Positions 1-64,000 of a DNA stretch of 64,000 bases are shown piece by piece. Numbering within the stretch: the first letter of the stretch is position 1; each line of letters begins with the position of its first letter. Position numbers and translations under genes: made by a program. This DNA comes from Mesorhizobium japonicum MAFF 303099. Lineage in GTDB: Bacteria; Pseudomonadota; Alphaproteobacteria; Rhizobiales; Rhizobiaceae. The DNA lies in assembly GCF_000009625.1 (NCBI RefSeq), contig NC_002678.2:1984001-2048000 (forward strand), in the 5' to 3' direction. Under the pieces are notes generated by a model. The model did no database searches. It was not told the DNA's origin and was given only the letters and a program-made list of their open reading frames with translations.

Positions 1-737
1 TCGACATGGCCAAGATGGGGCAGATGATCGACGCCATCGCGGCCTCGAAGCCCGACGGCATGGTTGTTTCGATCCCCGATGCGGCCGCTCTTACAACTCC
101 GGTCAAGAACGCCGTCGCCGCCGGCATCCCGGTGATCGTCATCGATTCCGGCGGTTCGAAACTTACCCACGACCTTGGCGGCCTGCTGTTCATGGGGCAG
201 GATGAATTCCAGGCGGGCGTCATGGCCGGCGAGCGCATCAAGGCGCTCGGCCTCACCAAGGCGGTCTGCGCCAACCACGAGGTCGGCAATTCGAGCCTCG
301 ACGACCGCTGCGCCGGCTTTGCCAAGGGTCTGGGCGTCGACGTTCCGGTGATGAACGGCGTCATCGACCCGACCGAAATGAAGAACCGCGTGATCGCCTA
401 TATGACCGCTCATGCCGATACACAGTTCATCCTCGCCGTCGGCGCCAGCGGCGCCGAACCGACGCTGGCCGCGCTTGATGAATTGGGCCTGTCGGGCAAG
501 GTGAAGACCGGCACGTTCGATCTTTCGCCCACGATCCTGCAGGCCGTGGTCGGCGGCAAGATGGAATGGGGCATCGACGCCCAGCAATATGCCATGGGCT
601 ATATCCCGGTCGCGATGTTCGACCTCTGGAAGAAGTACAAGATCATGCCGATCGCTGACTATCCGACCGGCCCCGGCTTCGTCACCAAGGACACCGCCGC
701 ATCGGTCATCGAGCTGTCGAAACAAGGCAAGCGCTAA
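1..737 (+). CDS. Sugar ABC transporter substrate-binding protein (5' end outside window)
   Basis: Periplasmic binding protein of the ribose/fructose type (Peripla_BP_4 fold) that delivers a sugar to the permease and ATPase encoded just downstream. Only the last 244 or so residues are present; the frame is open to the left edge, so the signal peptide and true start are missing. Visible family features are the hinge-type stretches around VSIPDAAALTTPVKNAVAAG, a GIPVIVIDSGG strand-turn, and the late ligand-pocket segment GTFDLSPTILQAV. The gene is first in an operon with the next two genes. The sugar cannot be read from sequence; simple hexose or pentose transport is likely. The family call is secure, the substrate is not. 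Confidence 0.9.
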   Translation, partial: DMAKMGQMIDAIAASKPDGMVVSIPDAAALTTPVKNAVAAGIPVIVIDSGGSKLTHDLGGLLFMGQDEFQAGVMAGERIKALGLTKAVCANHEVGNSSLDDRCAGFAKGLGVDVPVMNGVIDPTEMKNRVIAYMTAHADTQFILAVGASGAEPTLAALDELGLSGKVKTGTFDLSPTILQAVVGGKMEWGIDAQQYAMGYIPVAMFDLWKKYKIMPIADYPTGPGFVTKDTAASVIELSKQGKR

Positions 738-742
738 CACTG

Positions 743-767
743 GCGGCCGGGGTCCCGCCCCGGCCGC
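743..767 (+). terminator. Intercistronic hairpin after the binding-protein gene
   Basis: A 10-bp GC-only stem, GCGGCCGGGG at 743-752 paired with CCCCGGCCGC at 758-767, with a 5-nt loop, followed by TTCATTTT. It lies between the binding-protein stop codon and the permease ribosome-binding site. Such hairpins usually stabilise the upstream mRNA or partly terminate transcription, so that binding protein is made in excess of the membrane parts. The structure is seen; the role is inferred. Confidence 0.6.
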
Positions 768-789
768 TTCATTTTGAGGTAACGCAGCC

Positions 790-1887
790 ATGGTTTCAGA
801 GATTCGCGACGAGCGGGTCCGGTCCGTTTCACGCCTGAGCCGCCTGCTAAGCAGGCCGGAGCTTGGCGCGGCCGCCGGTACCGTGCTGGTCTTCGTGTTC
901 TTCGCCATCACGGCGGGAAGCACGGGGCTGTTCAGTGCCAAGGGCATCGTCAATTTCCTCGAAGTCTCGGCCCAGCTTGGCATTCTCGCCGCTCCCGTGG
1001 CCCTGCTGATGATCGCCGGCGAGTTTGATCTGTCGGTCGGCTCGATGATCGGCTTTGCCGGCATCCTCATCGCCATCCCTGCCGTATTCTGGGGCTGGCC
1101 GATCTGGCTTTCGCTGCTGTTCACCTTCGCCGTCTGCGGCGGCATCGGCGCGCTGAACGGGCTCGCCGTCGTCAGGACCGGCCTGCCCTCCTTCATCGTG
1201 ACGCTCGGCAGCCTCTTCATGTTGCGCGGCCTCACGCTTGGCCTCACGCGCGGCATTTCAGGGCGGACCCAGGTGTCGGGCGTGCACGAGCTGGCGCAGA
1301 ACGATCCCCTCAACAGCCTGTTCTCTGGCCAGGTGTTCACCGGCCTGATCGCCTGGCTTGCCGACCTCGGCCTGATCGGCAAGCGGGCGGACGGAATGCC
1401 GTCGATATCAGGCATTCCGGTGTCGATCGTGTGGTGGATCGTGCTGACACTGGCCTGCACCTGGCTCTTGACGCGCAGCCGCTTCGGCAACTGGATCTTC
1501 GCCGCCGGGGGCGAAGCCAATGCCGCGCGCAATCTCGGCGTGCCGGTGGCGCGCACCAAGATCACGCTGTTCGTCATGACGGCGCTCGCGGCGGCCCTGT
1601 TCGCGGCGATCCAGGTGCTGGTCACCGGCTCCGCCGACACGCTGCGCGGCACGCAGAAGGAATTCGAGGCCATCATCGCCGTCGTCATCGGCGGCACGCT
1701 GCTGACCGGCGGCTATGGATCGGCCATCGGCGCCATGTTCGGCGCCCTGATCTTCGGCGTGGTGCAGATGGGCATCTTCTACACCGGCATCGACACCGAC
1801 TGGTTCAAGCTGTTCATGGGCGCCATGATGGTCATCGCGGTGCTGTTCAACAGCTATGTGCGCAACCGCGCCATGAGGAGTCGGTAA
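790..1887 (+). CDS. Sugar ABC transporter permease
   Basis: Inner-membrane permease of the RbsC/FrcC type (BPD_transp_2), 365 residues, forming the sugar channel. Many hydrophobic segments are visible, starting near residue 30, with the family signatures [15 protein letters not shown] in the first half and a cytoplasmic loop [18 protein letters not shown] that contacts the ATPase. The GAGG ribosome-binding site at about 775-779 precedes the ATG. Its stop codon overlaps the start of the ATPase gene by one base (TAATG), so the two are translationally coupled. It functions with the binding protein upstream and the ATPase downstream. The length fits the family. Confidence 0.93.
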
Positions 1888-2681
1888 TGGCCGAGCCCTA
1901 TGTCGAACTGAAGTCGGTCAGCAAATATTTCGGCTCGGTCGTAGCGCTGAAGGACGTGTCCTTCGATGTCTGCCCTGGCGAGGTGCATTGCCTGCTCGGC
2001 GACAATGGCGCCGGCAAGTCGACGTTGATCAAGACGCTGTCCGGTGTCTACGCGCCGGACGAGGGCGAAATCCGCGTGCAGGGCAAGCCGACACGGTTTG
2101 CCTCGCCCGCCGATACGCGCGACAGCGGCATCGCGACCGTCTACCAGGACCTGGCGCTGGTGCCGCTGATGAGCGTGGCGCGCAACTTCTTCCTCGGCCG
2201 CGAGCCGATGCGCAAGTTCGGGCCGATCAGCCAGTTCGACGCCGACTTCGCCAACCGCACCGCCTATGACGAAATGTCGGCCATGGGCATCCAGCTGCGC
2301 GACCCCGAACAGCCGGTCGGCACGTTGTCGGGTGGTGAACGGCAATGCCTGGCCATAGCGCGCGCCGTCTATTTCGGCGCCAAGGTGCTGATCCTCGACG
2401 AGCCGACCTCGGCGCTGGGTGTCCACCAGGCATCCGTGGTGCTGAAGCTGATTGTCCAGTCCAAGGCGCGCGGCATCGGCGTCATCTTCATCTCCCACAA
2501 CGTTCACCACGCCTATGTCGTCGGCGACCGCTTCACGCTCCTGAAGCGCGGCAGAAGCACCGGCACCTACGCCAAGGGCGAAATCACCCGCGACCAGCTG
2601 CTCAACCTGATGGCGGGCGGCAAGGAACTGGTGGATCTGGAGCAGGAACTGGCCAAATCGGCCAGGAGCAGCCCGGCCTAG
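1887..2681 (+). CDS. Sugar ABC transporter ATP-binding protein
   Basis: Energises the sugar transporter encoded by the two genes before it. At 264 residues it has one nucleotide-binding domain, like FrcA, rather than the two fused domains of RbsA or XylG. Walker A is GDNGAGKST near residue 37, the ABC signature LSGGE is near 142, Walker B is [12 protein letters not shown] near 160, and the switch histidine lies in FISHN. The frame stays open far upstream inside the permease gene, but the start overlapping the permease stop gives the canonical N-terminus [16 protein letters not shown]. Last gene of the operon. Confidence 0.94.
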
Positions 2682-2795
2682 GGCGCTGCGCCGATCGGAT
2701 CCCTATGGCTGACCAGTCTGGCCGCTACGCATCGGTATCGGCGGCGCCGCGAATCTGTGCTAAGCCGCCGCCCAATCAACCAGAGGACGACAGCT

Positions 2796-3029
2796 GTGAG
2801 CGAACTGACCGTGGCCGAGGCGACCGAAAATATCTATGCATCGCTTCGGGCGGACAATGCCGACATCGATGCACATATCGCGACGCTCAAGGCAGCGCTG
2901 ACACGCGCGGGGATGAAAGAGGCGGTGTTCGATCCTGCCAAGTTGGCGCAGAGCAACCGCTCGGGCCGCAAATTGATGCAGGCTTATTTTCGCCAGCGCG
3001 GCGTGAGCGTGAAGTTTTCGGACCAGTAG
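2796..3029 (+). CDS. Small hypothetical protein
   Basis: A 77-residue acidic-to-neutral protein with no recognised domain. A GTG start at 2796 is preferred over an upstream in-frame GTG at 2757 because a GAGGA ribosome-binding site ends about 8 bases before it. The protein is predicted helical, with no signal peptide, no cysteines and a basic patch SNRSGRKLMQAYFRQRG near the C-terminus. It sits 115 bases after the sugar transporter, on the same strand, but is probably independent. Function unknown. Confidence 0.65.
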   Translation: MSELTVAEATENIYASLRADNADIDAHIATLKAALTRAGMKEAVFDPAKLAQSNRSGRKLMQAYFRQRGVSVKFSDQ

Positions 3030-3165
3030 GAATCGGGACGCCTCGAACGGAGCATTCGCCTCTCGCCTACCCCTGCGTAAGCTTGTTATTGTGCAGTGCA
3101 GCAACGATGTTGCTGGAAGTGCATTGTGCTCGGGCTTCCGCCACTCCGGCGGCTAGGATTTCGAT

Positions 3166-4320
3166 TTGCGGAATATCTCAGATACGATCGCTCGCCTTTC
3201 GGCCATGCGAGGCCGGACGGCATTTTCCCAACAAGGCCATGCCGACAGTCTGTCCGACCTCGCCGAGTTCGGATCCAATCCGGGCGCCTTGCGGGCGCGT
3301 TTCTACGCACCCGAGGACTTGCCGAAGGGAGCAGCCTTGGTTGTCGTCCTGCACGGCTGCACGCAGACCGCGGCGGGCTACGATCACGGCGCTGGCTGGT
3401 CGCGCCTGGCGGCGGAGGAAGGGTTTGCTGTATTGTTCCCGGAACAGCAGCGAGCCAACAATGCCAATCTCTGCTTCAACTGGTTCGTGCCCGAAGATGT
3501 AACCCGCGATCGCGGTGAAGCGCTCTCCATCCGCCGGATGATCGAAGCCATGGTGACGAAGCATGGCCTGGACCGAGAGCGCATTTTCATCACCGGTCTT
3601 TCCGCAGGCGGCGCCATGGCAGCGGCAATGCTGGCAACTTATCCGGACGTGTTTGCGGGTGGCGCGATCATTGCGGGCCTTGCCTATGGCAGCGCATCGA
3701 CGATCCCCGAAGCGTTCGATCGCATGCGTGGGCATGGTGGCCCAACCCCGGCGGAGCTCCACCGACGCCTGGCGCAGGCTTCGCCCCATCAGGGAAGCTG
3801 GCCGAGGATTTCGATCTGGCAGGGCACGGCCGATCACACGGTGGCGCCGTCCAACGCCGACTCACTTGTCGCCCAATGGCAAAGCGTTCACCGCGTCGGG
3901 ACAGGCCCTGATCGAGCAGAGACGGTCGATCGACAAACGCGGCAGGTCTGGTGCGACGCCGATGGCAATGAAGTGATCGAAAAATACACCATTGCCGGCA
4001 TGGGCCATGGCACTCCCTTGAAGACGGGGGGCGAGGACGGCCTTGGCAATGCCGCGCCGTTCATGCTGGATGTCGGGATATCGTCGACGCGCCGGATGGT
4101 GGCCTTCTGGAAGCTCGCACGCCGGGATGCTCGAGGGGAGGCCCAGCCTGCTACCGGCTCGGCCCATCCTGCCGAGGGCACAGCTTTGCGCACATACATT
4201 GCGCCCGAAAAATCGAGGCCAGCTGCCGAACAACCGCGTCCAGATGGCTCACGTGCTTCTCCTACAGCCATTGGCAAGGTGATCGAGGATGCGCTTCGCG
4301 CAGCCGGCTTGATGCGTTAG
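3166..4320 (+). CDS. PHB depolymerase-family esterase
   Basis: Alpha/beta-hydrolase of the polyhydroxybutyrate depolymerase/feruloyl-esterase group (esterase_phb), 384 residues. The oxyanion region LHGCTQT is at about 62-68, the nucleophile elbow GLSAGG at 144-149 puts the catalytic serine at 146, the acid is in WQGTADHTV, and the histidine in GMGHGTP. No signal peptide is visible, so an intracellular role on PHB oligomers or another ester is likely; rhizobia store PHB. The TTG start is chosen because a TAGGA box lies 7 bases upstream. The C-terminal 60 residues are low-complexity and probably disordered. The stop codon overlaps the end of an intergenic repeat. Confidence 0.85.
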   Translation: MRNISDTIARLSAMRGRTAFSQQGHADSLSDLAEFGSNPGALRARFYAPEDLPKGAALVVVLHGCTQTAAGYDHGAGWSRLAAEEGFAVLFPEQQRANNANLCFNWFVPEDVTRDRGEALSIRRMIEAMVTKHGLDRERIFITGLSAGGAMAAAMLATYPDVFAGGAIIAGLAYGSASTIPEAFDRMRGHGGPTPAELHRRLAQASPHQGSWPRISIWQGTADHTVAPSNADSLVAQWQSVHRVGTGPDRAETVDRQTRQVWCDADGNEVIEKYTIAGMGHGTPLKTGGEDGLGNAAPFMLDVGISSTRRMVAFWKLARRDARGEAQPATGSAHPAEGTALRTYIAPEKSRPAAEQPRPDGSRASPTAIGKVIEDALRAAGLMR

Positions 4321-4441
4321 AGCGTTTCACCGTTTCATGGAAACGGCGAATCCTCTAACTCTTTGTTTAGACGCAATTCCCAAGGGAAGCGCTACGCGCT
4401 TTTCCCGGGAAAACCGCTTACACTTTTCCTAGAATTGCTCT
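4319..4441. repeat. Palindromic intergenic repeat, long copy
   Basis: About 123 bp bounded by AGAGC and GCTCT inverted ends. It holds a hairpin CCGTTTC/GAAACGG at 4330-4346 and a second palindromic part around CTTTTCCCGGGAAAA. Its 3' half recurs in reverse orientation at 52381-52426, where GGAAAAGTGTGAAACGG and GGAATTGCGTCAAAA can be matched. The pattern resembles the short mobile intergenic elements (RIME-like) of rhizobia, which is an inference from structure. Confidence 0.7.
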
Positions 4442-4498
4442 AGCCAAAGGCTGTTCGGCAAAATGGCCCCGCCGCCTTTCGGCGGCGAGGCCTGTCTA

Positions 4499-5101
4499 TC
4501 AAACTCGGTTCACGTCGCGAGCGCCGTCGCGGCCGATTTCATTCGAGCGGTAGTTCTCCGCGTCCGGATCGAAGCCGGTCCAACCGTCGGCCTGGTATTC
4601 GCCACGCCGTTCCTGCAGGTTGACAGAATTAGCCTGGCCCAGGATCCTTTCGGCCGCCGGCACCAACTGATCATCGACCTTGGCCGTGACCAGCGTGCCG
4701 CCGCGACGCACGCCCTCGGCGTAGACATGGGCATCATGTTCCGGGACACCGGAATCGGTGAGCGCCCCGACGATGCCGCCAGCCGCACCGCCAACAACGG
4801 CACCGCCAACGGCACCGACCGCAGTGGCAGCCAGCCAGCCGGCGGCCACCACCGGACCGACGCCGGGAATAGCCATCAGGCCAAGTCCGGCGAGCAGCCC
4901 ACCGGCACCGCCGATCGCTGCTCCCAGACCTGCGCCGCCGGCGGCGTCGTCCGCGACCTTGGAGCCGTCATTGTTGTGCTGATTGTCGGCATTGCCGGAA
5001 ACAATGCTGATGTCGTCGTGCGGCACACCGCTAGCTTCCAATTCACCGACGGCGTCGGAAGCATCGTCATAATTGTCGAACAGTCCGGTTACGGTCTTCA
5101 T
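4499..5101 (-). CDS. General stress protein with glycine-zipper core
   Basis: A 200-residue protein whose first 35 residues (MKTVTGLFDNYDDASDAVGELE) match the ferredoxin-like start of general-stress 17M/YflT-type proteins. The middle, about residues 50-115, is a Gly/Ala-rich hydrophobic stretch that looks like a membrane-inserted glycine zipper, and the C-terminus is hydrophilic. The ATG at 5101 is used because an AGGAG box lies about 8 bases upstream; the longer frame has no such site. It lies 25 bases after the next gene on the same strand, so the two are probably one stress-related transcription unit. Exact function unknown. Confidence 0.8.
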   Translation of the reverse strand: MKTVTGLFDNYDDASDAVGELEASGVPHDDISIVSGNADNQHNNDGSKVADDAAGGAGLGAAIGGAGGLLAGLGLMAIPGVGPVVAAGWLAATAVGAVGGAVVGGAAGGIVGALTDSGVPEHDAHVYAEGVRRGGTLVTAKVDDQLVPAAERILGQANSVNLQERRGEYQADGWTGFDPDAENYRSNEIGRDGARDVNRV

Positions 5102-5126
5102 GATTTCGATCTCCTGGATCTCAGTT

Positions 5127-5876
5127 TCAGTTGGTGCCGGCAACGACGTTGCCCTTGTAGTCCAGCGCCACGGTGGTGTTCTTGCCATCCTTGTTGGCCT
5201 GGCCACGCCAGATACCCTGGTCGTCCTTGGTCAGCTTCGACACATCGGCGAAACCGGCATCCTGGATGCGGCCTTTCGCCTGGTCTTCGGTGAAGCTGTT
5301 TGCACCGGGAAGCGGAGGAGCTTGCTCGGGCTTGTCACCGACCGTGACCTTGGGCGTCTGCGAACTTGACGACTGGGTGCCCATGGTCGCCGCGATCTTT
5401 TCGATCATCTCCTGATGCATCTTCAGGGTCGGCACCGTCTGCTGGGCGAACGTCTTCAGCTCGGCGTTGTCGCCGTCCTTGGCGTAGCTCTCGAACAGCT
5501 TCACGGCATCGATATGCGCGTCGCGCTGCATCTGGACGTAGGGGCCGTCGATCGGATCCTTGCCGTTCTGCAGAGTGTCGACGTCAGCCTTGTGCTTGGC
5601 ATCCAGCTCCTTCGGAACCGTCAGCTTCTGCTCGCCGGCGATTGTCTCCAGCTTTGCGTTGGCAGCGCCGTGATCGTCGATCATCTTGTGGGCGAAATCC
5701 TTGACGCTCTGATCCTGCACCTTGCTTTCGGCAAGCTTGCTGGAATCGACCTCGAACATGCCGCCCGCAGCGGCCTTGTTGACGAAGTCCTGTGCGCTGT
5801 CGGCGGCAAGTGCGGGCAAGGTAAAAGCCATGGCTGTAGCTGTGGCCAGTGAGGCCAGAAGTAGGCGCGTTTTCAT
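5127..5876 (-). CDS. Exported DUF4142-family protein
   Basis: A 249-residue secreted protein. The first 25 residues are a clear Sec signal peptide ending ALA. Residues about 28-165 form a DUF4142 (ferritin-like helical) domain with the typical DFVNKAAAGGMFEVDSSKLA opening and DHGAANAKLETIA segment. After a linker rich in Ser, Pro and Gln, the last 50 residues resemble a PepSY-like fold (DAGFADVSKLTKDDQGIWRG). An AAGGA box 11 bases upstream supports the ATG at 5876. It is followed after 25 bases by the stress protein gene. DUF4142 proteins are often linked to envelope or osmotic stress; the function here is inferred. Confidence 0.82.
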   Translation of the reverse strand: MKTRLLLASLATATAMAFTLPALAADSAQDFVNKAAAGGMFEVDSSKLAESKVQDQSVKDFAHKMIDDHGAANAKLETIAGEQKLTVPKELDAKHKADVDTLQNGKDPIDGPYVQMQRDAHIDAVKLFESYAKDGDNAELKTFAQQTVPTLKMHQEMIEKIAATMGTQSSSSQTPKVTVGDKPEQAPPLPGANSFTEDQAKGRIQDAGFADVSKLTKDDQGIWRGQANKDGKNTTVALDYKGNVVAGTN

Positions 5877-6007
5877 GGGAAAGGTCCTTTTCATGCACAC
5901 ATGTGCTGGGACCTAACCTGCGCCAGTCAGCTTTGTTCCGGACGGTCGGAGATTATCCGGCAGTGACCGGCTTTGGTTTTATCTAGCGAGAGCACGGGAC
6001 CGCTGAA

Positions 6008-6169
6008 ATGGTGAATTGGGGGGATATTGACGGTCCCGAAATCTCGATTTGGACGCTCTACCCATCGCGGCGGCTGCTCAGCGCGCGAGTGTCGGCGTTC
6101 TTGGACTTTCTAAAACAGGCTTTCCCAAATGGGACGCCGGACGTACTGGCCGCCTACATTGGCAAGTGA
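6008..6169 (+). pseudogene. Remnant of a LysR-type regulator (C-terminus only)
   Basis: A 53-codon frame reads out the typical last part of a LysR effector domain: ISIWTLYPSRRLLSARV, followed by SAFLDFLKQAF and a stop. LysR proteins end this way (valine/tryptophan, LYPSRR, then a final helix with FLDFL). No helix-turn-helix or effector core is upstream; the frame is closed by TAG at 5984-5986. It sits in a 388-base gap (5877-6264) with no other gene visible. I read it as the decayed end of a deleted lysR gene. Confidence 0.6.
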
Positions 6170-6264
6170 TGACCGAAGCCGCTTTCGGGCGCCGACAGTC
6201 CTATGCAAAAAACAACTGAAGCTGGAAGCGTGCCCCCGACACCTTCGCTCACGTCTGCTGCGCG

Positions 6265-8703
6265 TTACATCCGCGCCCTGGCCGAAGAGGGATCATAGGG
6301 TGAATCCGCGATGACCTCGGCGGTCTTCCATTCTCCCAGGATCGCGACGTCAAGCTTCGTGCCGGGCGTGCCGAGACGTTCCGGCAACAGCGCCAGCGCC
6401 ACATCATGGCCGAGCGTGTAGCCATAGCCGCCCGATGTGATGCGCCCGACCAGCTCGCCGCCGATGTACAGACCTTCGGAAGCGAGCGTGCTGGCGCCGT
6501 CGGTCTCTATTCTGAGCGTCACCGATCGGCGCTGGTCGTTCCTCGCCTTGTATTTCAGGACCGCGTCGCGGCCGACGAAATCGCCCTTGTCGAGGCGGAT
6601 GAAGCGTTCGAGCCCGCTCTCCAGCGCGTTGAGCTCTGGATTCATGTCGCGGTACATGGCGCGGTAGGATTTTTCGAGCCGCAGCGATTCCAGCGCATGC
6701 AGCCCGACGAGCCGCATGCCGTGCTTCTCGCCCTCTCCCAGGATCGCGTCGAGCAATTGCCGCTGGTAGGCCATGGGATGATAGAGTTCCCAGCCGAGCT
6801 CGCCCTCGTAGTTCACGCGCAGCAGCCGCACGTCGCTGGCAAGCGCCACGCTGCCGGTCTTCACCCCGAACCAGGGAAAGCCGGCATTCGACAGGTCGAT
6901 CTCGGTGAGTGGTTGCAGCACGTCCCGCGCCTTCGGCCCGACAATCGTGAAGCAGCCGCGCTCGTTGGTGACGTTCTTCAGGCTGACGCTGCCGTCGGCG
7001 GGAAGCAGCTTTGAGAGATCATCGAAATTCCAGCGCTCGGCGCGTGGCGTCGAAACGAGATAGAAACTGTCTTCGCCAAGCCCCGCCACCATGTATTCCG
7101 CTTGCACGCCGCCGCCCGCCGTCAGGTGATGCGCCAGCGTCGCTTTGCCGACCGCGGGAAGCCGGTTGGCGAGGATCCTGTCGAGCCAGGCGGCCGCGTT
7201 CGGCCCCGACACTTCGAACTTGGTCATCGGCGTCATCTCGACCAGGCCGACGGCGTTGCGCACGGCCTCCACCTCCTCGCCAACGAACACGCCCTTTTCG
7301 GTCCAGCGCCAGCTGTACTGGTCCTTGGCCTCGACGCCCTTGGGCGCGAACCAGTTCGGCATTTCCCAGCCGTTGAGCACGCCCCAGACCGCACCCAGTT
7401 CGGTCAGCCGCGCATAGGATGGCGCGGTCTTCTGCGGCCGGGCGGCGGGCATGTCCTGTCCCGGGTACTTTTGCTCCGCATGCGTGCCCCAGGCCTCGCG
7501 GACCTTCTCGCGCGTCCAGGCCTTGTTGGCGTAGTCGCCGAAGCGGCGCGGATCGAGATCGGAGGTGTCGAGGCTGTTGCCGCCTTCGACGATCCGCTCC
7601 GACAGGTAGTAGCCGATCGTGCCGCCCCACAATATGCCGCCCGGCACGCCCTCGGCCAGCCACACATTGGGCAGGCCCCAGGCCGGTCCCATCAGCGGAA
7701 GCTCGTCCGCCGTCATCTGGAAGGGACCCCGCACATTGGCCTTGATCCCGGCGCGTCCCAGCGCCGGCACGAGCTGTGTTGCCTGTTCCCAGTTCCACGA
7801 CACCGCCTCGAAATCCTCTTCGACGAGATCGGCGCCGAACCAGGCGGGAACGCCGTCCTCGGCGAACAGTTTGAGGTGTTCGGTGCGCTCGTAGGGCCCG
7901 AACATGAAGCCGTCGCCCTCCTCGCGCAGATAGCCCTCAAAACCCTCGTCGCGCAGGATCGGCATCTCGGCGCGTCCCTGCTTCTTGCGCTCTACGATCT
8001 CCGGCACCGGCTCGGTGATCCAGTACTGGTGCAGGATCGGGATGGCGGGGATGTCGAGGCCGAGCAGCGCGCCGGTCTGGCGGGCGTAATTGCCGGTCGC
8101 GCAGACCACATGCTCGCAGATGATGTCGCCCTTGTTCGTCTGGACCCGCCATTCGCCGCCAGCGGTCCGCTGAAAGCCGGTCACCTCGGTGTTCAGGTAA
8201 ATCTTGGCGCCCAGATCCCGCGCACCCTTGGCCATGGCATGGGTCACGTCGGCTGGCGCGATATGGCCGTCATCGGGATGATAGAGCGCACCCAGCATAT
8301 GCTTGTTATCGAGAAGCGGGCAAAGCGCCCTCGCCTCCGTCGGCGACAGCAAATGCGCCCGCATGCCCTGAACGTCGGCGACGCTCATATAGCTCTTGTA
8401 TTCGTCGAGCCGGTCCCTGGAATTGGCGATGCGCAGCTGGCCGCATTTGTGCCAGCCGACCGGCTGCCCGGTCTCGGCCTCCAGCCCTTCATAGATCTCG
8501 ATGGTCTTGTTGATCATCCGGCCGATATTGATGTTGCGGGCATAGGACGGGACGAGGCCCGCCGCGTGCCAGGTCGAGCCGGCGGTCAACTGCGTGCGTT
8601 CGAGCAGCGCGACGTCGGCCCAGCCGCGCTTGGCCAGACCGTAGAGGATGCCCGCGCCGACGCACCCGCCACCAACAACCACCACCCGCGCATGCGTCTG
8701 CAT
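6265..8703 (-). CDS. FAD-dependent oxidoreductase with GcvT domain (DMGDH/SarDH family)
   Basis: An 812-residue two-domain enzyme. Residues about 5-390 are a DAO-type FAD domain with the Rossmann motif VVVVGGGCVGAG and the SarDH-like LTAGSTWHAAGL segment. An FAO_M linker follows, then a GcvT aminomethyltransferase domain plus its C-terminal barrel (about 430-800) with ELGWELYHP and LRLEKSYRAMYRDM. Relatives oxidatively demethylate dimethylglycine, sarcosine or similar methylamines and pass the carbon to tetrahydrofolate. The ATG at 8703 is used because the FAD motif starts directly after it; the longer frame adds an unconserved 26-residue head. The precise substrate is not readable. Confidence 0.9.
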   Translation of the reverse strand: MQTHARVVVVGGGCVGAGILYGLAKRGWADVALLERTQLTAGSTWHAAGLVPSYARNINIGRMINKTIEIYEGLEAETGQPVGWHKCGQLRIANSRDRLDEYKSYMSVADVQGMRAHLLSPTEARALCPLLDNKHMLGALYHPDDGHIAPADVTHAMAKGARDLGAKIYLNTEVTGFQRTAGGEWRVQTNKGDIICEHVVCATGNYARQTGALLGLDIPAIPILHQYWITEPVPEIVERKKQGRAEMPILRDEGFEGYLREEGDGFMFGPYERTEHLKLFAEDGVPAWFGADLVEEDFEAVSWNWEQATQLVPALGRAGIKANVRGPFQMTADELPLMGPAWGLPNVWLAEGVPGGILWGGTIGYYLSERIVEGGNSLDTSDLDPRRFGDYANKAWTREKVREAWGTHAEQKYPGQDMPAARPQKTAPSYARLTELGAVWGVLNGWEMPNWFAPKGVEAKDQYSWRWTEKGVFVGEEVEAVRNAVGLVEMTPMTKFEVSGPNAAAWLDRILANRLPAVGKATLAHHLTAGGGVQAEYMVAGLGEDSFYLVSTPRAERWNFDDLSKLLPADGSVSLKNVTNERGCFTIVGPKARDVLQPLTEIDLSNAGFPWFGVKTGSVALASDVRLLRVNYEGELGWELYHPMAYQRQLLDAILGEGEKHGMRLVGLHALESLRLEKSYRAMYRDMNPELNALESGLERFIRLDKGDFVGRDAVLKYKARNDQRRSVTLRIETDGASTLASEGLYIGGELVGRITSGGYGYTLGHDVALALLPERLGTPGTKLDVAILGEWKTAEVIADSPYDPSSARARM

Positions 8704-8834
8704 CGACCCACCAAATCCCCAGTCATTTCCAATGTGTAGAGTCGAAGCTACAGATGGCGAAAGACCCTGTAACGTCTTCAAAAACTAGGGGTGATGATAA
8801 GCTGGATTTATGCAGCCGGGTACGTGGCCGAGCC

Positions 8835-9128
8835 CTACCCGAAAATCCGCTCGCCCTGTTCATCGACCAGCTGGATGCCCTTCTTGATCGAGATGTCGAC
8901 GGCGTCGTCGAGGCCGGCGAAGCGGTCGGCGCGGATGAATTTGTGCTCCTTCACCACGCCGTCGATCTCCTTGGAGACGATGCCGCAGGTCTGGTACTGG
9001 CCGTCGCTCTTGTAGGGCGTGGCGCTGATCAGGAAACCCTTGTGTTCGACCTGCTTGGCGGGTGCGGCACTCTTGGGCTCGGCCGCTTCACCGCCGCCAC
9101 CACCGAAAAGACGTTTCAGAAAAGACAT
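8835..9128 (-). CDS. HlyU-family protein
   Basis: A 97-residue protein matching the short HlyU-type family (PF10115): MSFLKRLFG, a Gly/Ala linker, then HKGFLISATPYKSDGQYQTCGIVSKEI and DDAVDISIKKGIQLVDEQGERIF. Vibrio HlyU is a winged-helix activator of haemolysin, but this alphaproteobacterial family is a different small fold and its role is not established. AAGGAG lies 9 bases before the ATG. It stands alone, 131 bases upstream of the oxidoreductase gene on the same strand. Confidence 0.8.
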   Translation of the reverse strand: MSFLKRLFGGGGGEAAEPKSAAPAKQVEHKGFLISATPYKSDGQYQTCGIVSKEIDGVVKEHKFIRADRFAGLDDAVDISIKKGIQLVDEQGERIFG

Positions 9129-9180
9129 CGCTCAAATCTCCTTGTTCGTCCTGCAATCGCGGCCTGCCCTGTTCGCGATT

Positions 9181-9231
9181 CACGACGCTGTTGTCCCAGC
9201 ATGCGCGAATGTGCGGCCGCGTTCCAGCCCC
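9181..9231. repeat. Extra copy of the tetR 3' end
   Basis: A 51-bp stretch that matches 10996-11046, the last codons of the tetR gene, at 48 of 51 positions (differences at 9184, 9212 and 9215) in the same orientation. Read on the minus strand it encodes the same end, FAHAGTTA, but the stop codon is replaced by TCG and the frame stops one codon later. It lies in a 361-base non-coding gap (9129-9489); nothing else was recognised there. The two copies bracket two methyltransferase-type genes. Confidence 0.8.
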
Positions 9232-9489
9232 TCGCCCGTTCCGCCTCTGTCCTGGCGACCAGGTCTGCGTTGCGCGAGGCGCATGGGAATTCAATCGCGA
9301 TCGGCAATATACCGCTGCCTGCCATGAATGTCCTTGAACTTGGAGGGCGATATTTCGTACCAGTAAGATGTTCATGGCCAACACGTTTCTTCGGCAAGCA
9401 TCTTCTGCACCGCCAACCGGCCCAATCACGCTTTGTCGCTGGCGGCATACCGGATAATTGGGTTTGACGTCGGCTTGTAGGACAACCGT

Positions 9490-10143
9490 ATGATTGAACG
9501 TCTTGCCACCGGAAGTGCATTGCTTGGCGCAGCGCTTGCGAGGATTCAAGACGGCACGATGCGCTACACGTACAAGGGCGTGCCCACCTACAAAAATCCA
9601 TTCGATCTGGCGCTGTACCAAATGCTGCTTTGGCAGCAAAAGCCCCGGACATTGATCGAGATCGGCTCCAAATGGGGCGGCAGCGCGCTCTGGTTTGCCG
9701 ATATGATGTGCAGCTTCGGCGTCGACTGCGTCATTCACTCGATCGACATCACGCCGCCCTCGATCAGCGTACCGGGCGTGACGTTTCATCGTGGCGACGG
9801 TCGCGACCTGGCGGCAACCCTACCGGCGGATCTGATGGAGAGCCTCCCCAGGCCGATTTTCGTCATCGAGGACGCGGACCATCATTGCGAGACGACGCTC
9901 GCCGTGCTGCGCTTCTTCGATCGTTGGCTGGTTGCCGGAGAGTATATTGCCGTCGAGGACGGTATTGTAGACGATCTTTATGGTCCAGAATTTGTCGCCA
10001 GGCTGATGGGCGGCCCGCGTCGTGCGGTCGAGCTGTTCTTGCGCGATCGTGGGCAGAACTATGAAATCGATACCGGCCTTTGCGACCACTTCGGCACCAA
10101 TGTGACGTGGAACGTCAACGGCTATCTCCGTCGCGTTCGCTAA
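9490..10143 (+). CDS. CmcI/cephalosporin-hydroxylase-type methyltransferase
   Basis: A 217-residue protein of the CmcI family (PF04989), SAM-dependent O-methyltransferases acting on sugars and secondary metabolites. The SAM motif region is LIEIGSKWGGSALWFADMM at about 55-73, the next acidic site is HSIDIT near 92, and the metal/substrate part is FVIEDADHHCETT followed by YIAVEDGIVDDLYG. AGGA lies 8 bases before the ATG. It is convergent with the next gene, 6 bases apart, and both lie between a copy of the tetR 3' end and tetR itself. It is somewhat less GC-rich than its surroundings. Likely substrate: a surface glycan or metabolite sugar; this is inference. Confidence 0.8.
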   Translation: MIERLATGSALLGAALARIQDGTMRYTYKGVPTYKNPFDLALYQMLLWQQKPRTLIEIGSKWGGSALWFADMMCSFGVDCVIHSIDITPPSISVPGVTFHRGDGRDLAATLPADLMESLPRPIFVIEDADHHCETTLAVLRFFDRWLVAGEYIAVEDGIVDDLYGPEFVARLMGGPRRAVELFLRDRGQNYEIDTGLCDHFGTNVTWNVNGYLRRVR

Positions 10144-10149
10144 CAACGC

Positions 10150-10938
10150 TCATTCCTTGCGCCACCAGGATCCGGTCCAGTCGACCTCTTGCATCGGCGC
10201 CGTGATGCCGTGTTTATCGCGAAAATCGATCACCGCGCGCCGGCATGGATCGAGGGCGCGATCGTCGATGATGACGACACCGCCCCGGGACAATTTGGGG
10301 TAAAGGGAATTCAGCGCCACAATGGTCGACTCGTACAGGTCGCCGTCGAGCCGCAGCAGCGCGAACGGCCCGGCGGACAGCGACGGCAGCGTGTCGCTGA
10401 ACATCCCTTCCACGAACACGACCTGCTCGTCGAGCAGCCCATAGCGTGAGAAATTGTCCTTGACCGTCTGCAGCGAGACGGCCAGTTCCTTGAACTCATG
10501 CAGGTCCCATCCGGTATCCCGGGGATAGAGCTCCACGTTTGGCGCCGGCAGGCCGGCAAACGAGTCAGCGACATAGACCTTGCGGTCATGGATCTGGTTC
10601 GCGGCAAGAACGCCGCGCATCAGGATGCAGCAGCCACCGCGCCAGACGCCCGTTTCGATGAAGTCGCCAACGATGCCGTCGTCCAGCACCTGTTGCGACA
10701 GCTGGCGCAAGTTCTCGAGGCGCGCCTGGCCGACCATCGTGTGAGCCTGCGTTGGCCAATCCTTGCCGATCGCGCGGGTTTTCGGGTTGAACGGCTCGAC
10801 CACCATCGGCCGAACCCCCGGGTTGATGGCGGGATCCTGGTAAATGGTGTTGAGCAATATCCTGACCAGGAGATCAAGATACAATTCCCGCGCTGCTGGG
10901 GTTGAATCTTTGACTGTCGTCATCATCCGGCTCTTCAT
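10150..10938 (-). CDS. TylF/MycF-type O-methyltransferase
   Basis: A 262-residue protein of the macrocin-O-methyltransferase family (PF05711). Diagnostic stretches are GVRPMVVEPFNP, GDFIETGVWRGGCCILMRG (SAM site), VYVADSFAGLP, FALLRLDGDLYESTIVALNSLYPKLSRGGVVIIDD (catalytic and metal-binding acids) and a C-terminal tryptophan pair. Family members methylate sugar hydroxyls in macrolides and in cell-surface glycans. The ATG at 10938 is preferred to a TTG at 10980, which would need an unusual start, though the ribosome site is weak. It converges on the CmcI-type gene; the two may act on the same sugar-containing product. Confidence 0.82.
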   Translation of the reverse strand: MKSRMMTTVKDSTPAARELYLDLLVRILLNTIYQDPAINPGVRPMVVEPFNPKTRAIGKDWPTQAHTMVGQARLENLRQLSQQVLDDGIVGDFIETGVWRGGCCILMRGVLAANQIHDRKVYVADSFAGLPAPNVELYPRDTGWDLHEFKELAVSLQTVKDNFSRYGLLDEQVVFVEGMFSDTLPSLSAGPFALLRLDGDLYESTIVALNSLYPKLSRGGVVIIDDRALDPCRRAVIDFRDKHGITAPMQEVDWTGSWWRKE

Positions 10939-10997
10939 TGCCCCGATCTGCCACGTTCGCGAATCCGCGCGACGCGTCAACCTTCAACGTCAAGCCA

Positions 10998-11636
10998 CTA
11001 CGCTGTTGTCCCAGCATGCGCGAATGCGCCGCCGCGTTCCAGCCCCCTGATGAAGACGGCGACCAGCAGCTCGATCTGCTGGTCGATCTCGCCGGCCTGC
11101 CGGCGCACGGACCTGCCGGCGTAACCGCTGGTGACGATGCCATGCACGCTTGACCACAATGTGCGCGCGGCGATCCGGCGCGTGTCGTCGTCGAGGTCGA
11201 AATCGCCGCCGGCAAGCACGCCGGCAATGATCTCGAACAGCTGGTCGAGCCGCGCTTCGTAGGCGTCCGGCTCGGCCAGCGTCGGGCGGCGCCTGTTGAA
11301 GGCAAGCAGCGCCGGCCAGCTGCCGGGATGCCCCTCGACGAAGTTCACATAGGCGCCGGCCAGTGCCAGCAGGCGCTGACGCACATCGGTGATGCCGCGC
11401 TGGGAAAGATCCGCCATCGCCGCGGCCCCTGCGGCCCCCAGCCGGTCGAGCAGCCGCATGTTGACGGCACGATGCACCCCGTCGAGATCAGAAAACAGAT
11501 TGTAGACCGAGCCGACCGAGATGCCCGCCTGCTCGGCGATGGTCCTGGCCTTCAGATTGTCCATGCCGCCCTCGTTGAGCAGCACTTCGGCAATGGCCAA
11601 TACACGCTCGCCCGTTTCTTCCTTGTCCAGTGCCAT
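10998..11636 (-). CDS. TetR-family transcriptional regulator
   Basis: A 212-residue repressor. The helix-turn-helix is at about 15-55 (VLAIAEVLLNEGG, then TIAEQAGISVGSVYNLFSDLDGV); the rest is an all-helical ligand domain of the TetR_C type. The ATG at 11636 has an AAGGAT box about 6 bases upstream; the longer frame runs into the operator region. It is divergent from the PspA/YiaA genes, and three TGAAC-N3-GTTCA palindromes lie between them, so it most likely represses itself and those genes. Its final 17 codons occur a second time at 9181-9231. Confidence 0.9.
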   Translation of the reverse strand: MALDKEETGERVLAIAEVLLNEGGMDNLKARTIAEQAGISVGSVYNLFSDLDGVHRAVNMRLLDRLGAAGAAAMADLSQRGITDVRQRLLALAGAYVNFVEGHPGSWPALLAFNRRRPTLAEPDAYEARLDQLFEIIAGVLAGGDFDLDDDTRRIAARTLWSSVHGIVTSGYAGRSVRRQAGEIDQQIELLVAVFIRGLERGGAFAHAGTTA

Positions 11637-11721
11637 ATCAATCCTTGTGCATGCGCCTGCCTTGCGCGGCACGCTGCTTCGAACCGCGAATTCCCCCCAA
11701 TTTATCACATCCGGGATTTCG

Positions 11722-11791
11722 TGAACAGCGTTCAAAAGTCGCTTGAACAATGTTCATTTTCTGTTATGTTGACTTCGTGAACATCGTTCAC
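11722..11791. promoter_or_regulatory. Three TetR operator palindromes
   Basis: Three 13-bp palindromes of the form TGAACANNGTTCA lie at 11722-11734, 11744-11756 and 11778-11790; the last extends to GTGAACATCGTTCAC (11777-11791). They fill the space between tetR and the pspA-like gene. Centre spacings are 22 and 34 bases, about two and three helical turns. One copy overlaps the likely -35 box and one lies just after the likely -10 box of the rightward promoter, as expected for repression. Confidence 0.75.
11743..11770 (+). promoter_or_regulatory. Likely sigma-70 promoter of the pspA-like gene
   Basis: TTGAAC at 11743-11748 and TATGTT at 11765-11770, spacer 16 bases, 40 bases upstream of the ATG. 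The -35 box is part of the middle operator palindrome. Prediction only. Confidence 0.45.
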
Positions 11792-11810
11792 GCGACAAGG
11801 GAGAAGAACC

Positions 11811-12488
11811 ATGCTTAGCCTAATCAGAACATTGCTCGACGGCGCCGGCGCGCGGGCCGAGGACGGCTTGAAGGATCGCTTCGCCATCGACCTTCTGGCG
11901 CAGCGCATCCGCGACGCCGAGGCGGGTCTTGCCGCCGCCAAGCAGACACTTGCCTCACTCATCGTTCGCCAGCGCGCCGAGCAGGCCGGTCTCGACCAGC
12001 TCCAACGCCGCCACGCGGATCTGGAAAGCCGCACGCTCAGCGCGCTCGCCGCCGGCAACAACGGCCTGGCCGAAAGTGGCGCTGCTGCCATCGCCGAACT
12101 GGAGAATGAGCGCGAAGTCCGCCGCGCCACGGTGCAAAGCCTTGGCGAAAAGACGTTGCGGATGCGCGTTTCGGTGGAACGGGCGCATCGCCGCATCATC
12201 GACTTGAACCAGGGCATGATCTCGGCCCGCGCCATCGATGCCGAGCGCAAGGCGCAGTCACGCCTTGTCAGGTCGATCGGCCATTCGGCGAGCCTCAACG
12301 ATGCCGAGGAGCTTTTGGCCCACATCACGGGAGCCAGCGACCCGTTCGAGGAGGCCGGCATCCTCGACGAGATCGACGGCGAACTGCGTCACGAAGCGAT
12401 CCGCGACCGCCTCGCCAATGCCGGACACGGCCCGGCGGTGAAGGTGCGCGCCAAGGACGTGCTCGAGCGTCTGAAAGCCGTCAACTGA
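11811..12488 (+). CDS. PspA/IM30-family membrane-stress protein
   Basis: A 225-residue coiled-coil protein of the PspA/IM30/Vipp1 family, which polymerises on the inner membrane and limits proton leakage under envelope stress. Long helices with heptad character run from about 25 to 150 (for example ARDAEAGLAAAKQTL-like spacing and RLVRSIGHSASLNDAEELLAHI). GGGAGAAG precedes the ATG. Instead of the sigma-54/PspF control of enterobacteria, it sits next to a TetR repressor gene and three matching operators. It is followed after 63 bases by a YiaA/YiaB-type membrane protein gene, likely its partner. Confidence 0.85.
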   Translation: MLSLIRTLLDGAGARAEDGLKDRFAIDLLAQRIRDAEAGLAAAKQTLASLIVRQRAEQAGLDQLQRRHADLESRTLSALAAGNNGLAESGAAAIAELENEREVRRATVQSLGEKTLRMRVSVERAHRRIIDLNQGMISARAIDAERKAQSRLVRSIGHSASLNDAEELLAHITGASDPFEEAGILDEIDGELRHEAIRDRLANAGHGPAVKVRAKDVLERLKAVN

Positions 12489-12551
12489 AACCAGTCTTTG
12501 CAGACCTGATTTCCATCAACCCAACCATCGCCAGATCAACGGAAAACTCCA

Positions 12552-12812
12552 ATGAACGCCAATCAGACCTACATCATGTTCAACACCGCCTCGGTCGGTG
12601 CCGCCTATTTCATGCTCGGCCTGTCGCTGTGGCTGGCGCCGGTCGACCTGTCGACCAAGGGCTACTGGGCCATGGGTATCCTGCTGCTCACGGGCAGCCT
12701 GGTGAACCTGGTCAAATACCGCACCGATGAGCGCCTGTCGGCCGAGATGAGCGCCAAGATCGAAAAGGCCCGCAACGAAAAGCTGATCAGCGAATATGTC
12801 GGCAAGGAATGA
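12552..12812 (+). CDS. YiaA/YiaB-family inner membrane protein
   Basis: An 86-residue protein matching the YiaAB two-helix domain (PF05360). Two hydrophobic segments are visible, about 13-30 (ASVGAAYFMLGLSLWLAP) and 39-56 (YWAMGILLLTGSLVNLV), followed by a charged amphipathic tail rich in Lys and Glu. Members are known from stress operons but have no defined biochemistry. It is the second gene after the TetR-controlled promoter, and a strong terminator follows directly. It probably anchors or senses with the PspA-like protein at the membrane (inference). Confidence 0.85.
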   Translation: MNANQTYIMFNTASVGAAYFMLGLSLWLAPVDLSTKGYWAMGILLLTGSLVNLVKYRTDERLSAEMSAKIEKARNEKLISEYVGKE

Positions 12813-12829
12813 TCCACATCGCCCTGACG

Positions 12830-12859
12830 AAAAAAGCCCGGGTCGCCCCGGGCTTTTTT
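12830..12859. terminator. Bidirectional rho-independent terminator
   Basis: Perfect stem GCCCGGG (12836-12842) and CCCGGGC (12847-12853), loop TCGC, flanked by six A on the left and six T on the right. It ends the PspA/YiaA operon and, read on the other strand, the convergent PadR gene. Confidence 0.92.
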
Positions 12860-12879
12860 CTGCGTTTATAGCGCCTGGC

Positions 12880-13572
12880 TCAACGGTGCGTCAGCGCTTC
12901 CAGCGCTTCGGCAGCGGCTTCGAGGACGGCGATCGCCTCGGCCTGCTTTTCGGCCGGGGCATCGACGATCTCGCCGAGCGCCGCGCGCAGGCGGTGGCGG
13001 ATGGCGCGGAATTCGTCGCGCGTTTCCGAACGCTCGCCGCGGCCGCCCCGGCCACCGCGACGGTCCTCGTCATCGTCGTTCCAGCCGAACCAGTCGCGTG
13101 CCTTGGCCATCTTGCGGCCAAAGCGTTCGAGGTGGTCGAGGACGCCGTCGATCATCTCGCGATTGTCGGCAAGATGCGCCTGCCCGGCCTCGGTGATGGA
13201 AAACACCTTCTTGTTGCCTTCGCTCGACGAGACGGCATAGCCGGCCTCTTCCAGGAAAGTCAGCGTCGGGTAGACCACGCCCGGGCTCGGGCTGTAGATG
13301 CCGCTGGTGCGCTCTTCCAGCGCCTTGATGATGTCGTAGCCATGGCGCGGCGCCTCGGCCAGCAGCGACAGCGTGATCAGCTTGAGGTCGCCGTCGGCCA
13401 GCATGCGGCCGGCGCGGAACATGTCGCCCGGGCCGCCGCGTCCGCCACCACGACCGCCATGGCCGAACGGGCCAAAGCCGCCGCCCCCTCTGCCACCGAA
13501 CTTGCCGGCCATGTGCATGAACATGCGCTCGCCGAAATGGCCGCGCCCGAAATGATGACTATCCTTGTGCAT
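12880..13572 (-). CDS. PadR-family regulator with Gly/His-rich head
   Basis: A 230-residue PadR regulator. The N-terminal 50 residues are unusual, rich in His, Gly, Arg and Phe (HFGRGHFGERMFMHMAGK, then poly-Gly). The PadR winged helix follows at about 60-140 (LKLITLSLLAEAPRHGYDIIKALEE, SPGVVYPTLTFLEEAGYAVSS), then a helical dimerisation arm. The His-rich head could bind a metal. Repeated palindromic boxes directly upstream suggest autoregulation; no obvious partner gene lies next to it, since the next gene upstream is on the same strand. It ends at a shared terminator. Confidence 0.9.
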   Translation of the reverse strand: MHKDSHHFGRGHFGERMFMHMAGKFGGRGGGGFGPFGHGGRGGGRGGPGDMFRAGRMLADGDLKLITLSLLAEAPRHGYDIIKALEERTSGIYSPSPGVVYPTLTFLEEAGYAVSSSEGNKKVFSITEAGQAHLADNREMIDGVLDHLERFGRKMAKARDWFGWNDDDEDRRGGRGGRGERSETRDEFRAIRHRLRAALGEIVDAPAEKQAEAIAVLEAAAEALEALTHR

Positions 13573-13590
13573 TGATTGCTCCTTGCGTTC

Positions 13591-13659
13591 TATCTTACGA
13601 TATATCTTAATTAGGCGCGTGTTCTCGTAGAGTCAAGATATATCTTACGATGTATCTGA
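13591..13659. promoter_or_regulatory. Repeated PadR operator candidates
   Basis: A 19-bp box TATCTTACGATATATCTTA at 13591-13609 recurs with two changes at 13641-13659, 50 bases away in direct orientation. A perfect palindrome AAGATATATCTT overlaps the second copy (13635-13646). AT-rich TATCTTA-type boxes stand out in this GC-rich DNA and lie directly upstream of the padR gene, so autoregulation is likely. Confidence 0.65.
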
Positions 13660-13732
13660 ATGCGGCGCCAGCCCGATCGACCTGCCGGTCCGGGGTCTTG
13701 TCGTTGCAGACGATGGAATTGGATGGGTTCGG

Positions 13733-14125
13733 CTACCAGCGGCCCTTGCGCCGGTTCCAGGCGTAGAGCAGGTCGGCGAAGCGATCATAGGCAAAGCGCG
13801 TCAGCGGCAAGGCCATCGGATTGCCGAAAAGCGTGGCCAGCCAGCCCTCGCCTTGTGTCGCCTGCCATATGGCAATCGCGACATCGGCGCCGACCAGCAG
13901 CCGGCCGGCCGCGTCGGTGGCGTGCAGCCGGCGGCGGATGTCTTCCAGCGACGCGCCAAAACGGCCAAGTGCGGCCGGCTCCAGATTGATGTCGCGAAAC
14001 TCGATCCGCCCTGCCTGGACCGCTTCGATCAGCCGCCGCTTTTGCCAGCTGATGCCCGCATCGCAGACAGGGCAACGCGTGTTGTACCAGACGGTCAGTT
14101 CAGGCTTGGGCGTTTGCTTGAGCAT
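13733..14125 (-). CDS. DCC-family (DUF393) thiol-disulfide oxidoreductase-like protein
   Basis: A 130-residue protein of the DUF393/DCC family. It begins with the signature LTVWYNTRCPVCDAGISW, with a CPVC redox motif near residues 18-21, and continues with the family's IEFRDINLEP and VGADVAIAIWQA segments. The fold is thioredoxin-like; cellular targets are unknown. The ATG at 14125 follows the EamA-transporter stop by 13 bases, so the two are probably cotranscribed; longer starts would overlap that gene. Third in an apparent leftward run. Confidence 0.8.
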   Translation of the reverse strand: MLKQTPKPELTVWYNTRCPVCDAGISWQKRRLIEAVQAGRIEFRDINLEPAALGRFGASLEDIRRRLHATDAAGRLLVGADVAIAIWQATQGEGWLATLFGNPMALPLTRFAYDRFADLLYAWNRRKGRW

Positions 14126-14138
14126 GATCTTGGCGTGC

Positions 14139-15200
14139 TCAGCCGTGGCTATGCCGATGATGCAGGTCTGGATAGTGCGGATGCCGGTGGCGCATCGGCG
14201 CATGACGGTGCCAATGCGAATGCGGCTCGCTCACCGGCCCGTCATGATCGTGCTGGTGGTGCTCGTCATGCACATGGCTGTGCTCATGTTCCAGCGCCTC
14301 ATGGTCGTGCTCGTGCTCATGGCGTTCCGACAGATGCAGCCACAGGCCGACGCCCATCAGAAGCCCCGCGACCACCAGTTTGAAGGTGACGGCATCGCCC
14401 AGCATGACGATGGCCAGCAGCGCGCCGATGAACGGAGCGAGCGAATAATAGGCGCCTGTGCGCGCCGTCCCGAGATGGCGCAGCGCCAGGATGAACATCG
14501 CCAGGCTGACGCCGATGCCGAGGAAGCCGACCGCGGCCGTGGCCGCGACAATCGACATCGCGGGAAACGACGCCCCGGCGGCAAGCGCCAACCCGACATT
14601 GGCCGCACCCGCCACCAGGCCTTTCAGCATGGCGATCACCACGGGGTCGGTGGCCGAGATCCTGCGCGTGAAATTGTTGTCCAGCCCCCAGGCCACGCAA
14701 GCCCCCGCCACCAGCAGGGCGCCCGGGTTGAAAGCAATGCCGCCGCCGTCCCACGACAACAGCACCGCGCCCGCGAGAATGGCGAAGGCGCCAAAAAGCA
14801 GGCGCCGGTCGACATTCTCGCGATAGACGAGCCAGGCGATCGCCATCGTCGCCAGCCCTTCCAGGTTGAGCAGCAGCGCTGAACTGGATGCCGTGTTGCG
14901 GCTGAGGCCGAACATCAACAGCACCGGCGCGAGGATGCCACCCATGCCGATTGCCAGGGCCAGCCAGGGGATATCCCGGGCGGCCAGTTGCGCTTCACCA
15001 GCCGCCGCCTGCTTGCCGCCAAGCAAGCGATAGAGAGCGAGGCCGAGACCGGCGCCGAGATAGAGCAGTCCGGCCAGCATGAAGGGGTTCACGGCATCGA
15101 GCAGCAGCTTGGAAAGCGGCGGGGTCGCGCCGAACAGAGCGGCCGAGCCAAGGGCGAGCGGTACGCCGGGCCAAAGATGCGAATGTGTTTCGGACATCAT
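14139..15200 (-). CDS. EamA/DMT-family transporter with His-rich tail
   Basis: A 353-residue drug/metabolite-type transporter with about ten hydrophobic segments in two EamA halves (roughly 14-145 and 155-285; for example LALGSAALFGATPPLSKLLLD and TARTGAYYSLAPFIGALLAIV). After the last membrane helix come about 65 residues holding roughly 24 histidines plus many Asp and Glu, in HEHEH, HDEHHQH and RHRHPHY patterns. Such tails buffer or sense zinc, nickel or cobalt in metal transporters but are unusual in EamA proteins. Two adjacent ATGs (15200, 15197) are both possible. It overlaps no other gene and is followed by the DCC protein gene. Confidence 0.87.
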   Translation of the reverse strand: MMSETHSHLWPGVPLALGSAALFGATPPLSKLLLDAVNPFMLAGLLYLGAGLGLALYRLLGGKQAAAGEAQLAARDIPWLALAIGMGGILAPVLLMFGLSRNTASSSALLLNLEGLATMAIAWLVYRENVDRRLLFGAFAILAGAVLLSWDGGGIAFNPGALLVAGACVAWGLDNNFTRRISATDPVVIAMLKGLVAGAANVGLALAAGASFPAMSIVAATAAVGFLGIGVSLAMFILALRHLGTARTGAYYSLAPFIGALLAIVMLGDAVTFKLVVAGLLMGVGLWLHLSERHEHEHDHEALEHEHSHVHDEHHQHDHDGPVSEPHSHWHRHAPMRHRHPHYPDLHHRHSHG

Positions 15201-15223
15201 CTCACCCTATGACAGCGCGCATG

Positions 15224-15493
15224 TCATTTGCCGCGCATGGCCGCCTTTGGCCCGACGCATTTGTTGTCGCGAAACAGCGCCCATTCTTCGCACAGGCGCC
15301 CTTTGGGCAACCGGCAAAATCCGTATTCGTTGCCAGCCCTGTCCTTCCTGATCACCAGGCGCCCGCCGATCTCGCCGCAATGGACGGATGCCGGATTGGC
15401 AATGCCGACTGGTTTTTGCGCGGCGGCGCCGGCGGCGAACGGCATCGACGACATCAAGGCAAGGCCGGCAGCCAATATCGAGAATTTCTTCAT
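15224..15493 (-). CDS. Exported DUF333-family protein
   Basis: An 89-residue protein with a Sec signal peptide (MKKFSILAAGLALMSSMPFAAGAAA) and one DUF333 domain: NPASVHCGEIGGRLVIRKD, then GNEYGFCRLPKGRLCEEWALFR. Four cysteines in the domain probably form disulfides in the periplasm. DUF333 proteins are often labelled haemolysin-like, but without real evidence. A GGGA box lies about 8 bases before the ATG. It lies 23 bases upstream of the EamA gene, on the same strand. Confidence 0.8.
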   Translation of the reverse strand: MKKFSILAAGLALMSSMPFAAGAAAQKPVGIANPASVHCGEIGGRLVIRKDRAGNEYGFCRLPKGRLCEEWALFRDNKCVGPKAAMRGK

Positions 15494-15596
15494 CGCGATC
15501 CCACTGGCCGCAGTCTATCACGGCGAAGCGCCCTGTCCTGCGGCAAAGCGCCGTCAGGTCGGGTACCCAGGTTATCGCCTTCGAACCTGCCGCTTG

Positions 15597-15890
15597 CTAT
15601 CCAAGCGACGAGATGATCTCGCGGTAGGCGAATTCGGGGAAGGCTTTCAGTGTCCGCGTCCTGACATTGCCGGCCGCCGCCAGCATCAGCGAGAAACGCG
15701 CCAAGACCGCATCGTCGGGTGCTTCGACCACCGCCACCATGTCGTATTCACCCATCGTCAGGTAGAACGCCTTGAACGAACCGCCCATGTCGCCCAGTTG
15801 CTTCCTGGCGGCATCGAGCCGCTTCGGCGAATCACGCACACTTTTGGCGCCCTGCTCCGTCCAGTTCATCAGCACGATGTAGGTTGTCAT
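15597..15890 (-). CDS. GYD-domain protein
   Basis: A 97-residue protein of the GYD family (PF08734), a small ferredoxin-like alpha/beta fold. It opens MTTYIVLMNWTEQGAKSV and contains the name-giving motif as GEYDMVAVVEAPDD near residue 48. A very good GGAGGT ribosome-binding site lies 7 bases before the ATG at 15890; the longer frame lacks one. Biochemical role unknown. The next gene on this strand is 103 bases downstream (DUF333). Confidence 0.82.
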   Translation of the reverse strand: MTTYIVLMNWTEQGAKSVRDSPKRLDAARKQLGDMGGSFKAFYLTMGEYDMVAVVEAPDDAVLARFSLMLAAAGNVRTRTLKAFPEFAYREIISSLG

Positions 15891-16037
15891 GCACACCTCC
15901 CTCCGGGGCCACGGAGCACGGCGGTAGGGAGTGACCTCCGCCGGGGCGGGCATCCGGCTTATCGCCCTGAAAACGCATCCGACTTGGAAAGTATCCTCCC
16001 GAAGGGAGTGAGCCGCAAGAGCGCGTGCCACAAACGA

Positions 16038-16060
16038 AAAAGGGCGCCAGTGGCGCCCTT
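16038..16060 (-). terminator. Terminator of rpoD
   Basis: Nine-base stem AAGGGCGCC (16040-16048) and GGCGCCCTT (16052-16060) with a 3-nt loop. On the minus strand the stem is followed by a short run of T. It begins 24 bases after the rpoD stop codon. Confidence 0.85.
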
Positions 16061-16083
16061 GTTGGTCTTGCTGTCGGTATGTC

Positions 16084-18108
16084 TCAGCTGTCGAGGAAGC
16101 TGCGCAGCTTGCGCGATCTGCTCGGGTGCTTGAGCTTGCGCAGCGCCTTGGCTTCGATCTGGCGGATACGCTCGCGGGTGACCGAGAACTGCTGGCCGAC
16201 TTCTTCCAGCGTGTGGTCGGTGTTCATGCCGATGCCGAAGCGCATGCGCAGCACACGCTCCTCGCGCGGCGTCAGCGAGGCGAGAACCCGCGTCGTGGTC
16301 TCGCGCAGATTGGCCTGGATCGCCGCGTCGATCGGCAGGATCGCCATCTTGTCCTCGATGAAATCGCCCAGATGCGAATCCTCCTCGTCGCCGACCGGCG
16401 TTTCGAGCGAGATCGGCTCCTTGGCGATCTTCAAGACCTTGCGCACTTTTTCGAGCGGCATGGCGAGCTTTTCGGCCAGTTCTTCCGGCGTCGGCTCGCG
16501 GCCGATCTCGTGCAGCATCTGGCGCGAGGTGCGCACGATCTTGTTGATCGTCTCGATCATGTGCACCGGAATGCGGATGGTGCGCGCCTGGTCGGCGATC
16601 GAACGCGTGATCGCCTGCCGGATCCACCATGTCGCGTAGGTCGAGAACTTGTAGCCGCGGCGGTATTCGAACTTATCGACCGCCTTCATCAGGCCGATAT
16701 TGCCTTCCTGGATCAGGTCGAGGAACTGCAAGCCGCGATTGGTGTATTTCTTGGCGATGGAGATGACGAGGCGCAGATTGGCCTCGACCATTTCCTTCTT
16801 GGCGATCGCGGCTTCGCGCTCGCCCTTCTGCACCTGGTTGACGATCTTGCGGAATTCCAGGATCGAGATCGCCGTTTCGGTGGCCAGGTGCTGAATCTCG
16901 GCGCGCAGGTCCTTGATCGCGTCCTTCTCGTTCTTGGTGAATTCCTTCCAGCCGCGCGAGGTCAGGTTGCCGATCGCACGCGTCCAGTTGGGGTCGAGTT
17001 CGGAACCCTGATATTCCTTCAGGAACTCCTCGCGGCGCACGCCATAGCTTTCGGCGAGGCGCAACAGCTTGCCCTCGTTCTGCACCAGGCGCTTGTTGAT
17101 GTCGTAAAGCTGCTCGACCAGCGCCTCGATGCGCGCCGTGTTGAGCGACAGCGACTTCACCGCCTTGATCAGCTGGTCCTTCAGCTCCTTCAGCCGGCGG
17201 TCCTGGCTGGGCGACAGCGTGCCGGCGGCGGCCAGACGGTTCTCGACCTGCTGGTCCTGCAGCTTGCGCAGCTTCTTGTAGGTGTCGGCGATGACGTCGA
17301 GCGTCTCCATCACCTGCGGGCGCAGTTCGGCTTCCATCGCCGCCAGCGACAGGCTCGCCTCGTCCTCGTCTTCCTCGTCGTCGTCCCCGATGCCGCGCGT
17401 ATCGGCGCCGACATTGGTGACGTCGTCTTCATCGTCGCGCCCGCGCCGCGGCTTTTCCTCGGCCTTGGGCGCTTCCTCGATGCGCTCGACCACTGGCGCC
17501 TGCTTGGCTTCCGGGCCGGCATAGGTGGCTTCGAGGTCGATGATCTCGCGCAGCAGGATCTTGGATTCGTTGAGCTCGTCGCGCCAGATGATGATGGCCT
17601 GGAAGGTAAGCGGGCTTTCGCATAGGCCCGCGATCATCGTCTCGCGGCCGGCCTCGATGCGCTTGGCAATGGCGATTTCGCCCTCGCGCGACAGAAGCTC
17701 CACCGAGCCCATCTCGCGCAGATACATGCGCACCGGATCGTCGGTGCGGTCAGTCGGCTCTTTCTTGGTGGTGGTGGCGGCGACCGCCGTGCCGGTCTGT
17801 TCGGCCAGCTCGTTGGCGTCTTCCTCGGCGTCGGCCGCGGTGTCGCCAGCCTCGGCCTCTTCGCCCTGCTCGTCATCCTCGACGACGTTGATGCCCATGT
17901 CGGACAGCATCGCCATCGTGTCCTCGATCTGCTCGGAGGTCACTTCCTCGGAAGGCAGTACCGAATTCAGCTCGTCCATCGTGACATAGCCGCGCTTCTT
18001 GGCGGCCTTGATCATCTTCTTGACAGCATCATCGGAAAGGTCGAGCAGAGGGCCATCGGTGGCGCCTTCGCGTTCGGTCTCGACCTCTTCCTTTTCCTTA
18101 GTCGCCAT
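16084..18108 (-). CDS. rpoD: Primary RNA polymerase sigma factor RpoD (sigma-70)
   Basis: The housekeeping sigma factor, 674 residues, directing RNA polymerase to -35/-10 promoters. Region 1.1 ([19 protein letters not shown]) is at the N-terminus, followed by an acidic, low-complexity insert typical of alphaproteobacteria. Region 2 has [20 protein letters not shown] near residue 450, region 3 follows, and region 4 near the end carries the -35 helix-turn-helix ([29 protein letters not shown]). AGGAGAAG precedes the ATG. dnaG lies upstream on the same strand, the classical macromolecular synthesis arrangement, but 423 bases of intergenic DNA separate them. Confidence 0.98.
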
Positions 18109-18221
18109 AATTTTTATCTTCTCCTAGCGGCCAAGCTTTGGGGCCGCGTAAGCTGTCGGACCAGTCAAATCGGATACGCTCGTTTTTTAAACGCGCCTCA
18201 CCGGGCCACTAACCGCATCAT

Positions 18222-18287
18222 CTCTTTTGTTTGGTGCATGCCGTCATCCCAAAACCGGTCCCACTCTTGGGCGACATGCATTAAGTC
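18222..18287. repeat. Short palindromic intergenic repeat (second type), copy 1
   Basis: About 66 bp between dnaG and rpoD. Read in reverse it contains GCATGTCGCCC, CGGTTTTGGGA and GGCATGCACCAAACAAA, which match the start of the element at 30261-30364 in the same order. No gene was seen in the rest of the 423-base gap (18109-18531) apart from a 7-bp inverted repeat GATTCGC/GCGAATC at 18437-18459; the rpoD promoter must also lie here. Confidence 0.6.
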
Positions 18288-18531
18288 CAGATTAACCCTG
18301 ATATCTGTGGCAGGCTGCCTGCCTGTCCAGTGACCAGTACCTCACATCGCTCATTTCCCGTCGGCGCGGGTGCGGGTTAACGTTTCGAATCGTCCTGATT
18401 CCGCCATTCTGTCGGAAGGTCAAGCGCCTCTGGCATGATTCGCATGAAAAAAGCGAATCAATTACCCGACTTAGCGCGCCTTGCTTCCCTGGGAAGCCTG
18501 GCCACGCTCTCATTCCTGTACTCAGCTGCAC

Positions 18532-20466
18532 TTAGGCTCGCCCAGCCCTGCCCGACGAAACGCCGAATCCTTCGATCAGCGCTTCCGTCGCCTGTACATC
18601 CTGAAATTGCGCCTGAATTTCGATCAGATGGCGGAAGTTTTCGTCCGAGGGATCTGCTTCGAGCGCCGCTTCCGCCTGTTTCAGTTCCTTATGTAAGGTG
18701 CGCGCGCTGCGCTGCAAGTGCAGCGCCTGGTTCAGGGCGTCGCGGGCGTCGTCGAGTGCCGCCGTCTCCAGCGCGGGCCATTGCCGCGCCCGCCGGATCA
18801 GGCCGACGGCGCGCTCCCAGATCTCGGCGCAGCCGGCACGCTCGATCGTCGCCACCACGGCGTGGCGGTCATTGGCCATGTCATGCGCCATCGCGTCGAG
18901 GATGGCGGCGTGCAGCCGCTGCAATTCGGAATTGGCGAGGTCGAGAAATTCGACATGGGCGAAATTCTCGTCGATCAGCGGCGGATGGTTGACCAGCGCC
19001 ACGAGGATCGTCGCCTCGCGCACCGACATGCCCTCGCTGCCGCGCTTGACCAACGCCGACTGGCCAAGGCTTTCGGTGATCGCCATGCGGCCGCCGCCAG
19101 GCTTGGCGAATTGGCCACCGGGTGCGGCTGCCTTGCCCTGTCCTGGTTTCCAGTCCTGGCGCCCTTGCCGCGCATCGCGCTGCGAGCCGAAGAAGCTCTT
19201 TTCGCGCTCACGCATTTCCTGCTGGTAGTGATAGCGCGTGCTTTCGTCGCGGATGCGGCTGGCGAGTTCCCGCAGCGTCTTTCCCAGTTCCGCCCGTCGC
19301 TCAGGCGTGTCGAAGACACCGCCCGCCGTCTCGCGCATCCACAACAGGTCGACCAGCGGCCGCGCATCGGCAAGCACCGCGCGGAAAGCGTCCGGCCCCT
19401 CGGCCTTGACGAGGTCGTCGGGATCCTTGCCTTCCGGCAGCAGCGCGAAGCGCGCCGAGCGCCCGGCCTGCACCGATGGCAGTGCCAGATCGGCTGCACG
19501 CCATGCCGCTTTCAGCCCGGCCTTGTCGCCGTCGAAACACAGCATCGGTTCGGGCGCCATACGCCAAAGCAATTCCAGCTGGTTTTCGGTGAGCGCCGTG
19601 CCGAGCGGCGCCACAACATTCTCGAAGCCGGCCTGCGCCAGCGCGATCACGTCCATATAACCTTCGACGGCAATGACCGTGCCGTCCTTGGCGAGTGCCT
19701 TGCGGGCGCGGGCGAAATTGTAGAGCACATTGCCCTTGTGGAAGAGCTCGGTGTCGGGCGAGTTCATGTATTTGGCCAGCGCATCGGGCGCCAGCGCCCG
19801 GCCCCCAAAAGCGATGATCTTGCCGCGCGAATCCGGAATCGGGAACATGATGCGGTCGCGGAACCAGTCATAGGAGACCGGAATGTCGTCGCCGTGTCGT
19901 ACCAGCCCGCAGGCTTCGATATCGGCCTTCGGCACGCCTTTTGCCGCGAGATGCTCCTTGAGCGCATTGCGGCTGTCCGGCGCGTAGCCCAGCCGGAACG
20001 ACTGCTGCGTTGCCGGCGTCAATCCACGGTCGCGCAGATAGGCGCGGGCCTTTGCGCCCTCAGGCCCCTGCAGCCGTTCCTGGAAAAAGGCGGTCGCCAT
20101 CTCCATGACGTCGGTCAGGCTCGCGCGTTCCTTCTCGCGCCGTTCCTCCTGGGCGTCGCGCACCGGCATCGGCACGCCGGCCATGTCGGCGATCTTCTCG
20201 ACCGCTTCAGGGAAACTCATTCCGTCGAGTTCGGTCAGGAATTTGAAATGATCGCCCGAGACCGAGCAGCCGAAACAATGGTAGCGGCCCTTCTTGTCCT
20301 CGCAATGGAAGGACGGGCTCTTCTCGCCATGGAACGGGCAGCAGGCCCAAAAATCGCCACGCGACGCATTGGTCTTCCTGCGATCCCACGCGACGCGCTG
20401 GCCGATGACCTGTGAAATCGGCACGCGGTCGCGGATCTCGTCGAGAAAGGCGGGTGGAAAGCGCAT
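18532..20466 (-). CDS. dnaG: DNA primase DnaG
   Basis: Primase that lays down RNA primers at the replication fork, 644 residues. The CHC2 zinc ribbon has C43, H46, C64 and C67 (CCPFHGEKSPSFH, then YHCFGC). The catalytic TOPRIM core includes VIAVEGYMDVIAL and MLCFDGDKAG. The last 150 residues form the helicase-binding helical domain. The ATG at 20466 gives the usual rhizobial N-terminus MRFPPAFLDEIRDRVPISQVIG; the frame can be read 34 codons further upstream but that part is not primase-like. rpoD follows on the same strand. Confidence 0.97.
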   Translation of the reverse strand: MRFPPAFLDEIRDRVPISQVIGQRVAWDRRKTNASRGDFWACCPFHGEKSPSFHCEDKKGRYHCFGCSVSGDHFKFLTELDGMSFPEAVEKIADMAGVPMPVRDAQEERREKERASLTDVMEMATAFFQERLQGPEGAKARAYLRDRGLTPATQQSFRLGYAPDSRNALKEHLAAKGVPKADIEACGLVRHGDDIPVSYDWFRDRIMFPIPDSRGKIIAFGGRALAPDALAKYMNSPDTELFHKGNVLYNFARARKALAKDGTVIAVEGYMDVIALAQAGFENVVAPLGTALTENQLELLWRMAPEPMLCFDGDKAGLKAAWRAADLALPSVQAGRSARFALLPEGKDPDDLVKAEGPDAFRAVLADARPLVDLLWMRETAGGVFDTPERRAELGKTLRELASRIRDESTRYHYQQEMREREKSFFGSQRDARQGRQDWKPGQGKAAAPGGQFAKPGGGRMAITESLGQSALVKRGSEGMSVREATILVALVNHPPLIDENFAHVEFLDLANSELQRLHAAILDAMAHDMANDRHAVVATIERAGCAEIWERAVGLIRRARQWPALETAALDDARDALNQALHLQRSARTLHKELKQAEAALEADPSDENFRHLIEIQAQFQDVQATEALIEGFGVSSGRAGRA

Positions 20467-20604
20467 TGAGGGAACTCGTTTCCCCACCATATAATCATGC
20501 CAGCTAAATCCGACGACCCCCAATGCTGGCCATACCCGGTTTCCACAGGGCAAAAAGACGGCGGCCATACGGACCGCCCTCCTTTCCAGGCTAGCGCTGG
20601 ACGC

Positions 20605-20973
20605 TTACTGCGCGGCAAGCGCGCCGAAGATGACGCCCGAGAGGATGCCGACCAGCACATAGTCGTTGCCGACGCGGATCCATTCCTGGCCGCGGCCGGG
20701 ACGATGCAGGCCGTAGCGGCCATAGTCGCGGATCGGCTGGTGCTGCCTCCAGCCGGAATATTTCTGGCCGTTGCGCCAGTGGTTCCGCTTCACGACGACC
20801 TTCTTCTTGAAGACGCGCTTCCTCACATCATTGTGGTGGCCCGGCTTCTGCCAGTCGACCTTGGTGTAATTCGACTGCGGCGCGACCGGCGCGTTCGTCG
20901 GCGCGGCCTGGCCGGCAAGTGACGTGGCGGCCATCATCGAGACGGCGAGGACAGAAAGAACGATGCGCTTCAT
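20605..20973 (-). CDS. RcnB-family periplasmic protein
   Basis: A 122-residue exported protein with a signal peptide (MKRIVLSVLAVSMMAATSLAGQAA) and an RcnB-type core (PF11776): basic and aromatic, with WRNGQKYSGWRQHQPIRDYGRYGLHRP and GNDYVLVGILSGVIFGAL at the end. E. coli RcnB helps nickel/cobalt efflux in the periplasm, but this family is broad and many members have no metal link. AAGGAG precedes the ATG. A perfect 7-bp palindrome lies 69 bases upstream. Confidence 0.82.
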   Translation of the reverse strand: MKRIVLSVLAVSMMAATSLAGQAAPTNAPVAPQSNYTKVDWQKPGHHNDVRKRVFKKKVVVKRNHWRNGQKYSGWRQHQPIRDYGRYGLHRPGRGQEWIRVGNDYVLVGILSGVIFGALAAQ

Positions 20974-21041
20974 CAGAGATCTCCTTGGTTGTCGATGCCC
21001 GAGGAATAGCGACCGGAGGATGAACTGAAACTGAACACAGG

Positions 21042-21059
21042 CATTACAATTGTGTAATG
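21042..21059. promoter_or_regulatory. Palindrome CATTACA-N4-TGTAATG
   Basis: A perfect inverted repeat with 7-base arms and an ATTG spacer, AT-rich in a GC-rich region. It lies 69 bases upstream of the RcnB-like gene and 299 bases before the Na/Pi transporter, in a 384-base gap (20974-21357) with no other recognised feature. It is a candidate operator; the protein binding it is unknown. Confidence 0.4.
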
Positions 21060-21357
21060 AAATCTTCGTCTTATTGCCGATATTTGAACATCACCGCAAA
21101 GACAACATCGACCCCCGGCAAGAGCGGCCGTTCGCCAGACCGGCCAGGGCGTGGCCGTGCGACCATTTGCGTACCCATCCATTCCCGACACGGCCTGTCG
21201 CGCCACGACGGCCCCTTGAAATCGACAAAGTTTTATTATCCGGCTAAAATATTCCGGCTATTATCCACAGTGCCATGACCATGATTCGAACCCTTGTTTT
21301 TCCGCCTGTTCGCCGCGCCGTCCGCACCGCGTGCCCTGTCCGCATGCAGGCGCCGAC

Positions 21358-23022
21358 ATGAGCGGTTCCGTCGTCCTTCTGCATCTGGCCGGCGCCGTGG
21401 CGCTGATGCTGTTTGCCACCCGCATGGTGAAGACCGGCGTCGAACGCGCCTATGGCGATGTGCTGCGCCACAGGCTGCGCGCCACCATGCGCAATCCGAT
21501 CATGGCGGTGCTGGCCGGCACCGGCCTTGCGATCGCGCTGCAGAGTTCGACCGCGGTCACCCTGCTGGTCGGCTCCTTCGCCGGTTCCGGCATCGTCTCG
21601 GGTGCGGCCGGCCAATTGGCGGTGCGCGGCGCCGAGATCGGCTCGGCGCTTGTGGTCAAGCTGCTGACTTTCGACCTCACGCTGCTGGTGCCGCTCTGCC
21701 TAATCACCGGCACGGTGATGTTCATGGCCACCGAGCGGCGCGACTGGCGCCAGACCGGCCGCATCCTGGTCGGCATCGGCCTCTTGATCCTGTCGCTGGA
21801 GATGATCGGCCAGGCATCCGAGCCGCTGCGCAACAGCCAGCTGATGCCGGTCATCATCAACTACTTCTCCAGCGATTCCATCACCGCCTATCTCCTGGCG
21901 GCGCTGATCACATGGCTGTTCCAGTCGAGCATCGCCGCGGTGCTTTTGATGGCGACGCTGGCTGGCCGCGGCCTGATCAGCCCGGAACTCGGCGTCGTGC
22001 TCATCCTCGGCGTCAATCTTGGCTCCTCGATCATCGCGCCGATGCTGACCCGCTCGGCCGGGCCGGCCGTGCGCGTCGTGCCGATCGGCAATCTCCTGAT
22101 GCGCGGGCTTGGCTCTCTGGTCATGCTGGTCCTGTTCATGATCTTCCGGCCGCAGGTCGGCTTCCTCGGCGCGAAGGCGGCCGACCAGATCGTCAACGCC
22201 CACATCCTGTTCAACGTCATCGTCCTGCTCGCCGGCCTGCCGCTGGCCGGCTTCGTCTACCGCGCTTCGGAGAGGATTGTCGCGCTCGGTACCAAGCCGA
22301 CGCCGGCTGCTTCGCTCGACGTCATCGAACTGTCCGCGCTCAACGAAAGCGCGCTCGACGTGCCGAGCCAGGCGCTGGCCAATGCCACGCGCGAGGTGGT
22401 GCGGGTGTGCGAGACGGTCGAGATCATGCTGAAGCGTATCATCGAGCTCTATGAGAGCGCCGACGCCGACAAGATCAAGGCGCTGGCCGCCCTCGACGAC
22501 CGCGTCGACCGCAAGCATGCGGCGATAAAACTCTACCTCGCCAAGGTCACCAAGAACCCGCTGACCGAGGACGAGGCGCTGCGCTGCCAGGAGCTGATCG
22601 GCGCCTGCGTCAAGCTCGAGCAGGTCGGCGACATCATCGTGCGCAACATGCTGGTGCATGTGAAGAAGAAGGTCGATCGCGGGCTGGAATTCACCGACGA
22701 GGGCTGGAGCGAATTGTGTGCCTTCCACGGCTCGGTGCTGGCCAATGCAAGGCTTGCCTTCAACGTGCTGGTCTCGCGCGACCCCGAAACGGCGCGTCAA
22801 CTGGTGCTGGAGAAGGACCAGCTGCGCGACCGCGAGAAGGAAACCAGCGCCAGCCATTTCCTGCGGCTGCGCGAAGGCACCGCCAAAAGCGTCGAGACAA
22901 GCTCGATCCATCTCGACACCATCCGCGACCTGAAGCAGATCAATTCACTGCTGGCCTCGATGGCCTATCCGGTGCTCGAAGAGCGCGGCCTGCTGACCGG
23001 GTCGAGGCTGAAGGCGGGTTGA
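21358..23022 (+). CDS. Na/Pi cotransporter-family protein with PhoU-like tail
   Basis: A 554-residue membrane protein of the NptA/YjbB type. The two inverted Na/Pi repeats each carry the substrate motif: ALQSSTAVTLLVG near residue 62 and WLFQSSIAAVLLM near residue 183. From about residue 345 there is a soluble helical PhoU-like domain (RVCETVEIMLKRIIELYE, then CVKLEQVGDIIVRNMLVHVKKKVDR). E. coli YjbB exports phosphate, so this protein may do so rather than import it. The ATG at 21358 is chosen because the first membrane helix follows immediately; a GTG nine codons upstream is also possible. No Pho box was recognised upstream. Confidence 0.88.
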   Translation: MSGSVVLLHLAGAVALMLFATRMVKTGVERAYGDVLRHRLRATMRNPIMAVLAGTGLAIALQSSTAVTLLVGSFAGSGIVSGAAGQLAVRGAEIGSALVVKLLTFDLTLLVPLCLITGTVMFMATERRDWRQTGRILVGIGLLILSLEMIGQASEPLRNSQLMPVIINYFSSDSITAYLLAALITWLFQSSIAAVLLMATLAGRGLISPELGVVLILGVNLGSSIIAPMLTRSAGPAVRVVPIGNLLMRGLGSLVMLVLFMIFRPQVGFLGAKAADQIVNAHILFNVIVLLAGLPLAGFVYRASERIVALGTKPTPAASLDVIELSALNESALDVPSQALANATREVVRVCETVEIMLKRIIELYESADADKIKALAALDDRVDRKHAAIKLYLAKVTKNPLTEDEALRCQELIGACVKLEQVGDIIVRNMLVHVKKKVDRGLEFTDEGWSELCAFHGSVLANARLAFNVLVSRDPETARQLVLEKDQLRDREKETSASHFLRLREGTAKSVETSSIHLDTIRDLKQINSLLASMAYPVLEERGLLTGSRLKAG

Positions 23023-23031
23023 GAAGTTGCT

Positions 23032-23257
23032 GATCTCCCCCACAAGGGAGGTGAGAAGTGGTCCGCGTAGCGGACGAAAAGCCAATTGCTTGGCTTTTCG
23101 AGCTTCGAACGCCCTGAGCCTGCGAAGGGCCGAGTGGCGCCTCCCCGCCGGGTCCCGCTTCTTTCGCAGCGTCCCGGCGTTCGCCGGCCTTTCATCGTGC
23201 CACTGGCACGATGAATTCGCTTCGCGAACCGGCTGCTCACCCTCACTCAAGAAAAGC
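23032..23257 (+). repeat. Composite intergenic repeat, copy A
   Basis: About 226 bp filling the gap between two genes. It contains GGTCCGCGTAGCGGACG, a palindrome AAAGCCAATTGCTTGGCTTT with flanks, then CAGCGTCCCGGCGTTCGCCG and a hairpin TCATCGTGCCACTGGCACGATGA. The same modules in the same order occur on the opposite strand at 63288-63599, where one extra hairpin block is inserted. It carries no gene. Confidence 0.8.
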
Positions 23258-23334
23258 TAAAGTCGCGACAAAAATTTCTGGATTGCCCGCGCCGCCCATC
23301 CGTGGTTTGAGGCCGTTGCAGCCAAGGCATTCCC

Positions 23335-24519
23335 ATGTCGCTTCCGCTCATTGCCCTGTTCATCGCCGCTTTCGCTTTCGGCACCACCGAATTCGTCATT
23401 GCTGGCGTGCTGCCGCAGGTGGCGGAGGGGCTTGGCGTTTCGGTTCCCTCCGCCGGCTATCTCGTCTCCGGCTATGCCTGCGGCATCGCCATCGGCGGCC
23501 CGCTGCTGGCGCTGGTCACCAAATCCCTGCCGCGCAAGACCTTGCTGCTCGGCCTCGCCATCGCCTTCACCATCGGCCAGGCAGCCTGTGCGCTGGCGCC
23601 CGACTTTACCTCGATGCTGCTGCTGCGCATTGCCGTTGCCGTCGCGCACGGCGCCTATTTCGGCGTCGCCATGGTGGTCGCCGTCGGCCTCGTTCCCGAG
23701 GACAAGCGCGGCATGGCGGTCGCCGTCATCCTGTCCGGCCTCACCGTCTCCAATGTCATCGGCGTGCCGGCGGGCACCGCCATCGGCAATATCTGGGGCT
23801 GGCGCGCAACCTTCTGGGTGATGTGTGCGCTGGGCGTGGCGGCGACTTGCGCCATGGCGGCCCTTCTGCCGCGCACCGCCGGATATCAGGCCGAGCCCGC
23901 CGGCCTGGCGCGTGAGGTCCGCGTGCTGGCGCGCCAGCAGGTCTGGACCTCGCTGATCCTGATGCTCATGCTGATGCTCGGCCAGTTCTGCCTGTTCACC
24001 TACATCACGCCGACCTTGCTTGAGGTCACCGGGCTCGACGAAGGCCTGGTGCCCTGGGTGCTGCTGCTCAACGGCGTCGGCGCCACACTTGGCGTCTTCC
24101 TCGGCGGCAAGCTGTCGGACTGGAAGCTGATGCCGTCGCTCATCACCATGCTGGCCCTGCAGGCGGTGACGCTGGCGGTCATCTATGCCGTCAGCCCCTA
24201 CCCCGTGCCGATGATCGTGGCGATCGTCGTCTGGGGTGGCCTCAACTTCGCCATCGGCACGCCGATCCAGACCCGCATCCTGGCCTGGACGGCGGATGCC
24301 TCCAATCTTGCCTCATCACTGATTCCGTCCGGCTTCAATGTCGGCATCGCGCTGGCCGCGTCGCTGGGCGCCGCCATGCTCAATGCCGGCTACGGCTACC
24401 GCAGCCTGCCTGTGGTGGGCGCGGCCGCCATGCTGGTCGCCGTGGTGGTGGCAGTCGTCTCCCAGGTCTGGGAAGGGCGCAGCAACGCCACGCCGCCGCT
24501 GACGGCCCCGGCGGAGTAA
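23335..24519 (+). CDS. MFS transporter, DHA1 (AraJ/YdhP-like) exporter
   Basis: A 394-residue, twelve-helix major facilitator of the drug:H+ antiporter-1 group. The start LPLIALFIAAFAFGTTEFVI is typical of the arabinose-efflux/YdhP subfamily; the motif-A-like loop is KSLPRKTLLLG, and motif C lies near VILSGLTVSNVIGVPAGTAIG. It is probably an exporter of small metabolites or drugs; substrate unknown. AAGG lies 10 bases before the ATG. It converges on the LysR gene 5 bases later, and there is no adjacent dedicated regulator on its 5' side. Confidence 0.88.
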   Translation: MSLPLIALFIAAFAFGTTEFVIAGVLPQVAEGLGVSVPSAGYLVSGYACGIAIGGPLLALVTKSLPRKTLLLGLAIAFTIGQAACALAPDFTSMLLLRIAVAVAHGAYFGVAMVVAVGLVPEDKRGMAVAVILSGLTVSNVIGVPAGTAIGNIWGWRATFWVMCALGVAATCAMAALLPRTAGYQAEPAGLAREVRVLARQQVWTSLILMLMLMLGQFCLFTYITPTLLEVTGLDEGLVPWVLLLNGVGATLGVFLGGKLSDWKLMPSLITMLALQAVTLAVIYAVSPYPVPMIVAIVVWGGLNFAIGTPIQTRILAWTADASNLASSLIPSGFNVGIALAASLGAAMLNAGYGYRSLPVVGAAAMLVAVVVAVVSQVWEGRSNATPPLTAPAE

Positions 24520-24524
24520 CGGCC

Positions 24525-25421
24525 TCACCCCTTCGTCTCCTTCAGCACGTCGATGAAGGCGCGCAGCGCCGGTGGCACCAGCCGGTGGCCTGGATAGTAG
24601 AGGAACAGGCCGGGAATGGGCGGACACCAATCCTCCAGCACACCGACAAGCGCTCCCCGGTCGAGGTAAGGCTTGGCGGATTTGTCCGAGATATAAGCGA
24701 TCCCCATACCGCCGGCAGCTGCCTCGGCCATCAACTCCATATTGTCCAGCGTCAGCGCGCCAGGGACATCGATGGCAATCTCCTGGCCGTGTTTCTCGAA
24801 CTCCCATCGGTAGGGTTTGCCGCTCGGCAACCGAAACCGAATGCAGGCTTGATCCCTGAGATCATCCGGCACTCTCGGAACCGTGCGGCCGGCCAGATAG
24901 GCCGGCGATGCAACGGCAATGAAGCGTGTCGGCCCGCCGAAGCGCACCGCAACCATATCCTGCGGCACGGCCTCGCCCAGGCGGATACCGGCATCGAAGC
25001 CTTCGGCAACGATATCGACCAGTCTTCCCTCGGTGACGAGATCGAGCGCAACCTGAGGGTAGCGCTGAAGAAAGGCCGGCACCACCGATCCAAGCAACAA
25101 TCGGGCGCCGATCTCGCTGGTGTTGATCCGCAGCGTCCCCGATGCAAGACCACGGAAGTCGTCGACCTCGGCCAATGCGGCGTCGATATCCGACAAAAGC
25201 GGCCGCAGGCGCGAGACGAGCCGCTCGCCCGCCTCGGTCGGCGCAACGCTGCGCGTGGTGCGGTTGAGCAGGCGCACACCCATACGCCGCTCCAGCGTCC
25301 GCATCATGTGGCTCAGCGTCGAAGGCGAAAGGCCGAGATCGTCGGCCGCCTTGCGGAAGCCGCGATGCGAGACAATCGCGGCGAGCGCGGTCAATTCCGG
25401 AAGTCCGGGCTTGCCATTCAT
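24525..25421 (-). CDS. LysR-family regulator (of the divergent SDR)
   Basis: A 298-residue LysR protein. The winged helix is at residues 5-65 (LPELTALAAIVSHRGFRKAADDLGLSPSTLSHMMRTLE); the rest is the effector domain, ending with FLYYPGHRLVPPALRAFIDVL. It resembles the DsdC/AaeR-like group that often controls an adjacent dehydrogenase or oxidoreductase. It is divergent from an SDR gene 96 bases away, the classic layout for activation of that gene. The inducer cannot be predicted. Confidence 0.9.
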   Translation of the reverse strand: MNGKPGLPELTALAAIVSHRGFRKAADDLGLSPSTLSHMMRTLERRMGVRLLNRTTRSVAPTEAGERLVSRLRPLLSDIDAALAEVDDFRGLASGTLRINTSEIGARLLLGSVVPAFLQRYPQVALDLVTEGRLVDIVAEGFDAGIRLGEAVPQDMVAVRFGGPTRFIAVASPAYLAGRTVPRVPDDLRDQACIRFRLPSGKPYRWEFEKHGQEIAIDVPGALTLDNMELMAEAAAGGMGIAYISDKSAKPYLDRGALVGVLEDWCPPIPGLFLYYPGHRLVPPALRAFIDVLKETKG

Positions 25422-25517
25422 GGAAAATCTTCATCAAGCCATGTGAAATTGAACGGATAGTATCATGAGTTGGATGGCGTAGTCTTGGCCGAAGTCAGCA
25501 ATGAAAGGACATTTCCC

Positions 25518-26348
25518 ATGACCAGGACATGGTTCATCACCGGTACTTCATCGGGCTTCGGACGGCTTTTGACGGACAGGCTTCTGGCCCGTGGCGACCG
25601 GGTCGCCGCGACAGTGCGGAGACCGCAGGCTCTCGCGGACCTGAAGGCGCTGCATGGCGATCGCCTCTGGATCGCTTCCCTTGAAATGACCGACAGCGAT
25701 GCCATCCGGGCAACGGTCGACAAGGCCTTTGGCGAGTTGGGGCGCATCGATGTCATCGTCAGCAACGCCGGCTATGGCCTGTTCGGCGCCGCCGAGGAGC
25801 TGGAAGACAGCCAGATCCGCGACCTGATCGACACAAATCTCATCGGCTCCATACAGTTGATCCGGGTGGCACTGCCGCATCTGCGCAAACAGCGCGGCGG
25901 CCGCATCCTGCAAGTCTCCTCGGAGGGCGGGCAGATGGCCTATCCCGGCTTCAGCCTCTATCACGCCAGCAAATGGGGCATTGAAGGCTTTGTCGAATCC
26001 GTTCGCCAGGAGGTCGCGTCGTTCGGCATCGGGCTGACGCTGGTCGAGCCAGGCCCGACACGGACGAATTTCGGCGCCAGCCTGGTCACTTCGGGGTCCA
26101 CGGATGCCTATGCGAACACGCCGGTTGGCGACCTGCACCGGGCTTTTTCCGAGGGTTCGTTCGACATCAAGGGCGATCCCGGCAAGATGGTCGAGGCGAT
26201 GATCGCCTCGGTGGAACAGGATCCCGCGCCTCGACGATTGACCTTCGGCGCCGCAGCCTACGCTTCGATCCGCAGCGCGCTCCAGGGCAGGCTCGCGGAA
26301 CTGGAGAACCGGAAGGAGGCGGCACTCGCCATGGATATCGACCCCTGA
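25518..26348 (+). CDS. SDR-family oxidoreductase
   Basis: A 276-residue classical short-chain dehydrogenase. The cofactor motif TGTSSGFG is at residues 9-16, NAGYG near 86, the serine in QVSSEGG and the catalytic pair in YHASK near 154. An Arg shortly after the glycine motif (VRRP) suggests NADP. The ATG at 25518 has AAAGGA 10 bases upstream. It is divergent from the LysR gene, so probably induced by that regulator's ligand. Substrate unknown. Confidence 0.9.
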   Translation: MTRTWFITGTSSGFGRLLTDRLLARGDRVAATVRRPQALADLKALHGDRLWIASLEMTDSDAIRATVDKAFGELGRIDVIVSNAGYGLFGAAEELEDSQIRDLIDTNLIGSIQLIRVALPHLRKQRGGRILQVSSEGGQMAYPGFSLYHASKWGIEGFVESVRQEVASFGIGLTLVEPGPTRTNFGASLVTSGSTDAYANTPVGDLHRAFSEGSFDIKGDPGKMVEAMIASVEQDPAPRRLTFGAAAYASIRSALQGRLAELENRKEAALAMDIDP

Positions 26349-26382
26349 CGGCTTGCCGGTCGAACGGCGTCGGCCGCAGCCC

Positions 26383-28632
<2,250 letters not shown>

Positions 28633-28701
28633 TCCATCACCTGTCTGCTTCCTGACCCGCGCGGCGTGCCGCTGCACGGGTCTTGAACCCTGATGTCAGG
28701 C

Positions 28702-28732
28702 ACTGTAATTGCTCTAGTCACTAGAGCTTCAA
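28702..28732 (-). promoter_or_regulatory. MerR-type promoter with 19-bp spacer and operator
   Basis: Read on the minus strand, TTGAAG (28732-28727) and TACAGT (28707-28702) are separated by exactly 19 bases, the overlong spacer that MerR-family activators correct by bending DNA. The spacer holds the dyad GCTCTAG-TCA-CTAGAGC at 28711-28727. It drives the metal ATPase gene and lies 13 bases before the merR-type gene, so it can also autoregulate that. Confidence 0.85.
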
Positions 28733-28744
28733 GAGGCAAAATGC

Positions 28745-29164
28745 ATGTTTTCGATCGGTGATCTCTCCCGCCGCACCGGGGTCAAGGTGCCGACCATCCG
28801 CTATTACGAGCAGATGGGCCTGGTCGCGGCGCCCGAGCGCTCGGAAGGCAACCAGCGCCGCTATTCCAGGCAAGAGCTGGAACGGCTGGCCTTCATCCGC
28901 CACGCCCGCGACCTTGGCTTTGCCGTCGAGGACATCCGCGCCCTGATCGATCTCAGCGGCCATCCCGAGCAGCCCTGCAGCCATGCCGACCAGATCGCGC
29001 AGGAGCAACTGATTTCCGTGCGCGAAAAAATCGCCCAGCTGAAGCGGCTGGAAACCGAGCTGGAACGCATCGCTTCCTGCCGCGACGGCAAGACGGTCGG
29101 CGACTGCTATGTCATCCGCGCGCTGTCCGACCACGCGCTGTGTGCGGACGAGCACGTCCGATAG
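28745..29164 (+). CDS. MerR-family metal-responsive regulator (ZntR/CadR-like)
   Basis: A 139-residue MerR regulator. The winged helix is at residues 1-70 (MFSIGDLSRRTGVKVPTIRYYEQMGLV, NQRRYSRQEL), then a dimer coiled coil. Metal ligands are likely among C78, H80, C112, C121, H130 and C133; ZntR and CadR use Cys at comparable places. Its promoter site with a 19-bp spacer lies directly upstream, divergent to the ATPase. It should switch on the ATPase when zinc, cadmium or lead is high. Metal specificity is an inference. Confidence 0.9.
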   Translation: MFSIGDLSRRTGVKVPTIRYYEQMGLVAAPERSEGNQRRYSRQELERLAFIRHARDLGFAVEDIRALIDLSGHPEQPCSHADQIAQEQLISVREKIAQLKRLETELERIASCRDGKTVGDCYVIRALSDHALCADEHVR

Positions 29165-29227
29165 CGAAATCCGGTCCGGCGCGGATCTCGGCTTGGGCGC
29201 GTGCCGCTCGTAAGACCAGGAGCAGAC

Positions 29228-30259
29228 ATGGCGAGCACTGTCAGCGATTTCGGCTTGAGCTGCGGCATCTTGCCGGCGGGCGCGCACAATGCGATCACCG
29301 ATGTGCCCGGTGTACGCGTCGGCCATTGCACGCTGCGCAATGGCGACATCAACACCGGCGTGACCGCGATCCTGCCGCATGGCGGAAATCTGTTTCGCAA
29401 GAAGGTGACGGCGGCAAGCCATGTCATCAACGGCTTCGGCAAGACCATCGGCCTGACGCAGGTGCAGGAACTCGGCAGCATCGAAACGCCTGTTCTCTTG
29501 ACCAACACGCTCTCGGTCGGCACCTGCGCCACGACGCTGATCCGCGACGCCATCCGCCAGAACCCGGATATCGGCCGCACCACCGGAACCGTCAATCCGC
29601 TGGTCGGCGAATGCAATGATGGCCCGCTGAACGACATCCAGGCCCTGGCGATATCAGAGGAGCACGCCCTCGCCGCGCTGGCGGACGCGCATGAGGGTGA
29701 GGTCGAACAAGGCAATGTCGGCGCCGGAACGGGAATGACTTGCTTCGGCTTCAAAGGCGGTATCGGTTCGGCGTCCAGAAGAATAGCGCTCGGTGGCGGC
29801 CATCACCTCGGCGTTCTCGTTCTGTCGAATTTCGGCAGACCCGGAGACCTCGTTCTGCCCGATGGGCGCCGGCCGACCTCCGGACAACCGGCCGGGGACG
29901 AGCGCGGCTCGGTCATGATCGTGCTGGCAACCGATTTGCCGCTCGAACACCGCCAGCTTGAAAGGGTAGCGCGCCGCGCCGGAGCCGGCATCGCCAGACT
30001 CGGTTCCTTCTGGGGCCATGGCAGTGGTGACATCGCCATCGCCTTCAGCACCGGCAATCTGGTCGACCACGATGAAAGCCGCGACCTGGTGCCCCTGCTC
30101 GCGCTCAACGAGGCGCGCATCGACATCCTGTTTCGCGCGGCGGCGGAAGCGACGCAGGAGGCGGTGTTGAACTCCATGCTGTCCGCCGAGGCCTTCACCG
30201 GCAGGGCCGGCAAGCATCGCGCATCGCTGGCCGACTGGCTACGCGATCAGCAACGTTAA
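29228..30259 (+). CDS. P1-family aminopeptidase (DmpA/BapA-type)
   Basis: A 343-residue self-processing N-terminal-nucleophile peptidase of family S58. Key stretches are ITDVPGVRVGHCTL, the substrate loop TGVTAILPHGGN, and the autocleavage site GSVMIVLATDLPL with Gly227-Ser228; cleavage there would free the catalytic serine and give alpha and beta subunits. DmpA acts on D- and L-aminopeptides, BapA on beta-peptides. No signal peptide is seen. The ATG at 29228 has AGGAG 5 bases upstream. It stands downstream of merR on the same strand but is probably separate. Confidence 0.87.
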   Translation: MASTVSDFGLSCGILPAGAHNAITDVPGVRVGHCTLRNGDINTGVTAILPHGGNLFRKKVTAASHVINGFGKTIGLTQVQELGSIETPVLLTNTLSVGTCATTLIRDAIRQNPDIGRTTGTVNPLVGECNDGPLNDIQALAISEEHALAALADAHEGEVEQGNVGAGTGMTCFGFKGGIGSASRRIALGGGHHLGVLVLSNFGRPGDLVLPDGRRPTSGQPAGDERGSVMIVLATDLPLEHRQLERVARRAGAGIARLGSFWGHGSGDIAIAFSTGNLVDHDESRDLVPLLALNEARIDILFRAAAEATQEAVLNSMLSAEAFTGRAGKHRASLADWLRDQQR

Positions 30260-30260
30260 G

Positions 30261-30364
30261 GCATGTCACCGAAAAGTGACCTCGGTTTGGGGGGCGACAT
30301 GCATAAAAACAAAGACCTGAAGCGCGTCGCATGAAGCCATTTCGATGCGACACGCTTTAAAGCG
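30261..30364. repeat. Short palindromic intergenic repeat (second type), copy 2
   Basis: About 104 bp between two genes. The left half carries GCATGTCACCGAAAAGTGAC and GACATGCATAAAAACAAAG and corresponds to the element at 18222-18287 in reverse. The right half is a hairpin AAGCGCGTCGCAT/ATGCGACACGCTTT at about 30320-30358. The minus-strand gene stop is only 3 bases beyond it. Confidence 0.65.
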
Positions 30365-30366
30365 TT

Positions 30367-30924
30367 CTACAACTCGATCTGGAACCGCAAACTCTCCACC
30401 CCGCCATAGGCGGCATCCTCGAAGAAGCGTTCGACCAGCCTGCCGCCATTGGCCAGGATCACCTTGTGCGAGGCCGGATTGCCAGGCTTGGCGGTGACCT
30501 CGACATAGGGCAGCCCGACCGCCCTCGCCTCGTCCAGCATCAGCCGCAAGGCCTGCGTGGCATAGCCGCGCCGTCGCTTCCATGGCACCACCGCATAGCC
30601 GATATGGCCAAGCACATGCGAGGGCAGTTCCGCCGTGCCCTTCTGCCAGCGAAAGCCGATAGACCCCGACGCCTCGCCATCCCAGATCCAGCGGCGGAAG
30701 CCCGGCAAGCGCGCCACTTGCGTGCCGTCGGGCAAGGTGATCGGGCCACCCCTGGCCTCGGGGTCATCGAGGCTGGCCAGGAAGGCGACCGGATCCTGCT
30801 CTATCGCCGCCAACTGCTCGCGCGTCGCCTCCTGGAGCCGGACATTGTCCGGCGACCAGCCGCGTTCGAGCGCGGCCTTGTAGGATGGCAGATGTTCAAG
30901 CGCGGGTTTGACGATCTCGACCAT
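30367..30924 (-). CDS. GNAT-family N-acetyltransferase
   Basis: A 185-residue protein of the acetyltransferase-3 type (RimJ/RimL-like). The acetyl-CoA loop is near residues 115-120, KRRRGYATQALRLMLDEA, with a typical GHIGYAVVPWKRRRG strand-turn; a substrate segment YVEVTAKPGNPASHKVILANGG follows, and a conserved GFRW motif precedes it. The ATG at 30924 gives a family-like N-terminus; the ribosome site is weak. Substrate unknown. A repeat element follows its stop codon, and a divergent L,D-transpeptidase gene lies 257 bases away. Confidence 0.85.
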   Translation of the reverse strand: MVEIVKPALEHLPSYKAALERGWSPDNVRLQEATREQLAAIEQDPVAFLASLDDPEARGGPITLPDGTQVARLPGFRRWIWDGEASGSIGFRWQKGTAELPSHVLGHIGYAVVPWKRRRGYATQALRLMLDEARAVGLPYVEVTAKPGNPASHKVILANGGRLVERFFEDAAYGGVESLRFQIEL

Positions 30925-31181
30925 GATCCATGCATAACTATGGCCAGCGCGGCGCTCAAGCCACCTGGAAGCGGATCTCGCCTCGTTCGGAGACATCGGC
31001 CGCAAGCCTTGGACCAGCATCCCGGTCTATGGGCGGTGCGCGCGCCGGCCCCGGTTCTTCGTGCGGATTTGCGGGCGCGCTAAACAAGATGTGTTTCGCC
31101 GATTGCCGCGAGACATTTTATGATTGATTGCGGATATAACACCGCAACGATTCGCATGGCTTCGGCAGGAGAATTGAACAG

Positions 31182-32180
31182 GTGCGGTTGAGATTTTTCC
31201 CTCTGGGTATAGTCGTCACCCTCAGCCTTCTTGTCATCGTCATTGCGTTGACCGCGACGGTCCGGTCCAATGCCGCGCCCTCGGCCATCCCGGCCTGGCT
31301 GCAGGCGCATGTCGGCGACAGCGACGGCCAGATCTCGACCGTGGTGCTGGAGCGGGCGCGGGGGCTCTACCTGAAAAAGGTGGCGCAAGGCGCGGTCAGG
31401 AACCCCTGCTATTTCGCCATGGATGCGACGCGTCCCGGCGACATGGGCAACGGCGTGCTCGGGCGCCGGTACTACGTCATCTGCGAGGCCAGCCAATCGT
31501 TTCGCGCCATCTCGTCGGGTCACGGCGGCGGCCGGAATCTCAAAGGCACGGTCGATTTTTCAAACGGCAGGCGGTGCTCCAAGAACTTCGGCAATGCCAT
31601 GGATTCGGAACTGACAGCCGGCGGCGCCTACATGACCAGCGAGGCGAAAACATCCTTCAAGGGTTTTTATCGCACCGGTGCGAAACGGGACGTGGCTTTC
31701 CAGCGCACCTTCATCCAGTTTGACGGCGAAGGCGAAGCCGCCAATGCCAGGCAGCGGGTGATCGGCGGCCATGCGGCGCAGGTGCTGCGCGGCATGTGCA
31801 TGCGCAAAAGCCCCAACAGCTCGTACGCCGACCATGATGGCCTGGTGCCGTTCGGCAAGCTTGTCGACTATGCCGGCGGCCGCAGCAATGGCTGCACCAG
31901 CTGGTCGCCAACGGATGCGCAGCAGATCATCGCGATGGTGAAGGACGATCCGACGACGCTCTACATCTATCCGGAATCGCGCGACATCGCCGCCGTCGCG
32001 CAGGCGGCAAAAAGCCATTCGCCATCGGGCGAAGCACCCTATTGGAACGCATCGTGCCTGAAGGAAATCGGCGCGCCGAAATTCTGGCCGCGCAAAACCC
32101 TCGAACCGATCATAGCGCAATACAAGCAGGACCACCCGGCACCGCCACCGCAGCCAATGCCGATGTGCAAGGGGCCGTGA
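31182..32180 (+). CDS. Murein L,D-transpeptidase catalytic-domain protein
   Basis: A 332-residue exported protein of the YkuD_2 group. Residues 1-32 form a signal peptide or anchor (VVTLSLLVIVIALTA). The catalytic domain spans about 70-265, with the cysteine active site RSNGCTSW (C238) and the upstream HAAQVLRGMCMR segment in place of the usual HG. Such enzymes form 3-3 crosslinks or attach lipoproteins to peptidoglycan. The GTG start has GGCAGGAG about 10 bases upstream. A Pro-rich tail ends the protein. The histidine of the catalytic pair is probably in IGGH near residue 197. Confidence 0.85.
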   Translation: MRLRFFPLGIVVTLSLLVIVIALTATVRSNAAPSAIPAWLQAHVGDSDGQISTVVLERARGLYLKKVAQGAVRNPCYFAMDATRPGDMGNGVLGRRYYVICEASQSFRAISSGHGGGRNLKGTVDFSNGRRCSKNFGNAMDSELTAGGAYMTSEAKTSFKGFYRTGAKRDVAFQRTFIQFDGEGEAANARQRVIGGHAAQVLRGMCMRKSPNSSYADHDGLVPFGKLVDYAGGRSNGCTSWSPTDAQQIIAMVKDDPTTLYIYPESRDIAAVAQAAKSHSPSGEAPYWNASCLKEIGAPKFWPRKTLEPIIAQYKQDHPAPPPQPMPMCKGP

Positions 32181-32220
32181 GGTCCGCTCCACAGCAGACC
32201 CCACGGGAGCAAACCTTCGG

Positions 32221-33012
32221 TCAGCGCAAGAAATCGAGCACGGCCTCCATGAACTCCGCCGGATACTCCACGTTCGACAGGTGGACCGCGGGCAGGACAA
32301 CCAGCTTCGCGCCGGCCACGGCTGCCGCGATCAGTTCGCTGTGGCTGGCCGCCGTCACCGTGTCATGCTCGCCGGCGATCACCAATGTCGGCCGGTTGAT
32401 CAGTGCGACAGTGCGGCGAAGATCGGCATCGCGAACGGCGGCGAACAGGCCAGCCAAGCCTTGCCGGTCGATAGCGAGCAGCATCATGCGAAATTCCTCG
32501 ATGACCGGTTCGTTGGCCGCCACCATCCGCGCGGGGAACCAGTTGTTGAGGAAGATTTCGGCGGTTTCAGCCATGTCCGGCGCCTGCCGGACAACGGCAA
32601 TCCGCTCGTCGAAATAGCTTGCCGGCGCCAGATGAGACGAGGTGTTGCTCAGGATCAGCCGGTCGATCCGCTCCGGCGCGTGGATGCCGAGCCATTGCCC
32701 GACGAAGCCGCCCAGCGACAGGCCAAGGAAATGCACGCGCCCAAGACCGAGTGCATCGAGCAGCTCGATCACATCGCGGCCAAGCCGGTCGAGCGAATAG
32801 GCACCGACCGGGGCGCTTGACCCGCCATGGCCGCGAAAGTCGTAGCGCAGGACGCGGAAATGCCTGGACAACTCGTCGGCCTGCCCGTCCCACATGTGCA
32901 GCGTGGTGCCGATGGAGTTCGATAGCACCAGCACCGGCTTTGCGGCATCGCCATCGAAACGGTAGGCGATGCGCGTGCCGTCGCCGACAGTCACGAAATT
33001 CAGCTCACTCAT
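32221..33012 (-). CDS. 3-oxoadipate enol-lactonase-like hydrolase (PcaD family)
   Basis: A 263-residue alpha/beta hydrolase very close in pattern to PcaD, which hydrolyses 3-oxoadipate enol-lactone in aromatic degradation. It shows LVLSNSIGTTLHMWD, RYDFRGHGGSSAP, the nucleophile GLSLGG (S99) and QWLGIHAPERIDRLILSNTSSHL. The acid lies in GEHDTVT and the histidine in AVHLSNVE. PcaD usually has GLSMGG here. AAGGAC precedes the ATG. No other pca gene is nearby, so the true substrate may be another lactone. A divergent LysR gene lies 100 bases away. Confidence 0.83.
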   Translation of the reverse strand: MSELNFVTVGDGTRIAYRFDGDAAKPVLVLSNSIGTTLHMWDGQADELSRHFRVLRYDFRGHGGSSAPVGAYSLDRLGRDVIELLDALGLGRVHFLGLSLGGFVGQWLGIHAPERIDRLILSNTSSHLAPASYFDERIAVVRQAPDMAETAEIFLNNWFPARMVAANEPVIEEFRMMLLAIDRQGLAGLFAAVRDADLRRTVALINRPTLVIAGEHDTVTAASHSELIAAAVAGAKLVVLPAVHLSNVEYPAEFMEAVLDFLR

Positions 33013-33112
33013 GATGAAAGTCCTTCTGGAACGTTGAATGAGGCGGAACGTAGTCGCGACGAGCTTTTGTTGATATTACAAAGATAGGACAAACTCAGTA
33101 GTCAAAGCTGAC

Positions 33113-34036
33113 ATGGCCGAATTCACCTTGCACGATTTGCAGTGCTTCGATGCGGTGATCCGCACCGGCGGCTTTCAGCCGGCGGCGGCGCTGCTGCACC
33201 GCTCGCACCCGGCGGTGTTCGCCGCCGTCGCCAAGCTCGAACGACAGCTCGATCTCGTTCTCCTGGATCGCAGCGGCTATCGTGTGCGCCCGACCGAGGC
33301 GGGGCTATCGTTCCACCGCCGGGCGCAATCGCTGCTGCGCGAACTGGACGGCCTGCGCGTCCATGCCGCCCAGCTCTCGATGGGCGAGGAAAGCGAAATC
33401 CACGTCGTGATCGGCGACCTCTGCCCACGGCCGCAGGCGCTGGGCATGCTCGGACGGTTCTTCGCCCAATGCCCGGGCACGCGCCTGCATCTGCATTTCG
33501 AAGCCGTCGGCGGCCCTCGGGAGCGGCTTTTCGATGACGAGGCCGACCTGATCCTGCACTGGATCGACAAGGGCGATGCGCGGGTGGAATGGATCGATCT
33601 GTGCAAGGTGCCGTTCATTCCCGTGGCGGCGCCAGGCTTTTTGCCCGAGCGCCTCACGCAGCCGATCACGCTGGACCAGATGCAGGCGCTCACCCAATGC
33701 GTCATGCGCGACACCGCCCGCCATTCGCCTCGGCAGGACTACTTCATGGTCGAAGGCGCGCCGCAATGCCTGGTGCCCGACCAGGGCATGAAGAAGGAGA
33801 TCATCCTGCAAGGTCTCGGCTGGGGCCACCTGCCCCACTTCCTGATCGAGGAAGAATTGCACGATGGACGCCTGCGCTCCATCGCCGGCCGCCACATGCC
33901 TGGCCGCACCGACGAGCTGGTGGTGGCGCGCCGCCGCGACCGGCCGCATGGGCCGATCGCCAACCGGCTATGGGATCACATCCAGCAGGAGGCGCCGGCC
34001 TTGCGCCTCGCATTGGAGCCTCGGAAAATCGCCTGA
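33113..34036 (+). CDS. LysR-family regulator
   Basis: A 307-residue LysR protein with winged helix at 5-65 (LHDLQCFDAVIRTGGFQPAAALLHRSHPAVFAAVAKLE). It is divergent from the PcaD-like hydrolase, its most likely target. A weak dyad TTTTGT-N6-TACAAA at 33065-33082 lies in the shared intergenic region and could be its binding site. The effector domain has unusual features such as HLHFEAVGGPRERLF and a C-terminal extension rich in Arg. No strong ribosome site was seen; start is by family fit. Confidence 0.85.
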   Translation: MAEFTLHDLQCFDAVIRTGGFQPAAALLHRSHPAVFAAVAKLERQLDLVLLDRSGYRVRPTEAGLSFHRRAQSLLRELDGLRVHAAQLSMGEESEIHVVIGDLCPRPQALGMLGRFFAQCPGTRLHLHFEAVGGPRERLFDDEADLILHWIDKGDARVEWIDLCKVPFIPVAAPGFLPERLTQPITLDQMQALTQCVMRDTARHSPRQDYFMVEGAPQCLVPDQGMKKEIILQGLGWGHLPHFLIEEELHDGRLRSIAGRHMPGRTDELVVARRRDRPHGPIANRLWDHIQQEAPALRLALEPRKIA

Positions 34037-34119
34037 GAGGTAGCGAGCGCGCACTGGAGCGGACTGGCAAGCCCTAAAGCCTGTCACGATCCGGCCTTTC
34101 GACGGTTGCAGGCCGCCGG

Positions 34120-34827
34120 CTACGGCACCTGCGTGATGCTGCCGCTGCCTCTGACCTGCGACCGCCGCATGGTCGGGTGCCCATAGAGATCGACGTCACC
34201 GCTGCCGGAAATCGACACATCCGCATCCGCCTGTGCGGTAACCTCCGCGTCGCCGCTGCCGCGGATCTCGACCTGCGCGGATTGGGCGATCAGGTCTTTG
34301 AGCCGCCCCGAGCCCGAACCGGAGATCTCCAGATCGACCGTTTGGGTCGTTCCGGTGGCGACCACGCTGCCGCTGCCGCGAATGTTCAGCCGTAGCTCGC
34401 GCTGGTTGACCTGCGGCAGGGCAAGCTCGCCACTGCCGACCAGTCTCCAGTCCGAAATCACCGGCCCCGACACGGTGACGTCGAGCCGGGGCGAGAACCA
34501 GCCCGTCTCACAATCCAGGCTGAGTTGGCTGCCCTCCATGCGCACATGATCGATCAGCGTGGAATCGCCGCTGACGACAGCTTCGGCCTTGTCGCCCGGC
34601 TGGTAACGGACCGAAGCCGGCAAAGCGATGGTGAAGCTGTCATTGGCGCTGAACGGCAGCGTTACTTCCTTTCTGACGGATGTGATCGCGCCGCAGGTGG
34701 ATTGGCCGCTGATCCACGAGCCCCCCGCATTGACCCAATCCGGCCCGGCAAGCCCGATGCCAACGGCCAAAAACAGGGCAGCGCCGACCAACCCGGCTGT
34801 CGCGACAAATGCCAGTTTTCCAGTCAT
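34120..34827 (-). CDS. GIN-domain (DUF2807) exported protein
   Basis: A 235-residue protein with a signal peptide-like N-terminus (MTGKLAFVATAGLVGAALFLAVGIGLA) and a head GIN domain (PF10988), a beta-helix-type fold. Repeated Ser-Gly turns are obvious: LVGSGELALPQVN, RGSGSVVATG, SGSGSGRLKDL, RGSGDAEVTAQ, SGSGDVDLYG. GIN proteins are thought to sense or bind envelope or secreted polymers. It is the last gene of an operon with a PadR regulator and a HAAS-domain protein. AAGGAAA precedes the ATG. The sequence-repeat structure is seen; role is inferred. Confidence 0.83.
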   Translation of the reverse strand: MTGKLAFVATAGLVGAALFLAVGIGLAGPDWVNAGGSWISGQSTCGAITSVRKEVTLPFSANDSFTIALPASVRYQPGDKAEAVVSGDSTLIDHVRMEGSQLSLDCETGWFSPRLDVTVSGPVISDWRLVGSGELALPQVNQRELRLNIRGSGSVVATGTTQTVDLEISGSGSGRLKDLIAQSAQVEIRGSGDAEVTAQADADVSISGSGDVDLYGHPTMRRSQVRGSGSITQVP

Positions 34828-34875
34828 GATCCGTTTCCTTCAACGTGATGACGAATTGCAAGCGCTTGGCAGCGC

Positions 34876-35442
34876 TCAATCGGAGCTGCGGTCGGCTTGC
34901 GCGATACGGGAATGCAGTCGGGCATAGCGCCCGACAACCCGTATGCCCGCGCCCATGCCCAGCAACAGCAAGGCGCCGCCGCCAAGGAAGCCGCTCACCA
35001 GTCCGGCGCCGATGAAGAGGCGTCCCAGCGTGAGCGAGAAGGCAGTGCCCGGCTCGAACAGCAGCGTGGTGAGAATGGTCTTGATGCCGAGCACGCCGAT
35101 GGCGACGAGCGTGATGCCAAGCCCGAGCGCAAGCACGACCGCCGTGATGAGCAGCGGCAACAGGAAGACGATGTCGACGAAGGCAAGGCCGGCCAGGGCG
35201 ATCGTCGCCGCCAGCATGTTCGACACGCTCCAATGCGCTTCGAAACGGCGCAGACCCGCCTCGGCGCGCAACTCGCGGGCGATCCTTGTCGGATCACCGA
35301 GCGCCGCCGCGACCTCCGCTTCGCCGCGGCCCGAGGCATCGGCGAAATGGGCGGCATAGTCGCCAACAATATCCTCGATCTCCCGCGGCGGCAGGCCGGC
35401 AAGTCCCTGTCTCAGCGTGCGCAAGAAGGCGTCCCTGGTCAT
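34876..35442 (-). CDS. HAAS/DUF1700-domain membrane protein
   Basis: A 188-residue protein. The N-terminal 70 residues match the HAAS/DUF1700 helical domain (DAFLRTLRQGLAGLPPREIEDIVGDYAAHFADA, then EAEVAAALGDPTRIARELRAEA), and the rest has four hydrophobic segments. HAAS proteins are commonly encoded right after PadR-type regulators and are believed to bind them at the membrane and relieve repression. The start overlaps the padR stop by 4 bases (ATGA), and the GIN-domain gene follows. Confidence 0.85.
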   Translation of the reverse strand: MTRDAFLRTLRQGLAGLPPREIEDIVGDYAAHFADASGRGEAEVAAALGDPTRIARELRAEAGLRRFEAHWSVSNMLAATIALAGLAFVDIVFLLPLLITAVVLALGLGITLVAIGVLGIKTILTTLLFEPGTAFSLTLGRLFIGAGLVSGFLGGGALLLLGMGAGIRVVGRYARLHSRIAQADRSSD

Positions 35443-35765
35443 GGCAAATCCTCGAGAAGTCTATCGACGGCCCCCGCGAAGGAGCGCCAGTCGCGGCGAT
35501 GGGCTTCGAAAGCCTGCTGGCCGAGCGGCGTGAGCCGGTAATATTTGCGCGGCGGCCCGCTGCTCGACTCGACGAGGCGGGTGGCCACCAACCCGTCATT
35601 CTGCATCCGGCGCATCAGGGGATAGATCGTGCCCTCCCCCATGTTGACCGCGGCGACCAGCGTGCTGGCGATCTCATAGCCATAGCTCTCACCCCGCGAC
35701 AGCACGGCCAGAACGCACAGATCAAGCGCGCCTTTTCGCAACTGGACGAGGATGGAATCGGTCAT
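35439..35765 (-). CDS. PadR-family regulator
   Basis: A 108-residue compact PadR repressor. The winged helix is LDLCVLAVLSRGESYGYEIASTLVAAV, with MGEGTIYPLMRRMQNDGLV as the wing, then RKYYRLTPLGQQAFE and a short dimer helix. The ATG at 35765 has GAGG about 8 bases upstream; the longer frame adds 17 unconserved residues. Its 3' end overlaps the HAAS gene by 4 bases. It most likely represses its own operon through the palindrome directly upstream. Confidence 0.88.
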   Translation of the reverse strand: MTDSILVQLRKGALDLCVLAVLSRGESYGYEIASTLVAAVNMGEGTIYPLMRRMQNDGLVATRLVESSSGPPRKYYRLTPLGQQAFEAHRRDWRSFAGAVDRLLEDLP

Positions 35766-35786
35766 GGCAGGCCTCGACTTCGAGAC

Positions 35787-35815
35787 CTGTATATAGCATG
35801 CTACCTGTTTATGCA
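35787..35815. promoter_or_regulatory. Candidate PadR operator
   Basis: Perfect 10-bp palindrome TAGCATGCTA at 35794-35803, flanked by ACCTGTATA on the left and ACCTGTTTATG on the right, 29 bases before the padR start. It is the only clear dyad in the 181-base gap 35766-35946, which otherwise shows no gene. Confidence 0.5.
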
Positions 35816-35946
35816 AGGTAGTGAGTTGGAGCGACCTCCGCCATCGTGCTCATGCCGATTCCGCGCGGAGCTGGATGGTGCGGAAATCCCGATTGGGACG
35901 AGAAACTCGCTAACTCATTGCCAGGATGACGGTGGCGGGAAAAGCC

Positions 35947-36396
35947 CTACTGCAGCAGCCCTTTGACGATCCCGCTGGCCTTGCCGAAATCCATCTGGCC
36001 GGCATATTTCTGCTTCAGCGCAGCGATCACCTTGCCCATGTCCTTCTGGCTGGCCGCACCCGTCGCCGCGATCGCCTCGCGGGCTGCCGCCGTGATCGCC
36101 GCATCGTCGAGCTGCGTCGGCAGGAAGCCGCGGATGATCTCCATCTCGCCACGCTCCTGTGCGGCCAGTTCCGGGCGCTTGCCGTCTTCGAAGGCCTTGG
36201 CCGATTCCTCGCGCTGCTTCACCATCTTGGCCAGGATCTGCAGGATCTCCTCGTCGCTGGCGGGGTCCTTGCCGGCACCGCGATTGGCGATGTCGCGGTC
36301 ATGGATGGCGGCCTGGATCAGCCGCAGTGTCGGCAGCCGGTGCTTGTCCTGCGCCTTCATCGCGCTCTTCAGGGATTCGGCGATTTTTCCGCGCAT
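35947..36396 (-). CDS. GatB/YqeY-domain protein
   Basis: A 149-residue YqeY-type protein, homologous to the tail domain of GatB (tRNA-dependent amidotransferase). It begins MRGKIAESLKSAMKAQDKHRLPTLRLI and shows the family's FLPTQLDDAAI and ASQKDMGKVIAALKQKYAGQMDFG segments near the end. AGGAGAAG precedes the ATG. YqeY is usually found beside carA and dnaG in alphaproteobacteria; here carA is divergent 271 bases away (36397-36667, with no recognised gene). Its precise role is not known. Confidence 0.9.
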   Translation of the reverse strand: MRGKIAESLKSAMKAQDKHRLPTLRLIQAAIHDRDIANRGAGKDPASDEEILQILAKMVKQREESAKAFEDGKRPELAAQERGEMEIIRGFLPTQLDDAAITAAAREAIAATGAASQKDMGKVIAALKQKYAGQMDFGKASGIVKGLLQ

Positions 36397-36667
36397 CGTG
36401 CTCTTCTCCTACAAACGGCGCGGACCATAACCTCGCCGGGAGCACAAGGCAAATCTCGAGCTGACCGACAAACCACTGATATTGTTCGACGAAATAAATC
36501 AATGCGGGGCCTTGGCTGCATCATTGACCCTTCTGGCACCTTCCCCTATGTACTCGGCCTTGCATAAGACAATGAATTGACGTGCTGAGGCTCGAGAAAT
36601 CGCTGCCACGCCGTTTGCTGCGCGGATGGTCCATCATCGAAGCGCATAGCCTGATAGGAGTGCCGCC

Positions 36668-37873
36668 ATGGCCGAGATGACGCCCGCCTGGGCCACCGAA
36701 AAGCCGACCGCCCTTCTGGTGCTGGCCGACGGCACCGTCATCGAGGGTCGGGGCCTCGGCGCCACCGGTTCCGCCGTCGCCGAAGTCTGCTTCAACACCG
36801 CGCTCACCGGCTACCAGGAGATCCTCACCGACCCGTCCTATGCCGGCCAGATCGTCACCTTCACCTTCCCGCATATCGGCAATATCGGCACCAATGGCGA
36901 GGACATCGAGGACCTCAATCCGGCCGCCCGCGCCGGCGCTGTCGGCGCCGTGTTCAAGGCCGATGTCACCAACCCGTCCAACTACCGCGCCGCCGGCCAC
37001 CTCGACCAGTGGCTGAAGAAGCGCGGCATCGTCGCACTCTCGGGCATCGACACCCGCGCGCTGACCGCGCTGATCCGCGAAAAGGGCATGCCCAATGCCG
37101 TCATCGCGCATGCGCCGGACGGTGTCTTCGACCTCGACGATCTGAAGCAACGCGCCGCCGCATGGTCGGGCCTGATCGGGCTCGACCTCGCCAAGGAAGT
37201 CACGTCGGGCCAGTCCTCGGTCTGGCGCGAGACGCCTTGGGTGTGGAACGAAGGTTTTGGCGAGCAGGCCGAGCCGTCGCTGCACGTCGTGGCCATCGAC
37301 TACGGCGTCAAGCGCAACATATTGCGCCTGCTTGCCGGCCTCGGCGCCAAGGTGACTGTCGTTCCGGCAAACACCGGTTCGGAAGAAATCCTCGCCATGC
37401 AGCCCGACGGCATCTTCCTCTCCAACGGCCCCGGCGACCCGGAAGCCACCGGCGACTATGCCGTGCCGGTCATCCAGGATCTGCTGAAGACCGACATTCC
37501 GGTGTTCGGCATCTGCCTCGGCCACCAGATGCTGGCGCTGGCGCTGGGCGGCAGGACCGCCAAGATGCACCAGGGCCATCACGGCGCCAACCATCCGGTC
37601 AAGGACCACACCACCGGCAAGGTCGAGATCGTCTCGATGAACCACGGCTTTGCCGTCGACGCCGACTCGCTGCCAGAGGGCGTCGAGGAAACCCATGTCT
37701 CGCTGTTCGACGGCTCGAACTGCGGCATCGCGCTCACCGGCCGTCCGGTGTTCTCGGTCCAGCATCACCCCGAAGCCTCGCCCGGCCCACAGGATTCCCA
37801 CTATCTGTTCCGCCGCTTCGTCAACCTGATCCGCGAGAAGCGCGGCGAGGAACAGCTGGCCGAGCGGGTCTGA
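36668..37873 (+). CDS. carA: Carbamoyl-phosphate synthase small subunit CarA
   Basis: Glutaminase subunit that passes ammonia to CarB for carbamoyl phosphate, feeding arginine and pyrimidine synthesis; 401 residues. The N-terminal CPSase_sm_chain domain has LTGYQEILTDPSYAGQIVTFTFPHIGN; the class-I glutaminase has GICLGHQM (catalytic C283) and a final HPEASPGPQD with the catalytic His and Glu. AGGAG lies 8 bases before the ATG. carB is in the same orientation but 19 kb away. No attenuator was recognised upstream. Confidence 0.97.
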   Translation: MAEMTPAWATEKPTALLVLADGTVIEGRGLGATGSAVAEVCFNTALTGYQEILTDPSYAGQIVTFTFPHIGNIGTNGEDIEDLNPAARAGAVGAVFKADVTNPSNYRAAGHLDQWLKKRGIVALSGIDTRALTALIREKGMPNAVIAHAPDGVFDLDDLKQRAAAWSGLIGLDLAKEVTSGQSSVWRETPWVWNEGFGEQAEPSLHVVAIDYGVKRNILRLLAGLGAKVTVVPANTGSEEILAMQPDGIFLSNGPGDPEATGDYAVPVIQDLLKTDIPVFGICLGHQMLALALGGRTAKMHQGHHGANHPVKDHTTGKVEIVSMNHGFAVDADSLPEGVEETHVSLFDGSNCGIALTGRPVFSVQHHPEASPGPQDSHYLFRRFVNLIREKRGEEQLAERV

Positions 37874-37875
37874 CC

Positions 37876-38796
37876 TTACGCCACTGGCCGGCCTTCACTC
37901 GCCTCCAGTATGGCGAACCATTGCTGGCGGTCGAGACTGATCTCCAGCGCCTTGACCATGGCCGCCAGCCGTTCCGGCTTCATCGACCCCAGCACCGGCA
38001 CCAGCCGGGCCGGATGCCGCAACAGCCAGGCGATGGCAACAGTGGCGAGATCGCCGGCGCCGACCTCGGCGGCCACCGCCGCGAGCGCTGCCCGCACCCG
38101 TGCTTCCCGGCCTTCCTTGCCGGTGAACAGCGAGCCGCCGCCGAGCGGCGACCAGATCATCGGCGCGTAGGCCAGACGCTGCGCGTGGTCGAGACTGCCG
38201 TCGGTCAATGCGGACGTCTTCAGCACCGACATTTCGATCTGGTTGGTGGCGAGCGCGAACGGCAGCCGCGAGGCCAGGAGATCGAATTGCGACGGCGTGA
38301 AATTGGAAACGCCGACCGCCCTCGCCTTGCCCGCGTTGACCAGCCCGGCCAGTGCCGCCGCCGTCTCGTCGGCGTCCATCAGCGGGTCCGGCCGGTGCAG
38401 CAGCAACAGGTCGAGATAGTCGGTGCCGAGATTGGCGAGCGAGCGGTCGACCGATGCGGTTATGTGGGCGGCGCTGGTGTCGTAATGCTTCAGCCGGTTT
38501 TGCGGCCGGTTGGCCGAGGGCAGCATGATGTCGCATTTCGAGACCAGCTCGATCTGATCGCGCTTGCCCCTCCAGCGCGACAGCCCGGCGCCGAACGCCG
38601 CTTCCACCTCGTAATTCCCATAGATGTCGGCATGGTCGAAACTGGTCAGCCCGAGATCGACGGCGGTGCCAATCAGCCGCGCGACCTGATCGGCATCCGG
38701 GCGGACACCGCCGTCGAGCAGGCGCCAGGCGCCGAAGACCAGCCGCGACAGCGATACCCCGTCCCTGGTCAGCGCGATGCGGCCGTCATGGCTCAT
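37876..38796 (-). CDS. Aldo/keto reductase (YdhF-like)
   Basis: A 306-residue NADPH-dependent TIM-barrel reductase. Motifs: FDHADIYGNYEVEAAFG (catalytic Asp and Tyr), KCDI (Lys), LLLLHRPDPLMD (His), GVSNFTPSQFDLL and LGSMKPERL near the cofactor tail. The ATG at 38796 overlaps the MFS gene's stop by 4 bases, so they are translated together; the longer frame runs into that gene. It ends 2 bases from the convergent carA. Physiological substrate unknown. Confidence 0.9.
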   Translation of the reverse strand: MSHDGRIALTRDGVSLSRLVFGAWRLLDGGVRPDADQVARLIGTAVDLGLTSFDHADIYGNYEVEAAFGAGLSRWRGKRDQIELVSKCDIMLPSANRPQNRLKHYDTSAAHITASVDRSLANLGTDYLDLLLLHRPDPLMDADETAAALAGLVNAGKARAVGVSNFTPSQFDLLASRLPFALATNQIEMSVLKTSALTDGSLDHAQRLAYAPMIWSPLGGGSLFTGKEGREARVRAALAAVAAEVGAGDLATVAIAWLLRHPARLVPVLGSMKPERLAAMVKALEISLDRQQWFAILEASEGRPVA

Positions 38797-40058
38797 GCCT
38801 GCGCTCCATCTTCCGCGACGACGGTCGTGGCGTTTGTCATCGTCGCCGGCCGCGCCACCTTGGTAACGAAGACGATCAGCGCGAGCACCAGGAAGCACGC
38901 ACCGACTAGATAGGGCGCGCCGCCGAAGGTCACGGGCGCGCTTGGCCCGGTGAACCAGGAGAAGATCGCCGTGTAGAGCAGCGGCGTGATGATCGAGGTG
39001 ATCGAGAAGAGCGAGGTCATCGCGCCCTGCAACTCGCCTTGTGCAGAAGGGGGAACCTTGGCGGCGGCGAGGCTTCTCAGCGGCGGGTCGGCCAGCGCTT
39101 CCAGGCAACCGACGACGATCACCGCATAAATCATCCATCCCTGCGAAGCGAAGGCATAGCCGAAGGCGCTCACCGCCGTGAAGGTCAGGCCGATGACCGC
39201 CGTCTTCCATTCGCCGAGCCAGGGGATCACACGCGGCAACACGACAGCCATGACGATCGCGCCGCACAGGCCGAAGGCGCCGAGCGAAAAGCCGATCTGC
39301 TGCTCGCTCCAGCCGTAGCGGTAGCTGGAGACGAACGACCACACCGCCGGATACATCATGTGCCCGAGCGTCATCAGGAAGAAGACCAGGCCGATCCAGC
39401 CGATGCCTTTGTATTGGCGCATCTGCAGCAGCGTGCCGACCGGGTTGGCGCGTTTCCACTCGAAGCGGCGGCGATGCTTTTCATCCAGCGTTTCGGGCAG
39501 GAAGACCATCGCGATCAGGAAGTTCACCAAGGCGAGCCCGGCGGCGAAAAAGAACGGCACGCGCGGCCCGAACGTGCCGAGCAGCCCGCCCAGCACCGGG
39601 CCGATGACGAAGCCGACGCCAAAGGCGATGCCGAGCAGGCCGAAATTCTTCGCCCGGTTCTCGTCGTTCGAGATGTCGGCGATGAAGGCCGACGTCGTCG
39701 AATAGCTGGCGCCCGAAATGCCGGCCAGCACACGGCCGATGAACAGCATCGGAAAGGACCATGCGATGGCGCAGATCAGATTGTCGATGGAGAAAGTCAG
39801 CACCGAGGCAAGCAGGATCGGCCGCCGCCCGAAGCGGTCGCTCAACCCGCCCATGATCGGCGCGAAGAAGAACTGCATGGCCGCGTAGACGAAGAACAGC
39901 CAGCCGCCCTCGATCGCCGCCTCGCTGACGCCGACCCCGGTCAATTCCTGCAAATAGGCCGGGAGTACCGGCATGATGATGCCGAAGCCGATGATGTCGA
40001 GCAGCAGCGTGGTGAAAACCAGCGCGAGGCCCCGCCTGGCGGTTTTAGGGTCGATCAT
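38793..40058 (-). CDS. TetA-like MFS exporter
   Basis: A 421-residue major facilitator of the TCR/Tet group. It begins RRGLALVFTTLLLDIIGFGIIMPVLPAYL and has motif A GGLSDRFGRRPILLAS and motif C near AFGVGFVIGPVLGGLLG, as in tetracycline:H+ antiporters. It need not confer tetracycline resistance; many chromosomal homologues export other compounds. AGGAG precedes the ATG. It is coupled with the downstream aldo/keto reductase gene, so the pair may convert and export one compound. Confidence 0.9.
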   Translation of the reverse strand: MIDPKTARRGLALVFTTLLLDIIGFGIIMPVLPAYLQELTGVGVSEAAIEGGWLFFVYAAMQFFFAPIMGGLSDRFGRRPILLASVLTFSIDNLICAIAWSFPMLFIGRVLAGISGASYSTTSAFIADISNDENRAKNFGLLGIAFGVGFVIGPVLGGLLGTFGPRVPFFFAAGLALVNFLIAMVFLPETLDEKHRRRFEWKRANPVGTLLQMRQYKGIGWIGLVFFLMTLGHMMYPAVWSFVSSYRYGWSEQQIGFSLGAFGLCGAIVMAVVLPRVIPWLGEWKTAVIGLTFTAVSAFGYAFASQGWMIYAVIVVGCLEALADPPLRSLAAAKVPPSAQGELQGAMTSLFSITSIITPLLYTAIFSWFTGPSAPVTFGGAPYLVGACFLVLALIVFVTKVARPATMTNATTVVAEDGAQA

Positions 40059-40168
40059 GATGGGTCAGGCTCCTCTGATCGCCCGGGGCGCAGGCGGACG
40101 AACCTTATAGGCGAGCGCGCAAAAAGGAACAATACGGGAACAGCCAGGAATCGTTGATCCTGACTCCC

Positions 40169-40192
40169 CCTGACGGCAACTTCGCCGTCAGG
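40169..40192. terminator. Hairpin after the zinc metallopeptidase gene
   Basis: Perfect 9-bp stem CCTGACGGC (40169-40177) and GCCGTCAGG (40184-40192) with a 6-nt loop, 21 bases beyond the metallopeptidase stop. No T-run follows on either strand, so it may be a processing or stability element rather than a true intrinsic terminator. Confidence 0.5.
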
Positions 40193-40213
40193 CTGCTAGC
40201 GTGGGACAAGTGC

Positions 40214-41134
40214 TTAAAGCGGGCCGCTCATCGTGTTGCAGTCCGAAAGCTTGCCGCTCTTGTAGCCGCGCGCCAGCCAGGTCTGCCGCTGCTGCGAAGT
40301 GCCGTGGTTGAAGCTTTCCGGCACGACATAGCCCTGCGTCCTCTTCTGCAGCGTGTCGTCGCCGATTTGCTTGGCCGCGTTCAGGGCGCTTTCGATGTCG
40401 CCTTGCTCCAATATGCCCTTCTGCGCGGTGTAATGCGCCCACACGCCGGCGAAGCAGTCGGCCTGCAGCTCGATGCGCACCGACAGCTGGTTGGCATCGG
40501 CCTCGCTCATGCCCTGCCGCATCTGGTTGAACTTGGACATGATGCCGGTGAGGTTCTGCACGTGGTGACCGACCTCATGCGCGACGACATAGGCTCTGGC
40601 GAACTCGCCCGAGGCGCCGAACTGCTGGTCGAGCTGCTGGAAGAAGGTCATGTCGAGATAGACCTTGTGGTCGCCCGGACAATAGAACGGTCCGGCTGCC
40701 GCCGAGGCAAAGCCGCAGGCCGAGCGGACCTGGCCGGAAAACAGCACTAGCTTGGGGTCCTCATAGGTCAGGCCTTGCGACTTGAAGATGCCGGTCCAGG
40801 TGTCCTCTGTTTCGGCCAGAACGGTCGCGACGAACTGCTTCATCTCGTCATTGGCAGGTGCCGTGCCGCTGCCCTGGCCGCCGCCATTGTCCGATATCTG
40901 GCCACCGCCACCCGGCAGCAAGCCGCCATCGCCACCGCCCAGGATCGCCGAGGGATCGAAGCCGAAATACCATCCCGCGATCACCACCAGGATGACGAGG
41001 AGGATGCTGCCGCCGCCACCGGTCCGGCCGCCGATAGGAATTTGGAACCCGCCGCCGCCGCCGATCCCACCGCCGCCGCTGTCGCTGCGGTCGTCCTCGA
41101 TATTGTCACTCTGACGACGGCCTCTCCAGAGCAT
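40214..41134 (-). CDS. Neutral zinc metallopeptidase-like membrane protein (YpfJ family)
   Basis: A 306-residue protein of the YpfJ/putative neutral zinc metallopeptidase family (PF04228). A Gly-rich head is followed by one membrane helix at about 43-57 (SILLVILVVIAGWYFGF), a second Gly-rich linker, and an extracytoplasmic domain with the zinc motif HEVGHH (186-191), a later DCFAGVWAHY and NHGTSQQRQTWLARGYKSG. Only two ligands are evident in the HExxH core. Activity has not been shown for most members. GGGGAG precedes the ATG. It is divergent from the secreted haem-motif gene. Confidence 0.88.
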   Translation of the reverse strand: MLWRGRRQSDNIEDDRSDSGGGGIGGGGGFQIPIGGRTGGGGSILLVILVVIAGWYFGFDPSAILGGGDGGLLPGGGGQISDNGGGQGSGTAPANDEMKQFVATVLAETEDTWTGIFKSQGLTYEDPKLVLFSGQVRSACGFASAAAGPFYCPGDHKVYLDMTFFQQLDQQFGASGEFARAYVVAHEVGHHVQNLTGIMSKFNQMRQGMSEADANQLSVRIELQADCFAGVWAHYTAQKGILEQGDIESALNAAKQIGDDTLQKRTQGYVVPESFNHGTSQQRQTWLARGYKSGKLSDCNTMSGPL

Positions 41135-41327
41135 GGCAACTCCCCGTGATAAACTTCCTCGTTGCTCCGGCAAGGCCGGCTCAACCCAACAAACAATTAT
41201 CCCAATGGTTGCGCCAAGTCACAGTGTTTTTCGATGGCCAGGGCGATGCCGGCATGACCTCTCGCCGCTCTGGCCGGAACCTTGGAAGGCTTGTAGCATC
41301 GCCCGTGACGGAGGAAGCGAGGGGCGG

Positions 41328-43394
41328 TTGCGAACGATCGGTCAAATATTGTTGGTGTTGGCATTGAGCTGCCTGGGCTTGCGGGGTGCCAACGCTGTAA
41401 CGCTCGACTCCAGCGTCGCCGTCACCGATCCCGCCACATTGCAGGCGCTGGAGCGCGGCGGCCTGTCGATCAGCCGCCTGCTCGGACCCGCGCTCGGCCT
41501 CACCCGCGATGTCGACAATCGCGGCCTGTTTTCCGTGCCGGCGCTGGCCACGGTGCGCGACACGGTCAAGCAGGAGATATCGGACGAGCCGAAGACCAGC
41601 CCCGACCCCTATGTCGCCGCCATGGCCAAATCGAACGACGCCAGCCAGAAATTCAATCCGAAATACATCGACGATGACGGCTCGACGCTGGACCTGACCG
41701 GCGTCGTCAACCGCATGGATCGCGGCTATCTCGGCCACACCGAATGCGGCGAGATCAGGCTGATCTACCGCTTCCACTATTCGGTCACCGAAAAGCCGGC
41801 CAAGGGCAAGGTGGCGCAGCGCATCTCCTCGCGCCTGCCGCTGACCATGAGCCTGGTCTTCAATGCCAAGCCGACGCGGGTGCAGGCGCGTGCCTCGAAG
41901 GATCTGCCTGCTGCCACTGACGTGTCCTGCGCCGACGTCGCCCAACGCTGGCTCGCCGCCGGCCAGAAAGAACTGCCGCCCGAGCAATTGGCCGCCTGGC
42001 TGCGCTCCGACGAAGGCCCGCTGTCCGGCGCAATGCTCAATTCCTCGCAGATCATGCGGCTTGAGCTCAACATGCAGGTGCTGCGCCTGTCGGCCTCGAC
42101 GCGGCGCGACTTCGGCGGCCATGCCGAATATCTCCTGAAGATCTTCAAATGGGATCCGGCGACCGCGAGCTTCCATGAATCGAAAATGGAGAACCAGATC
42201 GACCGGGCGACGGTGCTGGCCGACAAGCCGTCCTTCGCCAAATGGCTGCTCACCGACCGCAACATCTACGATCTCGACCATGGCCGGCTGGTCATCGACG
42301 AAAAGTTCCTCGCCAAAAGTGCCGTTTCCGTCGCGCCCGGCGGCCTGAGCCGCTCGCAGAACAACATCGCCTATGGGCTGGTCGACGATGCCGATATCGA
42401 CAAGGCGCTGAAGGATTACGTCGCCAGGGGCAACACGCTCGCCACCATCAGGTCGGTTGCCGGTTTCAATTTGCGGCTGAACGAAATGAGCTGCACCGGC
42501 TGCCATCAGACCCGTGGCATTGCCGGCTTCCACTACACCGGCGCCGACCCGGCCAGCGAACCGCGCCGCAACGCCGTCTTCGTGCCGGGCTCGGCGGTGT
42601 TCTTCGCCGACCTGCCGCGCCGCCGCGCCATCGTCGAGCAGTTCGCCGCCGGCGGCCATCCGGATTTCACCAGAGGGTTCGCCGCCCGCCCGGACCAGAA
42701 ATACGCCGAAGCGCTGAACGGCACCGATCTCTACAATGGCTGGGGCTCGATCTGTTATCGCGGTGACGACGCAAGCTTCAAGGACTGGACATGCGGCTCG
42801 GGCCTGCGCTGCGCCGGCGTCCACGAAAGCGCCATCCATCCGGGATTCGGCACCTGCGTCAGCGACAAGGGCACCGCGGTCGGCGACCCCGTCGAGTTCG
42901 GCGAGATCAAAATGTCGACATGGGGCAACGACCAGTATTGCCGCCTGTCGCCGGCCACCGCAAAGGCCTGCGCCATTGACCCCGCGCGCGACAAGAAGCC
43001 GGTGGTGAAACTCGCCGGCTATGGCGCGGCACGCCAGCGCTACGACAATCCCGAGCAGAAGACCGGCGGCTTTCCCGGCGGCATGCTGCGCAAGGCAAGC
43101 TGCGACAAGCTTCCCGACGAGGCGACATGCGGCCGTCTCGCCAAGACCGGCTTCAACGACTGCATCGCGTCGGGCAAGGACCACAAATTCTGCACCAGGG
43201 AGTTCACCAAGACCGCGGGCCTGCGCGCCTGCGACAAGGCGCATCCCTGCCGCGAGGACTATATCTGCACCGCCGGCTATGACGATTTACCCCAGGCCAA
43301 GCCTGGCGAAGGCACCTGCATCCCGCCCTATTTCATCTTCCAGTTCCGCGTCGACGGCCACCCTAGAAGCTGGGTGCAGGATGTCCGCGAGTGA
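41328..43394 (+). CDS. Large exported protein with a single c-type haem motif
   Basis: A 688-residue protein not recognised as a known enzyme. A TTG start at 41328 with GAGGGG about 5 bases upstream gives a clean signal peptide, MRTIGQILLVLALSCLGLRGANA; the longer frame to 41133 adds an unlikely Arg-rich head. Residues 25-380 have few cysteines. A CTGCH haem-c site lies at 389-393 within LNEMSCTGCHQTRGIAGFHYTG. The last 210 residues hold many cysteines (SICYRGDDASFKDWTCGSGLRCAG, KACAIDPARDKKP), suggesting disulfides. It is probably periplasmic and perhaps redox-active. No partner cytochrome genes are adjacent. Confidence 0.7.
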   Translation: MRTIGQILLVLALSCLGLRGANAVTLDSSVAVTDPATLQALERGGLSISRLLGPALGLTRDVDNRGLFSVPALATVRDTVKQEISDEPKTSPDPYVAAMAKSNDASQKFNPKYIDDDGSTLDLTGVVNRMDRGYLGHTECGEIRLIYRFHYSVTEKPAKGKVAQRISSRLPLTMSLVFNAKPTRVQARASKDLPAATDVSCADVAQRWLAAGQKELPPEQLAAWLRSDEGPLSGAMLNSSQIMRLELNMQVLRLSASTRRDFGGHAEYLLKIFKWDPATASFHESKMENQIDRATVLADKPSFAKWLLTDRNIYDLDHGRLVIDEKFLAKSAVSVAPGGLSRSQNNIAYGLVDDADIDKALKDYVARGNTLATIRSVAGFNLRLNEMSCTGCHQTRGIAGFHYTGADPASEPRRNAVFVPGSAVFFADLPRRRAIVEQFAAGGHPDFTRGFAARPDQKYAEALNGTDLYNGWGSICYRGDDASFKDWTCGSGLRCAGVHESAIHPGFGTCVSDKGTAVGDPVEFGEIKMSTWGNDQYCRLSPATAKACAIDPARDKKPVVKLAGYGAARQRYDNPEQKTGGFPGGMLRKASCDKLPDEATCGRLAKTGFNDCIASGKDHKFCTREFTKTAGLRACDKAHPCREDYICTAGYDDLPQAKPGEGTCIPPYFIFQFRVDGHPRSWVQDVRE

Positions 43395-43417
43395 GGGAAC
43401 GGTTTGCCGCAGGCAAA

Positions 43418-43442
43418 TTGAAAGGTCCACTGGACCTTTCAA
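43418..43442. repeat. Isolated hairpin module of the composite repeat
   Basis: Perfect palindrome with 12-base arms, TTGAAAGGTCCA and TGGACCTTTCAA around a central C, 24 bases after the haem-motif gene. The core GGTCCACTGGACC recurs at 63471-63483 inside composite repeat copy B. It may also terminate transcription. Confidence 0.7.
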
Positions 43443-43525
43443 AGGGCTAGAGCATCCGGAGCCGTAGCGGAGGGCAACCGGCCGCTGAACAGACAGCGTC
43501 CGCCTGCCGCTGACGTCGGTCCGCC

Positions 43526-43714
43526 TCAGCTTTTCTGCTTGGCGCCGGCGCTCTTGCCGTCGGAGCTTTTCGAGCGCTCCTCGAAACGCGCCGCACCCTT
43601 CTTCAGGGGATGGCCGGTCTCGGCCTCGGTCTTGCGCTCGTCCTTTGCCGCCGCCTGCTTCAATCCCTTGGCGGCCTGCTTGCCCTTCGCGGTCGGGGCC
43701 TGTTCGACGCCCAT
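43526..43714 (-). CDS. Small charged hypothetical protein
   Basis: A 62-residue, Lys/Ala/Glu-rich, probably disordered protein (MGVEQAPTAKGKQAAKGLKQ, then ending KSSDGKSAGAKQKS). The ATG at 43714 is picked because GGGAGGAAG lies 4-5 bases upstream, an excellent ribosome-binding site; the longer frame lacks one. It resembles small stress-linked basic proteins of rhizobia in composition, but no domain was recognised. Function unknown. Confidence 0.65.
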   Translation of the reverse strand: MGVEQAPTAKGKQAAKGLKQAAAKDERKTEAETGHPLKKGAARFEERSKSSDGKSAGAKQKS

Positions 43715-44209
43715 TGCTTCCTCCCTTGGCGCGATATCGCGCTGTGTGAGGAGCAACGTGCGTAAGGGGCTGCGGTTCCGGCGGCCTCTCCAAGAACGGC
43801 TGAGCGCCGTCAAAGCCATTCCAGAAAGTGTAAAAAACGCCGCTCCAACAAATCTAAGCCGGAGCGGCCGCTCGTCGCCGTCGCGTTCGTAGCAGCTGTG
43901 GCTGCAAGGGCTGCAAGAGCCAAGAAATAATATCCTCCGATCGCAATGGGCGAGGACGATTCGACGTCTGGCAGGCCGCCATGAGCTTTGTGCTGCACCT
44001 GGTTGAACATTCCCTGGAGGTTTTTTCAGAACGTCGGCGCGTGAACCACATGCCCCAACTGCGAAAGATATCCGCATTTCAGATAGGTCCGCTGGAACAA
44101 GAATGCCCAGCGGAACGTTTATACTGCATCACGTCACAGGCATTAGGCCCTGCCCAGGGCAAGAGCGGCGAACGGCGAACATAGCCGGGAGCGCTCATTG
44201 GAGGCGCAT

Positions 44210-44296
44210 ATGGATATCACCACGATTCTGGTCATCGTTCTTATTGTTTTGCTGCTAGGCGGCGGCGGTTTCTACGGCCGCGGGCGCTGGTACTAA
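44210..44296 (+). CDS. 28-residue single-helix membrane peptide
   Basis: A tiny gene encoding MDITTILVIVLIVLLLGGGG followed by FYGRGRWY and stop. It has one membrane helix and a short basic-aromatic tail. GGAGG lies 6 bases before the ATG. The preceding gap 43715-44209 (495 bases) holds no convincing gene, only a weak minus-strand frame at 43810-44010. The composition resembles DUF3309-type small stress peptides. Too short for most gene callers. Confidence 0.6.
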   Translation: MDITTILVIVLIVLLLGGGGFYGRGRWY

Positions 44297-44663
44297 ACTG
44301 TGAGGATCGTCGTCGAGTCAATCGGAGCCTCTTGGTCCCGCTTTCCGACATAGAAATAGATACCTGGAGGCATGAGCCATTGAACATTCGGCGCAATAGC
44401 GTTTCGGAGGTTCGTTGACTTCTTGCCGTACCCTTTTGCTTATCAATACCGTTTTGGCGGGTTTCGTCCTTGACTGAATCAACCAGTCGACGGCGCTCGT
44501 GCTCCGTGTTGAACGAGGCGGGATCGGTCAGGCAATCCTCGTAGTCGCAAACAGAAGACCAAAACGACATCCTCGGCTCGATCGTTGAGCGAGACCCATC
44601 ACACCATCAAGGCTCCTGTAAGCCGGGCTCTTCCTCGCGCCAAGAAACGTCCGACGTTCGCTC

Positions 44664-44873
44664 TCAGCTCCCGCTGCGTCCCCCCGGGGGTACATCATCC
44701 AGCTGATCAAACGCCAGGAGCAATGAGGCGACGCGATTTGTCGGAGAAAGACAATCTGCCAAGCCCGTGTAATTGTCGACAAGCCAGTTGAGAGCCACCT
44801 GCACGATGACGAAGGCCGCCGTGACCTGGGCAACTTCTCCAAGCGACATCGTTCCGATCAGTATTTCGGCGCG
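44664..44873 (-). pseudogene. Remnant of an SbmA/BacA- or YddA-type ABC transporter
   Basis: A minus-strand frame reads MSLGEVAQVTAAFVIVQVAL, then NWLVDNYTGLADCLSPTNRV and ASLLLAFDQLDD before losing homology. This matches the last membrane helix and coupling region of ABC transporters of the ABC_membrane_2/SbmA group (patterns like VQxALNWLVDNYxxLADWxAxxNRVxxL). No ATPase or earlier membrane domain is present. It lies in the gap 44297-44979, where nothing else is convincing. Confidence 0.5.
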
Positions 44874-44979
44874 CAGAGAACCCAGGCGATAGCGGGGATG
44901 GAGGATCGGCTATGGAGTTAGCGCGCTAATTTACGGGCACCAATCACACAGCAAAGAAAGGGAGCCCGGGAGGATCACC

Positions 44980-45279
44980 ATGCATCTGTCGAACGAGAGC
45001 ATCATTGTCATATTGGTTGTCGGCCTTGTTGCCGGATGGTTGGCCGGGAAGATCGTGCGGGGGGCTGGCTTTGGCCTAATCGGGGACATAGCAATCGGGA
45101 TCATCGGCGCGTTCATCGGTGACTGGCTACTGCCTCGCCTAGGCATCCATCTTGGGAGCGGAACGATCAGCTTGATCGTCAACGCCACCGTCGGTGCGAT
45201 CGTACTTCTCCTCATCATCCGGTTGGTTGCCGGTGGCGGTCGCTTCGGCGGCGGATGGGGTGGTCGTCGGTGGCGCTAG
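44980..45279 (+). CDS. GlsB/YeaQ/YmgE-family stress membrane protein
   Basis: A 99-residue transglycosylase-associated-family protein (PF04226) with three hydrophobic segments: [40 protein letters not shown] and ISLIVNATVGAIVLLLIIRLV. The tail is Gly/Arg-rich. The first lines of the helix pattern [26 protein letters not shown] are diagnostic. GGGAG precedes the ATG by about 14 bases. Members are induced by stress in other bacteria; their molecular role is unclear. Confidence 0.88.
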   Translation: MHLSNESIIVILVVGLVAGWLAGKIVRGAGFGLIGDIAIGIIGAFIGDWLLPRLGIHLGSGTISLIVNATVGAIVLLLIIRLVAGGGRFGGGWGGRRWR

Positions 45280-45373
45280 CCCGCGGTTGCGAACCCATCG
45301 TCCCCAACGACGGGCGCAATCGCGTTTTCGCACAACCTCGTTCGAACGGTCATTAGAACGATTGGGTCTGACC

Positions 45374-45826
45374 CTAGCGCGGCGCCGTCATCGCCTTGCG
45401 AAAAGCCTCCAGCGTCTCGGCGCTGACATGATGCTCGATGCCCTCGGCATCGATGCGCGCGGTTTCGGCGCTGACGCCGAGCGAGCGCAGGAAGGCTTCC
45501 ACCGTCTGGTGGCGGATGCGGCTTTCCTCCGCGACCTTGCGGCCGGCTTCGGTCAGGAACACGCCGCGATAGGGTTTTCTCGACACCAGCCCGTCGGCGC
45601 AAAGGCGCGTCAGCATCTTGGCCACTGTCGGCTGCGCGACGCCGAGACGAGCGGCAATGTCGACCTGGCGCGCCTCGTTGCCGTCCTCGATCAAATCGGC
45701 GATCAGCTCGACATAATCTTCGACCAGCGCGCTGCGGCGCGCTTGGCGCTGCTGCCGGAAGCCTTCCGAATGGACATCGGCGTCGGGCAATGGCTCACGC
45801 GGGACAGATCTGTTCTTCAGCGCCAA
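45374..45826 (-). CDS. mntR: Manganese-responsive regulator MntR
   Basis: A 150-residue DtxR-family regulator that represses mntH when manganese is replete. The winged helix is at about 33-95 ([38 protein letters not shown]), followed by a helical dimer domain with the metal-site stretch [16 protein letters not shown] and EGIEHHVS. The TTG start at 45826 is supported by GAGGAGG 8 bases upstream. It is divergent from mntH 230 bases away, matching the known mntR-mntH pairing. Confidence 0.92.
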
Positions 45827-45982
45827 TGCGCGCTCCTCCTCGGGAGTTTAGCCGTTCCTGCTTTATAGCACGGGCTCTGATTCTTCAGGCCGTTTATTTG
45901 CATTCCCCCACAGGTGCAACCGGCGTTTCCGATCGCCGCTTCGCAAACCCGGGCGAACGCCGGCAAAAAGCACAAACAATGA

Positions 45983-46005
45983 AATATAGCCTATTGCATA
46001 ATGTT
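45983..46005. promoter_or_regulatory. Candidate MntR box of mntH
   Basis: A 23-bp AT-rich stretch, reading GCAATAGGCTATATT on the minus strand in its left half, resembles the enterobacterial MntR box (GCAAAGGCTATGTT). It lies 51 bases before the mntH start and overlaps the probable promoter. Similarity is by eye only. Confidence 0.4.
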
Positions 46006-46056
46006 GAGCCATGGCATAGCTTATGGACGTCCCCGGAAGTCTCGGAAAGCCCTTTC

Positions 46057-47421
46057 ATGTCAGACGCAGAAGCCACAGCCCCTCGATCCTCATGGCGGTT
46101 CGCCGGACGGGACGAGGACGACCAGCCCAGCCTGCGCGAAGTCAATTCCACCATCGCGGTGCCGAGCTCGGGCGTCTGGTTCCGCCGGCTGTTCGCCTTC
46201 ATGGGGCCGGGCTATATGGTTTCGGTCGGCTATATGGATCCGGGCAACTGGGCGACCGACCTCGCCGGCGGCGCCCAGTTCGGCTACACGCTGCTGTTCG
46301 TCATCATGCTGTCCAACCTGATGGCGATCCTGTTGCAGGCGCTGGCCGCGCGGCTTGGCATCGCCACCGGCCGCGATCTCGCTCAGGCCTGCCGCGCCTA
46401 TTATCCCCGCCCGGTCAATTTCGTGCTGTGGATCGCCTGCGAACTCGCCATCATCGCCTGTGACCTCGCCGAAGTCATCGGCACCGCGATCGCATTGAAG
46501 CTTCTGTTCGGCATTCCGCTGATCGGCGGCGCGATCCTCACCGCGCTCGACGCCTTCCTCGTGCTGCTGCTGATGAACAAGGGGTTCCGCTATCTCGAAG
46601 CCTTCGTCATCGCGCTTTTGATCATCATCTTCAGCTGCTTTGCCATCCAGATCTTCGTCGCCGCTCCACCGGCCGGCACGATCCTGCATTCGATGTTCGT
46701 GCCGTCCTCGGAGATCGTCACCAATCCGGCGATGCTCTACATCGCCATCGGCATCATCGGCGCCACGGTCATGCCGCACAATCTCTATCTGCACTCCTCG
46801 ATCGTGCAGACCCGTGCCTATGAGCGCACCGAAAAGGGCAAGCGCGACGCCATCAAATGGGCGACGACGGACTCCACCATCGCCCTGATGCTGGCTCTGT
46901 TCGTCAACGCCGCCATCCTGATCGTCTCGGCCGTCGCCTTCCACAACACCGGCCACCAGGATGTCGCCGAGATCGACCAGGCTTTCGAGCTGCTGTCACC
47001 GCTGCTCGGCCTCGGCATCGCCTCGATCCTGTTCGCCGTGGCGCTGCTCGCCTCCGGCCTGAATTCGACGGTGACGGCGACGCTTGCCGGCCAGATCATC
47101 ATGGAAGGCTTTCTGCGCCTGCGCATCCCCAACTGGGCGCGCCGGCTTCTGACGCGCGGCCTCGCCATCGTTCCCGTGGTGGTCGTCACCGCGCTCTATG
47201 GCGAGAAAGGCACCGGCCAGCTGCTGGTGTTCAGCCAGGTGATCCTGTCGATGCAACTGCCCTTCGCGGTGGTGCCGCTGGTGCAGTTCGTTTCCGACAA
47301 GAAGAAGATGGGCAACCTCGCCATTCCGCGCGGCGTCGCAGCCCTCGCCTGGGTGGTTGCCGCCATCATCCTCGTGCTCAATTTCAAGCTGCTCTACGAC
47401 ACCCTGTTCGGGGTTGGCTGA
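46057..47421 (+). CDS. mntH: Nramp manganese transporter MntH
   Basis: Proton-coupled Mn(II) importer, 454 residues. The metal motif DPGNWATD is in helix 1 ([19 protein letters not shown], near residue 60), and the helix-6 motif [15 protein letters not shown] is near residue 240; these are diagnostic of Nramp. About eleven membrane segments are seen. The ATG at 46057 is chosen by GGAAAG 8 bases upstream and by the family length; the frame extends further upstream without homology. It is divergent from mntR and probably repressed by it. Confidence 0.95.
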
Positions 47422-47475
47422 GTCTGGCGCGAATCCGGAGACAAACCGCAAGATCGCGCTATCTTTCCCGGTGCC

Positions 47476-48318
47476 ATGAGCAAAATTGAAGACATCAGGA
47501 AATTCTACGCCCGGCTGATGGCGGCCAATGCCGCCTCATCGGATCCACGCCTGGAGCAGGTCTTCGCCACTGTTCCGCGCGAAGCCTTTCTCGGCCCGGG
47601 GCCGTGGACGATCGTCGCCGGCAGCGGCAGGGTTACCACGCCGAGCGCCGACCCGGCCCATATCTACCAGAACGTGCTGGTGGCGCTCGATGCCGACAAG
47701 GGCATCAACAATGGCGAGCCGTTCCTGCACGCCATGTGGATCGGAAAATTGGCGCCGAAACCCGGCGAGGCCGTCACGCATGTCGGCGCCGGCACCGGCT
47801 ACTACTCCGCCGTGCTGGCCAGGCTGGTGTCACCTGGCGGCACCGTCACCGCCTTCGAGCTCGAAGGCAGGCTGGCCGATCTGGCGCGCAAAAATCTCGA
47901 AATCTACGGCAATGCGACGGTCATCCATGGCGACGCCGTGACCAGGCCCTTGCCGCCATCCGACATCATCTATGTCAACGCCGGCGTCGTCGCCCCGCCG
48001 GTCGGATGGCTTAAGGCGTTGCGCCCCGGCGGCCGCATGATCTTCCCCTGGCGCCCATCCGAACGCGTCCCGCTGGCGGTGATGGTGACCCGCACCGAAA
48101 AGGGCTTTGCCTGCGATCCCTTCATGCGCTCCTGGTTCATCCCCTGCATCGGTGCTTCGGTTGCGGATCTTGCGGCGAAGATCCCGACACCCGAGCAAGC
48201 GACGCGCAGCCGGTCGATATGGCTGACGCAGCACAAGGCGCCGGATCGCACCGCTACGGCGATCTTCGGCGACGTCTGGTTCTCGACGAAAGACGTCCGT
48301 GCCAAACCCGGCAGCTGA
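47476..48318 (+). CDS. Protein-isoaspartate-methyltransferase-like enzyme
   Basis: A 280-residue PCMT-type methyltransferase. The SAM motif VTHVGAGTGYYSAVLA is near residue 97, and the pre-motif QNVLVALDADKGINNGEPFLHAMWIGKLAPKPGE matches the family's substrate-gate region. Such proteins repair L-isoaspartyl residues, but several PCMT-like alphaproteobacterial proteins lack the canonical TISQPxxVA segment, as here, so the substrate may differ. It follows mntH after 54 bases but is probably independent. The ribosome-binding site is weak. Confidence 0.78.
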   Translation: MSKIEDIRKFYARLMAANAASSDPRLEQVFATVPREAFLGPGPWTIVAGSGRVTTPSADPAHIYQNVLVALDADKGINNGEPFLHAMWIGKLAPKPGEAVTHVGAGTGYYSAVLARLVSPGGTVTAFELEGRLADLARKNLEIYGNATVIHGDAVTRPLPPSDIIYVNAGVVAPPVGWLKALRPGGRMIFPWRPSERVPLAVMVTRTEKGFACDPFMRSWFIPCIGASVADLAAKIPTPEQATRSRSIWLTQHKAPDRTATAIFGDVWFSTKDVRAKPGS

Positions 48319-48435
48319 GGCATCGATGCGCGGATTTGGCCAAAATTTCTCAGGCCCTGTCGGGGCGGGTGCGGGCCAGCCGTCCTTGGGCCACAATCCG
48401 CCCGCGACGGCGTGGATGGAACAAGGGAGAGACCC

Positions 48436-49086
48436 ATGAGAAAGATCATCGCCGCCACCTTCGTCAGCCTCGACGGTGTCATGCAGGCCCCCGGCGGACC
48501 GGAAGAGGATCCGGTCGGCGGCTTCAAGTTCGGCGGCTGGACCTTCCATTACTTTGACGAGGTGGGCGGCGCGGCAATGGATGAACTCTTCTCCAAACCC
48601 TTCACCTTGCTGCTCGGCCGCAGAACCTACGACATCTTTACCGCCTACTGGCCGTATCAGAAAGATCCGATCGCCGATGCCTTCAACCCCGCGACCAAAT
48701 ATGTGGCGACGCATCGGCCTGACACACTCACCTGGCAGAACACGCAATGGCTCGGGGAAGATATCGTTGCGGCGCTACGCCGCCTCAGCAAGCAGGATGG
48801 ACCCGACCTGCTCATCCAGCGATCGGCCGACCTGATCCAGACCTTGCTCGCCAACGGGCTGATCGACGAAATCCGGCTGATGATCTTCCCGCTGTTGCTG
48901 GGCAAGGGCAAGCGTCTGTTCGGCGATGGCGCAATGCCGGCCGCGTTCAAGCTTGTGAAGTCGCAGACGTCCAGCACCGGCGTCATCATCGCGACTTACG
49001 AACGATCAGGCGAAATCGAGGTCGGCTCCTTTGTCATGGGCGAACCGTCCGTCGCCGAGCTGGAGCGGCGCAGGAACTGGAAGTAG
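48436..49086 (+). CDS. RibD C-terminal/dihydrofolate-reductase-family protein
   Basis: A 216-residue protein of the RibD_C family (DHFR-like fold, NADPH-binding). It begins MRKIIAATFVSLDGVMQAPGG and has LLLGRRTYDIFTAYWP, the glycine turn in IFPLLLGKGKRLFGDG, and a central segment GPDLLIQRSADLIQTLL in place of the usual GGxxLxxxLL. The ATG at 48436 has GGGAGAG upstream; the longer frame lacks one. Reductase activity on an unknown substrate is likely. It is followed by a LysR gene in convergent orientation, with a 16-bp palindrome (49111-49126) in between. Confidence 0.88.
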   Translation: MRKIIAATFVSLDGVMQAPGGPEEDPVGGFKFGGWTFHYFDEVGGAAMDELFSKPFTLLLGRRTYDIFTAYWPYQKDPIADAFNPATKYVATHRPDTLTWQNTQWLGEDIVAALRRLSKQDGPDLLIQRSADLIQTLLANGLIDEIRLMIFPLLLGKGKRLFGDGAMPAAFKLVKSQTSSTGVIIATYERSGEIEVGSFVMGEPSVAELERRRNWK

Positions 49087-49147
49087 CGGACGGCCTTGGT
49101 TACCTTTCCTCTCCCTCCGGAGGGAGGAACCCAAGTTCCGCTTGGTC

Positions 49148-50017
49148 TCAAGCCGCCGCCGGTCGCCGCGCCAGCCCATCCCTGATATGCCGCGCGAATT
49201 CCTGCGCGGCCGGGCCGACGCCGTGCCGCGGCAGATGCAGATTGATGGCAAAATTCGGCAGTGGCGGCAGACCGACATCGAACGGCAAGATGTCGAGATC
49301 GGCCGGCACGGTGGAGGCCAGCCAGGTGGTGACGGCGAGGTCGGAGCGCACGGTCGCCGTCGTGGCGTCGATGTTGCCGTTCTCGAACACGGTGCGCCAC
49401 TCCAGCCCATGCTCGTTGAGCGCCGCAAGCACGACAGGGCGAAAGGCGCAGGTGTCGGCGACGATCGACACCGGCAGCGGCCGCTTGGCGCGGGCAACGC
49501 CGCCTCTGGCGCCGACCCAGACCAGCCGGTCGATGGCCAGGCATTCGCCCGATGTCGGGCCGACCCGTTCCTCGATCACCGCGAGGTCGATGGTTCCGGC
49601 CGCTAGTGCTGACGCCAGTTCCGGCGATGACGCGCAGACCAGCGAGATCTCGACCTGCGGATAGGTCTCGGCATAGGCCTTGAGCACCGGCGCCAGCAGC
49701 GTGCCGACCAGATCATAGGGCACGCCGAGCCGCACCTGGCCGGCGACGGCCGAGCCCGCCATCTCGGCCCAGATCTCGTCATTGAGGCTGAGCAGGCGCT
49801 TGGCCTTGTCGAACAGCCGCTCGCCGGATCGCGTCAGGCGCAGGCCGCGCCGGTCGCGCTCGAACAGGACGCAGCCGAGCGTCTGTTCCAGCCGCTTGAC
49901 CTGCTGGCTGACGGCGCCTTGGGTCAGGTGCAGCGCATTGGCCGCCGCCGTCATGCTGGCCTTGTCGGCGACCATGACGAAGGTGCGCATCAGCGCCGTA
50001 TCGAGATTGCGGATCAT
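49148..50017 (-). CDS. LysR-family regulator of the LysE exporter (ArgP/LysG-like)
   Basis: A 289-residue LysR protein with winged helix at 5-65 (LDTALMRTFVMVADKASMTAAANALHLTQGAVSQQVKRLE). It is divergent from a LysE-family gene, the standard LysG/LysE layout in which the regulator senses an amino acid and turns on its export. An ATGCT-N7-AGCAT dyad at 50031-50047 in the shared region may be its site. The ATG at 50017 gives the usual family start; the longer frame is not LysR-like. The amino acid is unknown. Confidence 0.88.
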   Translation of the reverse strand: MIRNLDTALMRTFVMVADKASMTAAANALHLTQGAVSQQVKRLEQTLGCVLFERDRRGLRLTRSGERLFDKAKRLLSLNDEIWAEMAGSAVAGQVRLGVPYDLVGTLLAPVLKAYAETYPQVEISLVCASSPELASALAAGTIDLAVIEERVGPTSGECLAIDRLVWVGARGGVARAKRPLPVSIVADTCAFRPVVLAALNEHGLEWRTVFENGNIDATTATVRSDLAVTTWLASTVPADLDILPFDVGLPPLPNFAINLHLPRHGVGPAAQEFARHIRDGLARRPAAA

Positions 50018-50112
50018 GTCGCCATTATAGATGCTAATGCCAAGCATCGCAAACATTGCATTTACTGATGCCAGGTCAAGCCTACTATGGAGCCTTCGAC
50101 GTAGGACGCCCG

Positions 50113-50712
50113 ATGCTCCAGCCTATCCTGCCGCTCATCCTGTTTGCCTTCGTGGCCACCGCCACGCCCGGCATCGCGACGACCTTGTCGACCGCCTCGG
50201 GCGCGCAGTTCGGCTTTCGCCGTTCGGTCCCGCTGATGATCGGCAGCGCCGCCGGCCTCGCCACGGTGACGGGGGCTGCCGCCGCCGGGCTCGCGGGCCT
50301 GCTGTTTGCGGTGCCTTCGCTGCAAATGGCGATAAAGGTGATCGGCTCGCTCTATCTCCTGTGGCTGGCGCTCAAGATCGGCCGCGCCGGACCGCCCAAT
50401 CTCGATGTGACCATGGCGAAACCGAACAGCTTCCTTGGCGGCGCCGGCATCCAGTGGATGAATCCCAAGGGCTGGGCGATGGGGCTTGGTGCGGCGGCCT
50501 CGTTCGCCGCACTGGCCGATGGACCAGGACACCTCGCTCTGCTGCTCGGCTCGACCTTCGGCCTCGCCGCCGCCGTTTCGCTGTCCGTCTGGTGCATGGC
50601 CGGCATGGTGCTGGCCCGGCTGCTCAAGACCGAATGGCAATGGCGCGCGCTCAACATCGTGCTGGCGCTGGTGCTGGCCGCGTCGATCATCCCGATGTGG
50701 CGGTCGGCTTAG
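50113..50712 (+). CDS. LysE-family amino-acid exporter
   Basis: A 199-residue LysE/RhtB-type exporter with six hydrophobic segments. Family marks are FVATATPGIATTLSTASGAQFGFRR near the start (the ATPGP-like motif), KVIGSLYLLWLALKIGR, and GIQWMNPKGWAM in the middle. The ATG at 50113 has AGGAC 6 bases upstream; an upstream in-frame ATG at 50056 would overlap the regulatory dyad. It probably exports a small amino acid or peptide under control of the divergent LysR protein. Confidence 0.87.
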   Translation: MLQPILPLILFAFVATATPGIATTLSTASGAQFGFRRSVPLMIGSAAGLATVTGAAAAGLAGLLFAVPSLQMAIKVIGSLYLLWLALKIGRAGPPNLDVTMAKPNSFLGGAGIQWMNPKGWAMGLGAAASFAALADGPGHLALLLGSTFGLAAAVSLSVWCMAGMVLARLLKTEWQWRALNIVLALVLAASIIPMWRSA

Positions 50713-50733
50713 GACACTCAAGCTAAGTCTGCG

Positions 50734-50886
50734 CCAGCACCCCCACCCGGACCTTCGGTCCGACCTCCCCACGAGGGGGAGGTCGGGAGCGCACCTTTTG
50801 CGGCGTTTCCATAAGAGTATTGTCGCATGGGCGGACAAGGCGCTTCCTCACCCTCCCCTTGTGGAGGGTCGGGGTGGGGGTGCTGG
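50734..50886. repeat. Large intergenic inverted repeat
   Basis: Arms CCAGCACCCCCACCC (50734-50748) and GGGTGGGGGTGCTGG (50872-50886) are perfect inverted copies 123 bases apart. Inside are a second palindrome GGACCTTCGGTCC and CCTCCCCACGAGGGGGAGG. It fills the 200-base gap between convergent genes and may terminate both; it resembles REP-type composite elements. Confidence 0.75.
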
Positions 50887-50912
50887 TCGCAACGCGAACC
50901 AGCCCTTGACCC

Positions 50913-51707
50913 TCAAGCCGCGTAACGCGCCGCCGGCTTGTCGGCGTGCAGGCTGCCGTAAAAGGCCTGGCGGGCGCCGAGGAAGGTGTCCAGCTTGGCG
51001 GCATCGGCAAGTGCCGGCACGGTGACGGCTTCGCCCCTGGCCAGGCCGACAAGCGCGGCATCGACCATATCGTCGGCGGACATGATGATTTCCTTCGGAA
51101 GCTGGTCGATATCGCTGCCGGCCAGTTCCCAGAAATCGGTCCGGGTCGCGCCGGGAAGCACCACCTGCACCTTCACGCCAGTACCCGCCACCTCGCGGTG
51201 CAGCGCCTCGGTGAAGTTGACGACATAGGCCTTGGTGCCGCTGTAGATGCCGCCGAACGAGGTTTCATAGGCGAGCACCGAGGCGATGTTGACGATGGCG
51301 CCGCGGTTGCGCGCCAGAAGACCCGGCAGCACCGCACGGGTCAAACGGGTCAAGGCGATGACATTGACCTTGATCATGCGTTCGGCCGCGTCGGCGTCGG
51401 CCGTTGCCACCACCTGCTGGCCGCCAAGGCCGGCATTGTTGACCAGCAGCGTCACGCTGTCGTCGGCCGATATCGCCTGCTCGACGCGGCGCACATCATC
51501 GTCGTCGGAGAGATCGGCGCTGATCACGCTGACCTTGCGGTCGTAGGCGTAACGCAGCTTCTCGGCCAGTTCCTCGAGCCGGTCGGCGCGCCGCGCTACC
51601 AGCACGAGATCATAGCCCTGCCCTGCCAGCCTGTCCGCATAGATCGCGCCGATGCCAGACGACGCGCCGGTGACGACCGCCGTGCCCTTGTTTGCCTGTC
51701 CACTCAT
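50913..51707 (-). CDS. SDR-family oxidoreductase
   Basis: A 264-residue classical short-chain dehydrogenase: TGASSGIG at about 13-20, NNAGLGG near 90, the serine in NIASVLA and the catalytic pair in YSGTK near 156. The ARRADRLEEL stretch after strand 2 suggests NADP binding. AAGGAA precedes the ATG. It is divergent from a MarR gene, with two matching palindromes in the shared region, so it is probably derepressed by the MarR ligand. Substrate unknown. Confidence 0.9.
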   Translation of the reverse strand: MSGQANKGTAVVTGASSGIGAIYADRLAGQGYDLVLVARRADRLEELAEKLRYAYDRKVSVISADLSDDDDVRRVEQAISADDSVTLLVNNAGLGGQQVVATADADAAERMIKVNVIALTRLTRAVLPGLLARNRGAIVNIASVLAYETSFGGIYSGTKAYVVNFTEALHREVAGTGVKVQVVLPGATRTDFWELAGSDIDQLPKEIIMSADDMVDAALVGLARGEAVTVPALADAAKLDTFLGARQAFYGSLHADKPAARYAA

Positions 51708-51799
51708 TGTCCTGTTCCTTCTGTCTCTGTTCGCTTCGAACTGGCAGCCGTCGCCGCAGGCATTCGCCTCGGCTCGCCGGCGCGCCGCCTGATTGAGTT

Positions 51800-51841
51800 A
51801 GTGGCATATGCCACTTTCGACGAAGTAGGCATATGCCACTA
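51800..51841. promoter_or_regulatory. Two MarR operator palindromes
   Basis: AGTGGCATATGCCACT at 51800-51815 is a perfect 16-bp palindrome; 25 bases on, the core GGCATATGCC (51828-51837) recurs with CACT on its right side. Both lie between the divergent SDR and MarR genes and are the only strong dyads there, as expected for MarR dimer sites. Confidence 0.8.
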
Positions 51842-51918
51842 TCTTGTCAATAAGTGTGTTCGGGATTATTTGTCGGGCAGCGGCCGGACAGAATTTTCAC
51901 CGGTGCCGAGGAACCACC

Positions 51919-52374
51919 ATGCCGAAAGACACGCTGCCCGGGCTGACAGCCTGCAACTACGCCTTGCTGCGGCGCGCGACGCGCAAGCTCGGCCAGTTCT
52001 ATGACGACGTGCAGGCCCCGTCCGGCCTCAAGGCCACGCAGCAAGGCCTGCTCTACCAGATCCACATCGGCGACGAACCGGCCATGGGCGCCATTGCCGC
52101 TGCCCTGGTCATGGACCTTTCGGCGCTCGGCCACACGCTGAAGCCGCTGATCCGCGACGGTTTTGTCGAGACCTTCGCCGATCCGGACGACCGCCGCATC
52201 AAGCGGGTACGGCTGACCCAGCAAGGGCTGGTCAAGCTCGATGAGGCGATGAAGCTGTGGCAGGTCGCCCAGCAACGCTTCGAAGAAGTGGCGGGTAAGG
52301 AAAAGGCGGAACGCCTGCGCGCCGTGCTGGATGACATCAGCGCGCTGGACTTTGATTTGCCGCCGGCTACCTAA
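51919..52374 (+). CDS. MarR-family regulator
   Basis: A 151-residue MarR protein. The winged helix is at about 55-100 (MGAIAAALVMDLSALGHTLKPLIRDGFVE, then DPDDRRIKRVRLTQQG), flanked by dimer helices. The ATG at 51919 has GAGGAA upstream; an earlier in-frame ATG at 51844 overlaps the operator. It is divergent from an SDR gene, and two palindromes lie between them. It most likely represses both genes until a small phenolic or lipophilic ligand binds; the ligand is unknown. Confidence 0.9.
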   Translation: MPKDTLPGLTACNYALLRRATRKLGQFYDDVQAPSGLKATQQGLLYQIHIGDEPAMGAIAAALVMDLSALGHTLKPLIRDGFVETFADPDDRRIKRVRLTQQGLVKLDEAMKLWQVAQQRFEEVAGKEKAERLRAVLDDISALDFDLPPAT

Positions 52375-52380
52375 GCAATG

Positions 52381-52426
52381 CCAGGAAAAGTGTGAAACGG
52401 TTTTCCGTCGGGAATTGCGTCAAAAT
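52381..52426. repeat. Palindromic intergenic repeat, short copy
   Basis: A 46-bp piece, GGAAAAGTGTGAAACGG plus GGAATTGCGTCAAAA, that matches the reverse complement of the 3' half of the element at 4319-4441. It lies between the MarR gene and the convergent MFS gene. Confidence 0.6.
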
Positions 52427-52455
52427 GGATTGGCAGCCGACGGCTTTCGAAGAGA

Positions 52456-53634
52456 CTATTCGGCCGGCATCGCGACCGGCCGTGCCGCCCAGCGGCCGGC
52501 CAGCACGATGCCCAGCCCGATCAACGGGAAGGCAGCCGCGACCAAACCGAGATCGACCGGCGCGCCGTAGCGCAGCACACCACCGCCGACCACCGCGCCA
52601 AGCGCCACCCCGAGATAGAGCGCCGACCCGTTGAGCGACAGCACGATCGGCGCGGCATCAGGCGCCAGCTTGATGATGCGGCTGGCCTGCGCCGGCGGGA
52701 ACGCCCAGCCGACGATGCCCCACGGCACCATCATTGCCATCAGCGCCGGCCCGGCAATGTGCTGCGGCAGGAAGGCCGGCACGACCGACAGCATCACCAG
52801 CATGGCCGCACTCAGCGTCAGCGACCAGCCGACGGTGCGGGTGGCACCGAAACGATCGGCCGCCTGGCCGCCGGCAATGTTGCCGATGACGGCGCCGACG
52901 CCGAAGGCGAGCAGCATGCCGGGCAGCGCGATCTGGCTGAGCCCGGCGCCCTCGATGGCGAGCGGCGCGACATAGGCAAAGACGGTGAAGGCGCCGGTCA
53001 GCGCCAGCAATGTCGTCACCAGGATCGGCATCACCCCGGGCCGCATGGCGGCCGCCAGCCGGCGCTTCAGCGGCAGCCTGGTGCCGACGATGCCGCGCGG
53101 CAGCCGGTACCACAGGATGGCGCCGGCAAGCGCGCCGAGCCCGGCAATGGCATAGAAGGTGCCGCGCCAGCCGGCGATCGTCGCGACCAGCGCGCCGAGC
53201 GGCGCACCGACGGCGACGGCCACTGTGGTGCCGCCGACGACAACGGCGATGGCGCGTGCCCGGTGATGATCATCGACCAGCGCCACCGCCGTACCCTGCG
53301 CGGTCGCGGCGAACAGGCCCGACGACAGCGCCATGATGACGCGCGCGATCAACAGCACTTCGAAGGAGGAACTCAAGGCGGCGGCAATGTTGCCGATGAC
53401 GAAGAACACCAGCGTCCACAGGATGACGCGGCGCCGGTCCCATTCGCCTGTCAGCGTCGCCAGGATCGGCGTGCCGATGGCGTAGGCGAGCGCGAAGGCG
53501 GTGATCAGCGTGCCGGCGAGCGGAATGGAAATGCCGGCATCCCTGGCAATGTCGGGCAGAAGGCTGGAGATGACGAAGCCCTCGGTCGAGATCGTGAACG
53601 ATCCGAGCGCAAGCCAGAAGAGGCGCTTGTCCAT
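52456..53634 (-). CDS. MFS transporter, DHA1 group
   Basis: A 392-residue twelve-helix exporter. It opens KRLFWLALGSFTISTEGFVISSLLPDIARDAG, close to the arabinose-efflux/SotB-like group, with the loop GEWDRRRVILWT and GAVIGNIAGGQAADRFGATR. AAGGAC precedes the ATG. A perfect GTTCAA-N6-TTGAAC dyad lies 14-31 bases upstream, and a divergent ArsR-type regulator gene starts 207 bases away, so it is probably repressed by that protein. Substrate unknown. Confidence 0.88.
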   Translation of the reverse strand: MDKRLFWLALGSFTISTEGFVISSLLPDIARDAGISIPLAGTLITAFALAYAIGTPILATLTGEWDRRRVILWTLVFFVIGNIAAALSSSFEVLLIARVIMALSSGLFAATAQGTAVALVDDHHRARAIAVVVGGTTVAVAVGAPLGALVATIAGWRGTFYAIAGLGALAGAILWYRLPRGIVGTRLPLKRRLAAAMRPGVMPILVTTLLALTGAFTVFAYVAPLAIEGAGLSQIALPGMLLAFGVGAVIGNIAGGQAADRFGATRTVGWSLTLSAAMLVMLSVVPAFLPQHIAGPALMAMMVPWGIVGWAFPPAQASRIIKLAPDAAPIVLSLNGSALYLGVALGAVVGGGVLRYGAPVDLGLVAAAFPLIGLGIVLAGRWAARPVAMPAE

Positions 53635-53647
53635 GGCAGGGTCCTTA

Positions 53648-53665
53648 GTTCAAAAGTTATTGAAC
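53648..53665. promoter_or_regulatory. Candidate ArsR-type operator
   Basis: Inverted repeat GTTCAAAAGTTATTGAAC with 6-base arms, only 14 bases before the MFS start codon. ArsR-type proteins bind AT-rich dyads of this sort, and an ArsR-type gene is divergent nearby. The rest of the gap up to 53840 shows nothing else. Confidence 0.5.
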
Positions 53666-53840
53666 AATTGGACATAACAGGGCATGATGTCAATGAAGCC
53701 AGGGCAAAATAGCTGAACCATCCTGACAGCCCTGTGTCAGCACGATCGTTCGGTACGGATAGAAACGGGAGAAACAGTGTGTACGGGCTGGCGAGGACGG
53801 ATGCGTTGAAATCGGCCCGAACTGCGCTTAGGTTCCAGCC

Positions 53841-54197
53841 ATGACGTTACCTCATCCCAATACGGACCAGATCAGCCTGCCGATCGTGCTTGGCGTGCTC
53901 GGCGACCCGACGCGGCTGGCCATCGTGCGCTATCTCGCCAGCAAGGAAGGCGTGGCGCTGAACTGCAGCCAGTTCCTCGATCTCGGTTCCAAGACCAATC
54001 TCAGCTACCACCTTGCCAAGCTGCGCGAGGCCGGCGTCACCCGCGCCGAAGTGGTCGGCACAAACCGCATGATCACGCTGCGCCGCGCCGACCTCGACGC
54101 CCGCTTCCCCGGCCTGCTCGACAGCGTCATCGCCGCCGCCGTCGATGACCCCGCTCTGCCGGCGGTCGGCGGCCACGATATTGAGATGCCGGCCTAA
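53841..54197 (+). CDS. ArsR-type helix-turn-helix regulator
   Basis: A 118-residue winged-helix protein. It has LPIVLGVLGDPTRLAIVRYLASKEG and SYHLAKLREAGVTRAEVVGTNRMITLRRADLDARFPGLLD, the ArsR fold with recognition helix TNLSYHLAKLREAG. The metal-binding CxC motif of ArsR/SmtB is absent; only one cysteine is present, so it probably senses something other than metal. It is divergent from an MFS exporter gene, its probable target. Confidence 0.85.
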   Translation: MTLPHPNTDQISLPIVLGVLGDPTRLAIVRYLASKEGVALNCSQFLDLGSKTNLSYHLAKLREAGVTRAEVVGTNRMITLRRADLDARFPGLLDSVIAAAVDDPALPAVGGHDIEMPA

Positions 54198-54230
54198 GTC
54201 TGCAGGTTCTGGGCTAAATTTCTGTCGCCG

Positions 54231-54701
54231 CTAGCGCTGCCAGAAACCGATATGAGGGGCGAGAAGCTCCTCCTCCATCTCGGGGATGGGGCCGTGGACC
54301 TCGACCGGCTTCTGCCCGGAGTCGAGGACCGTGCGCGAGGAGAGGTTCATCGTCGGATTCTCGGCATGGTCGCCAGTCAGCGTGAGAAGCTTGGTCTCCT
54401 CGAAGCCGTAGACCAGCCGGCCGATATTTGCCCAATAGAGCGTTCCTGTGCACATCGCACAGGGCTCGCCGGTCGAGACCAGCGTGCAGGACCACAGGAA
54501 TTCCGGCGGATAGGCGTCCGCGGCACGCCGGCCGAGTTCGGTTTCGGCGTGGCGCACGGTGTTGATGTTGCCTTGCCGCATCAGGATGTGATCATCGGGG
54601 CCGACGAGTACACAGCCGAAAGGATGGTGCCCATGCGCGGCAGCCTCGCGCGCGACGTCATTGGCGGCGCGCAGGTGGGCGAACATCTGGTCGCGGGTCA
54701 T
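54231..54701 (-). CDS. Nucleoside/guanine deaminase-like protein
   Basis: A 156-residue cytidine/deoxycytidylate deaminase-fold enzyme. The zinc site is H51-A-E53 and PCAMC (C81, C84), as in tRNA adenosine deaminase and guanine deaminase relatives. The order HAE...PCxxC fits guanine- or tRNA-type deaminases; the length is close to TadA-like proteins, but the surrounding residues (GNINTVRHAETELGRRAADAYPPEF) point to nucleoside deamination. GGAAGG lies about 10 bases before the ATG. The 217-base gap on its 5' side shows no gene. Confidence 0.85.
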   Translation of the reverse strand: MTRDQMFAHLRAANDVAREAAAHGHHPFGCVLVGPDDHILMRQGNINTVRHAETELGRRAADAYPPEFLWSCTLVSTGEPCAMCTGTLYWANIGRLVYGFEETKLLTLTGDHAENPTMNLSSRTVLDSGQKPVEVHGPIPEMEEELLAPHIGFWQR

Positions 54702-54918
54702 CGCTTGGTGCCTTCCGGGCCTGTCTCAGCGGATATCCCACATCAACTCCGGGACGGCATGGATGGTAGCAGATGGAATGCTGCCTCGCGATAGCCATGG
54801 GCGGGCTGCGCGGTGGTTCCGGCTGCCCCAAAAGGTGGGGACTTGATTAGAAAGGCGGCGGCTTGATAACGAAGACGGGCCGGAGTCCCGATGGGGCCGC
54901 ACCATGGGAGCCCGCCGC

Positions 54919-55677
54919 ATGCGCATAGCCGTCCTCGCCGATATCCACGGCAACGTCCTGGCGCTCGATGCGGTGCTGGAGGATTTGGCGCGTCGCGGCG
55001 GCGCTGAGCTCACCGTCAATCTCGGCGACAGCGTTTCCGGGCCGCTCTGGCCGCGCGAGACGTTTGAGCGCCTGGAAGCGCTGAACCTGCCGACGGTGCG
55101 CGGCAACCATGACCGCCGCGTCGCGATCGATCCGGCCGATGAGACCATGTGGGCGTCCGACGTCTATGCGCAGGAGCGCCTGACGCAGGCGCAGCGCCAG
55201 GTGCTGTCCGCCCAGCCGCTGACGCTGGAGATCGCGCCCGGCATCGTCGCCTTCCATGCCCGACCCGACCATGACGAGAAATACCTGCTCGACGCGATCG
55301 TCGATGGCCAGCTGGTGCGCGCGCCGCTGGCGGCGATCAGGCGCCGGCTGAAGGCGCTCGATCCAGCCTGCCGCATCGCGCTGTGCGGCCACAGCCACCG
55401 CCCGGAACTGATCCGCATCCCCGACGGTCCCGTCATCTTCAATCCGGGCAGCATCGGCTGCCCCGCCTATGACGATTCCACCCCGCCGGCACATGTTTCC
55501 GAACAGGGCTCGCCGCATGCGCGCTACGGCATCGTCACCTTGGGCGGCGCCGGTCGGCCCGATCGTTTCGAGACGATCGCCGTCGACTACGATCACGAAG
55601 CGGCGGCACGACAGGCCGAACAGGCGGGAAGGCCGGAATGGGCTCACGGGCTCAAGACCGGCTTCATGCCGGGCTGA
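54919..55677 (+). CDS. Metallophosphoesterase (YfcE/diadenosine type)
   Basis: A 252-residue calcineurin-like phosphoesterase. Metal and catalytic motifs: ADIHGN at about 7-12, GDSVSGP near 38, RGNHDRR near 63, HARPDHDEKY, and CGHSHRPELI plus NPGSIGCPAYDD late. The ATG at 54919 is preferred to one at 54904 because GGGAG lies 8 bases upstream. Substrates could be phosphodiesters or nucleotides. The stop codon lies inside a 22-bp tandem repeat. Confidence 0.87.
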   Translation: MRIAVLADIHGNVLALDAVLEDLARRGGAELTVNLGDSVSGPLWPRETFERLEALNLPTVRGNHDRRVAIDPADETMWASDVYAQERLTQAQRQVLSAQPLTLEIAPGIVAFHARPDHDEKYLLDAIVDGQLVRAPLAAIRRRLKALDPACRIALCGHSHRPELIRIPDGPVIFNPGSIGCPAYDDSTPPAHVSEQGSPHARYGIVTLGGAGRPDRFETIAVDYDHEAAARQAEQAGRPEWAHGLKTGFMPG

Positions 55678-55720
55678 AGCTTGCTTCATGCCGGGCTGAA
55701 GCTTGCTTCATGCCGGGCTG
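55661..55720. repeat. 22-bp tandem repeat spanning a stop codon
   Basis: Three adjoining copies of a 22-bp unit (GCTTCATGCCGGGCTGAAGCTT), starting at 55661, 55683 and 55705, the last one incomplete. The first copy contains the last codons and stop of the metallophosphoesterase gene. No spacers separate them, so it is a tandem repeat, not a CRISPR. Confidence 0.9.
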
Positions 55721-55921
55721 AACGAAGCTCGTGCCCCAAGCGGAATGCCTTGCATGCAGCTCCCCGGCTGAGGGCCGGCTGAAACGCCTTCGCGGCCACA
55801 CTCAAGGCGTAGACATCTCGCTTGTAGACACGGCGGCGCAGCGTCGCTTATAAAACCGGCTTCGCGTGCGGCAGCGTTTTGGGTTCGGGCGGTGCCTTTG
55901 GGAATGCAATTGATCGCCGAC

Positions 55922-56887
55922 ATGACGAGGCGCCGAATTACGCTGCGGACAACGCTCTTGGCGCTGATGGCCGCTCCGTCGCTGCTGACGGCGCTTGTTG
56001 CCGTTGTCCCGGCCCATGCCGAAGAGACGCCCTTCATCTCCGTCGTCACCGGTCTCGCGCCTGACGACCTGCTCAATATCCGCGCCAAGCCATCGGCGAT
56101 GGGCAAGACCGAGGCGCGTCTGGCCGCCGGCGCCAGCGTCAGGAACCTCGGCTGCAACGACATTGACGGACACCCCTGGTGCAAGGTCGAGTCTGACAAT
56201 CCCAAAGCCAGCGGCTGGGCCCCGGCGCGCTACCTCGTTCCCTTCAACCCGGCGACGGTGCCCCTCGACCAGGCGGCGGACGCAGGCGCGGCGCCCGATG
56301 CGGCAACGCCGCCGCCGGCGGCACAGCCCGACCTGACGGCGCGGCTCGGCGGCGCGGCCCATCCCGTCACGCCGGAAGCCCCGGTCAAGTCAACCGCCGA
56401 AATCGCCATGCAGGACGCTTACGGCCTGGCGCTGGCGGCGAACGAAACCCCGTCGACTGGAGAAATCCCCGCCCTCGCCCAGGATGCGGCCGCCGATAGC
56501 GGCTCGGCGGCGGGATCGCTTCCCGTTCCCACGCCGCGTCCTGACGGCGCTGCGCCCGCCGTCGACACGCAGACCGTTGCCGAACTGCCGCTGCAGCCGA
56601 CCTCCCTTGCCCAGGGCGGTGGCGTCGAAATCCCCTGCGCCCGCTATGTCGGCCAGCCGATGCAGCGTTGCGCGGCAGCCATCGTGCACAAGGGCGCCGA
56701 CAAGGCCGATATCACCGTGACCTGGCCCGACGGCGGCACGCGCCTCATCTCCTTCTATGCCGGCCTGCCGGCCGGCTCGGACGGCGAGAGCGATTTCCGC
56801 TTCACCCGCGAGGGCAGCCTGAGCATGATCCGCATCGGCGTCTCCGAACGCTTCGAGATCACCGACACGGTGGCGTTTGGACGTTAG
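55922..56887 (+). CDS. Exported SH3b-domain protein
   Basis: A protein of about 321 residues with a signal peptide (LRTTLLALMAAPSLLTALVAVVPAHA) and an N-terminal bacterial SH3 domain (about 35-105: GLAPDDLLNIRAKPS, GHPWCKVES, GWAPARYLV). A long Pro/Ala-rich linker follows, then a conserved C-terminal domain from about 230 (GVEIPCARYVGQPMQRCAAAIVHKGADKADITVTWPDGG) found in many rhizobial secreted proteins. Starts at 55892 (GTG), 55904 and 55922 (ATG) are possible; the shortest gives the best signal peptide. It probably binds peptidoglycan. Confidence 0.78.
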   Translation: MTRRRITLRTTLLALMAAPSLLTALVAVVPAHAEETPFISVVTGLAPDDLLNIRAKPSAMGKTEARLAAGASVRNLGCNDIDGHPWCKVESDNPKASGWAPARYLVPFNPATVPLDQAADAGAAPDAATPPPAAQPDLTARLGGAAHPVTPEAPVKSTAEIAMQDAYGLALAANETPSTGEIPALAQDAAADSGSAAGSLPVPTPRPDGAAPAVDTQTVAELPLQPTSLAQGGGVEIPCARYVGQPMQRCAAAIVHKGADKADITVTWPDGGTRLISFYAGLPAGSDGESDFRFTREGSLSMIRIGVSERFEITDTVAFGR

Positions 56888-56994
56888 GGATTGGGCAGTA
56901 GGGAATAGGCAGTAGGGGCGTACGTCCAAGGCGCTTGAAAAGCCCTACTGCCTACTGCCCAATCCCTACTGCCTATTTCCTACTCCCCAATCCC
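56887..56994. repeat. Long hairpin before carB
   Basis: An imperfect inverted repeat: 31 bases at 56887-56917 pair with 56964-56994 at 29 positions. The units GGGATTGGGCAGTAGGG and AATAGGCAGTAGGG are repeated in both arms. The arms enclose a second copy of the complementary units (56943-56963). It starts at the stop codon of the SH3b gene and ends about 137 bases before carB, so it may terminate the first gene or regulate carB. Confidence 0.75.
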
Positions 56995-57130
56995 GCATTT
57001 TCGGGGTTACATCCGCCAAAACTCTTCCCTATAAGGCCCACCTAGCCTGATACCAGAATCGCGAGCACAACCGGCCGGGTCTTCCCGTCCCGGTTTTTTG
57101 TGCAAGCCGCCCGCCGAACGGACCTATGAC

Positions 57131-60634
<3,504 letters not shown>

Positions 60635-60746
60635 GATCCCTCACCTTCTCTCTTTGCAGTGAAGGTGGACCGACGCCAAGACGGATGACGGGCGCTTCAG
60701 CTTGGCGTCAACTCATCATTGAAACGAAGCTGACAGCACTCTAGTT

Positions 60747-62138
60747 TCAAGCCATCTTTGACATCAATTTTGGGTCATCAATCTTACGATTTTCGGCAGC
60801 CCATTCTATACAATGGATCAGGCATAGACGCGCCAACTGTTCGGCGCGGGCAGAATTGTTGCTCCAATCTGTTCCAATTCTCTCATTGTTACCGTGAATC
60901 GTGCGGCTTCGTCCGTAACCATAAATAACCGATACTGCGCTCTTCAATGTCGTTCCATCCGAGAATACACGAGCATCACCCTTCAAACCAAGGCGAGCAT
61001 CGAACAAGCTCAGAATCCCATTCTCCTTCCCCCCACAGGCAAGAGCATCCATCGTCGCTGCGAATTTTACAATAGCAATTAGTGGAGAGCGATCCCGACA
61101 TCCTTCATGAAACCAAAGTAGGGCGTGGAACAGCGTACGCATGAGATTTGTACGTGATACTTCCGCGAACGACAGGCTGTAGTCAGTTATCTCTGTAACA
61201 ATCGAAAAATAGTTCTTGCTCTCGGAAATTAGTGCATCCCATTTTTCTCCGTTGAAATCACCATCAACCGTCAGGTGGATCTTCGTCCGGCTTGTAAGGA
61301 TATTTCTTTCATGGAACGTCATCGCAACTTGGAATTGAACTTCACGATCATAGGCTAAATTAAAGCCGTCAAGTCTTCTCGAGGGTGTTTGCCACAGAAG
61401 CGCAATCGAAGTGAGAGCCAGTCGGGCAGCGATAAGTGCCTTCTCGCGCCCTAGTCCCAAGGCGTAGCCGTCCGTTGTGACGCTGCATACATACGGACAA
61501 TCACCAACGGCATCAATGATATCCTGCTCACCCATGCTTTCAAAACTGGGTTTTCGAGCTCTCATGTTACTTCCGGACCAAATCTTTTCGATACGCCGAT
61601 AAGTAACCAAGCTTATGTCACCTTCGACCATCTTTCTCTTTAGCCATTCTCTACGCGCCTCGAAGCGGACGGAACCTATCACAAAGGCAGAGAAGGATAA
61701 CCTGTTGAACAGCGTGCAGCCAAAGCAATGCTCCTGTCGTAATTTTCCACGATCGATAGACTGCTCAATGAACGTCCGAACGCTGGAAAGCGTAATGTCG
61801 GCGTTTTCAGCAATATCGTGATCCAGATCGATCGCTGCCAAGGCAGGTCCGAACGCCCTTCGAACGATCGAACGCAGCTCGTCAGTTCCTACACGCTTGC
61901 CCAGTTCGTGTTCACTTGCATGTATTTGGAGAGACACTAGGTCGATCAGATTATCTATCTTTCTCGAGACGTAAAGAGTCCGTTCTCCATCTACGGCAAT
62001 CATTCGAGGAAACGGAAAATCATCATCATCCCTCCAAGGAGGCAGAACTGCGCCTTGAAGCCGTGTCAACTCTACAATGATATCAGAAATCATCTGCCTT
62101 AGTTTCATGACAACCCGTGTGTAGTTCCGATATGACAC
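60747..62138 (-). CDS. Apea/HEPN-like protein of unknown function, low GC
   Basis: A 463-residue soluble protein. The C-terminal third looks like an Apea-like HEPN domain: LFHALLWFHEGCRDRSPLIA, KFAATMDALACGG, then SVIYGYGRSRTIHGNN with an R410-x4-H415 motif, the ribonuclease signature of HEPN proteins, and a closing helix LARLCLIHCIEWAAEN. The N-terminal 300 residues match nothing known. GC is about 48% in sampled stretches against over 60% nearby, so it was probably acquired. The GTG start at 62138 has a GAGG box directly before it; an ATG at 62108 is an alternative. It could be a defence or toxin gene; this is inference. Confidence 0.6.
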   Translation of the reverse strand: MSYRNYTRVVMKLRQMISDIIVELTRLQGAVLPPWRDDDDFPFPRMIAVDGERTLYVSRKIDNLIDLVSLQIHASEHELGKRVGTDELRSIVRRAFGPALAAIDLDHDIAENADITLSSVRTFIEQSIDRGKLRQEHCFGCTLFNRLSFSAFVIGSVRFEARREWLKRKMVEGDISLVTYRRIEKIWSGSNMRARKPSFESMGEQDIIDAVGDCPYVCSVTTDGYALGLGREKALIAARLALTSIALLWQTPSRRLDGFNLAYDREVQFQVAMTFHERNILTSRTKIHLTVDGDFNGEKWDALISESKNYFSIVTEITDYSLSFAEVSRTNLMRTLFHALLWFHEGCRDRSPLIAIVKFAATMDALACGGKENGILSLFDARLGLKGDARVFSDGTTLKSAVSVIYGYGRSRTIHGNNERIGTDWSNNSARAEQLARLCLIHCIEWAAENRKIDDPKLMSKMA

Positions 62139-62266
62139 CCTCGTAGAAGGGGCGAGTGAAGTGGGGGCGGCGTGGTGCCTACAAAGTGGGACGCTGGCGA
62201 TCCATCCAATGTCCCTTCGCCATCAGTTCGGTAACACCTTTTTCCACCAGAGAACGAAGAGTCTCC

Positions 62267-62659
62267 TCACCCCACCGCCACGCACTCAATCTCGATATCG
62301 AACTCCATCGGCCAAGACGCCACCGGCACAAACGTCCGCGATGGCGCGTTTTCGGGGAAATACCTGGCATAGACCCGGTTGATGGCGGCGTAGAAGCCGG
62401 AATTGACGGCGTAGATGCGCACCATCACCACATTGTCCAGCGAGGTGCCGGCCGCTTCCAGGCAGTGTTTCAACGCCTTCAGCGACGCCTCGGTCTGTAC
62501 CTCGATGTCGCCCTTGACCAGCTTGCCGGTCAAAAGATCGAGCGGTGGCATGCCGGAGACGAAGACCAGCCCGGCGGCCCTGGTCACCAGCGACAACGGC
62601 ACGCCGAGAGCGCGCACCGCCGCCGACAGCACCGGCACTTCGACGATTTCCTTGGTCAT
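62267..62659 (-). CDS. RidA-family protein, copy 1
   Basis: A 130-residue protein of the YjgF/YER057c/UK114 (RidA) superfamily. Members of this fold hydrolyse reactive enamines and imines or bind small metabolites. Family stretches are GLVFVSGMPPLD, EVQTEASLKALKHCLEAAGTSLDNVVMVRIYAVN and the end of the subunit, AVNSGFYAAINRVYARYFPENAPSR. The arginine that binds the carboxylate in RidA is present in the last segment. It lies next to a second, very similar copy 177 bases upstream on the same strand. Confidence 0.88.
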   Translation of the reverse strand: MTKEIVEVPVLSAAVRALGVPLSLVTRAAGLVFVSGMPPLDLLTGKLVKGDIEVQTEASLKALKHCLEAAGTSLDNVVMVRIYAVNSGFYAAINRVYARYFPENAPSRTFVPVASWPMEFDIEIECVAVG

Positions 62660-62836
62660 GACGATCTCCCTGTTGTTGCCGCGAGCTTATCGCGCTCCAG
62701 GCTGAACGCCAGCGCTCGGCATTGTCGTCCGGAAGTCGCCGCTCAATGGAAACCACGCGTCAGCATGAAGCGGCGTTTTTTGCAGACCAAAATTTCAGGA
62801 AACAACCAGCATGGATGCCGGTTCGCGGAGGTAGAC

Positions 62837-63229
62837 TCACGCCACCGCGACACACTCGATCTCGATATCAAATTCCATCGGCCATGACGCCACCGGCACG
62901 AAACTCCGCGCCGGCGGGTTGGTCGAAAAAAACCGCGCGTAGACCCGGTTGATGGCGTTGTAGAAGCCGGAATTGACGGCGTAGATGCGCACCATCACCA
63001 CATTGTCCAGCGAGGTGCCGGCCGCCTCCAGGCAGTGTTTGAGCGCCTTCAGCGATGCCTCGGTCTGCGTTTCGATGTCGCCGCGCACCATCTCGCCGGT
63101 CACCATGTCCACCGGCGGCGTCGCCGAGATGAAGACGAAGCCATTGGCCTTCACCGCCGTCGAACAGGGCAGGCCGAGTGAGCGGACCTTGTCCGACATG
63201 ACAGGCACTTCGATGACTTGTTTCTTCAT
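62837..63229 (-). CDS. RidA-family protein, copy 2
   Basis: A 130-residue paralogue of copy 1, differing mostly in its first 50 residues (MKKQVIEVPVMSDKVRSLGL, GFVFISATPPVDMVTGEMV). The central part LKALKHCLEAAGTSLDNVVM is identical. The ATG at 63229 has GGGAG upstream; the frame runs further into repeat B and encodes nothing plausible there. The DNA of the two copies is nearly identical over about 120 bases in the middle, so they were duplicated recently or are corrected by gene conversion. Confidence 0.9.
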   Translation of the reverse strand: MKKQVIEVPVMSDKVRSLGLPCSTAVKANGFVFISATPPVDMVTGEMVRGDIETQTEASLKALKHCLEAAGTSLDNVVMVRIYAVNSGFYNAINRVYARFFSTNPPARSFVPVASWPMEFDIEIECVAVA

Positions 63230-63287
63230 GGTGATGCTCCCTTGGCTGGCAGGGAGCTTATCCGGCCGGCCGGCGAACGCCAGCGCT

Positions 63288-63599
63288 GTTCTTCCTTCTC
63301 CCCTTGTGGGGTGAGCAGCCGGTTCGCGAAGCGATTCATCGTGCCAGTGGCACGATGAAAGGCCGGCGAACGCCGGGACGCTGCGAAGCAGCGGGGACCC
63401 GGCAGGTGGATCGGCCACCCCCGGCCCTTCGCATGGCTCCCAGCCCTTCGGGCGTTCGACCCCTTTAAAAGGTCCACTGGACCTTTTAATCCGCCCGAAG
63501 GCGGACCGGGTTCTCACCGTTCGAAGCTCGAAAAGCCAAGCAATTGGCTTTTCGTCCGCTACGCGGACCGCTTCTCACCCCGCAAGGGGAGAAGGGTGA
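63288..63599 (-). repeat. Composite intergenic repeat, copy B
   Basis: About 312 bp, the reverse-strand counterpart of the element at 23032-23257 with the same modules in the same order, plus an added block of about 100 bp that includes TTAAAAGGTCCA-C-TGGACCTTTTAA at 63465-63489. It fills nearly all of the 378-base gap 63230-63607. Copy A lacks the added block. Confidence 0.8.
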
Positions 63600-63607
63600 G
63601 CCAGCGC

Positions 63608-64000
63608 TCACCCCTGCCCCGGATACGGCGTGCCGTCCTTGTGCAGAAACCGGCCATCCGAACTCGGGCTCATCATGTCGATGTCGGAGCAGGTGATGAC
63701 ATCATCGGGATTGCGCGAGCCGACTTCGAGATAGCGCGCCGTGACCGACGAGCGGTTGATCATGTGATGGCCGTTGCCGCTGTTCTTGGCGAAGGCAGCA
63801 CTATCGCCCGCCTTGAGCAGCGTCTCGCCGCCATCCTCGACCAGCACGAGCTCGCCCTCCAGCACATAGACGAGTTCGTCCTCATGGCTGTGCCAGTGGC
63901 GCTGGCTCGACCAGCCGCCGGGCGGCAGCGTCATCAGGTTGACGCCGAAATCGCCGAGCCCGCCGGCGTCACCCAGGCGCCGGCGCGTGCGGGTGGCGCA
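63608..64000 (-). CDS. Cupin-domain protein (5' end outside window)
   Basis: At least 130 residues of a small single-domain cupin; the frame is open to the right edge, so the N-terminus is missing. The first cupin motif is HWHSHEDELVYVLEGELVLVEDGGE (two His, one Glu), the second is around NGHHMINRSSVTARYLEVG. The ending DDVITCSDIDMMSPSSDGRF is typical of small cupins annotated as possible sugar- or oxalate-linked. Metal-bound but without known activity. It is followed on its 3' side by composite repeat copy B. Confidence 0.83.
   Translation of the reverse strand, partial: CATRTRRRLGDAGGLGDFGVNLMTLPPGGWSSQRHWHSHEDELVYVLEGELVLVEDGGETLLKAGDSAAFAKNSGNGHHMINRSSVTARYLEVGSRNPDDVITCSDIDMMSPSSDGRFLHKDGTPYPGQG

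Follow-up and report, generated by a model that had tools for sequence, protein, structure and literature searches.

In the chromosome of Mesorhizobium japonicum MAFF 303099, two O-methyltransferase genes lie between direct repeats of the 3′ end of a tetR-family regulator gene. How did these genes come to be there, and do they still move? The locus was analysed within a stretch of 64,000 nucleotides of contig NC_002678.2 (positions 1,984,001 to 2,048,000 of the forward strand), referred to here as the window. A sequence-only reading had taken the arrangement for the footprint of a site-specific or target-site-duplicating insertion, and had suggested that the two genes could be a minimal cassette that is moved in trans. 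The features of the locus are listed in Table 1.

Table 1. Features of the methyltransferase locus and neighbouring genes, in window positions
Feature	Position	Strand	Remarks
HlyU-family gene, left neighbour	8835..9128	-	PF10115, E 4.5e-30; present in 146/146 genus genomes
Repeat copy B (distal, tetR 3′ end)	9181..9231	-	Continues left to 9176 (CGATT) in the window
Insert	9232..10995	.	Missing in 60/64 tetR-bearing relatives
MT1, CmcI/RMNT-type O-methyltransferase	9490..10143	+	PF04989, E 2.2e-24; CmcI 2br3, E 8.7e-19
MT2, TylF/MycF/NovP-type O-methyltransferase	10150..10926	-	PF05711, E 1.1e-94 (for 10150-10932)
Repeat copy A (proximal)	10996..11046	-	Final 51 bases of the tetR region, carrying a new TAG stop in this genome
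tetR-family regulator gene, 213 aa	10998..11639	-	PF13305 and PF00440; orthologue in 64/146 genus genomes
PspA/IM30-family gene, accessory tetR-pspA-yiaA module	11811..12488	+	PF04012
YiaA/B-domain gene, tetR-pspA-yiaA module	12552..12812	+	PF05360
Gene called PadR (named by eye)	12880..13572	-	Right border of variable interval

The direct repeat and the DNA between its copies

The two repeat copies have the same orientation and are identical at 48 of 51 positions, the differences being at bases 4, 32 and 35 of the repeat, confirming that the last 51 bases of tetR recur at the far side of the methyltransferase genes. The CGATT extension of copy B belongs to the part that is likewise repeated in Mesorhizobium sp. 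WSM4311. The longest exact direct repeat within positions 7500-13000 was 27 bp, and first-order Markov shuffles of this region (n = 200) gave exact direct repeats of at most 16 bp; a chance origin was therefore rejected. When up to three mismatches were allowed, the 27-base core was found at exactly two sites in the 7,596,297-bp genome, both flanking the insert. A dispersed repeat family was rejected on this ground, and the genome-wide search for other cargo between repeats, as suggested in the sequence-only reading, yielded no third copy. A 71-base stretch containing the repeat found no match in phages and plasmids.

The content of the insert was also as first described: MT1 and MT2 are convergent with their stop codons 6 bp apart, and neither an integrase gene nor any other gene lies between the repeats. 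The G + C content of the insert is 59.6%, slightly lower than the 63.8% of the window, and 5.8% of 1,764-bp windows have a lower value. An ordinary transposon was rejected as the source, since a duplication of 51-58 bp is too long and there is no transposase among the genes; we know of no transposase that makes a target duplication of this length.

Empty and filled sites in the genus

The genus was sampled with one genome per species (146 genomes), and matches with an E value of 1e-50 or better were accepted as tetR orthologues. The match to HlyU was separated from that to tetR by 49-112 bp in 60 of the 64 tetR-bearing genomes (empty sites) and by 1,872-2,149 bp in the other four (filled sites). 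The four carriers are the window genome (G000), M. jarvisii LMG 28313 (G019), M. intechi BD68 (G018) and M. sp. WSM4311 (G071). No other element was found between HlyU and tetR in any of the 60 empty tetR-bearing genomes, each representing one species. Matches that extend along the length of the insert were present in four of the 146 genomes, at this locus alone; an insert match of some kind was found in 33 genomes, in 29 of which it was partial, weaker and located elsewhere.

The 27-base repeat pattern, with up to three mismatches, was matched in 27 of the 146 genus genomes. It occurred twice in the window genome, M. jarvisii and WSM4311, once in M. intechi, whose other copy carries an indel, and once in 23 further genomes, namely 19 empty genomes and four in which tetR is cut to a stump. 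All 19 empty genomes matched by the pattern thus have a single repeat copy, and among the 146 genomes neither a paired pattern nor other cargo between repeats was found outside the insert carriers. Genomes in which HlyU directly follows tetR, for which a search had been recommended, are thus in the majority among those that bear tetR. The part of the sequence-only reading that called the arrangement an insertion is borne out by these sites; a site-specific origin is retained as a rival explanation, which we regard as possible rather than probable.

Between the window and each of the other carriers the cargo shows 89-95% identity, and the flanking genes (HlyU, tetR, a dehydrogenase gene and the PadR gene) are 92-98% identical among carriers, so that the cargo has diverged about as much as its flanks. 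A rpoB tree of 28 of the 30 fetched genomes (G121 and G028 were omitted as incomplete) was too star-like to tell whether the four carriers form one clade.

The two methyltransferase genes

Both products matched their families over nearly the full length. MT1 covers positions 6-206 of the 206 of profile PF04989, and its Asp and Glu-Asp residues align with acidic residues of CmcI (2br3). MT2 covers positions 3-264 of the 264 of PF05711 and matches 4cdz (E 2.1e-75) and, with E values of about 1e-69, the entries for MycF and NovP; its LDGD and IIDD motifs align with 4cdz. We take the aligned acidic residues of both proteins to have metal-binding roles. Both genes are intact in all four carriers, with pairwise dN/dS of 0.12-0.29. 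By sequence, MT1 and MT2 look like intact sugar O-methyltransferases, and the two enzymes probably O-methylate a sugar, plausibly one that is part of a surface glycan. Methylated surface sugars exist in the genus, as 2-O-methyl-6-deoxytalose has been reported in the LPS of M. loti NZP2213 (PMC6274867). Should LPS or capsule be what MT1 and MT2 modify, the recognition of these root symbionts by phages or plants might be affected.

MT1 found no match in viral contigs and phages, and matched 11 plasmid records, each below 60% identity. In 394 genomes of the family, 397 of the order and 289 of the class, the best match outside the genus was 54% identical. A protein collection gave 887 matching proteins, with several at 65-85% identity among the 120 matches listed. 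An MT2 homologue was read within a few kb in eight of ten loci that hold an MT1 homologue outside this site; this count is biased, as four of the eight loci were fetched by their MT2 match and the Tistrella locus was picked from the 11 plasmid matches. When only loci fetched by an MT1 match are considered, three of five also have MT2. The recurrent proximity of CmcI- and TylF-type genes in other genomes suggests a functional pair. Homologues of the two types were near neighbours, in several orientations, at loci L053, L054, L055, L057, L113-L115 and L117.

Instability of the accessory interval between HlyU and PadR

No tetR match was found in 82 of the 146 genus genomes. Of these, 20 were sampled, and in all 20 HlyU adjoins the PadR gene, with no match to TetR, PspA, YiaA, MT1 or MT2; the tetR-pspA-yiaA module is therefore itself accessory. 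Partial states of the module are also found. The tetR gene is cut to a 3′ stump in five genomes (G020, G044, G048, G065 and G134), and pspA is truncated in M. intechi. In WSM4311 (L071 4989-6568), tetR is intact, pspA is unmatched and yiaA is reduced to its end, leaving what is apparently an orphan regulator.

Three exact TGAACnnnGTTCA palindromes (11722-11734, 11744-11756 and 11778-11790) were seen in the interval from which tetR and pspA diverge, and elsewhere in the window a single match, with one mismatch, at 61706. The palindromes are likely operators of the tetR product.

In G134 (L067 3556-5790), a methyltransferase-like fragment and a 491-aa sulfotransferase-like ORF lie between the tetR stump and a yiaA remnant, and this ORF has a tail of tandem AERDALAQAHHNLS-like repeats; Pfam found no family in this cargo, and both labels were given by eye. 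A further conjecture, to which we attach little probability, is that some undescribed recombinase uses the 3′ end of tetR for attachment and spreads small surface-glycan cassettes that lack an integrase as satellites among Mesorhizobium; the MT pair would be one such cassette, and the G134 sulfotransferase-like gene with its methyltransferase-like fragment another.

A probable older form of the insert and its erosion

The repeat of WSM4311 is 58 bp long, with both copies 100% identical, and extends through the native stop codon of tetR (TGA) for another four bases. Compared with the window, there are 177 extra bases between the right end of the insert and the tetR copy in WSM4311 and 127 in M. 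intechi. The simplest reading is that WSM4311 keeps the older form: the window genome and M. jarvisii appear to share a later deletion in which the right end of the insert and the native tetR stop were lost, the window tetR would now end at a TAG created by one base change, and 51 bp would be the eroded size of a 58-bp repeat. The copies have also changed separately in G000, G019 and G018.

An element of roughly 80 bp was observed between MT1 and MT2 in M. intechi (L069 8350-8435) and WSM4311 (L071 7592-7677) and is missing in the window and in M. jarvisii. It resembles rhizobial intergenic repeats.

Upstream haplotypes and the readings of excision or loss

In the 58 bp to the left of the repeat, upstream of HlyU, identity to WSM4311 is 91-95% for the three remaining carriers and likewise for the stump genomes G134, G020, G044 and G048, whereas it is at most 88% for the 28 empty genomes (of 60) that were compared. 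The fifth stump genome, G065, is 24% identical and does not share the haplotype. HlyU itself is 94-96% identical to that of the nearest empty sisters and 88-91% to that of the same four stump genomes. The long upstream form was also found beside an intact tetR in G010 and G121, and may therefore be ancestral.

For the short-form empty sites that were compared, an origin by excision was rejected, because their haplotype just upstream of HlyU differs from that of the carriers. This bears on the reading that the islet is ancestral and disappeared from the empty genomes when its two repeats recombined. Such recombination would leave exactly the single-copy site that is seen, but all 60 other tetR-bearing genomes are empty, distant ones included, and the upstream haplotype of the close empty sisters is not one that this loss would produce; an ancestral islet is thus very improbable.

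The haplotypes also weigh on the proposal that the two genes are a minimal cassette which a recombinase encoded elsewhere still moves in trans. Two intact genes under purifying selection, with nothing else between direct repeats, would fit such a cassette. Against it, the repeat is at only two places in the genome and has no phage or plasmid match, the pair of repeats is absent outside the carriers in 146 genomes, the full-length cargo is at one locus only (4 of 146 genomes), the repeat copies of three carriers are diverging separately, and the compared short-form empty sites do not look, by haplotype, like excision products. We consider continued mobilisation highly unlikely, and this part of the sequence-only reading was given up.

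Origin of the islet

The reading we prefer, and hold to be somewhat more probable than its negation, is that a pair of sugar-modifying genes was acquired in a single event, by recombination that was not site-specific. MT1-MT2 would be an accessory islet that entered the ancestry of a few Mesorhizobium species once and has been passed on since then, by inheritance or by exchange along with its flanks; the recombination would have linked it to the chromosome where HlyU and tetR meet, leaving the direct repeat as a scar. In its favour are the 60 empty sites against four filled ones, a cargo identity within the range of the flanks, and the instability of the interval. Against it, the four carriers are not resolved as one clade in the star-like rpoB tree, and repeats at the 3′ end of a gene, including its stop codon, are what the scar of an integrase is expected to look like.

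Two variants of this gain may be envisaged. In the first, an allele fusion, the donor DNA would be a G134-like haplotype with a tetR 3′ stump beside HlyU, followed by other cargo. One end would have recombined through homology near HlyU, and the other would have been joined by a few shared bases (CGA) just past the stop codon of the recipient's tetR, as in homology-facilitated illegitimate recombination, whose joins have been described with segments of 3-10 bp (PMC6382021). There are signs of such a fusion. The upstream haplotype is common to the carriers and four stump genomes, whereas HlyU is nearest to that of empty sisters, so that the haplotype switches between HlyU and the repeat. In addition, G134 matches, at the same locus, the final 40 bp of the insert of WSM4311 (85%, E 2e-4), in a single match that ends at CGA, where the insert joins the tetR end. 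However, the G134 match is short, and a search of the genus with the right end of the insert gave nearly as good matches elsewhere (G052, 2.8e-4; G036, 6.0e-4). G065 lacks the haplotype, the long form also accompanies an intact tetR in two genomes, and the identity of the WSM4311 copies over 58 bp is unexpected if they came from different lineages. In the second variant, foreign DNA would have been captured at a staggered break, giving a duplication of about 58 bp, which is unusually long for break capture.

A serious rival, though one we would put at well under an even chance, is a decayed site-specific element of the CIME type (PMC5704250), in which the tetR 3′ end would once have served an integrative element as attB, attL and attR would survive as the repeats, and the integrase and transfer genes would have been lost. 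It would account for a long direct repeat at the 3′ end of a gene that is kept intact, for identical copies in WSM4311 and for the later erosion of the insert; by the cited definition CIMEs lack integration and transfer genes and keep attL and attR, and 15 Dehalococcoides ssrA islands without an integration module have been described (PMC3146451). Yet none of the four carriers, as read, has an integrase gene between the repeats, the site is vacant in all 60 other tetR-bearing genomes, with no related integrase-bearing element, the repeat has no phage or plasmid match, and even the WSM4311 insert is small, at about 2 kb. On balance, the islet seems to have been acquired once, long ago, and does not look like a cassette that is still mobile.

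Comparison with known systems

The locus is a small, well-bracketed case in which accessory genes have come into an interval of the chromosome, its states (empty, filled, eroded and deleted) being kept in one genus, and it cautions that cargo between direct repeats need not be a mobile cassette. It resembles CIMEs in having cargo between direct repeats of the 3′ end of a target gene and no genes for integration or transfer; it differs from them in that the islet is very small, no related integrase element occupies the site in the genus sample, and its repeats are putative att sites. The Dehalococcoides ssrA islands without an integration module, as described in PMC3146451, likewise have cargo between a gene 3′ end and its direct repeat and no integrase of their own. 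Those islands are many and tandem, with integrase-bearing relatives adjacent and a 20-bp repeat, whereas the islet here is one, at a single site, with a repeat of 51-58 bp.

Homology-facilitated illegitimate recombination, as set out in PMC6382021, with homology at one end and a few shared bases at the other, would account for the CGA join as well as for the change of haplotype near HlyU; it does not predict the identity of both repeat copies, and the donor strain is hypothetical here. For the gene pair itself, plasmid pTM1 of Tistrella mobilis offers a parallel, as methyltransferases of the CmcI and TylF/MycF families are found side by side in it. The pTM1 genes are codirectional, overlap by one base and are followed by PqqD and O-GlcNAc-transferase-like genes, whereas the pair in the islet is convergent and stands alone.
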